This document shows, piece after piece, positions 1 through 64,000 of a stretch of 64,000 nucleotides of DNA. The notes under the pieces were generated by a model that did not search any database, was not told the origin of the DNA, and worked only from the letters and a program-made list of their open reading frames with translations. Source of the DNA: Kibdelosporangium persicum (GTDB lineage Bacteria; Actinomycetota; Actinomycetes; Mycobacteriales; Pseudonocardiaceae); assembly GCF_013280595.1 (NCBI RefSeq), contig NZ_JAAATY010000002.1:1-64000 (forward strand). Direction: 5' to 3'. The translations under genes and the position numbers were made by a program. How positions within the stretch are numbered: the first letter of the stretch is position 1; each line of letters opens with the position of its first letter.

Positions 1-1
1 G

Positions 2-122
2 CCCCTTGTCATGTTGGGGGGCCAAGCCCCCCAAACCCCCACGGTGCGAGCTTCTCCCAACCCAGCGCTGGGCACGTGCGCTAGACCAGCGCGGCTTCGA
101 CCATGTCGAAGGCCTTTTCCGC
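2..122. repeat. Direct repeat, copy 1 of 2 (second at 169-289)
   Basis: Positions 2-122 and 169-289 are identical over 121 bp, offset by 167 bp and separated by 46 bp of unrelated sequence. Each copy holds a GC-rich hairpin (14-34 and 181-201) and the last ~14 codons of the TetR gene read on the minus strand. Only copy 2 is joined to an intact gene, so copy 1 is a duplicated gene tail plus its terminator. Confidence 0.9.
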
Positions 123-180
123 CCCACGGGACCGGGGTGCTCGGTTGCGGTACAACCTCGCGGGGTCACCCCTTGTCATG

Positions 181-201
181 TTGGGGGGCCAAGCCCCCCA
201 A
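181..201 (-). terminator. Hairpin downstream of the TetR gene
   Basis: A 9-bp perfect stem (ttggggggc / gccccccaa) with a 3-nt loop lies 47 bp beyond the TetR stop codon. There is no long T-run, which is common for actinobacterial terminators. The same hairpin occurs at 14-34 inside the duplicated copy. Confidence 0.5.
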
Positions 202-247
202 ACCCCCACGGTGCGAGCTTCTCCCAACCCAGCGCTGGGCACGTGCG

Positions 248-871
248 CTAGACCAGCGCGGCTTCGACCATGTCGAAGGCCTTTTCCGCGCGGGTGATCG
301 CTGCGGGGTAGACCTCGTCGGCGGTGCGCCCGGAGCGGATCTCCTGGGCGTTGTGGTCGGCCAGGATCCGCTGCACGCCGAACACCTGCGCGGCCACGAT
401 GTTCGCGGTGAACTCGTCGTCCAGCTCGCCGGACGCGAACAGCTCGGTGGCGAGCTCACGTTCCTGGGCGAGCATGTAGACCGTCAGACGAGTCATCACG
501 GTGGGCGTCGAGTACAGCAAGTTGTGGAACGTGATGGCCGTTGTGCTGTCGTTCAGACCGGTCAACGTGTCGCGCTTCGCGAGCCGTTGGAGGTAGCTCT
601 GCCGCAGGGCCTTCAGCGCGGGCACGCCGGATGGGCGGTTCCGTATGACAAACGCCGGACCGCTGGTGTCGTCGAGGAACCGGCGGAGGACAAGGTCCTC
701 CTTGGTGGAGAAGTAGGCGAACAAGGTCGGCTTGGACACCTCGGCGGCCGCGGCGACGTCCGCGACCGAGACGCCGTCGAACCCCGATTCCCGGAACAGC
801 GCGAAGGCCGCGTCCATGATCGCTTCGCGGGTGCGGCGCTTCTTCCGCTCCCGCAGTCCGAGCTCTTCCAT
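248..871 (-). CDS. TetR/AcrR family transcriptional regulator
   Basis: A 207-residue TetR-type repressor. The N-terminal helix-turn-helix spans roughly residues 12-58, with the family signature VSKPTLFAYFSTKEDL near residues 44-59; the remainder is an all-helical ligand/dimer domain of unknown specificity. Length is typical. It is divergent from the HelD-family ATPase gene and the 69-bp gap between them holds an inverted repeat, so it probably represses itself and that ATPase; this is inference. Its last codons are duplicated upstream at 81-122. The effector cannot be predicted. Confidence 0.9.
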   Translation of the reverse strand: MEELGLRERKKRRTREAIMDAAFALFRESGFDGVSVADVAAAAEVSKPTLFAYFSTKEDLVLRRFLDDTSGPAFVIRNRPSGVPALKALRQSYLQRLAKRDTLTGLNDSTTAITFHNLLYSTPTVMTRLTVYMLAQERELATELFASGELDDEFTANIVAAQVFGVQRILADHNAQEIRSGRTADEVYPAAITRAEKAFDMVEAALV

Positions 872-896
872 GAACAGAGCCTACCTCGGACAACAA

Positions 897-928
897 CTTA
901 ACCTCGTATTCTTCTTGACCGAGTTAAG
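897..928. promoter_or_regulatory. Candidate TetR operator in divergent promoter
   Basis: An imperfect inverted repeat, cttaacctcg (897-906) and cgagttaag (920-928), lies between the divergent TetR and ATPase start codons. The arms match except for one extra C. This is the usual place for an autoregulatory TetR operator; binding is inferred. Confidence 0.5.
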
Positions 929-940
929 TATTCTGGTGGC

Positions 941-2965
941 ATGGCTGTCGAATCAGAGATCCGTGCCGAACGCGACTACATGGACGCCTGCCGGGCTCAG
1001 CTCACCCGCATGCGCGAGGAGGTCCGCACGATGCTGGCCACCGGCGCGGGTGAGGGCGAGGCCGTACTGGACAAGTACTTCAACCACGCGTTGCGGCAGT
1101 TCCGTGTCCAGGTGCTCGAGGAGCTGTCCGACATCGAAGGTGCGCCGTTGTTCTTCGGACGCCTCGACTGCCCACCGGGTGACCTTGTGTATGTCGGTCG
1201 CCGCGGTGTCCGTGACGGCGACGGCGAGCCCATGGTCATCGACTGGCGTGCACCGTTGGCGCGTGCCTTCTACGAGGCCAGCCAACAGGATCCGATGGGC
1301 GTTCGGGTTCGCCGCCGGTTCGGGTTCGATCGCCACGGCGTACTGACCGCCTACGAGGACGAACCCATCGACCGTCAGGCCGAGCCGAATGGCCTGCTGG
1401 CCGCGGAGATCGAGCGACCACGCGAAGGCCCGATGCGGGACATCGTCGCGACGATCCAGCCCGAACAGATGAGGCTGGTACGTGCGCCGCTCAACCGCAC
1501 GCTGTGCATCCAAGGAGCGCCCGGCACGGGAAAGACCGCCGTTGGGCTGCACCGTTTGGCGTATCTGCTCTACACCGAGCGGGAACGCCTACGGCGAGAC
1601 GGCGGAGTCGCCGTCATCGGTCCCAACCACTCGTTCCTCGCCTACATTCGCAACGTCCTGCCTGCTCTCGGCGAGGTGGAGGTCTCCCAGACCACCATCG
1701 ACGAACTCATCGGCCTGAGCGTCACGGCGGAACGGACCGACGATCCGCGAGTGGCGCGGATCAAAGGCGATGCCCGGATGGCGCAGGTTGTCCGGCGGCA
1801 CCTGTGGTCACGGATCCAGCCACTCGGGCAGACCGTGGAAGTCGAGTACCAGCACCGCACGTGGCGTCTGTCCCCTGAGGAAATCGCCGAGGAAGTCGAC
1901 ACCGTGCTCAGCCGCGGAGCCGACTATGGCACCGGGCGTGAACTGCTGGCGCAGCGTCTGGCGTATCTCGTGCTGCGTCAGATGGAGCGGGCTGGAAACC
2001 CGACCGCCACACCGCACCAGCTCCGACGCAACAAGGCGATCAACCGTGCCGTGGGGCGAATCTGGCCCACAGCAGATCCCGCGCGCCTGGTCTTCGATCT
2101 GCTCACCGACCGGACGCACCTCGCTCATGCCGCGAACGGCATCCTCTCCGCCGACGAGCAGGACGCCATCTTGCAGACGCCTCGCCCTCGCAGCGTGAAA
2201 GCGATGCGGTGGACCAGCCTCGACCTGGCTCTTCTCGACGAGGTCGCCGCGCTCGTCGAACGTCCCCGGAAACTGGGCCATGTCGTGGTGGACGAGGCCC
2301 AGGACCTCAGCCCGACGCAGATCCGGGCGATCGCCCGGCGCATGGCGGGTTCCGGCACCGTCCTCGGCGACCTGGCGCAGGCCACCAGCCCGTCCGCCGT
2401 CCAGGACTGGGCCGAGGTCCTCGCGCACCTCGACCAGCCGGACGGCCAGATCGAGGAACTGACGCACGGCTACCGCGTTCCGGCGCAGGTGATCGACTTC
2501 GCCGCCCGGCTGCTGCCGCACATCGCGCCGGGACTACGCGGCCCAGCATCGTTCCGGCACTCCGACGACGCCCTGTGCATCACCCGGACCATGCCCGGCG
2601 AGAAGATCGCGGCGACCGTCACGACCTGTCGCACCGCGCTGTCCAAGGAGGGGTCGGTCGGGCTCATCGCCGCCGACAACGACATTCCCCAACTCCACCG
2701 CGCTCTCGCCGAGAACGGGCTGAAGCACACCGTGCTGGGGACGGGCACGGAGACCGAACACCTCACTCTCGTTCCGGTCACACTCAGCAAAGGACTCGAG
2801 TTCGACACCGTCATCGTCTTCGAACCAGCCCGCATCAGCCAGGCCGAAGAGCGTGGCCTGCAACGCCTTTACGTGGCCCTGACCCGAGCCGTCAGCACGC
2901 TGCACGTCGTACACGCAGATGCGTTACCGGAACCACTCGCACAGGAATCTGTGGTGACTTCCTGA
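941..2965 (+). CDS. HelD-family (UvrD/Rep-like) RNA polymerase-associated ATPase
   Basis: A 674-residue superfamily 1 ATPase. It has Walker A GAPGTGKT near residue 192, Walker B VVVDEAQDLSP near residue 449 and a C-terminal RLYVALTRAVSTLHVVH motif near residues 640-656. The N-terminal region begins with a charged helix and contains the block VIDWRAPLARAFYEA seen in HelD proteins, which free stalled RNA polymerase; the related HelR proteins of actinomycetes protect the polymerase from rifamycins. It is divergent from a TetR gene and shares an operator-like repeat with it. I see no rifamycin-associated element upstream, so a rifamycin role is uncertain. A general UvrD-like helicase is the alternative. 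Confidence 0.85.
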   Translation: MAVESEIRAERDYMDACRAQLTRMREEVRTMLATGAGEGEAVLDKYFNHALRQFRVQVLEELSDIEGAPLFFGRLDCPPGDLVYVGRRGVRDGDGEPMVIDWRAPLARAFYEASQQDPMGVRVRRRFGFDRHGVLTAYEDEPIDRQAEPNGLLAAEIERPREGPMRDIVATIQPEQMRLVRAPLNRTLCIQGAPGTGKTAVGLHRLAYLLYTERERLRRDGGVAVIGPNHSFLAYIRNVLPALGEVEVSQTTIDELIGLSVTAERTDDPRVARIKGDARMAQVVRRHLWSRIQPLGQTVEVEYQHRTWRLSPEEIAEEVDTVLSRGADYGTGRELLAQRLAYLVLRQMERAGNPTATPHQLRRNKAINRAVGRIWPTADPARLVFDLLTDRTHLAHAANGILSADEQDAILQTPRPRSVKAMRWTSLDLALLDEVAALVERPRKLGHVVVDEAQDLSPTQIRAIARRMAGSGTVLGDLAQATSPSAVQDWAEVLAHLDQPDGQIEELTHGYRVPAQVIDFAARLLPHIAPGLRGPASFRHSDDALCITRTMPGEKIAATVTTCRTALSKEGSVGLIAADNDIPQLHRALAENGLKHTVLGTGTETEHLTLVPVTLSKGLEFDTVIVFEPARISQAEERGLQRLYVALTRAVSTLHVVHADALPEPLAQESVVTS

Positions 2966-2973
2966 CCATCGCC

Positions 2974-3765
2974 TTACGGCGAGGTGAGTGTTTCGGCGTC
3001 GTAGGCCTGGTGCAGCAGGTCGACGAACGCCGAAGCCTCTGGTAGGCGCATGTCCCCGATGCGGTTCACGGCAAGGCCCGGCGTCCAGGAGTTCATGACG
3101 ACCGCTCCGCTCAAGGTGTCCTGTGGCGTGATCGGTTCGACGCGCTGCGGCACGCCGAGGCGCTCCAACTGGCGGCGGACGATGCTCATCGTGACGCCGG
3201 TCAGGATGTCGGCCTCGGGCCAGATCACGGTGGTGCCGTCCCAGAAGGCGAGGTTCCAGATGGTCGCCTCGCTGAGCCTGCCGTGGCGGTCGACGAACGC
3301 GGCGTCGTCGAAGCCCTGCTTGACGGCCTTACGGAGGTAGTAGGTCTTGGCCACCTCGCCGACGTGCTTGATCGTCGGCAGCGCGCGTTCGTGCTCGACC
3401 ACCGCGAGCGACAGCGGGCCGTCCGGCCCCGACGACGGTGGGCTGGTCCGCACCAGCATCTGCAACTGCGGGTCAGCTGCACTGAACTCGCCGGCGTGCG
3501 GGTAGATGACCGCGGAGAGGGAGGCGTCCGCCGGGCCGGCCTCGATCGCGGCGCGCAGGTGGGCCCGTACCTGCTCATCGGGCAGGGCTGCGCCGAACAG
3601 CTCGTCCGAGGCGGAGCGCAGCCGGTCCAGGTGCAGATCGAGGCCCCGGACGCGGCCGTCACGCACCTGCGTCGCGGTGAAGTGCGCGAACCCCGCGAAG
3701 GCCAGCGGTGCCAGGTCCTCATCAGTGGCAGGCCGACCATTGCGTTGGACAACAAAAGAGGTCAT
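2974..3765 (-). CDS. Aminotransferase class IV family protein
   Basis: A 263-residue PLP fold-type IV protein. The conserved block VGEVAKTYYLRKAVKQGFDDAAFVD carries the candidate Schiff-base lysine in EVAKTYY, and LTGVTMSIVRRQLERLG is the usual phosphate-binding region near the C-terminus. Families with this fold include branched-chain aminotransferases and 4-amino-4-deoxychorismate lyase; substrate cannot be assigned. I place the start at the ATG giving MTSFVVQR; the frame is open upstream to 3924, but that extension lacks family resemblance. It converges on the HelD-family gene with an 8-bp gap. Confidence 0.8.
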   Translation of the reverse strand: MTSFVVQRNGRPATDEDLAPLAFAGFAHFTATQVRDGRVRGLDLHLDRLRSASDELFGAALPDEQVRAHLRAAIEAGPADASLSAVIYPHAGEFSAADPQLQMLVRTSPPSSGPDGPLSLAVVEHERALPTIKHVGEVAKTYYLRKAVKQGFDDAAFVDRHGRLSEATIWNLAFWDGTTVIWPEADILTGVTMSIVRRQLERLGVPQRVEPITPQDTLSGAVVMNSWTPGLAVNRIGDMRLPEASAFVDLLHQAYDAETLTSP

Positions 3766-3862
3766 GACGGCAACGTAGAACCTCACCCCGGCGTGAGTTG
3801 AACGGGAGATGGTGATCACCCGGCGAACGGCCACGAATTGACCCGGCGCTCCTGGGTACTCC

Positions 3863-4024
3863 ATGGCCATGCCTTGGGTACAGAGACATCGCCGACGCTT
3901 ACCGGGAAGCTGGTTCCGGAGCACTGTCGTCCGCAGTCACTACCGCAGTTCACCTGGCAGGGTTCCGGTCCTTGCCGTGGTCGCGGCGATCGTCGTGATT
4001 GTTCTGCTGATCGTCGTTTTCTAG
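3863..4024 (+). CDS. Small Arg-rich single-pass membrane protein
   Basis: A 53-codon open frame starting ATG at 3863 (a second ATG is two codons in). The N-terminal half is basic (VQRHRRRLPGSWFRS). The last ~20 residues form one hydrophobic segment (VPVLAVVAAIVVIVLLIVVF) that ends at the stop, a topology of a tail-anchored or single-pass peptide. It is followed within 10 bp by a strong hairpin. No family is recognised. Support is the clean transmembrane tail and the terminator; the ribosome-binding site is weak, so it may be non-coding. Confidence 0.45.
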   Translation: MAMPWVQRHRRRLPGSWFRSTVVRSHYRSSPGRVPVLAVVAAIVVIVLLIVVF

Positions 4025-4032
4025 AAACCGTT

Positions 4033-4066
4033 GCGCCGCGCGAAATCCGGGGACTCCGCGCGGCGC
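4033..4066. terminator. Bidirectional terminator hairpin
   Basis: Perfect 10-bp stem (gcgccgcgcg / cgcgcggcgc) with a 14-nt loop, located between the small membrane ORF and the convergent deazaflavin-type reductase gene. Its position suggests termination from both sides. Confidence 0.65.
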
Positions 4067-4075
4067 TGTGCCGTT

Positions 4076-4486
4076 CTAGTTCTTGCGGTTGACGGCGATG
4101 ACGGGGATGCGGCGCGTGGTGTTGCGCTCGTAGTCCGCGAAACCCGGTGCGCGCTCGACCATCCGGGCGTAGAGGGCGTCGCGTTCGGCGCTGTCGGTGA
4201 CTTCTTCCGCCGTGGCGTCGTACTTCTCCGTGCCGACCTCGACGGTGATGTCGGGGTTCGCCTTCAGGTTGTGGTACCACGCCGGGTGCTTGTCCGCGCC
4301 GCCGTTCGACGCGATGATCACGATGCGGTCGCCGTCCGGCAGGTACACCAGCGGGTTGGTGACCGTCCGGCCCGTCTTGGCGCCCTTGGTGGTCAGGATG
4401 ACCATCGTCGCGCCCTCGAACATGCCGCCGACCTTGCCGCCGTTGGCCCGGAACTCCTCGATGACCTGTGTGTTGAAGTCAGACAC
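4076..4486 (-). CDS. Deazaflavin (F420)-dependent nitroreductase family protein
   Basis: About 136 residues, matching the DDN-like flavin/F420-dependent oxidoreductase family of split beta-barrels. The core block MVILTTKGAKTGRTVTNPL is the family phosphate-binding segment, followed by HPAWYHNLKANPDITVEVG. These enzymes use F420H2 for two-electron reductions; the physiological substrate is usually unknown. I choose the GTG at 4486 because GGAGAGG lies six bases upstream; an in-frame ATG at 4501 is the alternative. It is a single gene, convergent with the small membrane ORF. Confidence 0.88.
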   Translation of the reverse strand: MSDFNTQVIEEFRANGGKVGGMFEGATMVILTTKGAKTGRTVTNPLVYLPDGDRIVIIASNGGADKHPAWYHNLKANPDITVEVGTEKYDATAEEVTDSAERDALYARMVERAPGFADYERNTTRRIPVIAVNRKN

Positions 4487-4648
4487 CCGACACCTCTCCA
4501 TTCGTGATTTTCTTGATTCGGAACGTCAGCATTCTGCCCTTTGTTCCCTCGGACAGCCCTTGTGGGCGGCGGATCGGGCGGACGCGTAACGGCAAGGCGC
4601 GCGAATTCGGACTTATCCGGTACGGCGATCCTCTACCGAAAGCGAGCC

Positions 4649-5287
4649 ATGAAGACCACCTACGCGCGGCTCCGCAGAACCCTTGGTCAGCTGGCCTACG
4701 AGAAGCGCTACGGCGTGCGTACCGCCGAGCTGATCGAGCTGGACAAGCTCGGGATCGCGGGCGAAGGCCGCGGTTACTACGTTGCCGCGAGCTGGCGCAC
4801 GTTACGCCGGACCTTGTCGCGCAAGGAGATCACGCCGCGGGATGTGTTCGTCGACTTCGGCTCGGGGATGGGACGGATGGTGCTGGAAGCGGCACGGTTC
4901 CCGTTCGGCCGGGTGGTCGGCGTCGAACTGTCCGAGGACCTGCACAAGATCGCCGAGGCCAACGTCCGGCGGACCCGGCAGCGCCTGCTGTGCCGCGACA
5001 TCGAACTGCTGCACGGTGACGTGCTGACCTACCAGATACCCGACGACGTCAGCGTGGCGTTCTTCAACAACCCGTTCCAGGGCCTGGTGTTCGCCACGGT
5101 GATCGAGCGCTTGGTCGCCTCGCTGGACCGCAACCCGAGGCGACTCAAGATCATTTACTACAACCCGGTCGAGGAGCGGACCGTCCTCGACACCGGCCGG
5201 GCGACACTGGCCCGCGAACTCGTCCACGCCAGGCGCCGAACGGCGGGAACGCCGTTCGGCCTGACGAAGGTGTTCGAACTGCGCTAG
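4649..5287 (+). CDS. SAM-dependent methyltransferase
   Basis: A 212-residue class I methyltransferase. Motif I is VFVDFGSGMGRMVLEA and the acidic end of strand 2 is VVGVELSEDL; an FFNNPFQGLVF segment sits where such enzymes have the catalytic NPPF/DPPY loop. N-terminal helices resemble those of small methyltransferases of the DOT1/N6-adenine-like fold, so a protein or nucleic-acid amino group is a possible target, but this is inference. The start is the ATG giving MKTTYARLRR; the frame is open upstream without conserved features. Confidence 0.8.
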   Translation: MKTTYARLRRTLGQLAYEKRYGVRTAELIELDKLGIAGEGRGYYVAASWRTLRRTLSRKEITPRDVFVDFGSGMGRMVLEAARFPFGRVVGVELSEDLHKIAEANVRRTRQRLLCRDIELLHGDVLTYQIPDDVSVAFFNNPFQGLVFATVIERLVASLDRNPRRLKIIYYNPVEERTVLDTGRATLARELVHARRRTAGTPFGLTKVFELR

Positions 5288-5288
5288 C

Positions 5289-6635
5289 TCAGCCAGCGTC
5301 GACGGTCAGCGTGAACTGGCCGAGCGTCGCGTAGCCCGAGTATCCGTTGGTCGCGGGATTGCCCGCGCCCGTGCCTTCGACCTGGAACGTGTACCGCCCG
5401 GCCGCGAGGTTCTGCGAGAAGCTCGCGTCCAGCCCGGCCGCCTCGTTCGTGGAGACGCGCCTGACCGGCGGGTCGACGGTCGCGACGACCGAGCCGGTCG
5501 CGTCCCGCACAGTGAGCTTGACGTCCAGGTCAGGGGCGAAGACCGCGGGCACGGCGGTCGCGGTCAGCGTCCCGCCCGCGTGCTGGACGGCGAACACGTC
5601 CACGTCGGCGTCCGTGCTGACGATGCCGGTGACGGGCGTGTTGTCGCTGATCTCCGCGGCCGAACCGGGGTCGTTCGGGAAGTCGTCGGCCAGCGTGGGG
5701 GCGCCGTTGGCCGGGATGACCGCCAGGTCGTCCTCGGTGTTGTTGGCGTTGGTGTACTCGCCCTTGCTCCACTGGGTGACCGGCTGGCTGTAGCCGACGC
5801 CCATGATCGGCGCCCAGTTGGTGTGGCCGGCGTAGTACTCGACACCGGTGGTCTGGCCGTCGTGGCCGAGCCCCAGGTTGTGGCCGGTCTCGTGGGAGAC
5901 GATCTCGGCGATCGCCTTGCCGTCGTAGCCGCCGTCCGCGTACGCCCAGGCAGGTTGGTAGTGCGCGTGCCTGCTGGCCTCGTCGAACGTGCCGATGTAG
6001 GCCTGGCCGCCGCAACCACAGTTGGTGACGTCCTTGGGCGTGATCACCGCGCGGGTGCCGTAGACCTGGTCGGACGTGCCGGACCGGGTGATCCGGTCGG
6101 CGGCGGGCTCCTCCGTGGTCACGTCGACGTCGAACGACCGGTAGTCCTCGGAGATCGCGAGAAACGCTTGGTAAATGGCCTCGCGCTCGGTGTCGTTGTA
6201 CGTCGTCGGGTCGTTGTCGGCGTCGTAGGGCGGGGCGTCGATCCGGGCGCCGCCGTTCCACGCCGTGCCTTCGACGCTGTGACCGGTGAAGTCCAGGTAG
6301 ATAGTGCGGTTCGAGCCCTGTCGGCTGTGCAGCTTGAAGACGTCGACGCCCGGCGGTACGTCCAACGCGGATGACAACGTTGACGTCGTGGGCGCGTGCT
6401 TCTTCTCGACCGATCTGATCCGGCTCGACTGGTCGAGCTCGAAGTGGTCACCGCGCGCGAGCTGGTTGACCTTCGCGACGGGGATGCCGTTGAGCGCCGA
6501 CAGCACGATGGGTGAGACCGAGTCCAGCGACCGGGACCCTTCGGGCGCGGACTGAGCTGGGGCAGGGATGAGCAGGACCAGCGCGGCGGCCGCGGCAGCG
6601 GCTGCGACACCGGTTGCTCGTGCAGGGAGAGACAA
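5289..6635 (-). CDS. Secreted reprolysin-like zinc metalloprotease
   Basis: A 448-residue exported protease. A Sec signal peptide (alanine-rich core, cleavage near APAQSAPEG) is followed by a propeptide-like region. The catalytic domain has the extended zinc motif HETGHNLGLGHD (HExxHxxGxxHD), with a downstream PIMGVGYS Met-turn. The C-terminal ~120 residues form a beta-rich pre-peptidase/PPC-like domain often trimmed from secreted bacterial proteases. I choose the TTG start at 6635 because AAGGAG lies nine bases upstream; the frame is open to 6719. It is divergent from a secreted phosphodiesterase-like gene, suggesting a shared exoenzyme promoter region. Confidence 0.9.
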   Translation of the reverse strand: MSLPARATGVAAAAAAAALVLLIPAPAQSAPEGSRSLDSVSPIVLSALNGIPVAKVNQLARGDHFELDQSSRIRSVEKKHAPTTSTLSSALDVPPGVDVFKLHSRQGSNRTIYLDFTGHSVEGTAWNGGARIDAPPYDADNDPTTYNDTEREAIYQAFLAISEDYRSFDVDVTTEEPAADRITRSGTSDQVYGTRAVITPKDVTNCGCGGQAYIGTFDEASRHAHYQPAWAYADGGYDGKAIAEIVSHETGHNLGLGHDGQTTGVEYYAGHTNWAPIMGVGYSQPVTQWSKGEYTNANNTEDDLAVIPANGAPTLADDFPNDPGSAAEISDNTPVTGIVSTDADVDVFAVQHAGGTLTATAVPAVFAPDLDVKLTVRDATGSVVATVDPPVRRVSTNEAAGLDASFSQNLAAGRYTFQVEGTGAGNPATNGYSGYATLGQFTLTVDAG

Positions 6636-6787
6636 CCGGGACAACTCCTTTGGGTTCACCCAAACGGGTTCATCGGCGGCCCAACATACAAACAATCGGC
6701 GGGTTTGAACACCAACCAACGACGCGACAGTCCCCCATAAGGACGAACCGAATGTTCACCCAGCTGTCGCGCGACGGACCGCACGGC

Positions 6788-8002
6788 ATGGCAGAGTCAT
6801 CCGCTGTGCGAATCCGGGTATTGCTCGCGTGTGTCCTGTTAGGCGTGGTCACGGCCCAGCCGGCCACGGCTGAACCCCGTAAGGCCGGGCCGTCGAAGGT
6901 CCGGTTCTCGACGTTCAACGCGTCGCTCAACCGGTCGGCCGCCGGGCAACTTGTCGCCGACCTGTCGACCCCGGACAACGCCCAGGCCCGCAAGGTCGCC
7001 GAGGTCATCCAGGTGGACCGGCCGGACGTGCTGTTGATCAACGAGTTCGACTACGTGCCGGACAACCGGGCCGCCGACCTGTTCCGGGCCAACTACCTGC
7101 GGCGCGGCCAGAACGGCGGCAAGCCGATCGACTACCCGTACGCCTTCACCGCGCCCGTGAACACCGGCGTGCCGAGCGGCATGGACTTCAACCGCGACGG
7201 ACGCGCCGACGGCCCCGACGACGCGTACGGCTTCGGTCTTTTCCCAGGCCAGTACGGCATGCTCGTGCTGTCGAAGTACCCGATCGACCTCGACCGCGTC
7301 CGCACGTTCCAGAAGTTCCGCTGGCAGGACATGCCCGGCGCGCTGCTGCCGGACGACCCGGCCACGCCGGCGAAAGCGGACTGGTACTCGCCGCGGCAGC
7401 TCGAAGTCTTCCGGCTCTCCTCGAAATCGCACTGGGACGTCCCGGTGCGGATCAACCGGACGACCGTGCATTTCCTCGTGTCGCACCCCACGCCTCCCTC
7501 GTTCGACGGCGCGGAGGACCGCAACGGCACGCGTAACCACGACGAGATCCGGCTGTGGGCCGACTACATCACCGGTAAGGCCGGTTACCTCTACGACGAC
7601 AAGGGCAAGCGCGGTGGCCTGGAGCGCGGCGCCAAGTTCGTGATCGCCGGGGACTACAACTCCGACCCGGTCGACGGCGACAGCGTGCCCGGCGCGATCC
7701 AGCAGCTCCTGGACTCGCGTCGGCTGATCGACCTGAAGCCGGGCAGCCGCGGCGCGGTCGAAGCGGCGCGGACGCAGGGCGGCGCCAACCTCACGCACGG
7801 CGCCGACCCGCGCCACGACACCGGCGACTTCAACGACAACGCACCAGGCAACCTCCGGGTGGACTACGTCCTGCCGTCGTACGGCCTGATCCCGCTGCAC
7901 TCCGAGGTGTTCTGGCCGGTCGCGGGCTCGCCGCTGGCCCGGCTCAACGACACCTCGGACCACCACCTGGTCGGCGTCACGCTGCTAGCTTTGGCCCGGT
8001 GA
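6788..8002 (+). CDS. Secreted endonuclease/exonuclease/phosphatase family protein
   Basis: A 404-residue exported protein of the EEP fold. A signal peptide (RVLLACVLLGVVTAQPATA) precedes RFSTFNASL, the strand with the metal-binding Asn. Further family landmarks are LLINEFDYV (metal Glu), FVIAGDYNSDP (D-x-N) and the terminal DTSDHHLVGV (Asp-His). Members cleave phosphodiester bonds in nucleic acids, lipids or small molecules; target unknown. The start is uncertain, since an ATG at 6751 is also in frame. Its stop overlaps the next gene by 4 bp as GTGA, so translation is coupled to the SixA-like phosphatase. Confidence 0.88.
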   Translation: MAESSAVRIRVLLACVLLGVVTAQPATAEPRKAGPSKVRFSTFNASLNRSAAGQLVADLSTPDNAQARKVAEVIQVDRPDVLLINEFDYVPDNRAADLFRANYLRRGQNGGKPIDYPYAFTAPVNTGVPSGMDFNRDGRADGPDDAYGFGLFPGQYGMLVLSKYPIDLDRVRTFQKFRWQDMPGALLPDDPATPAKADWYSPRQLEVFRLSSKSHWDVPVRINRTTVHFLVSHPTPPSFDGAEDRNGTRNHDEIRLWADYITGKAGYLYDDKGKRGGLERGAKFVIAGDYNSDPVDGDSVPGAIQQLLDSRRLIDLKPGSRGAVEAARTQGGANLTHGADPRHDTGDFNDNAPGNLRVDYVLPSYGLIPLHSEVFWPVAGSPLARLNDTSDHHLVGVTLLALAR

Positions 8003-8469
8003 CCAGGAGACTCACCTTGCTGCGGCACGCCAAGTCGGCCTGGCCGGACGGCGTGCCGGACCTTGAGCGCCCGCTCGGTGACCGCGGGCGCCGGGACGCT
8101 CCGGCAGTGGGCCGTTGGCTGGCCGAGAACGTGCCCAATCTGCAACTGGTGGTGTGTTCGACGGCGGTCCGTGCGCGCCAGACGTGGGACCTGGCCGCCG
8201 CCGAACTGACCAGCCGGCCGGACGTGCGGCACCACGCCAAGATCTACTACGGCCCGCTGGTCGAAGTGGTCCGCGACCTGCCGCCGGAGATCACCTCGGC
8301 GATGCTCGTCGGGCACAACCCGGACATGGAGGACCTGGTCGAGCACCTGACCGGGACGCCGACGACGTTCAAGACGTCGACCTTGGCCGTGCTGGGCACC
8401 GAACTGCCGTGGTCCGAAGCGGGACCCGGCTGGGCCGAAGTGATCTCGACCGCGACCCCCCGTGGCTAG
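7999..8469 (+). CDS. SixA-like histidine phosphatase
   Basis: A 156-residue phosphoglycerate-mutase-fold phosphatase. The catalytic RHAKS motif is at residues 9-13 (phospho-accepting His10) and the second histidine is in MLVGHNPDME. Small proteins of this type dephosphorylate phosphohistidine proteins or small phosphoesters. It overlaps the upstream secreted EEP gene by 4 bp, which indicates co-translation although the two products act on opposite sides of the membrane. Confidence 0.88.
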   Translation: MTRRLTLLRHAKSAWPDGVPDLERPLGDRGRRDAPAVGRWLAENVPNLQLVVCSTAVRARQTWDLAAAELTSRPDVRHHAKIYYGPLVEVVRDLPPEITSAMLVGHNPDMEDLVEHLTGTPTTFKTSTLAVLGTELPWSEAGPGWAEVISTATPRG

Positions 8470-8536
8470 CACTACTCCGATCGAGCGACACTGATCACCC
8501 AGGTTGTTCTGGTGGCCGCAACCCTGAAATCCTCGG

Positions 8537-10855
8537 GTGGGCGTCGACGCGATGGGGTTCGGACACATGCCGCAGGTGAGGCGGGGGGACGACAGTTCGC
8601 CGTTCGGACGTGAACTCCGGCGGCTGCGCACCCGGCGCGGGTTGTCCCTGCAGAAACTCGCCGAGCTGGTCAACTACACCCGCGGGTACATCGGCAAAGT
8701 CGAGACCGGCGACAAACCGCCGACCTCCGAACTGGCCCGTCGCTGCGACCAGGTGCTTGAGGCAGGCGGTCAGCTGATCGCGCTGGCGACGTCGGAAGGC
8801 CTGCCCCGGCTGGCCCAGCTGCCCGCGGCGGCCGCGACGTTCGTCGGCCGCGAGAACCAACTGAGCCAACTGGACCGTGCGCTTTCGGGCGACATGCCCG
8901 GTGCGCCCTGGACAGTCGCGATCGACGGACCGCCCGGCGTGGGCAAGACAGCGCTGGCGTTGCGGCTGGCGCATCAGGTGAAGGACCGCTTCCCGGACGG
9001 ACAGCTGTACGTCGACCTGCACGGGTACTCCCCGGACGGCCAACCGTCGCGCCCGGACGTCGTCCTGGAGGAGTTCTTGGTGGCGCTGGGCACCAGCGCC
9101 ACCGCGATTCCGTCGTCCACGAGCCAGCGCGCCGCGCTGTACCGGTCGTTGCTCGACGGCAGCCGGATTCTGCTCGTGCTGGACAACGCCCGCGATTCCC
9201 GGCAGATCGAGCACCTGCTGCCTGGTTCGGCGGGCTGCGGCGTGGTCGTGACCAGCCGGATGCGTCTCGGCGGCCTGCCGATCAGGCAGGACCAGCGGAT
9301 CACCCTCGGTCCGCTCAGCGAGCCCGAGTCGATCCTGTTGCTGCGCACGGTGATCGGCAACGACCGTGCCGACGAGGAACCAGAGGCGACGGCAGGCCTG
9401 GCGCGTCGATGCGGGCATCTGCCGCTGGCGCTGCGGATCGCGGCCGAACGTGTCGCGACCCACCCGCACCACTCCGTGGACGAACTGGCCGACGAGCTGG
9501 GCGCGGAGGAAGAACGTCTCGACGTACTGTCCACAGAAGACGACTCGGTCGCTGTCCGGACGGTGTTCTCCTGGTCGTACCGCGACCTCTCCGGCGAAGC
9601 CGCGCGGATGTTCCGGCTGATCGGGTTGCACCGCGGTCCGCACCTGAGCGTGCACGCCGCTGCCGCGATGGCCGATGTGCCTGTCGCGCATGCGCGTCGG
9701 CTGCTCGACCGGCTTGTCGGCGTGCATCTGGTGCAGGGCTTGGGCGGCGGCCGGTATCGATGCCACGACTTGTTGCGCGTCTACGCCGCCGAGCGCGCTC
9801 TGGAAGAGGAGCCGCAGGAATCCCGGAACCTTGCGGTGCAACGGGTCCTGCACTGGTACCTGCAAACGTGCTTCGCGGCCAACCATGTGCTTTCACCGCA
9901 ACGGTTCGACCCGCCGCTTGAGGTGTGCCCGTTCTCGTTGCCCACGTTGACCTTCGCGTCCTACGAAGAGGCGTTGGCGTGGTGCGAGGCCGAAATGCCG
10001 AACCTCATCGCGGCACCCCGGCTCGCGCTGGAGTACGGGGAGGACGCGATCGCGTGGAAGATCCCGGTGGGCAGCTTCAACTTCGTGTTCCTGCGCAAAC
10101 GGTGGAGCCCGTGGATCAGCGCGCACGAACTCGGCATCGCAGGCGCCCGGCGGCTCGGCGACCGGTTCGGCGAGGCGTGGACGCTGAACAACGTCGCACA
10201 CGGCTTCCGTGAGCTCCGGCGGTTCAAGGACGCCAAGGAGCACCTGGCCGAGGCGCTGGAGATCCGCAAGCAGATCAACGACCAGGTCGGGCTCGCGTGG
10301 ACGTTGACCGCGATCGGGTTCGTCGACTGTGACCTGAACGAGTTCTCGGCCGCGGCGGACTCGCTGTTCGAAGCCCTGCGGATCCGGTCGGAAGTCGAAC
10401 GCGACCACGCCGGTAACCCGGAACTGATGATCGCGAACAAACAGGGGCAGGGAATCGCGCGGGCGTCCCTCGGCAACGCGCTGACCGAACTCGGCAGGCT
10501 GGACGAGGCACTCGACGAGCTCAACCGGGCACTCGAGATCTTCCGCGACATCGCCGACAAGCACGGCGAGGGCTACACGCTGGTCAAGCTGGGCGACCTT
10601 TATGCACGACTGCGCCGGCCGAACGACGCGCTCGCCAACTTCGAAGAGGCTTTGGCCACCCGGCGCGAGATCGGCGACCGCTGGGGCGAGGCGGAGACGC
10701 TGCACAACCGCGGGCGCGTGCTGCTGGACACCGGTGAGGCAGAGGCGGCGCGGGAGTCGTGGCACGACGCGCTGGCGATCTTCGACGACCTCGACGACCC
10801 TCGCGCGGAAGACGTCCGGGCACTGCTTGCTTCGACGCCCCGGACCGCCGGCTGA
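8537..10855 (+). CDS. HTH (XRE)-NB-ARC-TPR transcriptional regulator
   Basis: A 772-residue multidomain regulator. The N-terminal XRE helix-turn-helix covers about residues 20-75 (RRGLSLQKLAELVNYTRGYI), then an NB-ARC ATPase with Walker A GPPGVGKTAL near residue 132 and Walker B ILLVLDNARD. TPR repeats fill about residues 530-770 (GEAWTLNNVAHGFRELRRFKDA type units). This STAND architecture resembles AfsR without the SARP domain; such proteins act as ATP-dependent switches in secondary metabolism or cell-surface responses. GTG 8537, ATG 8552 and ATG 8567 are all possible starts. Target genes are unknown. The 3' end overlaps a short tandem repeat. Confidence 0.85.
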   Translation: MGVDAMGFGHMPQVRRGDDSSPFGRELRRLRTRRGLSLQKLAELVNYTRGYIGKVETGDKPPTSELARRCDQVLEAGGQLIALATSEGLPRLAQLPAAAATFVGRENQLSQLDRALSGDMPGAPWTVAIDGPPGVGKTALALRLAHQVKDRFPDGQLYVDLHGYSPDGQPSRPDVVLEEFLVALGTSATAIPSSTSQRAALYRSLLDGSRILLVLDNARDSRQIEHLLPGSAGCGVVVTSRMRLGGLPIRQDQRITLGPLSEPESILLLRTVIGNDRADEEPEATAGLARRCGHLPLALRIAAERVATHPHHSVDELADELGAEEERLDVLSTEDDSVAVRTVFSWSYRDLSGEAARMFRLIGLHRGPHLSVHAAAAMADVPVAHARRLLDRLVGVHLVQGLGGGRYRCHDLLRVYAAERALEEEPQESRNLAVQRVLHWYLQTCFAANHVLSPQRFDPPLEVCPFSLPTLTFASYEEALAWCEAEMPNLIAAPRLALEYGEDAIAWKIPVGSFNFVFLRKRWSPWISAHELGIAGARRLGDRFGEAWTLNNVAHGFRELRRFKDAKEHLAEALEIRKQINDQVGLAWTLTAIGFVDCDLNEFSAAADSLFEALRIRSEVERDHAGNPELMIANKQGQGIARASLGNALTELGRLDEALDELNRALEIFRDIADKHGEGYTLVKLGDLYARLRRPNDALANFEEALATRREIGDRWGEAETLHNRGRVLLDTGEAEAARESWHDALAIFDDLDDPRAEDVRALLASTPRTAG

Positions 10856-10924
10856 CCGTAGTGACGGCCCCGGACCGTTGGCTGACCGTACCGATGGTCG
10901 ACGCCCCGACGTTGGCTGACCGTA
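10837..10924. repeat. Three imperfect tandem copies of a ~24-bp unit
   Basis: Units at 10837-10860, 10867-10890 and 10903-10924 share the pattern gcccCGGACCGttGGCTGACCGTA; copies 2 and 3 are each followed by ccgatgg. The first copy overlaps the last codons and stop of the NB-ARC regulator. The array leads directly into the dispersed element at 10943. Confidence 0.8.
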
Positions 10925-10942
10925 CCGATGGCACCTTCGGCG

Positions 10943-11052
10943 AATCCAGTTGTCCACAACCCGCCGGTAACCCTCCTACCAGGCCCTATCACCGGTAGAC
11001 TGGGTCCGGGGTCGCCCCCCGGGAGTGGTGGGGGCTGCTTAGGGGCGGTTTG
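10943..11052 (+). repeat. Dispersed ~110-bp element, copy A (copy B at 58471-58581)
   Basis: This segment aligns along its length with 58471-58581. Shared blocks include aatccagttgtccacaac, a -10-like tagact/taaact, gggagtggtggggg and a terminal ggggcgttt. The ttgtccaca inside it equals the actinobacterial DnaA-box consensus. A GTG start is possible after the conserved gggagtg block, but a stop follows within four codons in this copy. The remaining 160 bp to the nucleoside hydrolase stop show nothing recognisable. Confidence 0.7.
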
Positions 11053-11214
11053 AACTGTGGGGCTGTGCGGGGCCGGGTTGGCTGCGTGGGGCGAACGTGG
11101 TGTGGGGCGTGCGCTGGTCTGCCGGAATGGTGTGGGGCGGCGCTGTCCACACGGGACAGGGCCGCCGTGAACGTGCCGCAGCGGCCCGTGGCGAACTTTC
11201 GTCCTGGAAGACCG

Positions 11215-12168
11215 TCACTTGAGGGCTTCGAAGAGGCGGGTGAGGAAGGCCTCCGTGTTCACCGAAACGGCCGCGCGGACCGGGGTTCTTCCCTGGCCTG
11301 CCTTGCTTTCGATGTCGGAGTCGTCGACGATCGCGCGCCAGTCGGAGATCAGTTGGCCGCGGGTGTGCGTGCCGCGTAGCTCGACGGTGACGACAACGTC
11401 CTTGTACTGAGCCAAAGCCGGGTCTTGGAGCAAGGCCGCGGCGAGCGGGTCGTGGATCGTGCACGTGCGGAAGCCGAACATTCGGGAGTAGAAGTCCGCG
11501 TAGTGCTTCAGCAAGGCGCTCGCGAACTGGGCGCGCGGGGTGGCGACTTCGGCGAGCGCGGCCATCCAGGCTTCGTCGGCGCGGGCTGTTTCGGTCACGT
11601 CCAGGCTGACCAGGGTCAGGTTCTCGAAGCCCGCGTCGAAGACCAGGTCCGCGGCTTCGGGGTCGTGCCACATGTTCGCTTCGGCGTGGGTGGTCACGTT
11701 GCCGGGGACGCCGAGGGCACCGCCGAGGACCGTGACCGACCGCAGCAGTTCGGGCAGGCGGGGTTCGAGGAGCAGCGCCAGTGCCACGTTGGTCAACGGG
11801 CCCAACGCGAGGAGGGTCAGCTCTCCCGGGTTCGCCCTGGCCAGCTGGACGATCTGTTCGGCGGCGGAGATGGAGATCGGGCGACGGCGGGCGGGCGGGC
11901 CTGCCTGACCGCCGAGGCCGTCGGCTCCGTGGACGAACTCGGTCGTGCGCAGTTCCTGGGCGAGCGGGCGGTGTGCGCCGACGGCGACGGGCACGTCGTG
12001 CAGTCCGGCGATGTCCAGGACTCTGAGGGCGTTGTCGGCGGCTGTCGGGGCGGGCACGTTGCCGTGCACGCTACCTACCGCGACGAGCTCCATGTCCGGT
12101 TGTGCCGCGAGGAACAGGATCGCGAGCGAGTCGTCGATGCCCGGGTCGGTGTCCAGAATGATGCGCAC
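11215..12168 (-). CDS. Inosine/uridine-preferring nucleoside hydrolase
   Basis: A 317-residue member of the IUNH family, which hydrolyses ribonucleosides to free base and ribose. The N-terminal Ca2+-binding signature ILDTDPGIDD is present at residues 4-13, HGN follows near residue 35, and HDPLAAALL carries the C-terminal active-site His-Asp. It starts with GTG 10 bp after the stop of the NCS1 permease, so the two form an operon: uptake followed by hydrolysis or salvage. Base preference cannot be read from sequence. Confidence 0.92.
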   Translation of the reverse strand: MRIILDTDPGIDDSLAILFLAAQPDMELVAVGSVHGNVPAPTAADNALRVLDIAGLHDVPVAVGAHRPLAQELRTTEFVHGADGLGGQAGPPARRRPISISAAEQIVQLARANPGELTLLALGPLTNVALALLLEPRLPELLRSVTVLGGALGVPGNVTTHAEANMWHDPEAADLVFDAGFENLTLVSLDVTETARADEAWMAALAEVATPRAQFASALLKHYADFYSRMFGFRTCTIHDPLAAALLQDPALAQYKDVVVTVELRGTHTRGQLISDWRAIVDDSDIESKAGQGRTPVRAAVSVNTEAFLTRLFEALK

Positions 12169-12178
12169 AAGGAACGAC

Positions 12179-13606
12179 TCAACCAGAACGATCAGCGGGA
12201 CGCAGCACTGTTGTGCTCAGCACCCCATACAAGACAGCGCCGATCACGAACGCGACGGCGACACCGATGTTGCTCGCGCCCACGCTGCCTGCTTCGGCCG
12301 CCGGTGTGAGCAGATAGCCCAGGACCGTGCGGATGTTCTCGTCCGCCGACGTGACCAGGCCAAGGCCGACGACGATCGCGACCACGATCGACGCCACGCC
12401 GGCCGCGTTGAAGCCGCCGTACCTGCCGGCCGGGTCGTACAGCGCGTCCTTCAGGTAGCCGTTCTTGCGGTGCAGGAACATGTCGGTCACGAAGATCGCC
12501 GACCAGGCCGCGGTGACGACACCGATGACGATCAGGAACGACTGCACGGGCGCGAAGAAACTCGGCGCCACGAAGATCAGGTAGATGCCGCCGACGACCA
12601 TCAGCACGCCGTCGATCGCGACCGCGACCCAGCGCGGGATGTTCAGACCGAGCGCGAGCAGGTTCAGGCCGGAGCTGTAGAGGTTGAACACCGCGCCCGC
12701 GATCACACTGAGGATCGTGGCCAGCAGGAACGGAACCAGGAACCACGTCGGCAGGGCGACCGCGAAGGCGCCGATCGGGTCGACCGCCGCGGCCGCGGCC
12801 AGGTCCGGGCTGCCCGCCGTCAGCAGGACGCCGAACAGCATCAGCACCGCGGGAGCGGTGGCGCCGCCGATCGCGGTCCACCAGACCACCGATTTCGGCG
12901 AGCCCTTGGTGTACCGGCTGTAGTCCGCGCCGCCCGGTGTCCAGCCGATGCCGTTGGCGACGACCAGGAGGACGCCGCCGATCACCAGCGCGAGGCTGCC
13001 CGCGCCGGTACCGCCGGAGAAGTCGAGGTCAGGGATGATGATCACGAAGTAGCCGACCACCGCGACGGCGACCGCGAGCGTGATCCACTTCTGCACGCGC
13101 AGGATCACGTCATAGCCGTAGATCGCGATCACCATGACCAGGCCCGCGGTGATCACGAAGCCGATCGCGAGCATCGGTGTCGCGCCGAGGCCGGGGCTGA
13201 GTCGTTCGAGGATCGTGCGGGTCGCCAGTGCACCCAGCGTGACGCTGACGGTCTCCCAGCCGACTAACGACAAGTACACGAAGAATGTTGGCAAATTGTT
13301 CCCATGGTGGCCGAAGGCCGCCCGGCTGAGGGTCATCGTCGGCGCGCCGCCCTTGGTTCCCGCGAGCGCGACCAGGCCGACGACGGGGTAGGAAACCGCC
13401 AGACCGATGGCCACCGCCAAGGCGCCCTGCCACGGATTCAGGCCCAGACCCACCACGAAGACGCCGTAGGCCACGGTGAAGAAGCTGAAATTCGCCGCGG
13501 TCCACGGCCAGAACAGGCTCGCCGGCCGGCTGTGCCGCTCGGTCTCGCCGACCCAGTCGATGCCCTTCTGCTCGACCCGCCAGCTGTCCCGCCCGACCTC
13601 GACCAC
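12179..13606 (-). CDS. NCS1 family purine/cytosine permease
   Basis: A 475-residue integral membrane transporter with about twelve hydrophobic segments. The N-terminal RHSRPASLFWPWTAANFS block and NGIGWTPGGADYSRY block in the middle are typical of nucleobase:cation symporter-1 proteins, which import cytosine, purines, hydantoins or thiamine precursors. It is first in a two-gene operon with nucleoside hydrolase, favouring nucleobase or nucleoside uptake. The GTG start has a strong GGGAGG five to ten bases upstream. A TenA-like gene lies 0.6 kb upstream, so a pyrimidine (HMP-like) substrate is an alternative. Confidence 0.9.
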   Translation of the reverse strand: MVEVGRDSWRVEQKGIDWVGETERHSRPASLFWPWTAANFSFFTVAYGVFVVGLGLNPWQGALAVAIGLAVSYPVVGLVALAGTKGGAPTMTLSRAAFGHHGNNLPTFFVYLSLVGWETVSVTLGALATRTILERLSPGLGATPMLAIGFVITAGLVMVIAIYGYDVILRVQKWITLAVAVAVVGYFVIIIPDLDFSGGTGAGSLALVIGGVLLVVANGIGWTPGGADYSRYTKGSPKSVVWWTAIGGATAPAVLMLFGVLLTAGSPDLAAAAAVDPIGAFAVALPTWFLVPFLLATILSVIAGAVFNLYSSGLNLLALGLNIPRWVAVAIDGVLMVVGGIYLIFVAPSFFAPVQSFLIVIGVVTAAWSAIFVTDMFLHRKNGYLKDALYDPAGRYGGFNAAGVASIVVAIVVGLGLVTSADENIRTVLGYLLTPAAEAGSVGASNIGVAVAFVIGAVLYGVLSTTVLRPADRSG

Positions 13607-13856
13607 AGGCTCCCCCTCCCTGCGGCCGGCCTGCTCTCTTGGGGTGATGCGCCGCTGTCTCCCAAAAGAGTCGACAAGTCACCCCTGCAAACCAGTGCCG
13701 CGGCAGTCAATCGTTGACCATAAGCGGAAAGTAACAGGCGTGTCCGCGCTTGAACAGCAGCATGTCTAGGGGTCTTGCTGGTGTGGCGTGGACACGCCGG
13801 TGCGTGGGGGAGACGTGGCGCGCCCGGCCTCAGTGCCGGGCACGGCCAAGCACCGA

Positions 13857-14063
13857 TCAGCGCTTGCTGACCCACTCCGAAGCGAGTGCGTACGGGTCCA
13901 GCGTGGTCGTGGTGCCCTCGGCGATGCGTTGTACGGCGAACCTCAGCAGATGACCGGCGTGCTCGGGGCCGATGCCCGCTTGTTCGGCTAGGCGCTCGTA
14001 AGCCAACTCGGACTTCCACGCGCGCTCGCACTGCGCGGCAACCAAGTCCGGTAGGTAGTCCAT
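13857..14063 (-). CDS. Small hypothetical protein (68 aa)
   Basis: A 68-residue soluble helical protein starting MDYLPDLVAAQ and rich in Ala, Glu and Arg. No domain is recognised. The start ATG at 14063 has GGAGG about 13 bases upstream; the frame stays open upstream to 14174 through the operator-like repeat of the TenA-like gene, so an upstream start is possible but less likely. Between it and the permease start lies 250 bp with no gene. Confidence 0.55.
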   Translation of the reverse strand: MDYLPDLVAAQCERAWKSELAYERLAEQAGIGPEHAGHLLRFAVQRIAEGTTTTLDPYALASEWVSKR

Positions 14064-14157
14064 ACCCTTGTGTACTCCTCCAGCTCCCATAAGGTTGAGA
14101 CGCCCGGCGAACCTAATGGTTATGCGGCTGGGAAGTGACGTCCGCCATGCTTCGTTC

Positions 14158-14172
14158 GCGTAACGTTTACGC
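14158..14172. promoter_or_regulatory. Operator-like inverted repeat before TenA-like gene
   Basis: gcgtaa-cgt-ttacgc, a perfect 6-bp inverted repeat with a 3-bp centre, ends two bases before the ATG of the TenA-like gene. A repressor bound here would block initiation on both strands. The cognate protein is unknown. Confidence 0.45.
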
Positions 14173-14173
14173 A

Positions 14174-14842
14174 ATGACGACTTCAGCCCGGGAAGTGCTG
14201 GCCGATACCCAGGCCGAGCTCACTCCGTTGCCGGGAGCGAACCGTTTGCTGCCGCTTCTGGCGGACGGCAGGGCCCCGGTATCAGTGATCGCCGCGCTGG
14301 CAGGCGAGGAACGTCGAATCATCGCCAGCGACTGGCGGGCGTTCCTGACCTTGGCCGCCCGTGCGGAAGACTCAGCGACCAGGCAGTTCTTCAGTTTTCT
14401 GGCCGGTGGCGAAAGTGTGGCGCTCGATCTGCTCGTCCCGCTGGCCGAGGCATCAGGCGCGGATATGGCTTCGTACACACCACAAGCCGGTTGCCAGGCC
14501 TATCCGGCCTATGTGGCTTCGTTGGCGCTCAACGCCTCCCCGGTCGACGCGCTGCTGGCATTGTTCGCCAACTTCGCGGCGTGGGGTGAGTATTGCGCCG
14601 CGATCTCCGCGTCTCTGCGCGCGAACTATGGATTCGACGATCGGGCATGCGGTTTCTTCGACTTCTTCGCCAAGCCCGTGCCCGAACCCGAGCAGTACGC
14701 GTTGACCGCGATTCAGTCGGCGCTGGACTCCGGCTGGCAACCGGACGAAGCACAGCGCCACGGGCGACTGTTGTTGACCTACGAGTTGATGTTCTGGAAC
14801 ACGCTCGCGGACACGGCGGCGTCGCCGTCAGGCACGCAGTGA
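14174..14842 (+). CDS. TenA/PqqC-like (thiaminase-fold) protein
   Basis: A 222-residue all-helical protein of the haem-oxygenase-like TenA fold. Recognisable features are the AFLTLAARAEDS region, the WGEYCAAIS segment where thiaminase II has its nucleophilic cysteine, and LTYELMFWNTLA near the C-terminus, matching the conserved Tyr-Glu pair. TenA proteins hydrolyse thiamine breakdown products (aminopyrimidines) for salvage, but many actinobacterial relatives are uncharacterised. An operator-like repeat abuts its start. The gene overlaps the convergent TetR gene by 15 bp. Confidence 0.75.
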   Translation: MTTSAREVLADTQAELTPLPGANRLLPLLADGRAPVSVIAALAGEERRIIASDWRAFLTLAARAEDSATRQFFSFLAGGESVALDLLVPLAEASGADMASYTPQAGCQAYPAYVASLALNASPVDALLALFANFAAWGEYCAAISASLRANYGFDDRACGFFDFFAKPVPEPEQYALTAIQSALDSGWQPDEAQRHGRLLLTYELMFWNTLADTAASPSGTQ

Positions 14843-15385
14843 CTCGATCATGATCGAGCCCAACCGGCCCGGTTCACCGCCGATGTGCCGTTCGGCCGCG
14901 ATGATCCCGACGATGATCGCCTTCAGGTCGGCCCCGGTCACATCGGCGCGTACCGCACCGGCCTGTTGGGCCCGCGCGAGCAGACGGTCCTGCGCGGCAC
15001 GCAGATCCTCGCTGGCCGGGCCGACGATCTCGCTCAGGTCCCGGCCGGACGACGCCAGCGCCTCACCGAGGGCCTTGTTGCCGACGACGTTGCGGACCAT
15101 CCGGGCGAAGAAGCCGAAGAACGCCTCGCCGGGGTCGGCGGCGTCCGCAAGCGCTTTCGCGTCCGCGGCCAGCCCTTCGACCCGGCTCATCAGGATGGCT
15201 TCCAGCAACGCCTCCTTGGTGGGGAAATGCCGGTAGACGGTGCCGATGCCGACACCCGCGCGCTTGGCGACCTCGTCGACCGGAACGGCGAGCCCTTCGG
15301 TCTCGAAAACCTGCTGGGCGACTTCGAGCACCCGCGCGCGGTTACGCCGCGCGTCCGCCCGTAGCGGCCTTTCGGTCTCCGTCAT
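14828..15385 (-). CDS. TetR family transcriptional regulator
   Basis: A 185-residue TetR repressor. The DNA-binding domain includes VDEVAKRAGVGIGTVYRHFPTKEALLEAIL (quoted here only as the HTH at about residues 31-60), with the GTVYRHFPTKE recognition-helix signature. The start ATG at 15385 (MTETERPL) is preceded by GAGG; a GTG three codons upstream is also possible. Its 3' end overlaps the TenA-like gene by 15 bp. A weak inverted repeat (cgga...tccg, about 15434-15450) upstream could be its own operator. No linked target gene is obvious. Confidence 0.88.
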   Translation of the reverse strand: MTETERPLRADARRNRARVLEVAQQVFETEGLAVPVDEVAKRAGVGIGTVYRHFPTKEALLEAILMSRVEGLAADAKALADAADPGEAFFGFFARMVRNVVGNKALGEALASSGRDLSEIVGPASEDLRAAQDRLLARAQQAGAVRADVTGADLKAIIVGIIAAERHIGGEPGRLGSIMIESLRA

Positions 15386-15455
15386 GATCCTCACCCGCTC
15401 GACAACCGGAGGTCCTCCGTGATGCCGGGATTCGGAGGAAACATTCCGATTCTAA

Positions 15456-15526
15456 CCCCCAGGTCACCCTCGTGAGCGTTTATCCGTGTTCTAACCCTGA
15501 TAAACACTCACGAGGGGCCCTGGGGG
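15456..15526. repeat. Dispersed palindrome, copy 1 (core 15467-15516)
   Basis: The core has 18-bp arms, ccctcgtgagcgtttatc and gataaacactcacgaggg, around a 14-nt loop cgtgttctaaccct. Arms differ by one mismatch. The same core, including the loop, is at 45179-45228. Here the stem is extended outward by cccccagg / cctggggg. It sits between divergent genes (TetR and response regulator), so it is not simply a terminator. Confidence 0.85.
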
Positions 15527-15608
15527 TCGGGCGGAGAGGGATGGTGGAGAACAGGATGCTGGACTGGTTGCATGACGGCGGCGCGCGACCCCTCGACCAT
15601 CTGTCCAC

Positions 15609-16247
15609 ATGATCACCGTGCTGATCTGCGACGACGCGCCCATCGTGCGGATGGGTCTGCGGATGGCCGTGGAGTCCGAGCCGGACCTGTCCGTGGTCGG
15701 CGAGGCGGGTGACGGCGCCGAGGCCGTGGCCGCGACCCGGGAGCTGAAGCCCGACGTGGTGCTGCTCGACATCCAGATGCCGCGTGTCGACGGGATCGAG
15801 GCCGCGCGCCAGATCCTGGCCGAGGAGACCAAGACCCGTGTCCTCGTGCTGACGACCTACGACCACGACGACAACGTCTACGCCGCGTTGCGCGCGGGAG
15901 CGAGCGGCTTCCTGGTCAAGGACGCGCCGCCGGAGCACGTCATCGAGGCCATCAGAGCGATCGAAGCGGGTGACGCCGTGCTCTCGCCCTCCGTCACCCG
16001 GCGCCTGCTGGACAGCGTCACGTTGCCCGGCGGTGTCAAGCTGCCGGAGTTGTCCGAACAGGACACGAAACTGCTCAGGCTGATCGCCAAGGGCATGACC
16101 AACGCCGAGATCGCGGCGGGCCTCGACCTCACTCCGGCCACTGTCAAGACGTACGTGTCCAGGCTGTTCACCAAGATCGGCGCCCGGGACCGGACGCACG
16201 CCGTGGTGCTGGCCTACGAAAGCGGGCTGGCGCGTCCGGGCAGTTGA
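15609..16247 (+). CDS. NarL/FixJ-type response regulator (orphan)
   Basis: A 212-residue two-component regulator. Receiver landmarks are the acidic pair CDD at residues 7-9, the phospho-acceptor Asp in VVLLDIQMPRVDG near residue 57, LTTYD and the conserved Lys in FLVKDA. The C-terminal LuxR-type helix-turn-helix spans about residues 150-205 (GMTNAEIAAGLDLTPATVKTY). No histidine kinase gene is adjacent, so its partner is elsewhere. It overlaps the convergent TetR gene by 34 bp. Confidence 0.93.
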   Translation: MITVLICDDAPIVRMGLRMAVESEPDLSVVGEAGDGAEAVAATRELKPDVVLLDIQMPRVDGIEAARQILAEETKTRVLVLTTYDHDDNVYAALRAGASGFLVKDAPPEHVIEAIRAIEAGDAVLSPSVTRRLLDSVTLPGGVKLPELSEQDTKLLRLIAKGMTNAEIAAGLDLTPATVKTYVSRLFTKIGARDRTHAVVLAYESGLARPGS

Positions 16248-16795
16248 GCCTCGTAGCCGGTGATGTAGCGCTCCATCGCCGCGTCGGCGGCCGCGCGATC
16301 CCCCGTGGTCAGCAGGTCCAGCAGGAGCCCGCGGGTGACCGCCAGCCCCAGCCGGGCGGCCGCCTGGGCGTCCTGTTCGGACAAGCCCTGGGCCATGCCG
16401 AGGGCGATGATCGGGTCGAGCCACGCGTGCACGACGTCGTCGAGCAGGTGTGTCGTTCCTGGCCTGCCCTGCAGCGCCTGGCCGTAGACCTCGAAGAACA
16501 GCCGCACGTTGGGCCAGAGCGCCGGGTCGGAGATCCGCCGCCAGAACCGGCGGGCCATGTCGCCGGCCGATTCGCCCGGCTCGTGCGCCAGGTCGGCCAG
16601 CACCGCACGCTGCCGTGCCTCGACCGTCCTGATGATCTCCACGAGCAGGCCCTGTTTGGAGCCGAAGTGGTAGATCAGCATCCGGTGGCTGGTCCCGAGC
16701 CCGGCCGCGATCTGCCGCAGGCTCTTCGTCCCGATCCCGTGCTCGGCCACGTAGTCCACTGCCGCGGCGAGCAGCCGTTCTTTCGCGTCTACCAT
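16214..16795 (-). CDS. TetR family transcriptional regulator
   Basis: A 193-residue TetR protein starting MVDAKERLLAAAVDYV, with the recognition region LGTSHRMLIYHFGSKQGL at about residues 35-52. The start codon abuts a perfect 32-bp palindrome that also lies upstream of the divergent SRPBCC gene, so it very probably represses itself and that gene. No ribosome-binding site is visible before the ATG, suggesting a leaderless transcript that begins inside the operator. Its C-terminal codons overlap the response-regulator gene. Confidence 0.9.
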   Translation of the reverse strand: MVDAKERLLAAAVDYVAEHGIGTKSLRQIAAGLGTSHRMLIYHFGSKQGLLVEIIRTVEARQRAVLADLAHEPGESAGDMARRFWRRISDPALWPNVRLFFEVYGQALQGRPGTTHLLDDVVHAWLDPIIALGMAQGLSEQDAQAAARLGLAVTRGLLLDLLTTGDRAAADAAMERYITGYEAQLPGRASPLS

Positions 16796-16827
16796 TGTAC
16801 CAGATGGTACATGTACCATCTGGTACA
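16796..16827. promoter_or_regulatory. Perfect 32-bp palindromic TetR operator
   Basis: The whole stretch equals its own reverse complement. It consists of two 16-bp near-palindromes, tgtaccagatggtaca and tgtaccatctggtaca, each with tgtacca/tggtaca arms, placed side by side. It fills the gap between the TetR ATG and the ribosome-binding site of the SRPBCC gene. Two dimers bound side by side is the natural reading. Confidence 0.8.
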
Positions 16828-16844
16828 CGAAGGAGGCGCCCGCC

Positions 16845-17279
16845 ATGGCGAAGCAGGAATTAGAGGTCACCGCCCATTCGACGGCCGAACCCAGCACGGT
16901 GTACGCGCTCTTACGGGACGGCTCGACCTGGCCGGTGTGGTCCGGCATCGAGCGGTTCGTCCTGGAGCGGCCCGGCTCACCGGAACCGGAAAGCGTCGGC
17001 GCGATCCGCAACTTCCACCGCGGCCGGTACAAGATGCGCGAGCGGATCGCGGAACTCGTGCCGGACAAGCGGTTCAGCTACACCCTGCTCAGCGGCCTCG
17101 CCCTGAAGGACTACCGCGCGGACGTCGACCTGACGCCGGCCGGCGACGGCACGGACATCCGTTGGCACACGTCGTTCCGGCCCAAGGTGCCCGGTATGGG
17201 CTGGATCTATCGGCGCGCGCTGCTCAAGTACACCGAGGAGTTCGCGAACTCGCTCGCCGAGTACGCCGGGAAGCAGTGA
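16845..17279 (+). CDS. SRPBCC (START-like) family protein
   Basis: A 144-residue member of the polyketide cyclase/Bet v1-like superfamily. The N-terminal STAEPSTVYALLRDGSTWPVW and the RVDL-like beta segments fit this hydrophobic-pocket fold. Such proteins bind or transform hydrophobic ligands. AAGGAGG lies 8-9 bases before the ATG. The gene is divergent from a TetR gene and shares its 32-bp operator, so expression is probably induced by a small lipophilic molecule; the ligand is unknown. Confidence 0.85.
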   Translation: MAKQELEVTAHSTAEPSTVYALLRDGSTWPVWSGIERFVLERPGSPEPESVGAIRNFHRGRYKMRERIAELVPDKRFSYTLLSGLALKDYRADVDLTPAGDGTDIRWHTSFRPKVPGMGWIYRRALLKYTEEFANSLAEYAGKQ

Positions 17280-17324
17280 GCTGAAAATCGGCGTCGCGCC
17301 GCTTCGGACGGTGTCCGTCGTCGG

Positions 17325-18290
17325 CTATGGGTAGAGGCGTGCCAGGTCCTTCGCCGCCCGGACGAACATCTCCCGAAGTTCCCGGGGCTCAAGCACTTCG
17401 GCGTCCGCCCCGAGCTGCAGGATGGCGTGCAACGCGTGCATGTTCGTCTCGATGGGCACGGTCACCGTGACCCAGCCGTCGTCGTCCGGCTCCGGCTCTT
17501 GGTCCCGCAGCGCACGGCCGACGACCGGGCCGAGCAGGAACGCCAGCTTGCGGCCCTGGGGCGACAGGCGGATCGTGGCCTGGCCCTTCCACAGCGTGTG
17601 CTGCACCCGCTCGGCCGCGACCTCCCAGTGTTTGGCCAGGTCGAAGTCCTGGGGCCGGTCGAATTTCTGGTCGGTCGGCTCCAGGGCGAGCATCCTCGAC
17701 ACCCGGTACGTGCGGGGCTCGCCCTTGCTCGACGCGATCAGGTACCAGGTGCCGTTCTTCAGCACGAGCCCGAGCGGTTCGAGCAGCCGTTCGACCTCGT
17801 CATTGCCCCACCGGCGGTAACGCACCGAGATCCGGCGCTGCTCCCACACGGCTCCGGCGACGGCGGCGAGGAACGGAGCCTGCTCGTCCTCGCGGAACCA
17901 GCCGGGCGCGTCCAACAGGAACCGTTCGCGGATGGACTCCGCCCTGGCTCGTAGCTCCGGCGGCAACGCGGCCATCAACTTGAGCTGCGCGGCCGCCAGC
18001 ACCTCACCGAGGCCCAGCTGTTTGGCCTGGTCAGGCATGCCGGTGAGGAACAACGACCCGGCTTCGGCGGTGGTCATGCCGGTCAGCTGGGTGCGGTATC
18101 CGTCCAGCAACTGGTAGCCGCCCGCGGGACCGCGGTCGGCGTACACCGGCACGCCCGCGGCGCTGAGCGACTCCACGTCCCGGTAGATCGTGCGGACCGA
18201 GACCTCCAGCTCGTCGGCCAGTTCCTGCGCGGTCATCCGGCCCCTGGCCTGCAACAGCAGGAGGACCGAAAGCAACCGGCTCGCTCGCAC
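17325..18290 (-). CDS. WYL-domain (YafY-type) transcriptional regulator
   Basis: A 321-residue DeoR-like regulator with an N-terminal winged HTH (RMTAQELADELEVSVRTIYR, residues ~18-37) and a C-terminal WYL domain (VLKNGTWYLIASSKGEPRTY, about residues 180-200) followed by a WCX extension. WYL domains bind nucleic acids or nucleotides, and relatives control DNA-damage or defence genes. I take the GTG at 18290 (VRASRLLSVL) as start; the frame runs open far upstream only because it is antisense to ligD. It is divergent from the polymerase gene with 30 bp between starts. Confidence 0.9.
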   Translation of the reverse strand: MRASRLLSVLLLLQARGRMTAQELADELEVSVRTIYRDVESLSAAGVPVYADRGPAGGYQLLDGYRTQLTGMTTAEAGSLFLTGMPDQAKQLGLGEVLAAAQLKLMAALPPELRARAESIRERFLLDAPGWFREDEQAPFLAAVAGAVWEQRRISVRYRRWGNDEVERLLEPLGLVLKNGTWYLIASSKGEPRTYRVSRMLALEPTDQKFDRPQDFDLAKHWEVAAERVQHTLWKGQATIRLSPQGRKLAFLLGPVVGRALRDQEPEPDDDGWVTVTVPIETNMHALHAILQLGADAEVLEPRELREMFVRAAKDLARLYP

Positions 18291-18320
18291 CCGTCGATTT
18301 TGGCAGGTAGCGTGCCGGAC

Positions 18321-19301
18321 ATGCGGGTCGCGGGACGCGAGGTGACCATCTCCAGCCCGGACAGGGTGTTCTTCCCTGACCGCGGCGAGACCAAGCTCGA
18401 CCTGGTCGACTACTACATCGCGGTCGCCGAGCCGCTGATGCGGACCATGGGCGGACGGCCCGTGCTGATGCAGCGTTTCCCCCGCGGTGCGGGTGGACCG
18501 TCGTTCTTCCAGAAGCGCGTGCCCGAGAACATCCCGTCGTGGCTGGAGACGACCGTCGTGCAGACGGTCAACGGCACGCCGTCGAAGGCCCTGGTCATCG
18601 CCGACGTGGCGCACGTCGCGTGGGCCGTGAACCTCGGGTGCCTCGGGTTTCACGTGTGGCCGTTCCTGGCCTCCGACCCGGCGCACGCCGACGAGCTGCG
18701 GCTCGACCTCGACCCGCAACCGGGGACCGGTTTCGCGCAGGCCGTCGAGGCTGCTCACGAGCTGCGGGCGTTGCTGTCCTCGCTGGGTCTCGAGGGGTAC
18801 TTGAAGACGACAGGCAAGCGCGGACTGCACGTGTACCTGCGGCTTGAGCCGCGGTGGGACTCCTACCAGGTGCGGTCGGCGGCTGTGGCCGTGGCGCGGG
18901 AGCTGGAGCGGCGGCGTCCGGACCTGATCACCGCGGCATGGTGGAAAGAGGAGCGCGGCAGGCGGATCTTCGTGGACTACAACCAGAACGCCCCGCACAA
19001 GACGGTTTTCGGGGCTTGGTCCGTGCGTGACAAGGTGACCGGGCCGGTGTCCACGCCGTTGTTCTGGTCCGAAGTGGACTCGGTGTCGCCCGAGTCGTTG
19101 ACCTTGGCTTCCGTTCCCGCGCGACTCGCCGAGCTCGGTGATCCCTGGGAGTCGATGCGGCCGCAGTCCTTGGAGCCTTTGCTGGAGATGCACGAACGGG
19201 ACATGGCAGCGGGTCTGATGGACGCGCCGTGGCCGCCGGTGTACCCCAAGCAGCCCAACGAACCCGATCGTGTGACGCCCAGCCGGGCGCGGCCGCACTG
19301 A
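18321..19301 (+). CDS. LigD-type DNA primase-polymerase (PolDom)
   Basis: A 326-residue archaeo-eukaryotic primase-like polymerase domain, the free-standing form of the LigD polymerase used in bacterial non-homologous end joining. Key blocks are SSPDRVFFPDRGETKLDLVDYY at the N-terminus, LRLDLDPQPG with the metal-binding DLD, LKTTGKRGLHVYL and RRIFVDYNQNA. It extends broken ends and favours ribonucleotides. No ku or ligase gene is nearby. It is divergent from the WYL regulator, a potential control of end-processing. Confidence 0.92.
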   Translation: MRVAGREVTISSPDRVFFPDRGETKLDLVDYYIAVAEPLMRTMGGRPVLMQRFPRGAGGPSFFQKRVPENIPSWLETTVVQTVNGTPSKALVIADVAHVAWAVNLGCLGFHVWPFLASDPAHADELRLDLDPQPGTGFAQAVEAAHELRALLSSLGLEGYLKTTGKRGLHVYLRLEPRWDSYQVRSAAVAVARELERRRPDLITAAWWKEERGRRIFVDYNQNAPHKTVFGAWSVRDKVTGPVSTPLFWSEVDSVSPESLTLASVPARLAELGDPWESMRPQSLEPLLEMHERDMAAGLMDAPWPPVYPKQPNEPDRVTPSRARPH

Positions 19302-19318
19302 GGCTGGAACGGGACGCT

Positions 19319-19521
19319 TCAGACGGTGACCAGCGGTACTCGCACACCGGCCGCGTCCGCGAGTTTCCCGAGATCACCTGGATCTGACGTCAGCACCGCA
19401 CCGCCGTGGCTGATCGCGGTGACGACGACGGCCGCGTCCACGACTCGCGGAAGGACTGTCGCAGCGTGAGGCCGGAGAGTTGCCGGGCATGTCGTTCCAG
19501 CGGGTCAACCAGCTTGTGAAG
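19319..19521 (-). pseudogene. Frameshifted, truncated PIN-domain (VapC-like) toxin remnant
   Basis: Reading the minus strand, the last ~43 codons give VVDAAVVVTAISHGGAVLTSDPGDLGKL..., the conserved C-terminal half of VapC-type PIN nucleases (D-A-x-V-V and T-S-D-P-x-D-L). Just upstream the matching sequence (LHKLVDPLERHARQLSGL) continues in another frame, implying a frameshift. The N-terminal catalytic strand and any antitoxin are absent. Confidence 0.6.
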
Positions 19522-19543
19522 CCTCACTGAGGGCATCATCCAC

Positions 19544-19582
19544 AAGTCGACCCGGCGGTCGCGCTCGCACCGATGGCGGGCA
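19544..19582 (+). pseudogene. Fragment of the dus 5' region
   Basis: These 39 bp match 34 of 39 bases at 21054-21092 inside the intact dus gene, including 20 identical bases in a row (19563-19582 = 21073-21092). In the same frame it reads QVDPAVALAPMAG, as in Dus. The copy ends abruptly after this block. The 308-bp gap from ligD to the ATPase gene thus holds a toxin remnant and this fragment. Confidence 0.6.
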
Positions 19583-19609
19583 CCTGCCCCAAGTCACGAC
19601 ATTGACACC

Positions 19610-20857
19610 TCACTCCGGTGAAGTGGTCCACAATGCACTGATCGGAACACAGGCGAGGTTCTCACCGAACGGGAGTTGCTGGTCGCCGCAGTAGAGGACG
19701 AAGCCCGCGCGGAAGCGATCACCGAGTCGCCGTTGCAGGAGGCGAAGCGAGCGAAAATCGTCGGTGCGAACGGTTTCAGCAGCCTTCACCTCGATGGCGA
19801 CCACACGCCCAGCGTTGTCCTCCAGCACTGCGTCGACCTCGTAGCCGTCGCGGTCTCGATAGTGGTGCAGGCGTGGCATCGTCTGGCTCCAGGTGACCTG
19901 ACGCGCGAGTTCACCGATGACGAACGTCTCGACGAGCCCGCCTGTCGTGGCGTCGTTGGTTACCCCGGAAACCAGATGGGCGGCCAGGCCGACATCGTTG
20001 AAAACCATTTTGGGTGTGGCAACGGCGCGAGTTGTCGCGTTCGCAGACCACCCCGGAATCAACCGGACCAGGTAAACCAGTTCGAGGAGTCCGACGTAGT
20101 CGCGAACAGTCGACGCTGGAAGCGCCAGGTCCGATGACAAGCGCGAGTAGTTGAGCAGGCCACCGGACTGGGCGGCGAGCGTCCCGACAAGTCGTCGCAT
20201 GTCAGAGCCGCGTTGGATGTCCGCGACCTGGTGGACGTCCCTGCTCATGATGTCGTCCAGGTATGACCTGAAGAACTGGGCTCGGCGCCGGGGGGTTGTC
20301 CGGCGAACGGCTTCGGGATACCCGCCGCACGACGCGAGAGCCAGGTAATCGCGGCGACGCAGTTCCGAAGCTTTCGCCTGAAGCCGGCTGCCATGGGCGA
20401 ACGCGGCATCGACAAAACCATCGGGCTCGTCGTGGATCTCGCCCTGGGACAGCGGGAACAGTTCGATCGTCTCCGAACGTCCGGGTAGCGCGTCAGGGAG
20501 TTGGCTCAGGCCGAGCAGCCGAGCCGAACCAGTGAGCAGGAATCGCCCTGGGCGAGGGTCGCGGTCGACTACGTGCTTGATCGTCAGCCACAATTCCGGA
20601 ACACGCTGAACCTCATCGATGAGCATGGTGCCCGGGGCATCCAGAAAGGCCACTGGGTCGGCGACGGCCGAGGCCCTGGTCCGAGGATCGTCCAGATATC
20701 GCCGCACACTGTCCGGATGATCGCGCAGGCACAATTCAGCGAGCGTGCTCTTACCCGTCTGGCGGGCTCCGTTGATGATGACGACGCGCGTGTCCTCGAG
20801 TGCTTCAGCGACCTGCTCAGCGGCTCGACGCGGGAGGTACTCCTCGGCTCTGCGCAC
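19610..20857 (-). CDS. AAA ATPase with DUF4143 domain
   Basis: A 415-residue protein of the AAA_14/DUF4143 family. The N-terminal ATPase has Walker A NGARQTGKSTL near residue 28, Walker B MLIDEVQRVPEL, and sensor LLTGSARLL. The C-terminal DUF4143 half ends in a restriction-nuclease-like fold (YEVDAVLEDNAGRVVAIEVKAA, the E-x-K core). The function is not established; the family is often patchily distributed and linked to mobile regions. The GTG start at 20857 lies a few bases below a perfect -10 TATGAT on the minus strand, so the mRNA is probably near-leaderless. Remnant genes lie on its left and a 23-bp repeat on its right. Confidence 0.88.
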   Translation of the reverse strand: MRRAEEYLPRRAAEQVAEALEDTRVVIINGARQTGKSTLAELCLRDHPDSVRRYLDDPRTRASAVADPVAFLDAPGTMLIDEVQRVPELWLTIKHVVDRDPRPGRFLLTGSARLLGLSQLPDALPGRSETIELFPLSQGEIHDEPDGFVDAAFAHGSRLQAKASELRRRDYLALASCGGYPEAVRRTTPRRRAQFFRSYLDDIMSRDVHQVADIQRGSDMRRLVGTLAAQSGGLLNYSRLSSDLALPASTVRDYVGLLELVYLVRLIPGWSANATTRAVATPKMVFNDVGLAAHLVSGVTNDATTGGLVETFVIGELARQVTWSQTMPRLHHYRDRDGYEVDAVLEDNAGRVVAIEVKAAETVRTDDFRSLRLLQRRLGDRFRAGFVLYCGDQQLPFGENLACVPISALWTTSPE

Positions 20858-20878
20858 GGCCTGATCATACCGGTGCGT

Positions 20879-20962
20879 CGTGGATCTGCCGAAGTTCACG
20901 TCGCTGGTCTGCCGGAGGTGCTGTCGCCCATCTGCCGAGAGTTCCGCCGTGGATCTGCCGAA
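20879..20962. repeat. Four-unit tandem repeat with exact 23-bp period
   Basis: The heptamer TCTGCCG occurs at 20885, 20908, 20931 and 20954, each exactly 23 bp apart. The first and last units extend to an identical 15-mer cgtggatctgccgaa (20879-20893 and 20948-20962). It lies between the ATPase start and dus. Confidence 0.8.
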
Positions 20963-21013
20963 AGAGTGTCGAGCCGCGACGGCTTGGTGTGGATCGCCAG
21001 CTAGCCTGGATAC

Positions 21014-22147
21014 GTGCCCGCCGCGACCCCTTCCCTGCAGATCGGCCCCTACCAGGTCGATCCTGCCGTCGTGCTCGCACCGATGGCGGGCATCACCAAC
21101 GTCGCGTTCCGGCAGCTGTGCCGCGAGTTCGGCAGCCCGACCTCGCTGTACGTCTGCGAAATGATCACGGCAAGGGCGATCGTCGAGCGGGACGAGAAGA
21201 CCATGCACATGATCACGTTCGGCGAGGGTGAGCACCCGCGGTCACTGCAGCTCTACGGCGTCGACCCGGCCACGATCGGCGAGGCCACCAAGATCATCGT
21301 CTCCGAGGACCGCGCCGACCACATCGACATGAACTTCGGGTGCCCGGTGCCGAAGGTCACCAAGAAGGGTGGCGGCGCCGCCCTTCCGTACAAGCGACGG
21401 CTCTTCGGCGACATCGTCAAGGCGGCTGTGGACGCCGCGGGCGACGTGCCCGTCACGGTCAAGTTCCGGGTCGGCATCGACGACGACCACCAGACGTTCC
21501 TGGACGCCGGGCGGATCGCGGAAGCCGAAGGGGCGCAAGCGGTAGCGCTGCACGCGAGGACGGCCGCGCAACGGTATTCCGGGACGGCCGACTGGTCGAA
21601 GATCGCCATGCTCAAAGAGGCCGTGACCACGATTCCCGTGCTGGGCAACGGGGACATCTTCAGCGCGGACGACGCCATCAGGATGATGGGCCAGACCGGG
21701 TGCGACGGTGTCGTCGTCGGCCGTGGATGCCTTGGCAGGCCCTGGCTTTTCGCCGAACTCCAGGCTGCGCTGAAGGGCGAGCCGGTTCCGGACGGCCCGA
21801 ACCTCGGTACCGTCGCCCGAATCCTGCACCGGCACGCGCTGCTGCTCACCGAGCACCTGGGCGCCGACAAGGGAATTCGGGACCTGCGCAAGCACATGGC
21901 TTGGTATCTCAAGGGTTTCCCGATCGGTTCCGAGCTGCGCCAGAAGTTCGCCTTGGTCGACACGGTCGGCGAGATCGAGGACCTGATCGCGCAACTCGAC
22001 CACGACGCGCCGTTCCCCGCCGACGCGGAGGGCCCGCGCGGCCGCCAGGGATCGCCCGGCAAGGTCACGTTGCCGGAGGGGTGGCTCGACGACCCGGACG
22101 ACCGCTCGGTGCCGGTCGGCGCGGACGTGATGCATTCCGGCGGCTGA
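21014..22147 (+). CDS. dusB: tRNA-dihydrouridine synthase
   Basis: A 377-residue flavoenzyme that reduces uridine to dihydrouridine in the D-loop of tRNA. The FMN-binding N-terminus is VVLAPMAGITN, the catalytic cysteine is Cys110 in DMNFGCPVPKV, and VKFRVGID, ALHARTAAQRYSG and GNGDIF complete the TIM-barrel signature. GVVVGRGCLGRPW binds the flavin phosphate. It starts with GTG and has no clear ribosome-binding site, so translation may be leaderless. A 39-bp copy of its 5' region lies 1.5 kb upstream. Synteny matches M. tuberculosis Rv0823c. Confidence 0.95.
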   Translation: MPAATPSLQIGPYQVDPAVVLAPMAGITNVAFRQLCREFGSPTSLYVCEMITARAIVERDEKTMHMITFGEGEHPRSLQLYGVDPATIGEATKIIVSEDRADHIDMNFGCPVPKVTKKGGGAALPYKRRLFGDIVKAAVDAAGDVPVTVKFRVGIDDDHQTFLDAGRIAEAEGAQAVALHARTAAQRYSGTADWSKIAMLKEAVTTIPVLGNGDIFSADDAIRMMGQTGCDGVVVGRGCLGRPWLFAELQAALKGEPVPDGPNLGTVARILHRHALLLTEHLGADKGIRDLRKHMAWYLKGFPIGSELRQKFALVDTVGEIEDLIAQLDHDAPFPADAEGPRGRQGSPGKVTLPEGWLDDPDDRSVPVGADVMHSGG

Positions 22148-22203
22148 ACGGATAGTGACGCGCCTCACGGCATGGAACGACGCCAAACTGGGTTCCCTGC
22201 CAT

Positions 22204-22923
22204 ATGGCCTTGGTTGTGGTGCACGGTGTGCTGTCTGACGCCGCGCAGTGGAACGACGTCCGTACCGAACTGACGACCAAGGGCCACCAGGTGATCGCCC
22301 GAGACCGCCGTGGCCGGAACGGCGTCGCGCTCGGCTTGGACTACGGCCTCAAGACCGAGATCGAGGACCTGCACCGCGTCCTCGACGAAGCCGGGCCCGA
22401 TCCTATTCTCTTCGGCCACAGCTACGGCGCCGTGATCGCGTTGCTCGCCGCGCAACAACGCGACGACCTGCGGAGCGTGATCCTCTACGAGCCCATCGCG
22501 ACCGGCCATCAGCTGCGCGCTTTCGTCGGCGACGCCCCAGAACGGGCCAAGCAGGCGGTGACCGACGGGGACGTCGAAGCCGCCATGGAGATCCTGGTCA
22601 CGGATGTCTCCCCGACCCCGCCCGACGTCCTGCCGCGCTACCGCGGCAGCCGGATGTGGCAGTCGCAGTTGCCGTTCGTCGCCTCCGCGGTCGAGGAACT
22701 GCAGGCCTTGCTGGCGTACGACCTCGACTACGACCAGGTGGCCAAACCCGCCGCGCCGGCCAAGGTCGTGCTGGGCGCCAGGAACGTCGGCACGATGCCG
22801 TTCGGCAGGCCGACCGAGACGCTCGCGTACACCATCGGCGCCGAACTCGTCCTGCTCGGCAGCCTGGGCCATGTCGCCCACATGGAAGCGCCCATCCGGC
22901 TTGCCGAGGCGATAAGTTCCTAG
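22204..22923 (+). CDS. Alpha/beta hydrolase
   Basis: A 239-residue alpha/beta-hydrolase-fold protein. The oxyanion-hole HGV follows strand 3 (LVVVHGVLSDAAQW), the nucleophile elbow is GHSYGAV near residue 79 (Ser), and the catalytic His is in GHVAHMEAP near the C-terminus. It resembles small esterases or haloperoxidase-like hydrolases of unknown substrate. A lipoprotein gene begins 2 bp after its stop, forming an operon. Confidence 0.88.
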   Translation: MALVVVHGVLSDAAQWNDVRTELTTKGHQVIARDRRGRNGVALGLDYGLKTEIEDLHRVLDEAGPDPILFGHSYGAVIALLAAQQRDDLRSVILYEPIATGHQLRAFVGDAPERAKQAVTDGDVEAAMEILVTDVSPTPPDVLPRYRGSRMWQSQLPFVASAVEELQALLAYDLDYDQVAKPAAPAKVVLGARNVGTMPFGRPTETLAYTIGAELVLLGSLGHVAHMEAPIRLAEAISS

Positions 22924-22925
22924 TC

Positions 22926-23360
22926 ATGCGCGCGGCGTTAGCCTCGGTCGTGCTGCTGGCGGGTTGTTCGACCGCTGTCGCCGGCAGTCCGGTCGCCGGT
23001 GACGGGAGTGACAAAGACCTCATCGCCGGTTACTTCGCCGCGTTCGACGCCGCCGCCGCGCGCGGATCCGAGGCGCAGCAGGAGTTCCTGCGCCGCACCC
23101 AGCATCCCGACTTCACCGACCGGATCTGCGAGCTTCCGGGCGTCACGATCACCGTCCAGCCGACCATGTCGACGCTGCGGCCGGACACGAAGTGGGCGCC
23201 AGAAGGGGCAAACCACCCACGTGGGGACGTCTACGTCGTCGCGGTGTCGTTGACGGTGGTCAAGGACGGTCAGGTGCTCGGCGACCAGATCGGGTCCGAA
23301 CGGATCGTGGTGCTCGACGGCACCGTTTACGGCTTCATGCCGTGCCTTCGGCAGATGTGA
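22926..23360 (+). CDS. Small lipoprotein
   Basis: A 144-residue exported protein. The short signal peptide ends in a lipobox (VVLLAGC, lipidated Cys near residue 14). The mature part starts with Ser/Gly/Asp-rich linker and then a helix-beta domain with two cysteines (DRICELPG and FMPCLRQM) that may form a disulphide. It has the size and layout of nuclear-transport-factor-2-like actinobacterial lipoproteins, but the match is not firm. It is coupled to the upstream hydrolase. Confidence 0.75.
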   Translation: MRAALASVVLLAGCSTAVAGSPVAGDGSDKDLIAGYFAAFDAAAARGSEAQQEFLRRTQHPDFTDRICELPGVTITVQPTMSTLRPDTKWAPEGANHPRGDVYVVAVSLTVVKDGQVLGDQIGSERIVVLDGTVYGFMPCLRQM

Positions 23361-23507
23361 AGCCGACTGCGAGGCGTGTCACATCTCATCACTGGGTTGG
23401 CCCAGTCGTTCATCCACCAGATGAGGGATTTCGGCATCCACCTGCCCTCAGTGTCTCAAGCCGGGCGGCCAACCGGTCGACAGACGTACGTGAGGGAGGT
23501 GGAGGCG

Positions 23508-24374
23508 GTGACCGGACTCGGAAGCGGTATCGCCGGGCATGAGCCCGTGTCAGACCCGCCGGAGTGGACCGTGCACGAGGACACAGGCGGCGTGAACACG
23601 CCTGACGGGACTTCTCTCGTGCAACTGCACGAATCGATCGCCACCCTGCTCGCGTCCCGTGGCCAGTGGCGTCAGGCCTACCAGCACCTCCGCTCCGCCC
23701 TCGAACTCATCCACGCGGACAAGACCGAGGCGCCACGCATCCCCGAGCAGTTGCGCCGTGAGGTCGACCGATTGCGCCGCGAACACGCCGAAGCCAAGGA
23801 ACAGAGCATCCGAGACAGCCTGACGGCGAGCTACAACCGCCGCTACCTGGACCAACGACTGGTCACGTTGCTCGCCGACCGGCACACCATGCCCGGCGGG
23901 CTGGCCATCGCACTGGTCGACCTGGACTGGTTCAAGCAGGTGAACGACACGTTCGGGCATCTGATCGGCGACCGGGTGCTGCAACGCGTCGTCGATCTGC
24001 TCCAGGACGGCCTGCCTCCGGACGCCTTCTGCGCCCGCTACGGCGGCGAGGAGTTCGCGTTGGTCATCCCGGGCGTCGACGGTCCGACAGCGGTCGCGAT
24101 GGCGGAGGCCGCCCGCATCAAGATCGAGAGTCATCCCTGGTCGAAGATCGTTCTCGGGTTGCGCGTGACGGTCAGCATCGGCATCGCGCACGAGCCGACG
24201 CTCAGCCTCGGCTCGGGTCCGGAGCGTCAGTTGCGCCACGCCGACGGCTTGCTCTACACGGCGAAGCAATCGGGACGAAACGCCGTTGCCTACCGCGTCG
24301 CCGGGCGGACCTACCTGGCGGGGCCGGCGGCTGGACGCAGGGCCGTGACCGAGTCAAGGGCGTTGGCCTTCTGA
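23508..24374 (+). CDS. GGDEF-domain diguanylate cyclase
   Basis: A 288-residue cytosolic protein. The N-terminal ~110 residues contain a short helical-repeat-like region (LHESIATLLASRGQWRQAYQ) and a charged coiled linker; then comes a GGDEF domain opening with DSLTASYNRRYLD and carrying RYGGEEF at residues 177-183, the active-site signature for making c-di-GMP from two GTP. The position of the inhibitory RxxD site reads LPPD, so product inhibition is probably lost. I choose GTG 23508 because GGAGGTGGAGG precedes it; the frame is open to 23376. An RsiG-type c-di-GMP receptor is encoded at 48.7 kb. Confidence 0.88.
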   Translation: MTGLGSGIAGHEPVSDPPEWTVHEDTGGVNTPDGTSLVQLHESIATLLASRGQWRQAYQHLRSALELIHADKTEAPRIPEQLRREVDRLRREHAEAKEQSIRDSLTASYNRRYLDQRLVTLLADRHTMPGGLAIALVDLDWFKQVNDTFGHLIGDRVLQRVVDLLQDGLPPDAFCARYGGEEFALVIPGVDGPTAVAMAEAARIKIESHPWSKIVLGLRVTVSIGIAHEPTLSLGSGPERQLRHADGLLYTAKQSGRNAVAYRVAGRTYLAGPAAGRRAVTESRALAF

Positions 24375-24587
24375 GCCTCTTCATCGCCCGTTCGGACTAG
24401 AACCCTGCGCGGTTCCGCGTACTGAACGTAAACAAAGTTCCTCGGGCAGTCGTCAACAGTGGACACCGCCCGTACTATCGCTGGGCAACGACCACTGTCG
24501 GTCTGCAACACTTGAAGCTCCCCGGCGCGTCTGGACAAGCGGGGCCGTGTTGATATCGTGACGTGACTGAGATTGGAGGGAGACCTG

Positions 24588-27395
24588 GTGGCCGACGAAG
24601 ATCGCTCGTACGGCACCGGTGCTCGCCGCAGTCGTCACTCGACCGAGGAAGCGTCACCCGAACAGCAGCCACGCCGTCGCAGACGGTCAATGGAGGACTC
24701 GGGCGGCGTCAGTGTCTCGGACCTGGTCAAACGCCACTCGCGGACCGACCTGCCGATTCCCCAGGTCAACGGTGCCGCAGGGCATCCGGCGGCGGCGCAG
24801 ACGCAGACGCGGGCCCCACGACGGGCCATCCGCGACGGCGAACCGGTACCACCACCCCCGCCGCAGGGACCTCCGCCACCAGCGGCATCCCCCCGGCCCC
24901 CGCAGGCATCCCGCGCCGCCGCACCACGCAGGCAGGCGCAGCCGCGGCCGGAGCAGCCGGCACAGCAGATGCCGCGCCCGGAGGCCCGTAACCGCGCTGC
25001 CGCACAGCCCACCGGCCAGCAGCCGACCGGCCAGCGGCCCGCTCCGACGCCACCGCGTGACGCGACCGGGCAGCGCCCGATACCGCAAACTGGTCAGAAC
25101 CCCCCGAATCCGGCGCCGAGGCCAGTCGCGCAAGCATCCGGTACATATCAGGTGCCCGCCGCCCAAGTCGCCGCCGCCAAGGTCCCGCCGGCGCCGCGCG
25201 GACACACGTCCGGTCCACGGCCGATGCCGCAGAACTCGGCGGCGCTGCCCGCCCCCGCCAAGCAGGCCAACGGGCACACCGGCCAGCATCCGCGGCCGCC
25301 CCGCCCGCCTCAGCCCGCACAGCAGCTTCCGGTGCCGAACGGCCGCCCGCCCAAGCCGGTGGGCCAGATGTCCGCCCAGCTGCCGATCCCGCCTGCCCCG
25401 CTTGCTCCGCCCGCTGTCGAGCCGGAGGAGCTGGAGCACCACGGGAACCCGCAGATCCCGGCCGCGTTGAAGCGTCCGGCGCCGCCGAGCGAGCGCAAGC
25501 CGCTGCCGCCGCGCCGCGACATCGACGCGATCAGCATGACCACGGAGATGGAGGCCATCTCCGAAGACGTCAAGGAGATCCGCCGGGTGGACGCCACCCT
25601 GGCGCGGTTCTCCGCCGTGCACGACGAGCTCGCCGAAGAGGAACGACTAAAGAAGGAAAAGCGCGAGCGCTTGATGCCGTGGCTAAAAGGGGAAAGCGAG
25701 GGCGACGAAGAGCCTGACGTCCTCGCGGAAACCCAGGCAGCAGGCAACCTCGACCAGGAACTGGCGGACCTTCCCACGGTCAGCGAGCAGCCGGCGGTCG
25801 AACCCACTGTGCATACCGAACCCCCCGAGCCGCCGGAGCCGGTCCGCAAGACCGCCGGCGGCGGGGGGACCCGCAAACCGCCACGCAGCCGGCTTGTGCG
25901 TACCGGCCGGATCGCCGCCGCGTCCATCGCCGCGGTGCTGCTGGTCGGCACCGGGGCCGTCTGGGGCGGCAAGGAGTGGATCGACGGCCAGTTCCAGGAG
26001 ATCGAGGCCCTCGACCAGAACTCCTCGGACATCAAGGACAGCGCGGCGCAGTTCGGTGACGAGAACTTCCTGATGGTCGGCTCGGACACCCGGGAAGGCG
26101 CCGAGGCCGAGGACGGTGTCGGCACCGCCGCGCAGGTCAAGGGCGCCAGGTCCGACACGATCATGATCGCGCACATCCCGAAGGACCGGAAACGCGTCGT
26201 GATGGTGTCCTTCCCGCGTGACCTGGAGGTCCAGATCCCGGCGTGCGAGAAGTACGACTCGGCGACCGGCGACTACGGCGAGCCGACCAAGCCGCTGAAG
26301 AACGAGAAGATCAACGCGGCGTTCATGGTCGGCGGGCCGAAGTGCGTCACCAGGGTGATCCAGAACCTGACCGGCCTGAAGATCAACCACTTCGTCGGCA
26401 TCGACTTCCACGGCTTCAAGGACATGGTTGACGCGGTTCAGGGCGTCGAGGTGTGCGCGTCGCGGCCGATGTACGACACCGAGCTGAAGACCTGGATCGT
26501 CGAGAAGCCGGGCCAGAACGTCACGCTGACCGGCGACGCGGCGCTGAACTTCGTGCGGGCCAGGCATGTCCGGGACAGTCCGACCTCCAAGGAGGGCGAC
26601 AAGACCTCGGACTACGGCCGGATCAAGCGCCAGCAGCGGTTCCTGTCGTCGTTGCTGCGCAAGGCGATGTCCGGCCAGGTGCTGCTGGATCCCACCAAGC
26701 TCAGCAACTTCGTCGGCGCCTTCAGCAAGGCGACCTTCGGCGAGGGCATCGACACCGACCAGCTGATCACGCTCGGCCGTTCGCTGCAGAGCGTCGGCGC
26801 GGGCAAGGTCACGTTCATCACGGTGCCGACCGTCGGCCTGCCGAACGATCGCGGCAACGAAGTGTTGCGGGACAAGGACAACAAGGCGCTGTTCAACGCG
26901 ATCATCAACAAGTTGCCGTTGCCGGGCGAACAGCCTGACGGCGCGCCGCAGGCCCAGGCCGGGCAGACGCCGCCGGAGTCGCTGCAGAACCAGCAGGGCC
27001 AGATCGTCGACCCGCAGTCGGTGAAGATCCAGGTGCTCAACGCGGGTGCCGCGGACGGCGAGGCCCGCCGGGCCGCGACGTCGCTGCGCAACCAGGGGTT
27101 CCAGGTGCTGCAGGCGGTGGACGCTGGCATCAAGATCCCGAACACCGTGGTGAGGTACGGCACGGACATCAACGCGGCGACCACGCTGTCCGCGGCGGTG
27201 GTGGGCTCGAAGCTGGAGAAGGACGACTCGCTCGGCGGCGCGGTGGTCGTGATGCTCGGTCAGGACTACAGCAAGAAGATCCAGGCGCCGTCCCAGGGCA
27301 CGCCCGGCTCGCAGACCACCCCGGCGCCGCCTCCCGCGGCGGAGGTCCCGAAGAACCTGTCGACCGTGAACGCCGGCGACGACAGCTGCGCCTGA
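24588..27395 (+). CDS. LytR-CpsA-Psr (LCP) cell-wall ligase with long Pro-rich N-terminus
   Basis: A 935-residue membrane protein. Residues 1 to ~310 are a Pro/Gln/Arg-rich cytoplasmic region, followed by a charged helical stretch and one transmembrane helix near residues 440-460. The external LCP domain (about 485-690) has GSDTREG, ARSDTIMIAHI, VSFPRDL and RARHVRDSP with the conserved Arg/Asp residues that bind the polyprenyl pyrophosphate. LCP enzymes attach arabinogalactan or other glycopolymers to peptidoglycan. A LytR_C domain follows (~800-890). The GTG start has GGAGGG seven bases upstream. Synteny matches Rv0822c. The intracellular tail is unusually long. Confidence 0.92.
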   Translation: MADEDRSYGTGARRSRHSTEEASPEQQPRRRRRSMEDSGGVSVSDLVKRHSRTDLPIPQVNGAAGHPAAAQTQTRAPRRAIRDGEPVPPPPPQGPPPPAASPRPPQASRAAAPRRQAQPRPEQPAQQMPRPEARNRAAAQPTGQQPTGQRPAPTPPRDATGQRPIPQTGQNPPNPAPRPVAQASGTYQVPAAQVAAAKVPPAPRGHTSGPRPMPQNSAALPAPAKQANGHTGQHPRPPRPPQPAQQLPVPNGRPPKPVGQMSAQLPIPPAPLAPPAVEPEELEHHGNPQIPAALKRPAPPSERKPLPPRRDIDAISMTTEMEAISEDVKEIRRVDATLARFSAVHDELAEEERLKKEKRERLMPWLKGESEGDEEPDVLAETQAAGNLDQELADLPTVSEQPAVEPTVHTEPPEPPEPVRKTAGGGGTRKPPRSRLVRTGRIAAASIAAVLLVGTGAVWGGKEWIDGQFQEIEALDQNSSDIKDSAAQFGDENFLMVGSDTREGAEAEDGVGTAAQVKGARSDTIMIAHIPKDRKRVVMVSFPRDLEVQIPACEKYDSATGDYGEPTKPLKNEKINAAFMVGGPKCVTRVIQNLTGLKINHFVGIDFHGFKDMVDAVQGVEVCASRPMYDTELKTWIVEKPGQNVTLTGDAALNFVRARHVRDSPTSKEGDKTSDYGRIKRQQRFLSSLLRKAMSGQVLLDPTKLSNFVGAFSKATFGEGIDTDQLITLGRSLQSVGAGKVTFITVPTVGLPNDRGNEVLRDKDNKALFNAIINKLPLPGEQPDGAPQAQAGQTPPESLQNQQGQIVDPQSVKIQVLNAGAADGEARRAATSLRNQGFQVLQAVDAGIKIPNTVVRYGTDINAATTLSAAVVGSKLEKDDSLGGAVVVMLGQDYSKKIQAPSQGTPGSQTTPAPPPAAEVPKNLSTVNAGDDSCA

Positions 27396-27409
27396 GTTGT
27401 TGGACCGTG

Positions 27410-27431
27410 GTTCACCCACGGTTCACTTGGG
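27410..27431 (+). promoter_or_regulatory. PHO box upstream of phoU
   Basis: Two head-to-tail 11-bp units, gttcacccacg and gttcacttggg, match the actinobacterial PhoP-binding PHO box (GTTCACC direct repeats). The site is about 40 bp before the phoU start; a -10-like taggct (27459-27464) lies just upstream of the ATG. Confidence 0.85.
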
Positions 27432-27470
27432 AATTCGGTAAGAAAGGACACCTGCACGTAGGCTGACCCC

Positions 27471-28133
27471 ATGCGTGAGGCCTACCGTGACCAGCTCGGC
27501 CAACTTGCCAACCAGCTGGCTGACATGTGCTCCATGGTCGGCGACGCGATGGCGCTCGCCACTCGTGCGTTGCTGGAGACCGATCTGGCATTGGCCGAAC
27601 AGGTCATCGGCGACGACTCGAAGGTGGACGACGCCCGCGCGAAAGCCGAGGAAGAGGCGTACGCGCTGCTGGCGTTGCAGGCGCCGGTGGCGACCGACCT
27701 GCGGACCGTGCTCGCGGTCATCCACGCGGCGGAGAGCCTTGAGCGGATGGGCGACCTGGCCCTGCACGTGGCCAAGACCGCGCGCCGCCGTCACCCGAAC
27801 CCCGTGCTGCCCGAGCCGGTGAAGGCCTACTTCGCCGAGATGGGCAAGGTCGCCTGCAAGATGGCGGCGCAGGCGGAAGAGGTCATCCGGACGCAGGACG
27901 TCAAGCTGGCCCGTGAGCTCGACGAGACCGACGACGAGATGGACGACCTGCACCGGCACCTCTTCACGGTGCTGATGGACCGCCAGTGGGAGCACGGTGT
28001 CGCGGCGGCCGTCGACGTGACGCTGCTCGGCCGGTTCTACGAGCGGTTCGCCGACCACGCCGTGTCGGTCGCGAACCGGGTCGTCTTCGTGGTGACCGGC
28101 AAGATGCCGGGCTACGACACCGACGAGCTCTGA
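27471..28133 (+). CDS. phoU: Phosphate signalling protein PhoU
   Basis: A 220-residue helical-bundle protein. Two PhoU repeats carry the metal-cluster motif E-x3-D-x3-D, seen as [16 protein letters not shown] in the first and [15 protein letters not shown] in the second. PhoU links the Pst transporter to the PhoR/PhoP system and represses the Pho regulon when phosphate is plentiful. A PHO box precedes it. The start ATG is about 7 bases after a -10-like box, so a leaderless mRNA is likely. Synteny matches phoY2 (Rv0821c). Confidence 0.95.
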
Positions 28134-28882
28134 CCGAGCGAGTCCATCAGGTCTTCCAGCTGTTGCACCAGGCGGATGGTGTCGGCGGGCGCGAACGTCC
28201 CGCCGCCATCGTCCGGGTGGGCCTGCGCCATGTACCGGCCCTCCTCGGTGTCCAGCCAGCTCAGCCCGGGTGCTCTGGTCTCCCGCCCTGCTCTGTCCAT
28301 AACGGACACGACGAAGTACCCGGCGCCGGTCCGAGGTTTGCGCAACATCTCCTGCGCGGCCAGCAGTTGTGCCTGGGAGGCGGTCCGCGCGGGCCGGACC
28401 TCGCGTCCGAAGCCTTCGCGTTTCTCTTCGGTGGCAGCGGGTTTCGCCGTTATCGTGACCGACTGCCCGTGCCCTGGCCGCAGTCGCGGCAGCAGGCTCA
28501 CCGCGGTCCGCGCCAGGGACTCCGGCCGGACGAACTCGAACCGGAACATCTGGTCTTCCAGGGTGACCAACAGGCCGCGTTCACCATCCGTGGAAACCCT
28601 TGCGTACAAAGGGCTTTCGTCGTCCAGCGTGCCCATCACCGCGATCGCGACACGGTGACGCGACATCAGCCGCAGCGCTTCCGCGACATCCGGGTCAAGC
28701 CGCTCGTCGTGCACCAGCCCCCGGCGGGTCAGGTCCGCGAACACGGCCTGTGCGATTCGCACGCGGTCTTCGACGAAGTCGCCGATTCCGGGCAGCTGGA
28801 ACGGGAAACGACGGCATTCCACGCCGAGCGCCTCGGCGAGGATGTCCACCGCCGCCAGCGACAACGTGAAGGACTCGGTCAT
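28112..28882 (-). CDS. EspG-family ESX secretion-associated protein
   Basis: A 256-residue protein resembling EspG chaperones, which bind PE/PPE or WXG substrates in the cytosol for type VII secretion. Typical features are an N-terminal [16 protein letters not shown] start, an [17 protein letters not shown] region and a central beta-sheet. It overlaps the upstream PPE-like gene by 4 bp (ATGA) and its 3' end overlaps phoU by 22 bp. No ESX core ATPase (EccC) lies here, so the trio must use a secretion machine encoded elsewhere. Confidence 0.85.
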
Positions 28883-29877
28883 CCGCCGATCACCGGCGGG
28901 GTGCTCGCCTTGGTCCCGAACGCCCGGTCCCCGTCGACCAGGTAGTTCTCGGCAGCCGACGCGCCGGGCACGGCTGGATCGATCGAGCGCGAACCAGCGG
29001 CGGCCGCGGCCATCGGCGCGACCGCGAAGCCACCCGCCAACGGAACCGCCGCCGCGGCCTGCGGCGTGAAACTGTCGGAAACGGCGCTCTCCGGCGACCC
29101 GATCGGCGCGGCCACCCCCGGTGCCGCGGACTGGGGCGTTGTGCCGTCCTGGGGCGTCCTGGGCATCGGCGCGCCCGATCCCGCCATGGCGGGCGGTGGC
29201 GCGAACGCGGGCATCGTGGCCGAGTCGGCCAATGCCGCGTCGTACGTCGCCACGACCTCCGCCGCGCGCTGCTGCGCCGCCTGCTGGGCGTTGTAGGCCT
29301 TCATGTGGTCGGCGTAGCGGGAGATCCACTGGAGCGGGTCGGTGATCGACCGCAGTTCGGCGTTCGCGGCGTCCACGTCGAACGGAACCGGTTCAGGCAT
29401 GGCGTTCTTGGCCGCCGCCAACGCTTCCGAGTGTTTCGCGGCCTGCGTGCCCGCCAGTTCGGCGCCCCGGCCTGCGTCGCCGATCCACTGCCCGACCGCG
29501 ACCATGAACTCCCGTGCGGCCTCGCCCGCGGCCCCGCGCCACTCCTCACGGCTGCTGTTGACCGCGCTGACCACGTCGTCCTGGAACTGCGTCAGCTTCG
29601 CGCCCGCCCGCTGCCAGTCGCCCGCCAGCGCGCCGACCTGGTCCGGGTCGACGTTCTCGGTGACCATCGACTTGAGTGTGGGATGGTCGATGTTCTCGTA
29701 CAGCACGCCCTGCGGAACCGGTGCCTGACGCGTGTCCGGACCCGCGCTGGGCCGCGGCGTGACCTGGACGCGCCCGGCGATCCTGGCCATCAGGTCGGCG
29801 ATGCCGAGCTCGGACCGACCGGTGGTGCCCACCGTGCCCAGGTCGTCGATGTAGACGCCGTCGGACTCGTTCGGCAT
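28879..29877 (-). CDS. PPE-like ESX substrate
   Basis: A 332-residue protein. A WXG/PPE-like helical hairpin occupies about residues 60-200, with the turn motif EEWRGAAGEAA and helices around W. The C-terminal ~120 residues are Ala/Pro/Ser-rich and disordered. Such proteins are exported by type VII (ESX) systems, usually after binding an EspG chaperone, whose gene overlaps this one by 4 bp. I place the start at ATG 29877 with AGAGG five bases upstream; a GTG two codons earlier is possible. The product's role is unknown. Confidence 0.8.
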   Translation of the reverse strand: MPNESDGVYIDDLGTVGTTGRSELGIADLMARIAGRVQVTPRPSAGPDTRQAPVPQGVLYENIDHPTLKSMVTENVDPDQVGALAGDWQRAGAKLTQFQDDVVSAVNSSREEWRGAAGEAAREFMVAVGQWIGDAGRGAELAGTQAAKHSEALAAAKNAMPEPVPFDVDAANAELRSITDPLQWISRYADHMKAYNAQQAAQQRAAEVVATYDAALADSATMPAFAPPPAMAGSGAPMPRTPQDGTTPQSAAPGVAAPIGSPESAVSDSFTPQAAAAVPLAGGFAVAPMAAAAAGSRSIDPAVPGASAAENYLVDGDRAFGTKASTPPVIGG

Positions 29878-29892
29878 GGCCACCTCTTCTCG

Positions 29893-30303
29893 TTATTTGC
29901 GGAAAGTCCCCGCGACCGCGTGCTCGTTCTGCCGGTAGTTGGCCATTGCCTGCCGCACGCCGCTCTCGGCGTCGGACAGCACGTCGGAAAGGCGGGTGAG
30001 CTGGGTCAGGAAGCCCTGCTGGTCGGACGCGACCTGCTGGACGAAGGGCGCCATCGCGCGGGCGCCGTAGCTGCCGCCGAGCATGGGTTTCTGGTCGAGC
30101 GTGCGCTGGTTGCCGCCGGTCAGCCACTCCCGCAGCATCCGGATCACCCGCAGCAGGTCCTCACCGGCCGCCGGGCTCACGGTGAACTGGCCGGACGTCG
30201 CGCTCGCCTTGAAGTTCTTCATGTTCTCGAGCATCTGGTCCATGGCGTTGCGCGCAGGATCATTCCAAGCCGCCGGAACGGTGGACTTCTCATCCTCATA
30301 CAT
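29893..30303 (-). CDS. Small helical ESX-associated protein
   Basis: A 136-residue helical protein, first in a three-gene operon with PPE-like and EspG-like genes. It is similar in size and composition to WXG100-related partners, containing a central LREWLTGGNQ turn (W-x-x-G) and a long C-terminal helix. This suggests it pairs with the PPE-like protein for ESX export; the pairing is inferred. GAGGGG lies five bases before the ATG. Confidence 0.7.
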   Translation of the reverse strand: MYEDEKSTVPAAWNDPARNAMDQMLENMKNFKASATSGQFTVSPAAGEDLLRVIRMLREWLTGGNQRTLDQKPMLGGSYGARAMAPFVQQVASDQQGFLTQLTRLSDVLSDAESGVRQAMANYRQNEHAVAGTFRK

Positions 30304-30800
30304 GAGAACCCCTCGGGTAGCGCCGGATCTGACGGCACGGTATCAACCGAACACCGAGCGTGTCCCTAGCCGGTGCGCAGTTCCACCCACTTGGTCCTTA
30401 CCTGAAAGCGGTCCGTAACCTCCACACGCGGCGATTCCTGCCAATCACCCAACCGGTAGTGATCCACACCACATCATGCCTCGGATGAGTGAACGCCACT
30501 CGTCGGCGGCATTCGGCGCAATTGACGATCATCCAAACGGCGGGAATCCGCCTCGGACAGTCCGAAACCGATCCACATGCGACTCCGGATTCCGGACAGA
30601 AAGTCCCAGCTCCCTTGCGGCACAGCGGTTACGTCCACCCTTGAAGCGGCGCCCCCGCCCGGGCCCGCCATCGCCGCGGCATTCCGAATTCCCTCGGCCG
30701 ATTCAGGGACGTTGATCTTCCGCGGCGAATGACGACGGGCACACCCGGCAAGACCAAATGCCGTAAACGGTACCGCCGATCGGGCGTAAGACGCGTAGCT
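30304..30800. other. Gene-poor intergenic region
   Basis: About 500 bp upstream of the ESX trio and downstream of a small hypothetical gene. The short frames here lack good starts or coding bias, and base composition is less GC-skewed at third positions than in neighbouring genes. I see no riboswitch, tRNA or repeat. It probably holds the promoter of the ESX operon (leftward). Confidence 0.5.
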
Positions 30801-31034
30801 TCACTCATTCTGAGCGGGGTCTGCCCATACGAGGTGTGGTGTGGTGTCGTTCCGGCCACGGACATACCTCAGAGCGTTCTCCGGGCTGGCCAATGCGTAC
30901 TGATTTCTGCCGTCAGCCGTGATCACGTAGGCGCCGTCGTCCAGCGCCATGCCCCAGGCGACGACCTTGGCGTCGACGTGTTCGCCGTACTCCAGCACGA
31001 CCGCGAAGACGCGAGGCGCCTGGTCGGCGACCAT
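30801..31034 (-). CDS. Small conserved-looking hypothetical protein (77 aa)
   Basis: A 77-residue protein starting [20 protein letters not shown], with alternating beta-like strands ([19 protein letters not shown]) and a polar C-terminus. Coding bias matches neighbouring genes, unlike the flanking sequence. No domain is recognised. It lies 80 bp beyond the terminator of the pst operon and is transcribed the same way. Confidence 0.65.
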
Positions 31035-31114
31035 CTCGGCGACCGCCCATCTGAGGACAGCGTGCTGTACGGGCCGCGTGACCGCCGCATCGGCGTAAGA
31101 ACGGCGAAAAGCGA

Positions 31115-31147
31115 ACGGGCCGCCAGGAAGGTGTCCTGGCGGCCCGT
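31115..31147. terminator. Strong terminator after the pst operon
   Basis: A perfect 14-bp stem (acgggccgccagga / tcctggcggcccgt) with a 5-nt loop. On the minus strand it is followed by a cttttc run just after the pstB stop, and on the plus strand by ggtttt. Confidence 0.85.
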
Positions 31148-31166
31148 GCGGTTTTGTCCTCGAAGA

Positions 31167-31943
31167 TCAGCCGAAGCGGCCGGAGATGTAGTCCTCGGTC
31201 GCCTTCTCGGTGGGGTTGGAGAAGATCTTCTCGGTGTCGTCGATCTCGATCAGCCGGCCGGGCTGGCCGACGCCGAGCAGGTTGAAGAACGCCGTCTGGT
31301 CGCTCACCCGCGCGGCCTGCTGCATGTTGTGGGTGACGATGACGATGGTGTAGTCCTTCTTCAGCTCGGTGATCAGGTCCTCGATCGCCAGCGTCGAGAT
31401 CGGGTCCAGTGCCGAACAGGGCTCGTCCATCAGCAACACGTCGGGCTGCACGGCGATCGCCCGCGCGATGCACAGACGCTGCTGCTGGCCGCCGGACAGG
31501 CCGCCGCCCGGCTTGTTCAGGCGGTCCTTCACCTCGGCCCACAGGTTGGCTCCGCGCAGCGCGCGCTCGGCCACCTCGTCGAGCTTCTTCTTGTCCCGCA
31601 CGCCTGCGAGCTTCAGGCCGGCCACCACGTTGTCGCGGATGGACATCGTGGGGAACGGGTTCGGGCGCTGGAACACCATTCCGATCGTCCGGCGGACCGA
31701 CACCGGGTCCACTGAGGACGCGTAGATGTCCTCGCCGTCCAGCAGCACCTCGCCCTCGGCGCGGGCGCCGGGGATGACTTCGTGCATCCGGTTGAGCGAG
31801 CGCAGCACGGTGGACTTGCCGCAACCGGACGGGCCGATGAAGGCCGTCACGTTGCGCGGCGGCACGGACAACGTCACGCCGTCCACCGCGTGGAACTTGC
31901 CGTAGAACAGGTTCAGGTCTTTGACGTCTATGCGCTTGGCCAT
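31167..31943 (-). CDS. pstB: Phosphate ABC transporter ATP-binding protein PstB
   Basis: A 258-residue ABC ATPase. Walker A is GPSGCGKST near residue 37, the Q-loop is VFQRPNPFP, the signature LSGGQQQRL near residue 148, and Walker [14 protein letters not shown]. The NPFP and [12 protein letters not shown] forms are specific to PstB. It energises high-affinity phosphate import and is last in pstSCAB, 7 bp after pstA. Synteny matches phoT (Rv0820). Confidence 0.97.
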
Positions 31944-31950
31944 GGCCGCC

Positions 31951-32859
31951 TCACTTCGTCTTCACGGCGGTGAGCCGCGAGATCACGGTTGCCAACAGGT
32001 TGATCACGGTGATGATCAAGATCAGGGTCACCGCCGCGCCCCACACCCTGGCCTCGCCGATCTCGTTGGTGGTCAGCCGCTCGGAGTTCATGAACAGTGG
32101 CAGCGACGCCATGTTGCCACCGAACGGGTCGTAGTTGATGAACTGCGTGTAGCCCACCAGGATCAGCACCGGCGCCGTCTCACCCATGACACGGGCGACC
32201 GCGAGCATGATGCCGGTGATGATGCCGGACAGCGCGGTGGGCACGACGATCTTCACGATCGTCTTCCACTTCGGAATGCCCAGTGCGTACGAGGCTTCCC
32301 GCAGTTCGTCCGGAACGATCTTGAGCAGTTCCTCCGTGGTCCGCACGACGACCGGGATCATCAGCAGCACCAACGAGAGCGACACCGCGAAGGCGCTGCG
32401 GGGCAGGCCGAGCGTGGTGACCCACAGCGCGTAGATGAACAGCGCGGCCACAATGGACGGCACACCGGACAGGATGTCCACAGTGAACGTGATCCACTTG
32501 GCCAGCTTGGAGTCGCGGCCGTACTCGACGAGGTAGATCGCCACCATGATGGCGATCGGGACGGCGATGACCGCGCAGATCAGTCCCTGGACCAACGTGC
32601 CGTAGATGGCGTGGTACGCGCCGCCGCCCTCCTGCCGCCCGGTCAGGCCGGCCAACGACTTCTGCCACCAGTCCGCGGTCAGGACGTGGGTGAAGCCCTT
32701 CTCGAGCACTGTCCACAGCAGCCAGACCAGCGGTGCGACGGCGATCACGAACGCGGCCGAGACCAGCACGGTCGCGGTCATGTTCTTCGCCCTGCGGCCC
32801 GAGGAGATGTGCTGGAACGCGGGTGCGGTCGCCGGCCGCTGGAGATCGGTGGTGGTCAC
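31951..32859 (-). CDS. pstA: Phosphate ABC transporter permease PstA
   Basis: A 302-residue integral membrane permease with six predicted helices. The coupling EAA loop is [18 protein letters not shown], typical of PstA. It pairs with PstC to form the phosphate channel. It begins with GTG overlapping the pstC stop by 4 bp, which implies translational coupling. Confidence 0.96.
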
Positions 32860-33944
32860 TCGTACTCCTTCTTGCCGACGATGAACGACCGCGCGATCGC
32901 GTTGACCACGAAGGTCAGCAGGAACAGCACCAGACCGGCGGCGATGTACGCGCCGGCGCTGCGTGGGTCGTTGAACTCCGCGGCCGCGCGAGCGATCTTC
33001 GACGCGATCGTGTCGCCGCCGTCGAACAGGCTCCAGCCGAAGGTCCGCGAGGTGGTCGCGAGGATGATCATCACGGCGATGGTCTCACCGAGGGCACGGC
33101 CGAGACCGAGCATCGACGCGCTGATGTACCCGGCCTTGCCGAACGGCAGCACGGTCGTGCGGACGACTTCCCACCGCGTGGCGCCGAGCGCCAGCGCGCC
33201 CTCGATCTGCATGGTCGGTGTCCGCTCGAACACCTCACGGGAGATCGCCGTGATGATCGGCAGCAGCATCACGGCGAGCACGATGCCCGCGGTGAAGATG
33301 GTCTGGCCGATCGAGCGGTCGACGTTGCCGGTCTCGAACAGGAAAAGCCAGCCGAACACGGAGTTCAGCCAGCCGGTGACGGGCTCCAGCGTGGGCGCCA
33401 GCACGACGGCGCCCCACAGGCCGTAGATGATCGACGGCACCGCGGCGAGCAGGTCGATGACGTACGCGAACGGCCGGGCCAGCCTGCGGGGCGCGTACTG
33501 GGTCAGGAACAGCGCGATGCCCAGTGAGATCGGCATCGCGATGATCAGCGCGAAGATCGAGCTGAACACCGTGACCAGCAGCAGGTCCAGCACACCGAAC
33601 GAGAGGTTGGTCGGGTCACCGGCCACCCATTCGCGGCTGAACAGGAAGTTCGCCTTGTTCGCGATCAGTGAGGGGACCGCCTGCGCCAGCAGGAAGACGC
33701 CGATCGCCGCGATCATCACGACGATCAGGATGCCGGCGCTCTTGGCCAGCCCGGAGAAGATCCGGTCGCCGGGGCGCACGATGACCTTGGCCGGCTGATC
33801 CGCCGACGGCGGCCGAGGGTCATGGGGTCGGGATTCCACCGGAATCGGTGCCTCCGCAGAAGTCTCGGTCGCCGGACCGCCCCGCCGGCCACCGGATCCA
33901 CCGGTGGCGACGGGGCGTGGAGACCTTTTTCCGATCTCACTCAT
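32856..33944 (-). CDS. pstC: Phosphate ABC transporter permease PstC
   Basis: A 362-residue permease with a ~75-residue Pro/Gly-rich cytoplasmic N-terminus, longer than in enterobacteria, then six membrane helices. The EAA-like loop is [20 protein letters not shown] and [14 protein letters not shown] is a conserved PstC block. It lies 27 bp after pstS and overlaps pstA. Confidence 0.96.
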
Positions 33945-33971
33945 GGCGAAGTGTGCCAGCCTTTACCCATG

Positions 33972-35096
33972 TCAGGCGATAGCCTTGATGGCCGTCAGCA
34001 GCTTGTCCTGGAACTCCTGGGGCAGCGGCGAGTAACCGGCGTCAGCGAGACCGGCCTGTGCGTCGGTCGCGGCGACGGTCAGGAACGCCTTGACGGCCTT
34101 GGCGGTGTCGGCGTCGTAGCCCTTGGAGCAGACGATCTCGTACGTGGCGAGCACCAGCGGGTAGGAGTTCGCGGTCTTGCTGGCGTACAGCGCCTTCAGG
34201 TCGAGCTGCAGGTCGTTTCCGGAGCCCTTGACCTTGGCCTCCTTGATCGCGTTCGCCGCCGTCTCGCCGGTCAGCGCGACGCCACCGGAACCACTGTCCA
34301 GCTTGGCCATGCTCAGCTTCTTGTCCTGCGCGAAGGACCACTCGACGTAACCGATGGTGCCGTCGGCGGCGGCGATCGCGTCGGCGACACCCGGCGAGCC
34401 CTGCGCGCCCTGGCCGACGCCACCGTTGAACTTCTTGCCCGCGCCCTTGGTCCAGCTGCTGGCCGCGGCCGCGCCCAGGTACTGCTGGAAGTTGTCGGTG
34501 GTGCCCGACTCGTCACCGCGGTAGATCACGACGATCGGCTTGGCCGGCAGAGCCTTGCCGCCGTTCGCAGCGGTGATCGCGGCGTCGTCCCAGGTCTTGA
34601 TGGCGCCGGAGAAGATCTTGGCCAGCACGTCCGGGGTCAGCGTGACGTCGGTGGCGCCCTCGAGCTTGTAGGCCACCGCGACCGGGCCGAACACCAGCGG
34701 CAGGTTCCACGCCGGGTTGCCCTTGCACCGTTCCTGCGCCTTGGTGGTCTCGTCGCCTTCCTTCAGCGGCGAGTCGGAGCCGCCGATGTCGGCGATGCCA
34801 CCGTTGAACTGCTTGATGCCGTTGCCGGAACCGGACGACGTGTAGGCGAGCTGCTGGCCGGCGCACTTCGCGCCGTAAGCCTGGGTGAACACCTCCATGG
34901 CGCCCTTCTGGGCGCTGGAGCCCTCGGCGACAAGACTCTTCTTGCCACCACAGTCCACCGGGGCGGTGTTCGTGGGCGCGGGCGCGCCGGCGTTGCCCCC
35001 GCTCTGCGGGGTGTTTTGGTCCGAGCCGCACGCGGTGAGCGCCAGCGCGCCGGCCGCCATGAGGCTGATCAGGGCGCCATGCCGCTTGATCTTCAC
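33972..35096 (-). CDS. pstS: Phosphate-binding lipoprotein PstS
   Basis: A 374-residue periplasm-side lipoprotein with a signal peptide ending in LALTACGSD (lipidated Cys). Phosphate-contact segments are LVAEGSSAQKGAM, GGSDSPLKEGD and YRGDESGTTDNFQQYL, all characteristic of PstS. It captures phosphate for the PstCAB complex. A PHO box lies ~95 bp upstream, marking it as the head of a Pho-regulated operon. Confidence 0.97.
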   Translation of the reverse strand: MKIKRHGALISLMAAGALALTACGSDQNTPQSGGNAGAPAPTNTAPVDCGGKKSLVAEGSSAQKGAMEVFTQAYGAKCAGQQLAYTSSGSGNGIKQFNGGIADIGGSDSPLKEGDETTKAQERCKGNPAWNLPLVFGPVAVAYKLEGATDVTLTPDVLAKIFSGAIKTWDDAAITAANGGKALPAKPIVVIYRGDESGTTDNFQQYLGAAAASSWTKGAGKKFNGGVGQGAQGSPGVADAIAAADGTIGYVEWSFAQDKKLSMAKLDSGSGGVALTGETAANAIKEAKVKGSGNDLQLDLKALYASKTANSYPLVLATYEIVCSKGYDADTAKAVKAFLTVAATDAQAGLADAGYSPLPQEFQDKLLTAIKAIA

Positions 35097-35189
35097 CAGT
35101 TCCTCCAGTCGAGGATTTTTCGTCCGATTCGCGACGAGCTCGCCGCTCGTGACGGGACGCTAAGCAGCCCGGCCGAACGGATGCCCCTC

Positions 35190-35211
35190 TAGAGATGAAC
35201 GACAGGTGAAC
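35190..35211 (-). promoter_or_regulatory. PHO box upstream of pstS
   Basis: On the minus strand, two tandem 11-bp units gttcacctgtc and gttcatctcta match the PhoP-binding repeat. The order and spacing equal those of the phoU site at 27410, so both transcription units should respond to phosphate starvation. Confidence 0.88.
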
Positions 35212-35303
35212 AAGGCACCCATTGTGAGCAGGGCTACCCCATTGGAATGGCGCCGTGACCTCGCCGCGACCTGGAGGTTTGCGGTGAGTGATTGAGCATG
35301 TGG

Positions 35304-36143
35304 CTACCGTGCGTACTGCACACCGGCGTCGAGCAGGCCGAATCCGAGCCTCCGATAGACGGCGATCGCGGGCGCGTTGTCGCTCTCGACATACAGGATG
35401 ACCCGAGGCAGACCGAGTCCTCGCAGGTGACGCAGCCCGGCGAGGGTCAGCGCCTTGCCGAGGCCGCCGCCCTGGGCGTCCGGATCGACGCCGACGACGT
35501 ACACCTCGCCCGTCGAATCCGGATGGACCTTGGTCCAGTGGTAGCCGATGATCCGGTCCCGCGAGTCGACGGCGAGGAAGAACCCGGCCGGGTCGAACCA
35601 GCCCTCCTTCTCGGCACCGAGGACGTCGTCGACCGTGAGACCGCCTTGTTCGGGGTGCCAGGAGAAGGCCCGCGCGTTCACCGCGACCATGGCTTCCTCG
35701 TCCTGTCCCGGCACGAACGTGCGCAACCGCACACCCTCGGGCAGCCGCGGCTCGGCGAACTCGCCGGCGCCGAAGTCCATGCCCATCCGGTGCAGCTCGC
35801 GGACGCGCCGCAGGCCGTGTTTCTCCGCCAGCCGGGCGGCGCCCGGGTGATCACGGTGCGACCAGATCCGCAGCGGGTCCGCGCGCTCCAGCACTGCCGT
35901 CAGCAGCTGCTCACCAATGCCCTGCCTGCGGAAACCCGGGTGCACGACCAGTTCGGCCACCTGGTTGCCGAGCTGGTCGCCCGCGGTGTCGATGTTCGCG
36001 TACCCCACCACGCCGTCCTGGACGGCGAGCAGGTGCACGTCGCCGGACGGCAGGTCGATCCCCGCCTCGTCGGACACCAGCAGCTCACGGACTTGCGCTG
36101 TCTCCAGCTCGGACAGGGTGGGACGCCAGACGAGTTCGGTCAC
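35304..36143 (-). CDS. mshD: Mycothiol synthase
   Basis: A 279-residue protein of two tandem GNAT domains (about 1-135 and 140-279). The C-terminal acetyl-CoA site is VYVVGVDPDAQGGGLGKAL and the N-terminal, degenerate one is LVVHPGFRRQGIGEQLL. MshD acetylates Cys-GlcN-Ins in the last step of mycothiol synthesis, the main thiol of actinobacteria, whose inositol moiety also links it to the iol locus downstream. GTG start, 4 bp after glnR. Confidence 0.95.
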   Translation of the reverse strand: MTELVWRPTLSELETAQVRELLVSDEAGIDLPSGDVHLLAVQDGVVGYANIDTAGDQLGNQVAELVVHPGFRRQGIGEQLLTAVLERADPLRIWSHRDHPGAARLAEKHGLRRVRELHRMGMDFGAGEFAEPRLPEGVRLRTFVPGQDEEAMVAVNARAFSWHPEQGGLTVDDVLGAEKEGWFDPAGFFLAVDSRDRIIGYHWTKVHPDSTGEVYVVGVDPDAQGGGLGKALTLAGLRHLRGLGLPRVILYVESDNAPAIAVYRRLGFGLLDAGVQYAR

Positions 36144-36147
36144 ACCC

Positions 36148-36873
36148 TTACTGAACCACGTCCAGGCTCAGTGATTCCGCCACTGGCGCAGCGGCGGCTC
36201 CTTTGGGCGGCTGGACGAACTTGTAGCCGACGTTGCGCACGGTCCCGATCATCTGCTCGTGCTCGATGCCGAGCTTCGCGCGCAGCCGCCGGACGTGCAC
36301 GTCCACCGTCCGGGTGCCGCCGAAGAAGTCGTAGCCCCAGACCTCCTGCAGCAGCTGCGCGCGGGTGAACACCCGGCCGGCGTGCTGGGCGAGGTACTTG
36401 AGCAGCTCGAACTCCTTGTAGGTGAGGTCGAGCGGACGGCCGCGCAGCCGGGCCATGTACGTGGCCTCGTCGATGACCAGCTCGCCGAGCCGGATCGCGC
36501 CGTCGCCGCTGCCCTGACCGGCCGGGCCGCGCGAGGTCAGCAGCCGCAGCCGGGCGTCCACCTCGGCCGGGCCCGCGGTCGGCAGCAGGATCTCGTCCAC
36601 CCGCCAGTCGGCGGTCACGGCCACCAGGCCGCCCTCGCCGACGATCGCGATCACCGGGCCGGAGTCGCCGCCGCTGGCCAGCAGCCGGCAGAGGCTCTTG
36701 GCGCCGGCGAGGTCGGTCCGGGCGTCGACCAGCACCGCGTCGCGGGAACCCGCGTCGAGCAGTGCGGTGACCTCGGGCTGCTGCGTGCGCACGGCGTGCG
36801 GGAGCAGCATCAGGGAGGGAAGCACCGAACCCGGCTCTGGGTCCGCCGTCAGCAGCAGCAGGTCGAGGCTCAT
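36148..36873 (-). CDS. glnR: Nitrogen global regulator GlnR (orphan OmpR-type)
   Basis: A 241-residue atypical response regulator. The receiver-like domain contains [17 protein letters not shown] and lacks the standard phosphorylation pocket; the winged HTH has [20 protein letters not shown] and [16 protein letters not shown], almost identical in pattern to Streptomyces GlnR. It controls nitrogen assimilation genes. mshD follows after 4 bp, the same arrangement as M. tuberculosis Rv0818-Rv0819. Confidence 0.95.
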
Positions 36874-37318
36874 GTGGGCCTACCGCCTCTCAGAAGGGGC
36901 CAACGCGGTTGTCCAGCAGAATAGCGAGCGTGGCCGGAAAAACCCCTGTTCGTAACACGCGGTTCACACACGTGGGGCAAGTCACCGCTGATGGAGTAAT
37001 GCCGCGAGCACGTCGGGCGAACCGGAATTCCGTGATGATTTCGTGCGGTTTCCGCGGCCACGGAAGGTCTTCCGGGAAATCGCCCGCCGGGCCGGAGAAG
37101 GTCCTCGACGTGGACGCCGGTGTCCGATTCGCGCGCACGCGGCCCTGCCAAGGTCACCGCCGTAAGTGCTCGACGGGCGGCGCCTATCCTAGGTGCGCGG
37201 TCGCGGGGCTGTGGCTCAGGCCGGGCGTGCGGCCGGGTCTGGTAGACCGGATCGCGATCTGACTGAACGAGACGCGTCCCGATGCGTCCGACAAAGAAAC
37301 ATCGACACAGGTGGTGGC
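36874..37318. other. Divergent intergenic region glnR / DUF2993 gene
   Basis: 445 bp between divergent genes. It should contain both promoters; a -10-like tatcct at 37185-37190 could serve the rightward operon. I find no convincing gene, RNA structure or full GlnR box. Confidence 0.4.
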
Positions 37319-38221
37319 ATGACTGCAGTGCCGAACGCAACGGCTGACCCGTCGAGGCCGAGCAAGCCGAAGCGATCGAAGACGCGTCCGCTGGTCATCA
37401 CCCTCGTGATCCTGCTCGCCCTGCTGGTCGGGGTGGATTTCGGCGCCGCCGCGGTGGCGGAGTACCAGGTCTCCAAGCGCGCGAAGGAGGCGTTCGGGCT
37501 GTCCGACGACCCGGCGGTGACCGTGCGCGGCTTCCCGTTCCTGACCCAGGCGATCGGCGGCGAGTACGACCACATCACGGTGGACGCCCGCGGTGTACCG
37601 ATCAAGGACATCCTCAAGGACGTCGAGGTGCACGCCGACCTGCGCGGCGTCCAGGCACCGCTGTCGGACCTGCTGGCCGGGCGGACGGACACGATCTCGG
37701 TCAAGGAGATCGAAGGCCAGCTGCGGGTCAAGGAGGCCGACTTCAACCGCGCACTGCAGTCCAACCAGCTGCGCGTGCGCACCAGCGACATCACGAACGT
37801 GACGATCGCGCCGGTCAGTGAGAAGCGGGTGAACGCCACCGCGAGTGGCGAGGAGGACATCGACGACAAGGCCGACCAGGAGGCCCTGAAGCAGGAGTCC
37901 GAGGACACCACGGCGGGCGTGCGGGTCGGCGCGACCGTCGACTTCGCCGGACAGCAGACCGACATCGTCGTCTACGCGATCGTCAGCCTGGTCGAGGCCA
38001 AGATCCAGGTCGCCCCGAAGCGGATCTCGCTGGCCAACTCGATCGGCGACAACCTGCTCGCGCCGAACATCCAGCAGCAGCTGCTGCCGCTGTTCGCGGT
38101 CAACCTCGACCCGGGCAAGCTGCCGGTGGCGATCACGCCGACGGCCGTGCAGGTCGACCCGGGCTCGCTATCGTTGAAGGGCAAGGCGCAGGACGTGAAA
38201 CTGCGAGGCTTCGTGGGATGA
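37319..38221 (+). CDS. DUF2993 (LmeA-type) membrane-anchored protein
   Basis: A 300-residue protein with a basic N-terminus, one transmembrane anchor (PLVITLVILLALLVGVDFGA, residues ~24-43) and an external DUF2993 domain. LmeA, the mycobacterial member, is a periplasmic lipid-binding protein affecting mannan elongation of lipoglycans. It overlaps the thioredoxin-like gene by 4 bp (ATGA). Position matches Rv0817c. Confidence 0.85.
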   Translation: MTAVPNATADPSRPSKPKRSKTRPLVITLVILLALLVGVDFGAAAVAEYQVSKRAKEAFGLSDDPAVTVRGFPFLTQAIGGEYDHITVDARGVPIKDILKDVEVHADLRGVQAPLSDLLAGRTDTISVKEIEGQLRVKEADFNRALQSNQLRVRTSDITNVTIAPVSEKRVNATASGEEDIDDKADQEALKQESEDTTAGVRVGATVDFAGQQTDIVVYAIVSLVEAKIQVAPKRISLANSIGDNLLAPNIQQQLLPLFAVNLDPGKLPVAITPTAVQVDPGSLSLKGKAQDVKLRGFVG

Positions 38222-38628
38222 CCGGGGTCTGGGTGCTGATCGGCACGCTCGCCGTGGCGAGCCTGCTCGGTCTGGCCTGGCGCCGCTCCCAGGGCCGGGT
38301 ACGCCAGGGAAAGACCGTGATGCTTCCCCCTGAACTGCACAAACTGGTGGATCCGGGCAGCCGGGTGACGCTGCTGCAGATCTCGACGACGTTCTGCGCA
38401 CCGTGCCGGCACACCCGGATTCTGCTGTCCGACATGGCCGAGAAGGTCGACGGCCTGCGGCACGTCGACTTCGACGTGACCAACCACCCCGAAGTGGCCT
38501 CGTCGCTCGGCGTGCTCACCACGCCGACCACGCTGGCCGTGGACGCGAAGGGCACGGAGCTGATGCGAGTGGGCGGCGTGCCCAAGCGGGACAGGCTGCT
38601 CGACGCGTTGCGTCCGCACCTCGGCTGA
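38218..38628 (+). CDS. Membrane-anchored thioredoxin-like protein
   Basis: A 136-residue protein with an N-terminal membrane segment (VWVLIGTLAVASLLGLAW) and a thioredoxin fold whose redox site is TTFCAPCRHT (CxxC). The cis-proline is in LTTPTTLAVD. It corresponds in position to M. tuberculosis ThiX (Rv0816c), next to sulfur-transfer genes, and may reduce or deliver sulfur intermediates. Its start overlaps the DUF2993 gene. Confidence 0.88.
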   Translation: MTGVWVLIGTLAVASLLGLAWRRSQGRVRQGKTVMLPPELHKLVDPGSRVTLLQISTTFCAPCRHTRILLSDMAEKVDGLRHVDFDVTNHPEVASSLGVLTTPTTLAVDAKGTELMRVGGVPKRDRLLDALRPHLG

Positions 38629-38700
38629 GCCGCTCGATCGTCTGTCCCAGTGGGTGGACAGCGGTGCTCTGAAATGTGAGATCCGGGTACCCTCACCACC

Positions 38701-38778
38701 GTGTATACGTTGCTGACCAGGCGCCGCGCGGTGGACTACTGCCGCGTGGACTCGAGCCTCTGTCCAGCAACCCTCTGA
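38701..38778 (+). CDS. Cysteine-containing leader peptide (attenuator)
   Basis: A 25-codon ORF beginning GTG. The core LTRRRAVDYCRVDSSLC resembles the actinobacterial sulfur-assimilation leader peptides (pattern L-x-x-R-R-x-V-D-x-C-R-V-x-S-x-L-C). A -10-like taccct at 38688-38693 puts the likely transcript start at or next to the GTG, so it is leaderless. It is followed by the DUF4395, thiosulfate sulfurtransferase and SseC-like genes. Ribosome stalling at its two cysteine codons would sense cysteine supply; this mechanism is inferred from mycobacterial relatives. Confidence 0.8.
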   Translation: MYTLLTRRRAVDYCRVDSSLCPATL

Positions 38779-38848
38779 CCAGGCGATCCCGCGCCCGAAA
38801 GCTCTGAAGAGAGCGGCGCATCCCGCTGTCTGCCCGCAGGTCAGGAGG
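38772..38848 (+). promoter_or_regulatory. Leader mRNA with anti-Shine-Dalgarno pairing
   Basis: cctctgacc (38772-38780), which contains the leader peptide stop codon, can pair with ggtcaggagg (38839-38848), the ribosome-binding site of the DUF4395 gene, with a single bulged G. A small gctct/agagc hairpin lies between. A ribosome on the end of the leader ORF would therefore change access to the downstream start. Confidence 0.55.
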
Positions 38849-38852
38849 ACAC

Positions 38853-39284
38853 ATGTCCGTCGATCCCCGTGGTCCCCGGCTCGCCGCCTGGATCACGACC
38901 GCTGTACTGGCCGTCGCGCTCGCCACGCAATGGTGGCCACTACTCGCTGCACAGGCCGTGATCTTCGCCATCGGCGCGTTCGCCGGGTTGAGATACGCAC
39001 CCTATTCGTTGATCTACAAGCACTTCGTCGCGCCGCGGCTGCGGCCGACCGGCGAGCGGGAGGACGCGGCTCCGCTGCGGTTCGCCCAGGGCGTCGGGTT
39101 CGCCTTCGCCGCTGTCGGCACGGTCGCGTTCGTGCTGGGCGCCTCCACGCTCGGCATCGTCGCGACGGCGTTCGCGCTGGCCGCGGCGTTCCTCAACGCC
39201 GCGTTCGGCTTCTGCCTCGGCTGCGAGACCTACCTGCTGCTGCGCAGGCTCACCCCGTCCGTCGGCCGGCAGACACCGGCCTGA
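38853..39284 (+). CDS. DUF4395 membrane protein
   Basis: A 143-residue integral membrane protein with about four helices and the family cysteine motif FGFCLGCETYLL near residues 120-131. DUF4395 proteins are regularly found beside thioredoxins and rhodaneses; the CxxC-like pair may take part in sulfur or redox transfer at the membrane. AGGAGG lies four bases before the ATG and can be masked by the leader RNA. Confidence 0.88.
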   Translation: MSVDPRGPRLAAWITTAVLAVALATQWWPLLAAQAVIFAIGAFAGLRYAPYSLIYKHFVAPRLRPTGEREDAAPLRFAQGVGFAFAAVGTVAFVLGASTLGIVATAFALAAAFLNAAFGFCLGCETYLLLRRLTPSVGRQTPA

Positions 39285-39323
39285 TCCGCCCCAACCCCCC
39301 GAAGAGAAAGTGAGAGGCGCTCG

Positions 39324-40166
39324 ATGAGCCGCGAAAACGTGCTGGTGTCGGCCCAGTGGGCCGAGGACAACCTCGAGACGCCAGGGGTGGTGTTCGTCGA
39401 GGTCGACGAGGACACCAGCGCATACGAGACCGGGCACATCCCGGGTGCTGTCAAGGTCGACTGGAAGAACGAGCTGCAGGACCCGGTCCGCCGCGACTTC
39501 GTCGACCGGGCGGGCTTCGAGAAGCTGTTGTCCGAGAAGGGAATCGCCAACGACGACCTGGTGGTCCTGTACGGCGGCAACAACAACTGGTTCGCCGCGT
39601 ACGCGTACTGGTACTTCAAGCTGTACGGCCACGAGACGGTGAAGCTGCTCGACGGCGGCCGCAAGAAGTGGGAACTGGACGGCCGTCCGCTGTCGCAGGA
39701 CGTCGTCAAGCGCGACGAGACCCAGTACACCGCGCAGGAGCAGAACCTCAAGCTGCGGGCGTTCCGCGACGAGGTGGTCGACGCGATCGGCACCAAGAAC
39801 CTGGTCGACGTGCGGTCGCCGGACGAGTTCAGCGGCAAGCTGCTGGCCCCGGCGCACCTGCCGCAGGAGTCCGCGCAGCGTCCCGGCCACGTGCCGAGCG
39901 CGATCAACGTGCCGTGGGCCAAGGCCGCGAACGAGGACGGCACCTTCAAGTCCGACGACGAGCTTCGTGAGATCTACAAGGAAGCCGGCATCGACGAGGC
40001 CAAGGCGACCATCGCCTACTGCCGGATCGGGGAGCGTTCGTCGCACACCTGGTTCGCGCTGCACGAGCTGCTCGGCTACGAGGACGTCAAGAACTACGAC
40101 GGTTCGTGGACCGAGTACGGGTCGCTGGTCGGCGTCCCGGTCGAGACCGGCACTGGCAAGGAGTGA
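39324..40166 (+). CDS. sseA: Thiosulfate/3-mercaptopyruvate sulfurtransferase (CysA/SseA type)
   Basis: A 280-residue two-domain rhodanese. The C-terminal active-site loop is AYCRIGERSSHTWF, with the persulfide-forming cysteine followed by the CRIGER loop typical of actinobacterial thiosulfate sulfurtransferases. The N-terminal domain is inactive, as usual. It passes sulfane sulfur from thiosulfate to acceptors. It is followed after 2 bp by the SseC-like gene, as in M. tuberculosis cysA2-sseC2. Confidence 0.94.
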   Translation: MSRENVLVSAQWAEDNLETPGVVFVEVDEDTSAYETGHIPGAVKVDWKNELQDPVRRDFVDRAGFEKLLSEKGIANDDLVVLYGGNNNWFAAYAYWYFKLYGHETVKLLDGGRKKWELDGRPLSQDVVKRDETQYTAQEQNLKLRAFRDEVVDAIGTKNLVDVRSPDEFSGKLLAPAHLPQESAQRPGHVPSAINVPWAKAANEDGTFKSDDELREIYKEAGIDEAKATIAYCRIGERSSHTWFALHELLGYEDVKNYDGSWTEYGSLVGVPVETGTGKE

Positions 40167-40168
40167 AT

Positions 40169-40468
40169 GTGAGCAGCAGCTGCGGAGCACCTGACCAGGC
40201 CGCGCCGATCGCGGGCGCGGAGGGCCAGACCGTCCTGTCCGGACGGGTTCTGTCCGGAGAGGCCCCGGTCGGCGGCGCGTTCGTGCGCCTGCTCGACGGC
40301 AACGGGGACTTCACCGGCGAGGTCGTGTCGTCGCCCGACGGCGAGTTCCGGTTCTACGCCGCGCCCGGCACGTGGACGGTGCGTGCGCTGCACCGCACGG
40401 GCAACGGCGAGGCGTCGGTCCAGGCCGACGGTCCGGGCGTGCACGAGGTGGCCGTGGCCGTCGCCTGA
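40169..40468 (+). CDS. DUF1416 protein (SseC-like)
   Basis: A 99-residue beta-rich protein of the DUF1416 family. It begins VSSSCGAPDQ with a conserved near-terminal cysteine, followed by an Ig-like/transthyretin-type fold (GAFVRLLDGNGDFTGEVVSS). It always accompanies CysA-type sulfurtransferases and may accept sulfur; the chemistry is unproven. GTG 40169 is the start; an ATG two bases earlier is out of frame. A strong terminator follows. Confidence 0.88.
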   Translation: MSSSCGAPDQAAPIAGAEGQTVLSGRVLSGEAPVGGAFVRLLDGNGDFTGEVVSSPDGEFRFYAAPGTWTVRALHRTGNGEASVQADGPGVHEVAVAVA

Positions 40469-40484
40469 TCGACCCTGACGCGAC

Positions 40485-40518
40485 AACCGGGTGGCCCGAA
40501 CGGACCACCCGGTTTTTT
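40485..40518 (+). terminator. Rho-independent terminator of the sulfur operon
   Basis: A 10-bp stem (aaccgggtgg / ccacccggtt) with a 10-nt loop, running straight into six T residues. It separates the sulfur operon from the nitrobindin operon. Confidence 0.92.
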
Positions 40519-40584
40519 GCTGCCCGGTGTCCTGGCCCCTCGGGCTGTCGCGAGCCGCGGCCCGACGGCGGTTATCCTCAGTGC

Positions 40585-40683
40585 GTGCACCTGATTTTCA
40601 CCTCGTTGCTGGTCATCATGGCCCTCGCGACCCTGTGGTTCGCGGGTTACGTCGTCTACCGGCTGTACAGCGACCAGCGCTGA
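40585..40683 (+). CDS. 32-residue single-pass membrane peptide
   Basis: A GTG-initiated 32-codon ORF: a short polar start, one hydrophobic helix ([20 protein letters not shown]) and the tail YRLYSDQR. A -10 element TATCCT at 40573-40578 lies seven bases before the GTG, indicating a leaderless mRNA. Its TGA overlaps the ATG of the nitrobindin-like gene (TGATG), so the two are translationally coupled. No family is recognised. Strong promoter placement, coding bias and coupling make it likely real despite its length. Confidence 0.7.
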
Positions 40684-41324
40684 TGAGCACGGACAACAGC
40701 GAGTCCGTGCCGGGAAGTGGCGACGCGGCCGTGCAGGCGGCGGCGGAACGGGCCAAGCTGACCCGGCACCGCAACGTGCCGCAGTTCGACGACATGCCGA
40801 TCCCGGCGGACACGGCGAACCTGCGCGAAGGCCCGGAGCTCAACGACGCGCTGCTGGCGTTGCTGCCCCTGGTCGGCGTGTGGCGCGGCGAGGGCGAAGT
40901 CGTCTATCCCACATTGGACAAGACTCACAAGTTCGGCCAGCAGCTCACGTTCGCCCACGACGGCAGGCCGTTCCTGTACTACGAGTCCCGGGCCTGGCTG
41001 CTGGACGACGACGGCAACGTGATCCGTCCGGCGGCGCGCGAGGTCGGCTGGTGGCGGCCGCAGCCGGACGACACGATCGAGCTGCTCCTCACACACGCGA
41101 CCGGGATCGTGGAGATCTTCTACGGCAAGCCGCGCACGCAGACCTCGTGGGAACTGGCCACGGACGCGGTCGTGCGGACCGCGACGGCCAAGGAGGTCCT
41201 GGGCGCCAAGCGGCTGTACGGCCTGGTCAACAACGGTGACCTGGCGTACGTCGAGGAACGCGCGATGGTGGGCCAGGAGCTCCAGCCGCACACGTCGGCG
41301 TACCTGACTCGTATCGTCGGCTGA
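40683..41324 (+). CDS. Nitrobindin-like haem-binding beta-barrel protein
   Basis: A 213-residue protein of the FABP-like/nitrobindin family. The barrel starts at [18 protein letters not shown] near residue 60 (the G-x-W-x-G-x-G motif), and the proximal haem histidine is in [15 protein letters not shown] near the C-terminus. Nitrobindins bind ferric haem and react with peroxynitrite or NO. Position and sequence fit M. tuberculosis Rv0813c. The ATG overlaps the stop of the small membrane peptide gene. Confidence 0.88.
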
Positions 41325-41332
41325 CCACGCCT

Positions 41333-41944
41333 ATGCGCATACGGCGGTGCGGTTCGGACGCGATGCTCGTCGAAGTGGATTCCCTGGACGAGGTCGACGC
41401 CGTACGGGCCGCGCTGGCCGAAGCCGACCTGCCGGGCCTGGTGGAACTGGTTCCGGCCGCGAGGACCGTACTGGCCGCTTTCCAGCCCGGTTCCGGTGGC
41501 CTGGCGCGCGTCAAACCGCTGCTGGACACCATCGACCTGACCAAGCGCGTGCGGACCGAGCCACGTGAAGTGGTGATCCCGGTGCACTACGACGGCCCGG
41601 ACCTCGACCTCGTCGCCGAGACCGCGGGGACGGACGTCGATGGCGTGGTCGCGCTGCACACCGGCGCCGAGTACAAGGTGGCGTTCTCCGGGTTCGCGCC
41701 CGGCTTCGGGTACCTGGTCGGCCTTCCGCGGGAACTGCGGCAGCCCCGGCTGGAGAACCCGCGCAAACGTGTCGAGCCTGGTTCGGTGGCGATCGCGGGC
41801 GAGTTCACCGGGGTCTATCCGACGGCCTCGCCTGGTGGCTGGCGGTTGATCGGGCGCACTGACGTCACGTTGTTCGACTCGCGCCGTGAACCGGCGGCGT
41901 TGCTGGCACCCGGGGATGTCGTGCGGTTCGAGGCCGTTCGATGA
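41333..41944 (+). CDS. pxpB: 5-oxoprolinase subunit PxpB (KipI-like)
   Basis: A 203-residue cyclophilin-fold protein. The diagnostic block is KVAFSGFAPGFGYLVGLP near residues 118-135, followed by PRKRVEPGSVAIAG. With PxpA and PxpC it forms the ATP-dependent 5-oxoprolinase that opens 5-oxoproline to glutamate. It overlaps pxpC by 4 bp. No pxpA (LamB/YcsF) gene is in the window. Confidence 0.92.
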   Translation: MRIRRCGSDAMLVEVDSLDEVDAVRAALAEADLPGLVELVPAARTVLAAFQPGSGGLARVKPLLDTIDLTKRVRTEPREVVIPVHYDGPDLDLVAETAGTDVDGVVALHTGAEYKVAFSGFAPGFGYLVGLPRELRQPRLENPRKRVEPGSVAIAGEFTGVYPTASPGGWRLIGRTDVTLFDSRREPAALLAPGDVVRFEAVR

Positions 41945-42801
41945 GGGCGCTGACAGTCCTGGCCACCGGGCCGCTGGCGTTGATCCAGGATCTGGGCAGG
42001 CCGGGGAACGCGCATCTGGGCGTGCCGCCGTCGGGCGCCTTGGACCAGCCGTCCCTGCGGCTGGCCAACCGGCTGGTGGGCAATCCGGAGTCGGCCGCGG
42101 GCATCGAGACTCTGCTCGGCGGGTTGTCCGTACGCGCTGAGGCCTCGTGCACGGTCGCGGTGACCGGACCGCAGGTCAGCGTTTCGGTTTCCGGACGTGC
42201 GGCCGGTTCGCACCATCCGGTGCACCTGGCCGCGGGCGACGAGCTCGTCATCGGCACCCCGGCTGCCGGGCTTCGTTGCTACGTCGGGGTTTCCGGCGGC
42301 GTCGACGTGCCGGAGCAGCTCGGGTCCCGCGCGACGGACGTGCTGTCCGGGATCGGGCCCGAGCCGTTACGGAAAGGCGATGTGCTGCCGCTCGGCACGC
42401 CGGGCCTGCCGGTCGGCGTCGACGAGATCGCGCCCGCCCGCACCCCGGACGACCTGGTGATCCCGGTGGTGCTCGGGCCACGCGAGGACTGGTTCACCGA
42501 TCCCGGCACTCAGATCGCCTCGGGGCAGTGGAAGGTCTCGCCGGAGAGCAACCGGGTCGGCGTGCGTCTCGTCGGCACGGCGTTGCGCCGGTGCGAGCGG
42601 TTCCAGGACGTGGAGCTGGCCAGCGAGGGTCTGGTCACCGGCGCGATCCAGGTGCGGCCCAACGGGTTGCCGGTGATCTTCCTCGCCGACCACCCGACCA
42701 CCGGCGGTTACCCGGTGATCGGTGTGATCGGCTCGGGCAGCCTGCCTTCGCTCGCCCAGGCTCGGCCGGGCGTCCGCGTGCGCTTCCGGCCGACGGCCTG
42801 A
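41941..42801 (+). CDS. pxpC: 5-oxoprolinase subunit PxpC (carboxyltransferase-like)
   Basis: A 286-residue protein with the family blocks LIQDLGRPGNAHLGVPPSGALD at the N-terminus, YVGVSGGVDVPEQLGSRATD in the middle and HPTTGGYPVIGVI near the end. It is the partner of PxpB, with which it is translationally coupled (ATGA overlap). Length is typical of the actinobacterial form. Confidence 0.93.
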   Translation: MRALTVLATGPLALIQDLGRPGNAHLGVPPSGALDQPSLRLANRLVGNPESAAGIETLLGGLSVRAEASCTVAVTGPQVSVSVSGRAAGSHHPVHLAAGDELVIGTPAAGLRCYVGVSGGVDVPEQLGSRATDVLSGIGPEPLRKGDVLPLGTPGLPVGVDEIAPARTPDDLVIPVVLGPREDWFTDPGTQIASGQWKVSPESNRVGVRLVGTALRRCERFQDVELASEGLVTGAIQVRPNGLPVIFLADHPTTGGYPVIGVIGSGSLPSLAQARPGVRVRFRPTA

Positions 42802-42864
42802 CAACCGTTTCGGCATGCAGAACAACTGGGACCGGCCGTTGTGCGCCGGGTCGCAGCGCCGCAG

Positions 42865-42880
42865 TCTGGTCTAGACCAGT
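42865..42880. promoter_or_regulatory. DasR-responsive element (dre) upstream of chitinase
   Basis: The 14-bp perfect palindrome ctggtctagaccag (42866-42879) equals the consensus operator of DasR, the GntR-type regulator of chitin and N-acetylglucosamine use in actinomycetes. It lies 33 bp before the chitinase ATG. No dasR gene is in this window. Confidence 0.85.
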
Positions 42881-42912
42881 GTGTCGCTGACCACGGCGTG
42901 AGGAACCCTGCC

Positions 42913-45174
42913 ATGTCTCACAGACCTCGCTCCACCAGAACCCGTCTGATCACGGCCCTCGCCGCGGCTGTGCTGGCACTCGCGGGTACCGTCTCGCTGA
43001 GCGCGCCCGCACATGCCGCGGGCAGCCTGAGAGCCGCGTTCTCCTTGTCCGGCAACGTGGGGACGTACACCGTCACCAACGCGGGCACGGCCACCGTGAC
43101 CGGATGGGCGATCACCTTCGAAGTACCCGCGGGCGTCACCGCGAGCACCGGCGAGAACGGAACCGTGTCCCAGTCCGGCACTTCCGTGACACTGACCCCG
43201 GCGTACTACATCAACTCGCTGGGACCAGGGCGTTCCACGTATCCCTACAACCCCACTGTCCGGTTCAGCACGGCGACGACTCCGACGAACTGCCGGATCG
43301 ACGACGGCAACTGCGACGGTTCGGCGGACACGCCACCGGCCGCGCCGACGAACGTGCGGGCGACCGTCAAGACGACCAGGACAATCACGTTGGAGTGGAA
43401 CGCTTCCGCAGCGGGATCGCTCCCAGTCGTCGGCTATGAGGTGTACCAGGGCACCACTCTCGTCGCTTCGCCGACGACCACGACCGCGTCCATCAGCGGG
43501 CTGACTCCGAACACCGACTACACGTTCACAGTCGTCGCGATGGACCGCAAGGGGACCAAATCTCCGGCCAGTGCGGCTTTGACCGTCCGCACGAACAACC
43601 CGAGCGACGACACCCAGGCGCCTTCCGTGCCCGGCGGTTTCCGTTCGACCAGCGCCGACTCCGGCAGCGTTTCGTTGGCGTGGAACGCATCCACCGACAA
43701 CACGGGTGTCGTGGCGTACGACGTCTACAACGGCTCGACGCTCGCGATGACCGTGACCACGACGTCCGCGCGCGTCACCGGCCTTGCTCCGTCCACGAGG
43801 TATACCTTCACCGTCCGCGCCCGCGACGGCTACGACAACGCTTCAGCCGCGAGCGCTGCCGTCACCGTGTCCACTCAGGACATTGTCGCGGGATACGCGA
43901 AGGTCGCGTACTTCGTACAGTGGGGCATCTACGGCAGGCAGTACTTCGTGCGCAACCTGCACACCTCAGGTGCCGCAGGCAAACTGACGCACCTGTTGTA
44001 CGCGTTCCAGAACATCGACCCCGTCAACCTGACCTGCCAGTCCGGCGTCACCAAGGGCACATCGCCGGACCCGCAGGACCCCAACCAGGGTGACGGCGCG
44101 GGCGACGCCGAGGCCGACTACAGCCGTCCGTTCGCCGCGGCGCAGTCCGTCGACGGTGTGGCGGACACCGGCTGGGAGCCGTTGCGCGGCAACTTCAACC
44201 AGCTCAAGAAGCTGAAGAAGCTGTACCCGAACCTGAAGATCCTGGTGTCGCTGGGCGGCTGGACGTATTCGAAGTACTTCTCCGACGTGGCCGCGACCGA
44301 CGCGGCCCGCAAGAAGTTCGTGGCGTCCTGCGTCGACACGTGGCTCAAGGGCAACATCAAGCCCTACGGCGGCGCCGGCGGCCCGGGCACGGCGGCCGGG
44401 ATCTTCGACGGCATCGACATCGACTGGGAATGGCCGGGCAGCCCGGACGGTCACGCCGGAAACCACTGGAGTCCCAACGACAAGGACAACCTGACGGCAC
44501 TGCTGGCCGAGTTCCGTGCGCAGATGGACGCGTACGGCGCCACCACCGGCAAACGTTACGAGCTGCAGGCCTTCACACCGGCCGACCCCGCGAAGGTCAC
44601 GGCGGGCTGGGACGTCAGCAAGATCTTCCAGTACCTCGACGTGGCGAACGTCCAGGGCTACGACTTCCACGGCTCGGGCAGCGACAACTCGTGGGAGCCC
44701 AACCGCACGGGGCACCAGGGCAACCTGTACGCCGACGCGGACGACCCGTACCCGGTCAAGTTCAGCGCGGAGGCCGCGATCAACGCGTACACCAACGCGG
44801 GCGTGAACCCACGCAAGCTCACGCTCGGGCTCGCGTTCTACGGCCGTGGCTGGCAGGGCGTGGCGAACGGCGGCAAGAACGGCGAATGGCAGAGCGCGAA
44901 CGGGGCCGCGCCGGGCCAGTTCCCGGAAGAAGCAGGCACCCGCGGCTACGGCAACCTGGTCGCCGGTGTCCCGGGGTGCACGGTCCACCACGACGAACCG
45001 GCGGTGGCGACCTACTGCTACACCGGCAGCCAGTGGTGGACGTTCGACGACGTCTGGTCGATCCAACGCAAGACCGCGTGGATCAAGCAACGCGGCCTGC
45101 TGGGCGCGATGGCGTGGGAGATGTCCGGCGACCCGGGCCTCCTGATGAACGCGGTCGACACCGGCCTCCGCTGA
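42913..45174 (+). CDS. Secreted GH18 chitinase with CBM and two FnIII domains
   Basis: A 753-residue exported chitinase. Order: signal peptide (about 1-36, ending APAHAAG), a CBM2-like cellulose/chitin-binding module (~37-135), two fibronectin type III repeats (~146-228 and ~240-325) and a GH18 barrel (~330-750). The catalytic DGIDIDWEW motif carries the acid Glu506; VSLGGWTYSKYF and AMAWEMSGD are further GH18 strands. It cleaves beta-1,4 GlcNAc bonds outside the cell. A perfect DasR site precedes it and a dispersed palindrome starts 4 bp after its stop. Confidence 0.95.
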   Translation: MSHRPRSTRTRLITALAAAVLALAGTVSLSAPAHAAGSLRAAFSLSGNVGTYTVTNAGTATVTGWAITFEVPAGVTASTGENGTVSQSGTSVTLTPAYYINSLGPGRSTYPYNPTVRFSTATTPTNCRIDDGNCDGSADTPPAAPTNVRATVKTTRTITLEWNASAAGSLPVVGYEVYQGTTLVASPTTTTASISGLTPNTDYTFTVVAMDRKGTKSPASAALTVRTNNPSDDTQAPSVPGGFRSTSADSGSVSLAWNASTDNTGVVAYDVYNGSTLAMTVTTTSARVTGLAPSTRYTFTVRARDGYDNASAASAAVTVSTQDIVAGYAKVAYFVQWGIYGRQYFVRNLHTSGAAGKLTHLLYAFQNIDPVNLTCQSGVTKGTSPDPQDPNQGDGAGDAEADYSRPFAAAQSVDGVADTGWEPLRGNFNQLKKLKKLYPNLKILVSLGGWTYSKYFSDVAATDAARKKFVASCVDTWLKGNIKPYGGAGGPGTAAGIFDGIDIDWEWPGSPDGHAGNHWSPNDKDNLTALLAEFRAQMDAYGATTGKRYELQAFTPADPAKVTAGWDVSKIFQYLDVANVQGYDFHGSGSDNSWEPNRTGHQGNLYADADDPYPVKFSAEAAINAYTNAGVNPRKLTLGLAFYGRGWQGVANGGKNGEWQSANGAAPGQFPEEAGTRGYGNLVAGVPGCTVHHDEPAVATYCYTGSQWWTFDDVWSIQRKTAWIKQRGLLGAMAWEMSGDPGLLMNAVDTGLR

Positions 45175-45178
45175 AAAA

Positions 45179-45228
45179 CCCTCGTGAGTGTTTATCCGTG
45201 TTCTAACCCTGATAAACACTCACGAGGG
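45179..45228. repeat. Dispersed palindrome, copy 2
   Basis: Perfect 18-bp arms (ccctcgtgagtgtttatc / gataaacactcacgaggg) and the same 14-nt loop cgtgttctaaccct as the copy at 15467-15516. It sits between the convergent chitinase and aminotransferase genes, 4 bp after the chitinase stop, where it can act as a terminator for both. Confidence 0.9.
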
Positions 45229-45237
45229 GTTACCTGG

Positions 45238-46080
45238 TCAGTATTCGGAGTCGTACAGGCGGGTCAGCTCACCGTGCAGCGCTGTGCTGTCGGTGAGCTG
45301 GACGCCGTCGAGGGTGTGCACGCGGGTGATCTTGCGGACGCTGGAGGCCAGGAAGATCCCGTCCGCCTCGGACAGCTCCGGGACCTGGATCGGCTCGGTC
45401 TTCACCGACCAGCCCTCCCGCTCGGCGGCCCGGAACAGCGCGGCCTGCGTGGTGCCGGGCAGGATGCCGATGGTCGCCGGCGGGGTCCGCAGGGTCCTGC
45501 CGGTCACGGCGATGAGCGTGGACGTCGGACCTTCGAGCACGGACCCGTCCGAGGTGGTGAAGATGACCTCCTCGGCACCGCGGCGCTCGGCCTCCCGGAG
45601 CGCGGCCATGTTCACCGCGTACGACAAGGTCTTGGCGCCCAGCAGCAGCCACGGCGCACGCACGGCCGCGTCGGCGTCGAAGCCCCGGTCGAGGGTCACG
45701 GCCGAGATCCCGGACGCGCGCTGGCGCTTGACCTTCTCGGCGATCTCCAGGCCGAGGGCGAACCCGGTCGGCGTTCCGTCGCCGCCTTCCACGCCCCGCG
45801 TGTACACCCATTTGAGTGCGATCTCGGATCCGCCGGTCCAGTTGTCGAGCACCGCCTGAGTCGCCCGGTCGAAGTCGGCGCGGGACGGTTCGGGCAGGTC
45901 CAGCATCGCGGCCGACCGGACCAGGCGGTCGAAGTGCGGGCCCAGCTCGCGGGGCTTGCCGTCGACCACCAGCACTGTCTCGAAGATCCCGTCGCCGCGC
46001 ATCACACCGAGGTCGTCGACGCGGATCAGGGGATGGGCGGGATCGGCGAGCGTGCCGTCGAGGAGCGCAAGTACTGGCAT
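45238..46080 (-). CDS. Aminotransferase class IV (aminodeoxychorismate lyase-like)
   Basis: A 280-residue PLP fold-type IV enzyme. The PLP lysine is in LLLGAKTLSYAVNMAALREA and the phosphate-binding turn in TIGILPGTTQAAL. It may act as 4-amino-4-deoxychorismate lyase (p-aminobenzoate synthesis) or as an amino-acid aminotransferase. Position matches M. tuberculosis Rv0812, which flanks the YgfZ-like folate protein. The start ATG is at 46080. Confidence 0.85.
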   Translation of the reverse strand: MPVLALLDGTLADPAHPLIRVDDLGVMRGDGIFETVLVVDGKPRELGPHFDRLVRSAAMLDLPEPSRADFDRATQAVLDNWTGGSEIALKWVYTRGVEGGDGTPTGFALGLEIAEKVKRQRASGISAVTLDRGFDADAAVRAPWLLLGAKTLSYAVNMAALREAERRGAEEVIFTTSDGSVLEGPTSTLIAVTGRTLRTPPATIGILPGTTQAALFRAAEREGWSVKTEPIQVPELSEADGIFLASSVRKITRVHTLDGVQLTDSTALHGELTRLYDSEY

Positions 46081-46113
46081 GAGGATGAACCTACTCCCGC
46101 ATATATTGGGTTG

Positions 46114-46554
46114 GTGGAGACGACTCGTAAAGAACGGGCGGCGCTCAAGTCCACGCTGCATGAACGCGGCATGCGGATGACGCCGCAGCGCCAACTCGTG
46201 CTCGACGCGGTGGTGGCGTTGGAGCACTCCACACCGGAACAGGTGTGCAAACACGTCCAGAAGACCACCCCGACGGTCAACATCACGACCATCTACCGGA
46301 CGCTCGACCTCCTCGAACAGCTCGGCTTGGTGCGGCACGCGCACATCGGGCACGGCGCGCCCACGTACTCGGCGCGCGACCACGAGCACGTGCACCTGGT
46401 CTGCCACCAGTGCAGCGAGGTGGAAGAAGTGCCGTGTGAGCTGCTCGACGACCTGGCGGGAACACTGCGGGACCAGTACGGGTTCAAACTTGACGCCAGC
46501 CATGTCGCACTGTCCGGCACCTGCCGGAACTGCATCAACGGGGAGAACCAGTGA
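46114..46554 (+). CDS. Fur family transcriptional regulator
   Basis: A 146-residue metalloregulator. The winged helix covers about residues 1-80 (TPTVNITTIYRTLDLLEQLG), then a metal-binding dimer domain with HEHVHLVCHQC and a terminal GTCRNC, giving the two CxxC pairs of the structural zinc site. Zinc, iron or peroxide sensing cannot be told apart by sequence alone. A good -10 box TATATT (46102-46107) lies seven bases before the GTG, so the mRNA is leaderless. It overlaps the YgfZ-like gene by 4 bp. Confidence 0.9.
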   Translation: METTRKERAALKSTLHERGMRMTPQRQLVLDAVVALEHSTPEQVCKHVQKTTPTVNITTIYRTLDLLEQLGLVRHAHIGHGAPTYSARDHEHVHLVCHQCSEVEEVPCELLDDLAGTLRDQYGFKLDASHVALSGTCRNCINGENQ

Positions 46555-47618
46555 CGCTGCCGGGAGCCGTGCCGCCGCAGGAGGACAACCCTGACCAGGG
46601 AGTCGCCTGGCACTACGGCGACCCATTCGGTGAGCAACGGGCCGCCGCGCGCACGGTCGCCGTCGTCGACAGGTCGAACCGCGAGGTCATCGCGGTCCCT
46701 GGGGACGACCGGCTGAGCTGGCTGCACCTGATGATCTCGCAGCACGTCAGCGAGCTTCCGGAGAACACCGGGACCGAGGCCCTCGTGCTGGACAGCCAGG
46801 GCCGCGTGGACGCGCACATGGTGCTGGCCCACCGTGACGGCACGGTGTGGATGGACACCGAGCCCGGCGCGCACGCCACCGGCGCCCGAGGTGACCAGCA
46901 GAGCCTGCTCGAGTACCTGGAGGCCATGAAGTTCTGGTCGAAGGTCGAGCCACGGGACGCGACCGCCGAGATCGCCGTGCTGTCGCTGATCGGACCGGAG
47001 GCTGTGCCGGCGCTTGAGGCTGTCGGCCTCAACGCGCCAACCGACACGTACGGCGTCGACGGGATGGTCCGCCGGATGCCGGGCAGCACCTTCGATCTGC
47101 TCGTTCCCCGGGCCGAGCTGGCCACGTGGTGGTCTCGGCTGACCGAGGCGGGGGCGCGTCCGATGGGCAGCTGGGGGTACGAGGCGCTGCGTGTGGAGGC
47201 CCTGCGTCCGCGACTGGGCATGGACACCGACGAGAAGACCATCCCGCACGAGGTGAACTGGGTTCCGTCGGCCGCGCACGTGGCGAAGGGCTGCTACCGC
47301 GGCCAGGAGACAGTGTCCAAAGTGCACAACATCGGCCGTCCGCCGCGCCGGATGTTGCTGCTGCACCTGGACGGCTCCGCCGACTCGCTGCCGTCCACGG
47401 GTGACCCGGTGAACGCGGGCGAGCGGACTGTCGGCCGAGTGGGCACGGTCGTGCAGCACCACGAGCTCGGCCCGATCGCGCTGGCGTTGATCAAGCGGTC
47501 CGTCGGCCCGGAGACCCCGTTGACCGCAGGCGGCGTGTCCGCCGCGATCGACCCGGACTCGATCCCGCCGGACACGCCCGGGCTCGGCCGGGAAGCCGTC
47601 AAGCGCCTGCACAGCTGA
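46551..47618 (+). CDS. ygfZ: YgfZ/GcvT-like folate-binding protein
   Basis: A 355-residue protein of the GcvT/YgfZ family. The diagnostic KGCYRGQE motif is near residue 246, with a GcvT-like N-terminal domain containing DRLSWLHLMISQHV. YgfZ uses folate to support assembly or repair of iron-sulfur enzymes. It starts with GTG inside the stop of the Fur gene (GTGA), so iron-sulfur maintenance appears tied to metal regulation. Position matches Rv0811c. Confidence 0.92.
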   Translation: MTLPGAVPPQEDNPDQGVAWHYGDPFGEQRAAARTVAVVDRSNREVIAVPGDDRLSWLHLMISQHVSELPENTGTEALVLDSQGRVDAHMVLAHRDGTVWMDTEPGAHATGARGDQQSLLEYLEAMKFWSKVEPRDATAEIAVLSLIGPEAVPALEAVGLNAPTDTYGVDGMVRRMPGSTFDLLVPRAELATWWSRLTEAGARPMGSWGYEALRVEALRPRLGMDTDEKTIPHEVNWVPSAAHVAKGCYRGQETVSKVHNIGRPPRRMLLLHLDGSADSLPSTGDPVNAGERTVGRVGTVVQHHELGPIALALIKRSVGPETPLTAGGVSAAIDPDSIPPDTPGLGREAVKRLHS

Positions 47619-47840
47619 CCGGACGCCGGGCGCGGGTGGATCGACCGAACGGCCCACTCCGCCGACAGCACGACGGACGCACTGGCCCCCGCCGTCCGAC
47701 CGGAAGATTTCCGGCGGCCGCACCAGCGGGTGTTTCGACGTTCAACCATGTCGGCCTGCCGCGGGCGAACGATTGCAACAATCGGGTTCTGGGACCGGTC
47801 CCCGACGACACACGGCCCGGCGCTGTGTCACTATCACGCC

Positions 47841-48698
47841 ATGTCCCAGTCGACAGGCACGATCATCACAGTGGCGCCGACCGGGGCCGAGCACGCCAAG
47901 AACGACGTGCCGAACCTGCCGGTCACGCTCGCGGAACTGGTCAGTACCGCGCAGGACTGTGAACGCGTGGGCGCGGCCATGATCCACGTGCACATCCGGG
48001 ACGACGACGGTAAACCGACGCTCGATCTCGGTCGTCTCAAGGACACCGTGGCGGCGTTGCGGGACCAGACGAACCTGATCGTTCAACTGTCCACCGGCGG
48101 CGCGGTGACCGACCCGGAGTCCGACCGGCTGCGGGTGCTGGACGCCATGCCCGACTCGGCCTCGTGCACCATGGGCACGGTCAACTTCGGCGATGACGTT
48201 TTCCTCAATCGGTGGGAGTTCATCGTCGAACTGCACAAGGGAATGCGCGACCGCGGGATCGTCCCGGAGTACGAGATCTTCGATCTCGGTCAGCTGGCCA
48301 CATTGCACAGATTGCTGGACAAACACGGTCCGCCCGCGGGTGGTCACGTCCATGTGGATCTGGTGATGGGAGTGCCCGGCGGAATGCCGGGCGACGTCGA
48401 GACGCTGGTGTCGGCGATGCGGCTGATTCCGGACGGCGCGACGTTTTCCGCGACGGGCATCGGCCGGAGCACCCTGCCGGTGATGCTCGCCTCCTTGTCC
48501 GCGGGTGGTCATTTGCGGGTCGGGATGGAGGACACGATCTCGTACGCGCGGGGCGAGCGGGTCAAGGACAACGCACAACTGGTGGCGAGGGCGGCCGGTC
48601 TGGCCCGAATCGCCCAGCGGCCGCCGTTGGCGTCCGTTCATGTCCGTGAATTGCTGGGGGTCAAGGGTGAAAAGGGGCTGGCCGATGTGGCGGTCTAG
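47841..48698 (+). CDS. BKACE family (DUF849) beta-keto acid cleavage enzyme
   Basis: A 285-residue TIM-barrel zinc enzyme. Family marks are the N-terminal TVAPTGAE, the metal-binding AAMIHVHIRDDDGKPTLD, and C-terminal LRVGMEDTISYARGERVKDN. Members cleave beta-keto acids with acetyl-CoA (the 3-keto-5-aminohexanoate enzyme is one); specificity varies. The second zinc pair is in GGHVHVDLVMG. The 220 bp before it hold no gene. Confidence 0.9.
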   Translation: MSQSTGTIITVAPTGAEHAKNDVPNLPVTLAELVSTAQDCERVGAAMIHVHIRDDDGKPTLDLGRLKDTVAALRDQTNLIVQLSTGGAVTDPESDRLRVLDAMPDSASCTMGTVNFGDDVFLNRWEFIVELHKGMRDRGIVPEYEIFDLGQLATLHRLLDKHGPPAGGHVHVDLVMGVPGGMPGDVETLVSAMRLIPDGATFSATGIGRSTLPVMLASLSAGGHLRVGMEDTISYARGERVKDNAQLVARAAGLARIAQRPPLASVHVRELLGVKGEKGLADVAV

Positions 48699-48722
48699 GC
48701 GTGGTTGCCGGAGGATGATCCC

Positions 48723-49301
48723 GTGATCGAAGTCCGACCTGGTGGGCGCCGACGCATCGACCGCGTGCTCGACCCGGACTACATCGAGGGCCTTGACCGG
48801 CTCGGCTTGGCCGAGGTCCGGGCGAGGCGGGACGATGCCGCGCAGGAGGAGACGGATCTTTCCTACCTGCGCAGGCTGCTGCACGGTCGTATCGACATCG
48901 TGCGGGCCGAACAGAAGCGGCGCACCGAGGGCGGTTCCGCCTCGGTCGTCGAACAGCTGGCGACGATCCTGGCCGACAACGCCGTCGGTCCGGCGATGGG
49001 CATGGGCCGCTACCAGACCCTGGAACCGTCGCGGGCCGAGGCGCATCGCAGGCACGTCGAGGCGCTGGTCTCCGACGCCGACCTGTCCGACGTCGCCTCA
49101 CTGCCCGACGAACGGCTGGAACTGGCGCTGCAGACCTACGCCAAGGAAGAGGCTTCGGTCTCGCAGCGGCGCCGTCAGGTCCAGGTGGTGATGGACCTGC
49201 TCAACGCCGAGATCGCCAAGCGGTACCGGGAAGGCAAGGCGTCGGTCGACGAGTTGCTGGCCGCGGAGCGCGAGCGCGACGAACAGCCGGGCCTCGACTA
49301 G
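48723..49301 (+). CDS. rsiG: RsiG-type c-di-GMP-binding anti-sigma factor
   Basis: A 192-residue helical protein matching the aerial mycelium formation/RsiG family. In streptomycetes RsiG binds c-di-GMP and then holds the sporulation sigma factor WhiG. The ligand motif E-x3-S-x2-R-x3-Q-x3-D is exact at E143, S147, R150, Q154, D158 (EASVSQRRRQVQVVMD). A second copy is at E43, S47, R50, H54, D58 (ETDLSYLRRLLHGRID), with His in place of Gln. GTG 48723 has GGAGG eight bases upstream. A diguanylate cyclase is encoded at 23.5 kb; no whiG is seen. Confidence 0.88.
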   Translation: MIEVRPGGRRRIDRVLDPDYIEGLDRLGLAEVRARRDDAAQEETDLSYLRRLLHGRIDIVRAEQKRRTEGGSASVVEQLATILADNAVGPAMGMGRYQTLEPSRAEAHRRHVEALVSDADLSDVASLPDERLELALQTYAKEEASVSQRRRQVQVVMDLLNAEIAKRYREGKASVDELLAAERERDEQPGLD

Positions 49302-50186
49302 TCAGTTGAACCGCTCCCGGACAGCCAGGTCACCCCAGAACTCGCGGAGCTGTTCGAACCTCTCGGCGACGGTTTCCGCGTCGCCGGTTTCCAGCGCGTC
49401 CACGATCGCGTTGACGTCCGCGCATGTCGAGTCAGCCGACAGCTGCTCGTCGTCAAGCAACTGTACGAGTCCGCCGTAGTCGAGCTCGACGGCAGAATTA
49501 CCGTCAAAGTGCTCGAGCCATCCGGCCGTGTCCTCGAGAACCTTGGCCGGTCCCCGCTCGCCGAAGGTGTGCACCGCCAGCTCGTAGGCGCGAGCGACCC
49601 TGGCTTGCGCGTCGGTGATCGTCGCCCGCCACGAGCTCTCCCTGTCGGGTGACGTCCGCGGCTCCAGCCTCAGCCGGCGATGGGCCGGTTCGAACATGAC
49701 GAACCACGGCAACGGCACGGTCCACGTGGTCGACACGGCGTGCACGGCACCGGACGGGGTCTCGGACAAGATCGCGGCCGCCCGGGCCCGCACGCTGTCC
49801 ACAGAGGCCGTAATGGCCGCCTCCCGCAGCACGGGGTGGGCCGTGGCCACGAAACCCACGAGCGCCGCGGCCGACCGCGGCCGTACGTCCAATGGGCACA
49901 CAAGCGGGCCGATCTGGGGATCGGCGCCCGGGACCTCCCGCGGATCCAGGACGAGGATGTCCTTCACGGCGCGCGCGGAGGGGGTGCCGTCGGCCGACTC
50001 GCCCGGCAGTATTCCCGGCGGCACGGAAAGTTGTGACCTGAACCACATTTCCCGCTCGCGTTCGCCGACGGCCGAACGCGCCAGGGGACCGGTTTCTACT
50101 ACGTTCCGTAGCCGCCTTGACAACTCCGTGTCAAAAGCCGACAACGGTTCGTACACCCGAAGGTAGGCGACGAACGGACGAGGCAC
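49302..50186 (-). CDS. Conserved-looking hypothetical protein (294 aa)
   Basis: A 294-residue soluble protein beginning VPRPFVAYLRVYEPLSAFD from a GTG. It has no membrane segment and no recognised catalytic motif; the middle contains SVDSVRARAAAIL and the block TWTVPLPWFVMFEPAHRRL. The C-terminal third is acidic and helical. It sits between rsiG and the DUF3073 gene, in opposite orientation to both, abutting rsiG end to end. Coding bias and length support a real gene; function unknown. Confidence 0.75.
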   Translation of the reverse strand: MPRPFVAYLRVYEPLSAFDTELSRRLRNVVETGPLARSAVGEREREMWFRSQLSVPPGILPGESADGTPSARAVKDILVLDPREVPGADPQIGPLVCPLDVRPRSAAALVGFVATAHPVLREAAITASVDSVRARAAAILSETPSGAVHAVSTTWTVPLPWFVMFEPAHRRLRLEPRTSPDRESSWRATITDAQARVARAYELAVHTFGERGPAKVLEDTAGWLEHFDGNSAVELDYGGLVQLLDDEQLSADSTCADVNAIVDALETGDAETVAERFEQLREFWGDLAVRERFN

Positions 50187-50380
50187 TACTTCATGCTGTC
50201 ATGACCCGTCCGGAACCGGATGATCGGCCGATCGACGCTGATCTGTCATCACCGGCACACGGTGCCGCGTCGCGTCGGACCCCATCGGCACGGTACGGTA
50301 GTTGTCAGGAATCAGTTGTCGAGATGAGTGGGGCCGCCGTTTCCCCCGGCCGCCCCATCCCTGTGCGAGGGGGTCGAGCC

Positions 50381-50557
50381 ATGGGGCGCGGCCGGGCGAA
50401 GGCCAAGCAGACGAAGGTGGCCCGAGAGCTCAAGTACAGCACTCGGAACACGGACTTCGAGGCTCTGCAACGAGAGCTGTCGGGCCAGTCCAACGACCAC
50501 CAGGACGAGGACCGTAGCGACGACTACGACGACGGATACGACGACTACCGTCGCTGA
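50381..50557 (+). CDS. DUF3073 small protein
   Basis: A 58-residue actinobacterial protein. The basic N-terminus MGRGRAKAKQTKVARELKYS is followed by an acidic Asp/Tyr-rich tail, the hallmark of DUF3073. It looks like a nucleic-acid- or ribosome-associated factor, but no function is known. GGGGG lies eight bases before the ATG. Position matches Rv0810c and ends the syntenic backbone; a long terminator hairpin follows. Confidence 0.88.
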   Translation: MGRGRAKAKQTKVARELKYSTRNTDFEALQRELSGQSNDHQDEDRSDDYDDGYDDYRR

Positions 50558-50564
50558 ATCTCGG

Positions 50565-50614
50565 CACACAGACACCAGGGCTAGCTCCATGTGGCCTGCC
50601 CTGGTGTCTGTGTG
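50565..50614. terminator. Long terminator hairpin after DUF3073
   Basis: A perfect 17-bp stem (cacacagacaccagggc / gccctggtgtctgtgtg) with a 16-nt loop between the convergent DUF3073 and FMN-reductase genes. It is likely bidirectional. Confidence 0.88.
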
Positions 50615-50631
50615 ACGGATACCGGTCCGAG

Positions 50632-51186
50632 CTACTTGGTGGCGTAGACACTCTGGAAGAAGCTCTCCGCGGCTGCCATCGCGGAGGCATCCTCCAGCAC
50701 TTCACCTGGATGGTGACCGTGGCCGAGCAGTACGCCACCCCACCGCATTTTCAGGTACTCCGCTGACTTGTACAGCGTGCCGACCAACGAGTCGGACTTG
50801 TCGCGCTCCTCGGCGGTCGAGACGCCCCACAGGGTCTTCTCGCGCATGAGGGTCTTGAACGGCACGTCCGGCAGGTGCAACCACCCGCTCCAGTAGTCGA
50901 GGTAGCGCTTGGCTGTGGCCGACACGCTGTACCAGTACAGCGGCGACGCGATGACGATGTCGGTCGCCTCGATCGTGGCGTCCAGCAGGAGTCGTTCGTT
51001 GCCCTCGGGCTCCGGGTGGATCCGGCTCGACTGCCGGGTGTCGCGGAACGGGTCGAGCGGCAGGTCCTCCAGCCACAGCCAGCGCTGCTCGACGTCCCGC
51101 GGCAGGTACTCGGCGGCCTTGCGGGCCAGCGCCTCGGTGTTGCCCGGCTGACGCGAGCTGGCCAGCAGGAACAGGAACTTCTGCAC
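50632..51186 (-). CDS. NADPH-dependent FMN reductase-like protein
   Basis: A 184-residue flavodoxin-fold oxidoreductase. The FMN phosphate loop is LLASSRQPGNTEALA near residues 7-21, and the flavin-binding ASPLYWYSVSATAKRYLDYW block is present. Relatives (KefF/WrbA-like) reduce quinones or supply reduced FMN. The start is GTG 51186 with GGGAG eight bases upstream. It is divergent from a MarR gene with operator-like palindromes between, so its expression is probably redox or electrophile responsive. Confidence 0.88.
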   Translation of the reverse strand: MQKFLFLLASSRQPGNTEALARKAAEYLPRDVEQRWLWLEDLPLDPFRDTRQSSRIHPEPEGNERLLLDATIEATDIVIASPLYWYSVSATAKRYLDYWSGWLHLPDVPFKTLMREKTLWGVSTAEERDKSDSLVGTLYKSAEYLKMRWGGVLLGHGHHPGEVLEDASAMAAAESFFQSVYATK

Positions 51187-51222
51187 TTCAACGCTCCCAG
51201 GTCGTGGTGACAGTGGTCGAGA

Positions 51223-51263
51223 TACATGCATGTACATACAGAGGCTGTCACTGCATGTAGAAT
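51223..51263. promoter_or_regulatory. MarR operator and promoter region
   Basis: A perfect 12-bp palindrome tacatgcatgta (51223-51234) and a second half-matching tgcatgta (51252-51259) lie between the divergent reductase and MarR genes. The second overlaps a -10 TAGAAT (51258-51263), so binding would block the MarR promoter. Confidence 0.65.
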
Positions 51264-51270
51264 TCGTCAA

Positions 51271-51687
51271 GTGAGCACGGAGGCCTGGGGCCGCGTGGTG
51301 GCGCTCCACGCACGCATCGAGGGTGAACTCGGCAAGGCGCTGCAACGCCGGCACGGCCTGGGGCTGTCGGAGTACCGGGCGCTCGATCATCTCTCGAGGG
51401 CGACTGGAAAGAACGACTCGATGCGCATCCAGGAACTGGCCGAGGCGCTGGAGCTCAACCAGAGCTCGGTCAGCCGCCTCGTCGCCCGGATGGAATCGGC
51501 CGGGCTGAGCGAACGCGACATTTGCGAGGACGACCGGCGCGGCATTTACACCATGCTGACCGACGAAGGCCGGAAAACCCTCGCCGAGGCCGCCCCGACG
51601 TATCGGGAAACGCTGAAAGCCGCCCTGGAAAAGGCGGAAGCCGACCCGCAGCTGAAGGACACGGTGACGGCTTTCCGAACGCTCTAG
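51271..51687 (+). CDS. MarR family transcriptional regulator
   Basis: A 138-residue winged-helix regulator with IQELAEALELNQSSVSRLVARMESAGL as the DNA-binding helices (residues ~52-80) and the wing DDRRGIYTMLTDEG. I place the start at GTG 51271, eight bases after the -10 TAGAAT (leaderless); an ATG at 51226 is in frame but lies within the operator. It most likely represses itself and the divergent FMN reductase. Confidence 0.9.
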   Translation: MSTEAWGRVVALHARIEGELGKALQRRHGLGLSEYRALDHLSRATGKNDSMRIQELAEALELNQSSVSRLVARMESAGLSERDICEDDRRGIYTMLTDEGRKTLAEAAPTYRETLKAALEKAEADPQLKDTVTAFRTL

Positions 51688-51688
51688 C

Positions 51689-51812
51689 CGTGTCCACCAT
51701 TCCGGCACGGCGTGTCCACCATTCCGGCACCCCGAAATTCCCCACCCGACCGCGCGAAGGGAATTTCGGGGTGCTGGAACGTGCGTTTCATGGTGCCGGA
51801 GTGGTGGACACG
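51689..51812. repeat. Nested palindromic intergenic repeat
   Basis: A 20-bp direct repeat cgtgtccaccattccggcac at 51689-51708 and 51711-51730, whose inverted copy (one mismatch) is at 51793-51812. Inside lies a perfect 16-bp-arm hairpin (51727-51742 with 51759-51774). It fills the gap between convergent marR and iolD and can fold into a large cruciform; it probably also terminates both. Confidence 0.88.
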
Positions 51813-51838
51813 GGGTGCTGCAAAGGTGGACACGGCGG

Positions 51839-53686
51839 TCAGGGGTGGAGATACCTGAGCTGCCTGGCTTTCGCCTCGTCCAGTTCGTCGCGCGCGGCGT
51901 CGATCTCCGGACGATGGGAGACCTGCGGCACACCGATCTCCCACCAGGCGCCGGCCTCGGTCCACGAGCTCGGGTGCGTTTTGATCACCACGACCGCCGG
52001 AACGCCGGACCGCGCGTGTTCCCGGGCTTTCGGGTAAGCCGCACGAAGATCAGCGACAGAATCCGCCACGAGCACGGCACAGCCGAGACCGGCGGCGTGT
52101 GTGGCGAAGTCCACACGAGGTGGCTCGGGCAGGCGGCTGCGGACGTCCGGGTACATGTTGTTGAACCCGGCACCACCTTGGCCGCGCTGAAGACGGTCAA
52201 TGACGGCATAGCCGTCGTTGTCGCACACGACCGCGACGAACCCGTGCCCGGCGAACGCCGCCGAGAACAGCTCCGAGTTGAGCATCAGGTACGAGCCGTC
52301 GCCGAGCAGCGTCGTGACCACACCCTGAGGCCGGGCCATCGTCGCGCCCCAAGCACCCGCGATCTCGTAACCCATGCACGAGAAGCCATATTCGACGTCC
52401 ATGGTCGACTCGCCGGTCGCCCGCCAGCCGCCGATCAGCTCGCCCGGCAGGCCGCCGGACGCGGTCATCACGTAGTCCTCCGGGCCGGAAAGATCGTTCA
52501 CGACCCCGACCACCTCGGCGTACGTCGGCAGCGAGCCGCCGGCCGACCGCAGGCCCGAGATGTGCTCGTCCCACTTCGCCAACTCCGCCGAGGCCCGGGA
52601 GGACCACGCCTCCGGCGCGTACCAGTCGATCAGCGGGAGTTCCTCGAGCCCTTCGCGGGCGTCGGCGACCACGGCGACGGCGCCGTGCTTCACGGCGTCG
52701 AAGCGGGCGGCGTTGATCGTCACCAGCTTGACGTCCGGCGAGAACACCGACCACGAAGCCGTCGTGAAGTCCTGCAGGCGCGTGCCCACGGCGATCACCA
52801 CGTCCGCTTCGGCCGCCAACGCGTTCGCCGAGGCTGAGCCCGTGATACCCAACGGGCCCGCGTGCAACGGGTGCGAGTGCGGCACGAGCGTCCGGCCCGC
52901 GGTCGTCTCGACGACGGGCACGTTGTGCCGCTCGGCGAACTCGATCGCGGTCTGCCCGGCACCCGAGTACCGCACGCCACCGCCCAGCACGAGCAACGGC
53001 CGCTCGCCGGCACGGATCACCTCGGCGGCCCGGCCGACCGACCGCCGGTCCGGGCGCGGACGCAGCACGTGGTGCTCGACCGGCTCGAACAACGACTCGG
53101 GGAAGTCGAACGCCTCAGCCTGGACGTCCTGCGGCAGCGCCAACGTCACCGGACCGCACTCACCGGGGTCCGTGAGCACCCGCGCCACCTGGGGCAGGGT
53201 CGCGATCAGCTGCTCGGGCCGGGTGATCCGGTCGAAGTAACGGCTGACCGGCCGGAAAGCGTCGTTCACGCTGACCGTGGCGTCACCGAACGGCTCGATC
53301 TGTTGCAGCACAGGGTCAGGCGCGCGGTTGACGAACGTGTCGCCTGGCAGCAGAAGCAAGGGCAGCCGGTTGGCGTTCGCGACACCGGCGGCCGTGACCA
53401 TGTTCAAGGCGCCGGGCCCGATCGACGACGTGGCCACGCCGACCTGGCGCCGGTGCGTGGCTTTGGCGTAGCCGACGGCCGCGAGCGCCATGCCCTGCTC
53501 GGTGTGCCCACGCCACACCGGAATCCGGTCACGGTATTCCTCAAGCGCGGCACCGATGCTGAGCACGTTGCCGTGCCCGAAGATCGCGTAGACCGCCGGG
53601 AACAACGGGGCCTCGGTGCCGTCGAGCAGCTCGGTCCGTTGTGCCACAAGCCAACGGACCAGCGCCTGGGCGGTGGTCAACCTCAT
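51839..53686 (-). CDS. iolD: 3D-(3,5/4)-trihydroxycyclohexane-1,2-dione hydrolase
   Basis: A 615-residue ThDP enzyme that opens the ring in myo-inositol catabolism. The N-terminal VYAIFGHGNVLSIG segment and GHTEQGMALAAVGYAKA (ThDP Glu) are IolD-specific, and the C-terminal ThDP/Mg site is LLGDGSYLMLNSEL. It overlaps iolB by 4 bp and is the last gene of the leftward operon. Confidence 0.96.
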   Translation of the reverse strand: MRLTTAQALVRWLVAQRTELLDGTEAPLFPAVYAIFGHGNVLSIGAALEEYRDRIPVWRGHTEQGMALAAVGYAKATHRRQVGVATSSIGPGALNMVTAAGVANANRLPLLLLPGDTFVNRAPDPVLQQIEPFGDATVSVNDAFRPVSRYFDRITRPEQLIATLPQVARVLTDPGECGPVTLALPQDVQAEAFDFPESLFEPVEHHVLRPRPDRRSVGRAAEVIRAGERPLLVLGGGVRYSGAGQTAIEFAERHNVPVVETTAGRTLVPHSHPLHAGPLGITGSASANALAAEADVVIAVGTRLQDFTTASWSVFSPDVKLVTINAARFDAVKHGAVAVVADAREGLEELPLIDWYAPEAWSSRASAELAKWDEHISGLRSAGGSLPTYAEVVGVVNDLSGPEDYVMTASGGLPGELIGGWRATGESTMDVEYGFSCMGYEIAGAWGATMARPQGVVTTLLGDGSYLMLNSELFSAAFAGHGFVAVVCDNDGYAVIDRLQRGQGGAGFNNMYPDVRSRLPEPPRVDFATHAAGLGCAVLVADSVADLRAAYPKAREHARSGVPAVVVIKTHPSSWTEAGAWWEIGVPQVSHRPEIDAARDELDEAKARQLRYLHP

Positions 53687-54573
53687 GACTGAACCCTCCC
53701 TTCGGCAGAGGTCACCGGGCAGCGCGGGTCGCCGGCCTGCTTCTCCCAGGATTGCCGGACCCACGTGTGGGCGGGGTCGTCACAGAAGGCCATCGACCGG
53801 TCGTCAGCGGGCCCGGCGAGCACGTTGAGGTAGTACATGGGGTAACCCGGCGCGGCGACACAAGGACCGTGATATCCGCGCGGGATAAGGAAAACGTCGC
53901 CGTCGCGGACGGTCACGTCCTCGTCGATCGAGCCGTCCGCGGTGTAGGTTTTGTGGAAGCCGAAGCCTGCCCGTGAGGGCGTGATCCCGTCCTGGCCGGC
54001 GATCCGGAAGTAGTAGATCTCCTCGTTGATCACTTCGCACTCACTGGCCTCGTCGTGCTTGTGCGGCGGGTACGACGACCAGTTGCCGTCCGGGGTGATC
54101 AGCTCGCACGCGCTGAGCTTGTCGGCGTGGTCCCAGACCCCGGGCACCCCGAAGTTCGTGACCTGCCTGGTCGCGTTGCCCGAACCGCGGACCTCGACCG
54201 GGACTTCCTCCGCCGGGCCGTACTTCGGCGTCAGGCGCTTCGTGCAGCGGGCCATGGGCAGCGCGACCTCCGCACCGTCCTTTGTCGACAGAGTGACGTT
54301 GGCGTCCCTTGGCACGTAGGCGAAGTCCGTGACCCTGGTGAAGACCGTTTCCCGGCCCCGCAGTTCGAACCTCTCTTCGTCCACCTCGACCGTGAGGCTT
54401 CCGGCGAGCGGCAGGACAAAGGCCTCGAACTCGCCGGTGGAGACGGTCCTGGTGGCGCCACGGGGAATCGTGAGCACCCGCAGCCCGGTGTAGGTCCAGC
54501 CCGCGTCCCGCGGCGTCAACCGGATCGTGTCCGTGCCGTCCGAAAGCGTCCCGTGTGGACGGTGCAGGCTCAT
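53683..54573 (-). CDS. iolB: 5-deoxy-glucuronate isomerase
   Basis: A 296-residue bicupin. The metal ligands lie in SSYPPHKHDE and the following EVINEEIYYFRI, with VFLIPRGYHGPCVAAPGY as the C-terminal cupin strand. It converts 5-deoxyglucuronate to 5-dehydro-2-deoxygluconate. Both ends overlap neighbouring iol genes by 4 bp (ATGA), a sign of tight translational coupling. Confidence 0.96.
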   Translation of the reverse strand: MSLHRPHGTLSDGTDTIRLTPRDAGWTYTGLRVLTIPRGATRTVSTGEFEAFVLPLAGSLTVEVDEERFELRGRETVFTRVTDFAYVPRDANVTLSTKDGAEVALPMARCTKRLTPKYGPAEEVPVEVRGSGNATRQVTNFGVPGVWDHADKLSACELITPDGNWSSYPPHKHDEASECEVINEEIYYFRIAGQDGITPSRAGFGFHKTYTADGSIDEDVTVRDGDVFLIPRGYHGPCVAAPGYPMYYLNVLAGPADDRSMAFCDDPAHTWVRQSWEKQAGDPRCPVTSAEGRVQS

Positions 54574-55466
54574 GCGCGAACTCCTTCGTGCAGGACTTTG
54601 GCAGCGGCTTCGACGGCACCGGCGACATCCCCGTCAGGCGGGTAGAGCAACGCACGGCCCACGACCAGACCACGAACCACCGGGTGCCGCAACGACCTTC
54701 CCCAGGAAGCGATGTCCTGCTCGACACTGGGGCCGGGCACGCCACCGAGCACCACGGTCGGCAAGGTCGTGGCATCCAGCACGAAGTCCGGGTCCTCTGG
54801 CGCGGGCAGCTTGAGCCACGTGTACGCCGAGGTCTCGCCCAGCGAGGACGCCACAGTCGTGGCCCTGGCGAGCGACGGGCCGTCCTTGAGCAGCTGGAGC
54901 TTTCCGTCCACCCGCCGGTACGGCAGCGGCTCGACCATGGCCATGACGCCCCGGGCGGCCAACGAGGTGACCGCGTCCGCGCAGGCCTGCAAGGTCGGGA
55001 CGGTCCCGGCGTCGTCGTCCACGATCCGCAGCAGCATCTTGCCGCCGTCCAGGCCCAGGTCGGCGATGGCGGACGCGCTGTACGCGGTGAACCGGTCGTC
55101 GACCTCCCAGTCGGCCCCGGCCAGGCCGCCGCGGTTCATCGAGCCGATGACGATCTTGTCCTGCAACGCGCCGAGCAGCAGCAGCTCCTCGACGATGTCC
55201 GGGGTGCCCAGCACGCCGTCGACCGCGGGGTTCTCCAGGGCGATGAGCAGGCGTTCCAGCAGTGAGCGGCGGTTGACCATGGCGTTCGGATCGCCGGGCA
55301 CGCCCATCGCGCCACGGGCCGTGTGGTCGGCCGCGACCAGGAAGATCGTGCCCTGGTCCGTCAAGAGGGATGCGCGCCGCGCACGAGTTGTATACAGCTT
55401 ATGCACAGCCTGTGGATCAGTCGCACGCGTGTGCAGGAGCTCGGCCCACTGCTTGTCACTGATCAC
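54570..55466 (-). CDS. Cgl0158-family (beta/alpha)8-barrel aldolase-like protein
   Basis: A 298-residue barrel protein of the Cgl0158 family, regularly encoded in actinobacterial inositol operons. Blocks include FLVAADHTARGAMG, KIVIGSMNRGGLAG and YTWLKLPAPEDPDFVL with a candidate Schiff-base lysine. The canonical IolJ aldolase is not seen here, so this protein may split 5-dehydro-2-deoxygluconate 6-phosphate; that is inference from context. The GTG start at 55466 overlaps the iolC stop by 11 bp. Confidence 0.85.
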   Translation of the reverse strand: MISDKQWAELLHTRATDPQAVHKLYTTRARRASLLTDQGTIFLVAADHTARGAMGVPGDPNAMVNRRSLLERLLIALENPAVDGVLGTPDIVEELLLLGALQDKIVIGSMNRGGLAGADWEVDDRFTAYSASAIADLGLDGGKMLLRIVDDDAGTVPTLQACADAVTSLAARGVMAMVEPLPYRRVDGKLQLLKDGPSLARATTVASSLGETSAYTWLKLPAPEDPDFVLDATTLPTVVLGGVPGPSVEQDIASWGRSLRHPVVRGLVVGRALLYPPDGDVAGAVEAAAKVLHEGVRA

Positions 55467-56394
55467 CCAGGCGCTCCTCGATCTCGTCCCGTTCCGGCAT
55501 CGCGTCGGCACAGGCCAGCCGACCTGCCACGATGGCGCCCGCGACGTTGGCGTACTCGGCGATCTTCACCGGCTCCCAGCCTTCCAGCAGGCCGTGGATG
55601 AGAGCACCGCCGAACGCGTCACCGGCGCCGAGGCCGCACACGACGTCGATCGGATGCGGCGGCACGGTCCACGACCCGTCCGCGGTCGCCACCAGCACCC
55701 CGTCCGCGCCCTTCTTGATCATCACGAGCGAGACACCGCGGTCCAGGACGCGGCGCGCGGCCTCGTCCGGATCGGCCGTGCCCACCGCGACCTCGGCCTC
55801 GGTCCGGTTGCCGACGGCGACCGTGACGTGGTCCAGCATCCACGAGATGTGTTCCCGTGCACTGTCCACATCGGACCAGAACATCGGCCGGTAGTCCATG
55901 TCCAGCACGGTGTGATCCCGGCGCCCCCTCGCCGCCAGGATCTCGCGCTGGGTGCCGCGCGCCGGTTCGGTGCTCACGCCCGTCCCGGTCACCCACAGCA
56001 CAGGGACCTCGCGCACGACGTCCCACGGAACGTCCTCGGCGGCCAAGGTGAGGTCGGGCGCGGTGGGCAACCGGTAGAACAGCAGCGGCGGGTCCTCGGG
56101 CGGATCCAGCGCGCAGAACACCACCGGCGTCAACAGGTCCGGCGACGTACCCACGTACGACGGCGAAACTCCGAACTCCGCCAACGCGTCCCGGACGTAG
56201 TCACCGAACCCGTCCGGCCCGACCTTGGTCAGCACCGCGGTCCCGCGGCCGAGCCGCGCGGCGGCGACCGCGACGTTGGTCGCGGTGCCGCCGAGCGACT
56301 TGGCGAAGGTCCGCACCTTGGCCAACGGAACCCCGCTCTGCTCGGGATAGAGGTCCACCCCGACCCTGCCGACCGTCAGCGCCTCCAGGGTCAT
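55456..56394 (-). CDS. iolC: 5-dehydro-2-deoxygluconokinase
   Basis: A 312-residue PfkB-family kinase. The N-terminal [19 protein letters not shown] and [17 protein letters not shown] bind the sugar, and the C-terminal [19 protein letters not shown] contains the catalytic Asp and anion hole. It phosphorylates 5-dehydro-2-deoxygluconate. The start overlaps the end of the ABC ATPase gene by 4 bp. Confidence 0.95.
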
Positions 56395-57170
56395 TTCTCC
56401 ACCGCCCTGAGTTCGTGCTCCAGGGCCTCTAGTTCCGCTCCGCCCGCCATCTGCCGGGTGAGCTCCTCGATGGTGATGTCGCCCTTGTCGAACGACCCCA
56501 GGCTCCGGCCGCGTTTGAGCAACAAGAACCTGTCGCCCACCGGATAGGCGTGGTGCGGGTTGTGCGTGATCAGCACGACCCCAAGCCCGCGGTCCCGGGC
56601 CTGGGCGACGTACCGCAGCACGACACCGGCCTGCTTCACGCCCAGCGCGGCGGTCGGCTCGTCCAGGATGAGCACCTTCGCTCCGAAGTGGACGGCACGG
56701 GCGATGGCCACGCACTGCCGTTCACCGCCGGACAACGTGCCCACCGGCTGTTCGACGTCACGCAGGTCGATGCCCATCTCGGCCAACGCGGCCTTCGTGG
56801 TGTCCCGGCCCTTCGCGCGGTCCAGCCGCCGGAACGGGCCCCACCCGACCGTCGGCTCGGACCCCAGGTGGAAGTTCCGCCACACGCTCATCAGCGGAAC
56901 GACCGCCAGGTCCTGGTACACCGTCGCGATGCCGCGGTCCAGGGACTCACGCGGCGAGGAAAACCGGACCTCCTCGCCCTCGACCAGGAACCGGCCCCGG
57001 TCGTGCTGATGCACGCCGGCCAGGATCTTGATCAGCGTGGACTTGCCCGCACCGTTGTCACCGAGGACACACGTGACCTCACCGGCATTGACCACAGTGG
57101 ACACGTCGGCCAGCGCGACGACGCTGCCGTACGTCTTGCCGACGTCACGCACCTCAATGAGTGGACTCAT
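56391..57170 (-). CDS. Sugar (inositol) ABC transporter ATP-binding protein
   Basis: A 259-residue single-domain ABC ATPase of the monosaccharide family: Walker [10 protein letters not shown] near residue 37, signature TLSGGERQC, Walker [13 protein letters not shown]. Many sugar importers of this class have a fused double ATPase; this is the half-size form. It lies within the iol operon, overlapping permease and iolC genes by 4 bp each, so myo-inositol import is likely. Confidence 0.92.
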
Positions 57171-58210
57171 CGACGCACCCTCTCCGCCCGGCGCCGGAAG
57201 GTGTTGTTCACCAGCACCGCGGCCAGCAGCATGATGCCGAGGAACAGCATGAACCAGTCGCTGTTCCACTGCGCGTACACGATTCCCTGCCGGGCCATGC
57301 CGAAGATCAGCGCGCCGATCGCCGCGCCCACCGCGGACCCGAAGCCGCCGGTCAGCAGGCAGCCGCCGATCACCGCGGCGATGATGTACTGGAACTCCAG
57401 GCCGATCCCCTGGTTGGCCTGCACACTGGCGTTGCGCAGGATGTTGATCGACCCGACGATCCACGCGGCGAACGCGGTCGTCATGAACAACATGATCTTC
57501 GTGCGCACCACCGGCACACCGACAGCACGGGAGCTGAGCGACGAGCCGCCGACCGCGAACGTCCAGTTGCCGAACCTCGTGCGGACCAGGACCCACGCGG
57601 CGACCGCCGCGAACACGATCCACCACAGGATCGAGACCTGGAAGTCCGTGCCGCCGATGTTGACGGTGGACGCGAACAACATGCCCGCCGACTCGTACCC
57701 GTCGGTCGACCGCATCCCGGAAACCTGCACGGTTCCGGTGACCAGCCGCGTGACACCAAGGTTCAACCCTTGCAGGGCAAGGAAAGTACCCAGCGTCACG
57801 ATGAAGCTCGGCAGCCCGGTCCGCATCACCAGCCAGCCGTTGAGCGCGCCGACGGCCAGGGCGAAGACCAACGACAGGATCAGCGCGAACCACACGTTCA
57901 GCCCGACCTGGGTCGCGAAGATCGCGGTGACCAGGGCGGTCGACGCGGTCATCACCCCGGCGGACAGGTCGAACTCGCCACCGATCATCAGCAGCGCCAC
58001 GGCGACCGCCATGATGCCCAGCGTGGAGGCGTCGTCCAGCCAGTTCGCCACGCCGAGCGGGCTGAGGAACTCGCCGGTGACCACCGAGAAGAACACGAAC
58101 ACCAGCAGCGCCCCGAGCAGGGCGCCGATTTCGGGCCTGACCACGAGACGGTCCCACAGCCGGGGTTTGACCAGCCTTTCGTCGGGCTGGCTCGGCACCG
58201 CGACACTCAT
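57167..58210 (-). CDS. Sugar (inositol) ABC transporter permease
   Basis: A 347-residue RbsC/XylH-type permease with about ten membrane helices. [14 protein letters not shown] and the loop [19 protein letters not shown] are family signatures, and [15 protein letters not shown] is the C-terminal coupling region. The start at 58210 (MSVAVPSQ) is preferred. It is separated from the binding-protein gene by a 430-bp repeat-filled gap, unusual in this otherwise overlapping operon. Confidence 0.92.
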
Positions 58211-58303
58211 CGGCCACCGACCCGGTTCCCAGGAGCCGGACCCAGGAAGGTCGCCGGGCACTGGACGCCGAAGGTGCCTGCGGCCGGGCGGCCCACCGAC
58301 GTC

Positions 58304-58459
58304 ACCGAGCCAGCCGCTCCAGCGAAGCCACCCTCCCTCGCCGGGCCAGCCGACATCACCCAGCCAGCCATCGTCGCCGGGCCAGCCACCCTCACGGACC
58401 CAGCCACCGCGGCCGAGCCAGCCGCCCTCGCGGAACCAATCGCCCTCGCCGAGCCAACG
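58304..58459. repeat. Degenerate 18-bp tandem repeat (about nine units)
   Basis: Between the permease and binding-protein genes the plus strand has about nine units of an 18-bp repeat, which in one frame would read as hexapeptides of the form x-x-P-A-x-x (for example AGPATL, TDPATA, AEPAAL). No start or ribosome-binding site supports translation. The array runs straight into the dispersed element at 58471. Confidence 0.75.
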
Positions 58460-58470
58460 GTCCGTTCACA

Positions 58471-58581
58471 AATCCAGTTGTCCACAACCGCCGAGTAACC
58501 CCTTTGACTCGGCCATACTCCCGGTAAACTGGAGCAGGGCAGTCCCCCCGGGGAGTGGTGGGGGATGTACTGGGGCGTTTG
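58471..58581 (+). repeat. Dispersed ~110-bp element, copy B
   Basis: Partner of the element at 10943-11052. Shared parts: aatccagttgtccacaac with a DnaA-box-like ttgtccaca, a -10-like taaact, gggagtggtggggg and ggggcgttt. Here the frame after the conserved GTG stays open (VVGDVLGRLLRNLLGEVP), so this copy may retain the start of a decayed mobile gene. The final 60 bp to 58640 are unremarkable. Confidence 0.7.
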
Positions 58582-58640
58582 CTGAGAAATTTGCTGGGGG
58601 AAGTGCCGGGGTGGATCTGGCAGTGCCCGCATAGCTGCTG

Positions 58641-59645
58641 TCACCGTGTGCCCTTCTCGGTGAAGGGCGCGATCGTGTCCACGTTGGACTTGTCGACGAA
58701 GCCGGGGCCGGTCAGCACCGGGCGGCCGCCGCCGACGGTGTTGGCGTTCTCCTTGTACAGCTTCAGGAACACGATCGGCAGGTAGCCCTGCTCGTACTGC
58801 TGCTGGTCGACCGCGAAGAGCACGTCGCCGGACTCGATCGCGTTGACCACGTCGGTGTTCAGGTCGAACGTGGCCACCTGGGCCTTCGAGCCCGCGCCCT
58901 TGATCGCCGTCACGGCACCGGCCGCGACCTGCGAGTTCAGCGCCAGCACGGCGTCGACCGACGGGTCGGCCTGCACCGCGCCCTTGATCCGGGACTGCGC
59001 GTCGGTCGGGTTGTTGATGTCCACCTGGAGCGTGGTGACGTTGCCGAACGCGCTCTTGGCGCCGTCACACCGCTGGTTCTGGCCGATGTTGCCGGCCTCG
59101 TGGATCACGCAGAGCATCTTGGTCTTGCCCGCGTCCTTCAGGCGCTTGCCCGCGCCCTCACCGGCGATCGTCTCGCTCTGGCCGACGTGCGTGATCGCGC
59201 CGAACTCGGCGCTCCTGGCCTCGCCGGAGTTGATCGTGACCACCGGGATGCCTGCCTTGACCGCGTTCTCGATCGAGGTCCGCAGCGCGTCCGGGTTGGC
59301 CATCGACACCACCAGGCCGTCGACCTTCTGCGCGATCGCGTTGTCGATCAGCTTGGCCTGGGCGCCGGGGTCGCCGTCGGACTTGTAGTCCACCTGCGCG
59401 CCGAGTTGCCTGCCTGCGGCCTCGGCACCGTTCTTCACCACGTTCCAGAAGGCGTCACCCGCGCTGCCGTGGGTGACGACGGCGACCCGCAGGCTGCTGC
59501 CGCCGCCACCCGGGGTGGGCGCGGCGCCGCCACCTGCGTTGTTGGCCGGCTGGTCGCCTTGCGGGCCGCTGCACGCGGCCAGGACCAACGCTCCGGCGGC
59601 CGCCATGGCCGCGAACTTGAACTTGACGAAGCGATCGGACGTCAT
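58641..59645 (-). CDS. Sugar (inositol) ABC transporter substrate-binding lipoprotein
   Basis: A 334-residue periplasmic-binding-protein type I lipoprotein. The signal peptide ends in LVLAACSG (lipidated Cys), then a Gly/Pro-rich linker. Ligand-binding segments include VVTHGSAGDAFWNVVKNG and DGLVVSMANPDAL. It is the capture component for the permease and ATPase encoded downstream. It lies 24 bp after the IolE-type gene. Confidence 0.93.
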   Translation of the reverse strand: MTSDRFVKFKFAAMAAAGALVLAACSGPQGDQPANNAGGGAAPTPGGGGSSLRVAVVTHGSAGDAFWNVVKNGAEAAGRQLGAQVDYKSDGDPGAQAKLIDNAIAQKVDGLVVSMANPDALRTSIENAVKAGIPVVTINSGEARSAEFGAITHVGQSETIAGEGAGKRLKDAGKTKMLCVIHEAGNIGQNQRCDGAKSAFGNVTTLQVDINNPTDAQSRIKGAVQADPSVDAVLALNSQVAAGAVTAIKGAGSKAQVATFDLNTDVVNAIESGDVLFAVDQQQYEQGYLPIVFLKLYKENANTVGGGRPVLTGPGFVDKSNVDTIAPFTEKGTR

Positions 59646-59669
59646 CGTCTCTCCTCGCTGAGCGGCTTG

Positions 59670-60530
59670 CTAAGGACCGCCGATTATCTGGTTGAGGTGG
59701 CGCAGGCTGCTCGCGGTGTCCAGTTTCGGCGTGTCGACTGAGCTCTGCTCGCTGAGGGCGGTGTCCTGTTCCAGGACGTACCACCCGTCGTAACCCGCTT
59801 GGCGGACGAAGCCAACGACCGCTTCGATGTCCACGTCCCCCTGACCGAGCGGCACGTACATGCCCTGCCCGACCGCTTCGGCGTAGCCGAGTTCGCCCGC
59901 GCGGACCTTGTCCGCGAGGTCGGCCCGGACGTCTTTCAGGTGCAGGTGCCCGATCCGTTGCGGGTACCGCTCGGCGAGCGCGACCGGGTCGGTGCCGCCG
60001 ATCATCAGGTGCCCGGTGTCCAGGCACAGCGGCAGGTCGGAGTCGCGGAGGAACCGTTCGACCTCGGCTTGGGTCTCCACGTGCGTGCCCACGTGCGGGT
60101 GCAGCACGGTCTTCAGGCCGTGTTCCGCCGCGATGTCCCGGATCTTGGCCGCGGTGCTGATCAGCGTGACCCACTGCTCGTCGGTGAGCGCGGGACGGTC
60201 GTCGTAACCGTCGAGGCCCGTCGCCGCGGCCAGCACGAGGACGTCGGCGCCACACGATGCCAGCAGCTTCGCGGTCCGTTCCGCCTCCGCCACGCTCGAT
60301 TCGTCGTGCAGCGGTACCGCGAGGAACCCGCCGACCAGTGTCAGGTTGTACGTGGTCAGCAGCGCACGCAGGTCGGCCGGATCGGTCGGCAGGTACTCCG
60401 GCGGGCCCAGTTCGGTCGCGGTCAGGCCGAGTTCGGCCATCTCGCTCAGCACCTTCGCCCGGTCGAGCATCCTGCCCCAGCCTGGGACTTCGCAGACGCC
60501 CCACGAGATCGGCGCTCCAGCGAGCTTCAC
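59670..60530 (-). CDS. iolE: Inosose dehydratase-type TIM-barrel protein
   Basis: A 286-residue xylose-isomerase-like barrel. The N-terminal ISWGVCEVPGWG and ELGPPEYLPTDPADL are IolE-type features, and metal ligands lie in LHPHVGTHVE, LCLDTGHLMIGG and IGHLHLKD. IolE dehydrates scyllo-inosose; an IolI/IolH isomerase is the alternative. It starts GTG and overlaps the iolG stop by 4 bp. Confidence 0.82.
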   Translation of the reverse strand: MKLAGAPISWGVCEVPGWGRMLDRAKVLSEMAELGLTATELGPPEYLPTDPADLRALLTTYNLTLVGGFLAVPLHDESSVAEAERTAKLLASCGADVLVLAAATGLDGYDDRPALTDEQWVTLISTAAKIRDIAAEHGLKTVLHPHVGTHVETQAEVERFLRDSDLPLCLDTGHLMIGGTDPVALAERYPQRIGHLHLKDVRADLADKVRAGELGYAEAVGQGMYVPLGQGDVDIEAVVGFVRQAGYDGWYVLEQDTALSEQSSVDTPKLDTASSLRHLNQIIGGP

Positions 60531-61534
60531 ACGACCACCTCCTGCTCGATCTTCACCGGGACGCCGGAGCGACGGGACTCGTCACACGCCAGCGCGAGGC
60601 GCAGGCTCGTCAGGCTGTCCCTGGCCGGGGACGGGTTCTGTGTCCGGCCCGCGACGACGTCCACGAACACGGCCATCTCGTTGAGGTACGCGCGGTGGAA
60701 CCGTTCCGGGAAGCCCGGATACGCGTCCGGGCCGGCCTTGGGGCCGTCCGGCTCAAGCGAGGTCAGCGGCGTCCGCGAGTCCACGCCGACCGCCAGGGAA
60801 TCCTTGCTGCCCAACACTTCGATGCGGTGGTCGTAACCGAGCGGATCATGCCGTCCCCCGACGAGTACGGCATGCGCGCCACCCGCGAACTTGAGCATCA
60901 CGACGGCGTTGTCCACGTCGTCGGCGTCCGCGAAGGCCTGGTCGACCAGGACGGACCCGGACGCGTAGACCTCCACGACCGGCTCGCCGACCAGCCACGG
61001 CACCGCGTCGAGGTCGTGGATCAGCAGGTCACGGAAGATCCCGCCGGACGCGGGCAGATACCCGAAGTCGGGCGGCTCGGCGTCGTTGCCGGTCGAGCGG
61101 ACCAGGTAGAGCTTGCCCACCTCGTCCGCACGGATGCGGCGGTGCAGCTCGGCGACGGCCGGGTCGAACCTGCGCTGGAACCCGACGAGCACCTCGACAC
61201 CGGACGCCTCGATGTCGTCGACCAGCGCGCTCATCTCGGCGTAGTCGCTCGCGATCGGCTTCTCGCACAGTGCGGGCTTTCCGGCGCTCAAGGCCCGGCG
61301 GATGGTCTCCGGGTGGGTCGGGGTCGGAGTCGCGATCAGCACGCCGTCACCGGCTTGGAGCAGCGCGTCCAGGTCGTCGACCGCTGTCGCCTTCGCGCCC
61401 GTCTGGGCGGCTACCGCGGCGGCACGGCCGGGGACCGGGTCGAACAGCACGACCTCGTCGACCGCGTCGAGCGAGGCCAGGTTGCCGGCGTGCATCGTGC
61501 CGATCCGCCCGACACCGGCTACTCCGATACGCAT
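60527..61534 (-). CDS. iolG: Inositol 2-dehydrogenase
   Basis: A 335-residue Gfo/Idh/MocA oxidoreductase. The NAD-binding motif is GVAGVGRIGTMHAG at the N-terminus; the catalytic EKP is in KPALCEKPIAS, and DLLIHDLDAV holds the active-site Asp-His pair. It oxidises myo-inositol to inosose, the first step of the pathway. It heads the leftward operon, directly next to two LacI-type operators. Confidence 0.93.
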   Translation of the reverse strand: MRIGVAGVGRIGTMHAGNLASLDAVDEVVLFDPVPGRAAAVAAQTGAKATAVDDLDALLQAGDGVLIATPTPTHPETIRRALSAGKPALCEKPIASDYAEMSALVDDIEASGVEVLVGFQRRFDPAVAELHRRIRADEVGKLYLVRSTGNDAEPPDFGYLPASGGIFRDLLIHDLDAVPWLVGEPVVEVYASGSVLVDQAFADADDVDNAVVMLKFAGGAHAVLVGGRHDPLGYDHRIEVLGSKDSLAVGVDSRTPLTSLEPDGPKAGPDAYPGFPERFHRAYLNEMAVFVDVVAGRTQNPSPARDSLTSLRLALACDESRRSGVPVKIEQEVVV

Positions 61535-61573
61535 GCTTCTCCAATGGATCCGCAGGTCAAGGCCCGTCATCGT

Positions 61574-61603
61574 TAGAGCGCTCTATTTGTTGGAGCGCTC
61601 CAA
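61574..61603. promoter_or_regulatory. Two tandem LacI-type operators
   Basis: Two perfect palindromes, tagagcgctcta (61574-61585) and ttggagcgctccaa (61590-61603), share the core agcgct and are centred 17 bp apart. They lie between iolG and the divergent LacI gene, the expected place for control of both directions. Confidence 0.88.
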
Positions 61604-61667
61604 TGCTGTAACGTGACCCAGGTCATGTCAAGGCCGCGTTGCGCGCTTGTTACGCCCGGAGGGCCCA

Positions 61668-62660
61668 TTGACCCGCCCGACCATGGAGGACGTGGCCCGA
61701 GTGGCCGGCGTGTCCCGCGCGCTGGTCTCCCTGGTCATGAACGGTTCGCCGAAGGTAAGCGAGCAGCGGCGCAAGGCCGTGCTCGACGCGGCCGAACAGC
61801 TCGGCTACTCACCGCACGCGATGGCCCGTTCCCTGGCCAGCCGCACGTCGACAGTGCTCGGCGTGATGGTCTCGGACCTGCACAACGCGTTCTTCGCCGA
61901 AGTGGTCGACGGCATCGACGAAGTGGCGCAGGCCGAGGGCTTCGAGCTGATCATCAACACCGGCGGCCGCAGCCCGGCCCGGGAGAGGCGTGCGGTGAAC
62001 GGACTGCTGGCCTTCCGTCCGGCCGGACTGGCGTTACTCGGCCCGGTCGTCCCGCCGACCACCCTGGCCGAGGCCGCGTCCCAGGCGCCCACGGTGCTGG
62101 TGGCCCGCTCGTCCCGCCTGTCGACTTTGGACACCGTGAACGACGACGGTGAAGCAGGATCCGGGCTGGCGGTCGACCATCTGGTGTCGTTAGGCCACAC
62201 CGAGATCGCCCATCTGGACGGCGGCGTCGGCTCCCAGGCACCGCAACGCCGCCGCGGCTACATCGCGGCTATGCAACGCCATGGCCTCACACCGCGCGTG
62301 ATTCCCAGTGAATACACGGACATCGCCGGCGCCAAAGCCGTCCGTCAACTGCTCGGACAGGGCCCGCTGCCGACAGCCTTGGTGGCGGCCAACGACTTCA
62401 ACGCGGTCGGCGCTATCTCCGCACTGGAAGAGGCCGGCCTGCGGGTGCCCCAGGACATGTCGGTCGTCGGTTACGACAACACGTCGCTGGCCGGCCTCCG
62501 GCACGTCTCACTGACCACGATCGACCAGCCGCGCCACGAGATCGGCAGGCTCGCCGGCGAGGCCCTGGTGCAACGGGTCCGCGGCGAGCGGACCGAGCCG
62601 GTGAAAAGGCTGCTGCACCCCTCACTCGTCGTCCGCTCGACCACCCAGGCCAGGAGCTGA
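61668..62660 (+). CDS. LacI family regulator of the iol locus
   Basis: A 330-residue LacI/GalR repressor. The HTH is MEDVARVAGVSRALVSLVMNG (hinge about residues 48-58), followed by a periplasmic-binding-like effector domain (VLGVMVSDLHNAFFAEVVDG). The TTG start at 61668 has GGAGGG about four bases upstream. Inositol or an inositol phosphate is the likely effector. It is followed after 1 bp by mmsA, forming a rightward operon opposite the catabolic genes. Confidence 0.92.
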   Translation: MTRPTMEDVARVAGVSRALVSLVMNGSPKVSEQRRKAVLDAAEQLGYSPHAMARSLASRTSTVLGVMVSDLHNAFFAEVVDGIDEVAQAEGFELIINTGGRSPARERRAVNGLLAFRPAGLALLGPVVPPTTLAEAASQAPTVLVARSSRLSTLDTVNDDGEAGSGLAVDHLVSLGHTEIAHLDGGVGSQAPQRRRGYIAAMQRHGLTPRVIPSEYTDIAGAKAVRQLLGQGPLPTALVAANDFNAVGAISALEEAGLRVPQDMSVVGYDNTSLAGLRHVSLTTIDQPRHEIGRLAGEALVQRVRGERTEPVKRLLHPSLVVRSTTQARS

Positions 62661-62661
62661 A

Positions 62662-64000
62662 ATGACTTCGGTTGTCCCCCACTACATCGACGGCGCCCGC
62701 ACCACCGGTTCCTCGGTGGCCACCAGCGATGTGTTCGAGCCCGCCACCGGTGCGCTGGCCCGTAAGGTGATCCTGGCTTCACAGTCCGATGTAGACCTCG
62801 CGGTGGCCTCCTCGGTGAAGGCGGCCCGCGAGTGGGCGGAGTCGTCGTTGTCGACCCGCAGCCGGATCATGTTCGCCTTCCGCGAGCTCGTGCACTCCCA
62901 CCGCGACGAACTGGCGGCTTTGATCACGTCCGAGCACGGCAAGGTCCTGTCGGACGCGGCGGGCGAGGTGCAGCGCGGGCTTGAGGTGGTGGAGTTCGCC
63001 TGCGGCATCCCGCACCTGGTCAAGGGCGAACACTCCGAGCAGGTTTCGCGAGGCGTTGACGCGTACTCGGTTCGCGAGCCGTTGGGCGTGGTCGCGGGGA
63101 TCACGCCGTTCAACTTCCCCGCGATGGTCCCGATGTGGATGTTCCCGCTGGCGATCGCGGCCGGGAACGCGTTCGTGCTCAAGCCTTCCGAGCGCGACCC
63201 GTCGACCGCGGTCCGACTGGCCGAGTTGTTCACCGAGGCCGGTCTGCCCGCCGGTGTGCTGAACGTCCTGCAGGGCGACGCGACCGCGGTGAACGCCTTG
63301 CTGGATCACCGTGACGTCGCCGGGGTGTCCTTTGTCGGATCGACTCCTGTCGCGAAGCACGTGTACTCGCGGGGAACCGCGAACGGCAAGCGCGTGCAGG
63401 CCTTGGGTGGCGCCAAGAACCACATGGTGGTGCTGCCCGACGCCGACGTGGATGTCGCCGCCGACGCTGCCGTGTCCGCAGGATATGGCAGCGCTGGTGA
63501 ACGATGCATGGCCATCTCGGTTGTCGTTGCCGTTGGCGACATCGCTGATTCGTTGGTCGCCGCCATTGCCGCCCGCACAAGCACTCTGGTCACCGGTCCT
63601 GGCACAGACCCCGTGTCCCAGATGGGCCCGCTGGTCACCGGTGCACACCGGGACCGAGTCGCCTCCTATGTGGACGCCGGTGTCTCCGAGGGCGCTTCGC
63701 TCGTGGTGGACGGCCGTGGCTTCACTCCGGCCAGTCATGAGGACGGCTTCTGGCTCGCGCCAACGCTGTTCGACAACGTGACTCCAGAAATGTCGATTTA
63801 TCGCGACGAGATCTTCGGCCCGGTGCTGAGTGTCGTGCGCGTCCCGACGTTCGACGCGGCGGTGCAGTTGGTGAACGCCAACCCTTACGGCAACGGCACG
63901 GCGATCTACACCGGTGACGGCCTGGCGGCGCGTGAGTACCAGCGTCGCGTGCACGTGGGGATGATCGGGATCAACGTGCCGATTCCCGTGCCGATGGCGT
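62662..64000 (+). CDS. mmsA: Methylmalonate-semialdehyde dehydrogenase (partial, runs off window)
   Basis: The first ~446 residues of a CoA-acylating aldehyde dehydrogenase. The N-terminus MTSVVPHYIDGARTTGSS, GVVAGITPFNFPAMVPMWMF and ALGGAKNHMVVLPDAD are MmsA/IolA features, and the catalytic cysteine is in GSAGERCMAIS. In inositol breakdown it converts malonate semialdehyde to acetyl-CoA. The ATG at 62662 abuts the LacI stop. The 3' end (about 50 residues) lies beyond 64000. Confidence 0.95.
   Translation, partial: MTSVVPHYIDGARTTGSSVATSDVFEPATGALARKVILASQSDVDLAVASSVKAAREWAESSLSTRSRIMFAFRELVHSHRDELAALITSEHGKVLSDAAGEVQRGLEVVEFACGIPHLVKGEHSEQVSRGVDAYSVREPLGVVAGITPFNFPAMVPMWMFPLAIAAGNAFVLKPSERDPSTAVRLAELFTEAGLPAGVLNVLQGDATAVNALLDHRDVAGVSFVGSTPVAKHVYSRGTANGKRVQALGGAKNHMVVLPDADVDVAADAAVSAGYGSAGERCMAISVVVAVGDIADSLVAAIAARTSTLVTGPGTDPVSQMGPLVTGAHRDRVASYVDAGVSEGASLVVDGRGFTPASHEDGFWLAPTLFDNVTPEMSIYRDEIFGPVLSVVRVPTFDAAVQLVNANPYGNGTAIYTGDGLAAREYQRRVHVGMIGINVPIPVPMA

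Follow-up and report, generated by a model that had tools for sequence, protein, structure and literature searches.

In this locus of Kibdelosporangium persicum, a 25-codon leader open reading frame probably turns on the sulfur genes behind it at cysteine shortage, and a fold of the leader's stop region would hide the ribosome site of the next gene. With a probability of about three in four, the element is a cysteine-responsive translational attenuator similar to the mycobacterial Ms5788A leader and devoid of a polycysteine run. Comparison across genus groups makes a convincing case that the pairing between the stop region and the downstream Shine-Dalgarno (SD) sequence is real. The most interesting lead is a near-invariant UGU codon close to the end of the leader.

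The window, that is, the whole stretch of 64 kb that was analysed, belongs to a genome of 10.35 Mb. The leader occupies positions 38701-38778 of the forward strand and encodes MYTLLTRRRAVDYCRVDSSLCPATL* (from the sequence, its translation and profile matches), with a GTG start at 38701 and a TGA stop at 38776-38778; the first-pass annotation had given both the sequence and the coordinates of this frame correctly. A -10 promoter hexamer, TACCCT (38688-38693, forward strand), is located 7 nt ahead of the GTG. The 120 of 128 related loci that combine an in-frame RTG with sufficient upstream sequence were scanned for TANNNT, which stands 5-8 nt before such an RTG in 118 of them, nearly always at a spacing of 7 or 6, and occurs in 0-1 of 120 loci at each of five shifted control positions, the scan being free to pick among several RTG codons and the controls being tied to one anchor. 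The hexamers support a transcript that begins on the leader's GTG or close by, and thereby back the earlier description of the frame as leaderless. The leader core itself is present in 78 of the 80 DUF4395 loci of the genome-contig scan, the exceptions being L070 and L077.

The first gene of the presumed controlled operon (38853-39284, forward strand) encodes a DUF4395 protein (PF14340, E 4.2e-47), and its start codon, ATG 38853, was picked by SD strength. It is followed on the same strand by genes for a CysA2-like thiosulfate sulfurtransferase with a double rhodanese domain (39324-40166; PF00581; best solved chain 3aax, E 2.9e-146) and an SseC-like DUF1416 protein (40169-40468; PF07210, E 5.7e-38), so that all the downstream genes named previously were matched by their families. 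A thioredoxin-like gene (38218-38628) lies on the other side of the leader from DUF4395. Downstream of the operon, 40683-41324 encodes a THAP4-like heme-binding domain protein (PF08768), whose match to a peroxynitrite isomerase model falls below the cut-off. The closest named match of the DUF4395 protein, at 90% identity, is from Kibdelosporangium aridum; the next records carry the labels Rhodococcus rhodnii, Actinosynnema sp. and K. philippinense.

The putative anti-SD segment CCTCTGACC (38772-38780, forward strand) straddles the TGA stop and is complementary to GGTCAGGAGG (38839-38848, forward strand), which comprises the DUF4395 SD and a 5' extension. The two segments form 9 pairs with one bulged G, precisely the complementarity, bulge and positions that had been proposed from the sequence. 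Among the 128 loci, 55 have the motif TCAGGAG in this SD region. The CCTCTGACC:GGTCAGGAGG helix is contained in the predicted minimum-energy fold of 38701-38865, whose energy of -71.2 kcal/mol (z -2.37) was equalled by 4 of 200 shuffles. When the 21-nt stop region was shuffled 20000 times, 132 of the shuffled versions reached an equal pairing with the SD, and so did 208 of 21300 21-mers of the window. The complementarity in the window alone is thus only modestly improbable, amounting to a coincidence of about 1% per site, and for this reason relatives were collected.

DUF4395 turned up in 267 of the 297 genomes covered by a family search; 29 of the 30 loci that this search returned were used, the window's own copy being left out, together with 60 further listed places, while a scan of genome contigs with the DUF4395 protein contributed the 80 loci kept. 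The resulting 170 sequences, window included, comprised 128 unique leader-to-start regions, 28 duplicates and 14 dropped loci. A leader is nevertheless present in 11 of the 14, where it had been missed by the pattern or by the start-codon rule, and none is seen in the dropped loci L070, L077 and L157. Genus groups of loci known by contig name and of MAGs were assigned by us, and the identities of group g50 as Streptomyces and of family f2 as Mycobacteriaceae are inferences; the f2 locus L254 (g187) coincides with the named Hoyosella locus L065 in the printed stretches.

The duplex energy of each group's stop region with its own SD region was compared with the energies obtained with the SD regions of other groups, using the 121 of 128 loci in which stop and start are more than 36 nt apart (34 genus groups). 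The 21-nt stop region pairs better with its own SD in 23 of 34 groups, by more than one standard deviation in 13, and no better than with those of others in 11, the mean z of matched versus mismatched pairs being -0.60. No such preference is displayed by the Leu-Thr repeat (mean z 0.02), the regions of the first (0.02) and second Cys codons (-0.20) or the sequence following the stop (0.03; 31 groups). A permutation test with 15-nt windows, at most 5 loci per group and 20000 genus permutations located the peak, among 29 windows tried, at stop-9..+5, where matched pairs reach -11.63 and mismatched pairs -9.58 kcal/mol (z -5.6) and 0 of 20000 permutations were as good. The same test anchored on the second Cys codon gives a weaker signal (best z -3.7), and when anchored on the leader start the co-variation signal is absent. 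Sliding the target instead (at most 4 loci per group; 31 groups, 110 loci) yields z -5.7 for start-24..-4 and z -6.7 for start-16..+4; in the five target windows with little or no SD overlap the values lie between -1.5 and +1.3. This localisation shows the SD to be the partner of the stop region.

The co-variation persists at p 5e-5 without the window's own genus g1 and also without g1, g45 and g20. It has the same p within the 21 Pseudonocardiaceae groups and is weaker in the 10 groups outside this family (p 0.014), genus permutations leaving some relatedness between genera in all these statistics. Within f2 (26 loci, 14 groups) the peak is shifted to stop-15 (z -3.2, p 0.0007), with z -2.8 and p 0.003 at stop-12 and nothing significant at stop-9 (p 0.06; 14 groups). 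Compensatory changes are seen in individual loci. TGACCTG is accompanied by CAGGTCA in L098 and L115, while L037 has TGATCTG with CAGATCA and its Leu-Thr codons stay CTGACC despite the changed stop:SD pair. Similarly, the stop segment CTGACTG faces the SD CAGTCAG in L093 and L095, and L091, whose C-terminus differs and whose stop lies further along, nevertheless retains CCCTCTGACCAGG. In the Amycolatopsis-like group g16 (14 loci) and in Actinomadura (13 loci) the peptide is retained and no stop:SD pairing is seen. Taken over the 34 genus groups together, the complementary segments co-vary, and the earlier proposal that the stop region masks the downstream ribosome site gains support from this co-variation; that the leader RNA sequesters the site is a computational result.

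The Leu-Thr codons contain a second sequence of potential interest, since CTGACCAGGCG (38713-38723, forward strand) is a copy of the stop segment 38775-38785. The two copies were considered as competing anti-SD sites, an idea that was rejected on the mean z given above for the first copy and on permutation z values of -0.5 to +0.2. As no matched-over-mismatched signal exists over all groups, the copy is probably coincidental, a by-product of Leu-Thr codon use. In the Actinokineospora-like group g45 the best-pairing window coincides with the first CTGACCAGGCG copy in 11 of the 14 loci listed, and there this copy pairs better with its own SD than with those of other groups (z -1.4).

The position of the co-varying element also bears on transcriptional control. 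A consensus scan found no terminator-like site in 38600-40600 and so no intrinsic terminator between the leader and the first gene, as a trp-type transcription attenuator would have, and Rfam gave no match at gathering score across the 64-kb window. The untranslated RNA after the leader might instead serve as a Rho site, with ribosome position deciding termination, a possibility that accommodates the missing terminator; the available text of a 2005 study, which predicted terminator-less cysteine leaders upstream of mycobacterial cys operons, suggested Rho for them (PMC1262725). The conserved element is a complementarity between one place in the leader and one in the SD, which would be superfluous for Rho control, and we regard this explanation as very unlikely.

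The two core Cys codons of the leader, which the first-pass annotation had treated as equals, behave differently in codon counts from relatives. The first, Cys14 (TGC, 38740-38742, forward strand), is dispensable across the family, and the last, Cys21 (TGT, 38761-38763, forward strand), is the only one kept and the proposed sensor and stall codon. In the 128 unique leaders (38 groups) the last Cys is TGT without exception, as it is in the 11 dropped loci with a leader, and the first is TGC in 123 of 127, L037 having Gly instead. L158 and L159 (genus g40) carry Arg in place of the first Cys (VDYRRVASSLCR) and retain TGT for the last. By comparison, TGT makes up 37 of 673 Cys codons in neighbouring-gene segments (110 loci, duplicates included) and 32 of 211 in long window frames with high GC3.

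The same codon recurs in paralogous NF042934 leaders. Sixteen of 17 g50 genomes (taken for Streptomyces) hold 6-13 leader profile matches and the remaining one holds 3. From 88 parsed g50 loci, mostly better-scoring matches, 76 unique peptides were obtained after a misparse (L214) was dropped, and their last Cys is TGT in 73, TGC in 2 and Ser in 1, against TGT in 16 of 72 other Cys codons of the same leaders and 88 of 539 in nearby frames; the first Cys occurs in only 24 of the 76. The paralogue L303 has Ser at the last core Cys and a Cys (TGC) four codons earlier, and L214, by the printed frame, has a stop at that place and likewise a Cys four codons earlier. Among f2 paralogues (taken for Mycobacteriaceae) the last Cys is TGT in 25 of 27 unique peptides, one misparse being dropped, compared with 48 of 113 other leader Cys codons and 15 of 126 in nearby frames, and the codon two before the last Cys is also TGT in 22 of 24. 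Two further leaders are present in the genome of the window, both on minus strands. One (L177, contig C4 ~265631-265690) encodes MRHALLLTQRRYLDQGRLASSMCHPGQL with a last Cys TGT, precedes an SDF-family (PF00375) symporter gene at a distance of 37 nt, counting from the first stop-codon base, and has a stop region pairing with the SD at -11.4 kcal/mol, a figure without control. The other (L176, C11 ~210838-210897) is a leader-like frame, MSAVVPVLLVARRHVDFLRVNSDLCRR, before a nitrite/sulfite reductase gene (PF01077), and its Cys codon is TGC, an exception within the same genome.

Conservation of the last Cys as an amino acid is partly built in, because the leader pattern and the paralogue profile both favour Cys there; the choice of codon is not. 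Looser patterns without this demand revealed no DUF4395 leader lacking the last Cys. One core Arg (128 of 128 leaders) uses about 3.7 effective codons and a core Val (123 of 128) uses 3.1, a core Asp being present in all 128, where the search pattern demanded that Arg and Asp and restricted the Val. With synonymous codons changing freely at other core positions, common descent does not account for the fixed TGT. The retention of non-Cys residues while their codons drift, together with the persistence of related motifs in g50 paralogues without the first Cys, would also suit an arrest peptide, in which LTxRR(A/H)VDxxRxxSxx in the exit tunnel and the UGU pause the ribosome, perhaps in response to something other than Cys-tRNA. 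Against arrest, runs of Cys codons in mycobacteria fit a plain tRNA-supply model. We rate nascent-chain arrest as rather unlikely, and it could be combined with SD masking as the output.

In this genome the tRNA family search and ARAGORN yielded tRNA-Cys with a GCA anticodon only, among 30 of 64 hits, and a tRNA-Cys pattern search found nothing. G34 of tRNA-Cys(GCA) reads UGU by wobble. A second, divergent tRNA-Cys (GCA) lies in a tRNA-rich cluster at G000:C22:122801-122871 (L329) and is, at 34.1 bits, the lowest-scoring among the tRNA hits listed. Frameshifting at UGU was rejected: as far as the start, 84 of 124 loci have an open +1 frame (71.5 expected) and 61 of 124 an open -1 frame (72.4 expected), with no clear excess in either. 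The predicted pairing partner of the third UGU base is A in 89 of 121 loci and G in 13; another 19 show no clear partner, and the partners differ between clades. An in silico U-to-C change shifts the energy needed to open the SD by 0.5 kcal/mol on average (54 loci; above +1 kcal/mol in 10, below -1 in 1) and destabilises the leader fold by a mean of 2.1. Alifold lends hardly any support to structure within the leader (-0.97 kcal/mol). RNA structure may contribute to the choice of UGU, and given the near absence of TGC versions a reason at the level of the codon is favoured.

From the leader, its -10 box, the conserved pairing and the codon signature we infer translation, stalling, a cysteine response and its direction, as follows. 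The mRNA would begin at the leader GTG and a leaderless ribosome would translate the leader. With ample Cys-tRNA, the ribosome would pass both Cys codons and exit at the TGA, whereupon the stop-region RNA would pair with GGTCAGGAGG, hide the DUF4395 ribosome site and keep the sulfur operon low. With Cys-tRNA short, the ribosome would wait with UGU, the last Cys codon, occupying its A site and its leading edge on or beside the anti-SD, the helix would close less well, and the freer SD would allow DUF4395-rhodanese-SseC to be made.

The geometry of this attenuator was modelled with the ribosome as a mask extending to +14 nt from the first base of the P-site codon. The mean modelled cost of opening the SD over 34 groups is 6.6 kcal/mol without ribosome, 6.4 with the first Cys codon in the A site, 4.8 with the second there and 5.6 for a ribosome at the stop. 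Moving the stall from the first to the second Cys gains more than 1 kcal in 15 of 34 groups and brings a loss in 3 (38 and 14 of 121 loci, respectively). In a subset of 18 groups, picked after the pairing results because most showed pairing, a gain appears in 13 of 18 at each of three ribosome edges and a loss in 0, 1 and 2 of 18. In the window, the stall at the second Cys does not open the SD at edge +14 (8.8 to 10.1 kcal/mol) and gains about 1.9 kcal at edges +17 and +20. In the model only a stall at the last Cys nears the anti-SD, again distinguishing the two codons that had been treated alike. The modelled geometry thus fits a last-Cys stall, which would explain why that codon is retained, and for the window locus itself the model is weak.

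A point against masking is that a terminating ribosome also covers the anti-SD. Under translational coupling, a ribosome that has read the leader as far as the stop would open the SD helix and so boost initiation, the cysteines tuning ribosome arrival. A terminating ribosome must open the helix, because the stop sits inside it, and the modelled opening costs above, 5.6 kcal/mol with a ribosome at the stop versus 6.6 without, point the same way. In L100, L103, L110 and L111 the leader frame extends across the SD and stops only 4 nt short of the DUF4395 start codon, an architecture that would imply coupling rather than masking. Coupling leaves the kept last Cys and its TGT codon unexplained, and the modelled gain is on average larger at the second Cys than at the stop, which is not so in the window at +14 or +20; we consider it quite unlikely and prefer attenuation through a stall at the last Cys.

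Polycysteine leaderless attenuators were reportedly described in mycobacteria by Canestrari in 2020. NCBIfam NF042933 is the Ms5788A family, the mycobacterial homologue of the window leader, which matches it with 33.3 bits (E 2.7e-8), below the cut-off of 45. The Ms5788A family and the window leader share a leaderless short frame with an LTxRRAVDxCR core upstream of DUF4395/cysA2 genes, and in both there is co-variation between the SD and leader RNA close to the stop. In contrast to Ms5788A, the window leader has two Cys seven codons apart instead of a polycysteine run, and its pairing segment straddles the stop, whereas that of Ms5788A is located mainly in the last codons. The family NF042934 (cis_reg_atten, 'putative leader peptide') displays the same core, the last-Cys position and the TGT codon. 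It is a sequence family named without mechanism in its listing, its paralogues precede other genes, and the window leader scores 22.1 bits as protein and 20.2 in the genome search, short of its cut-off of 27.

In the available parts of the sources, the Ms5788A-type leader is described as a cysteine-responsive attenuator (PMC9031893, PMC9094748, PMC13236596), with occlusion of the SD by the uORF (PMC13236596, PMC9031893) and uORF-SD pairing relieved by stalling (PMC13236596) described for such systems. The term 'distinct translational switch', previously applied to the window leader, is hence too strong. Part of a further study reports that the mycobacterial cysA2 leader is ribosome-occupied in 2015 data and calls it a candidate for cysteine-directed attenuation (PMC4633059), and a Streptomyces lividans survey, in its available portion, lists 8 leader peptides, none of the family of the window leader (PMC8079986). 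The LEU element of actinobacterial leuA is similar in that a codon run of its leader frame has been proposed to pair with a downstream SD, and different in that the Leu codons themselves pair, a pseudoknot is proposed, and both amino acid and gene are others (excerpts of PMC1262725). Likewise uORFC-8-2 of Rhodobacterales cysS has Cys codons in a frame upstream of a cysteine gene and differs by a terminator-like stem with a U run, two tandem Cys codons and dominance of UGC (excerpts of PMC8632094). In the accessible parts of the open-licence literature, no mention of the UGU signature or of the stop:SD co-variation was found; Canestrari 2020 may contain either. The mechanism is of a known kind, and the non-polycysteine, stop-straddling form is a variant of it.

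A tentative and rather doubtful extension would treat the whole LTxRRxVDxxRxxSxxC family as a one-codon Cys sensor, in which the conserved nascent peptide and the near-invariant UGU, read only through wobble by tRNA-Cys(GCA), fix the point of stalling. Every lineage would evolve anew an anti-SD directly in front of the stalled ribosome, across the stop in this leader and within the final codons in mycobacterial ones, with the first Cys and the polycysteine run as accessories. The comparative evidence points to joint evolution of the leader stop region and the downstream ribosome site, so that the masking model can be put to the test on individual pairs. With the UGU signature, the vague term 'cysteine-rich leader' becomes a prediction for one codon, according to which a single synonymous UGU to UGC change should blunt the switch. 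As the leader family is multi-copy and precedes other genes, the rule of one leader could apply to many.
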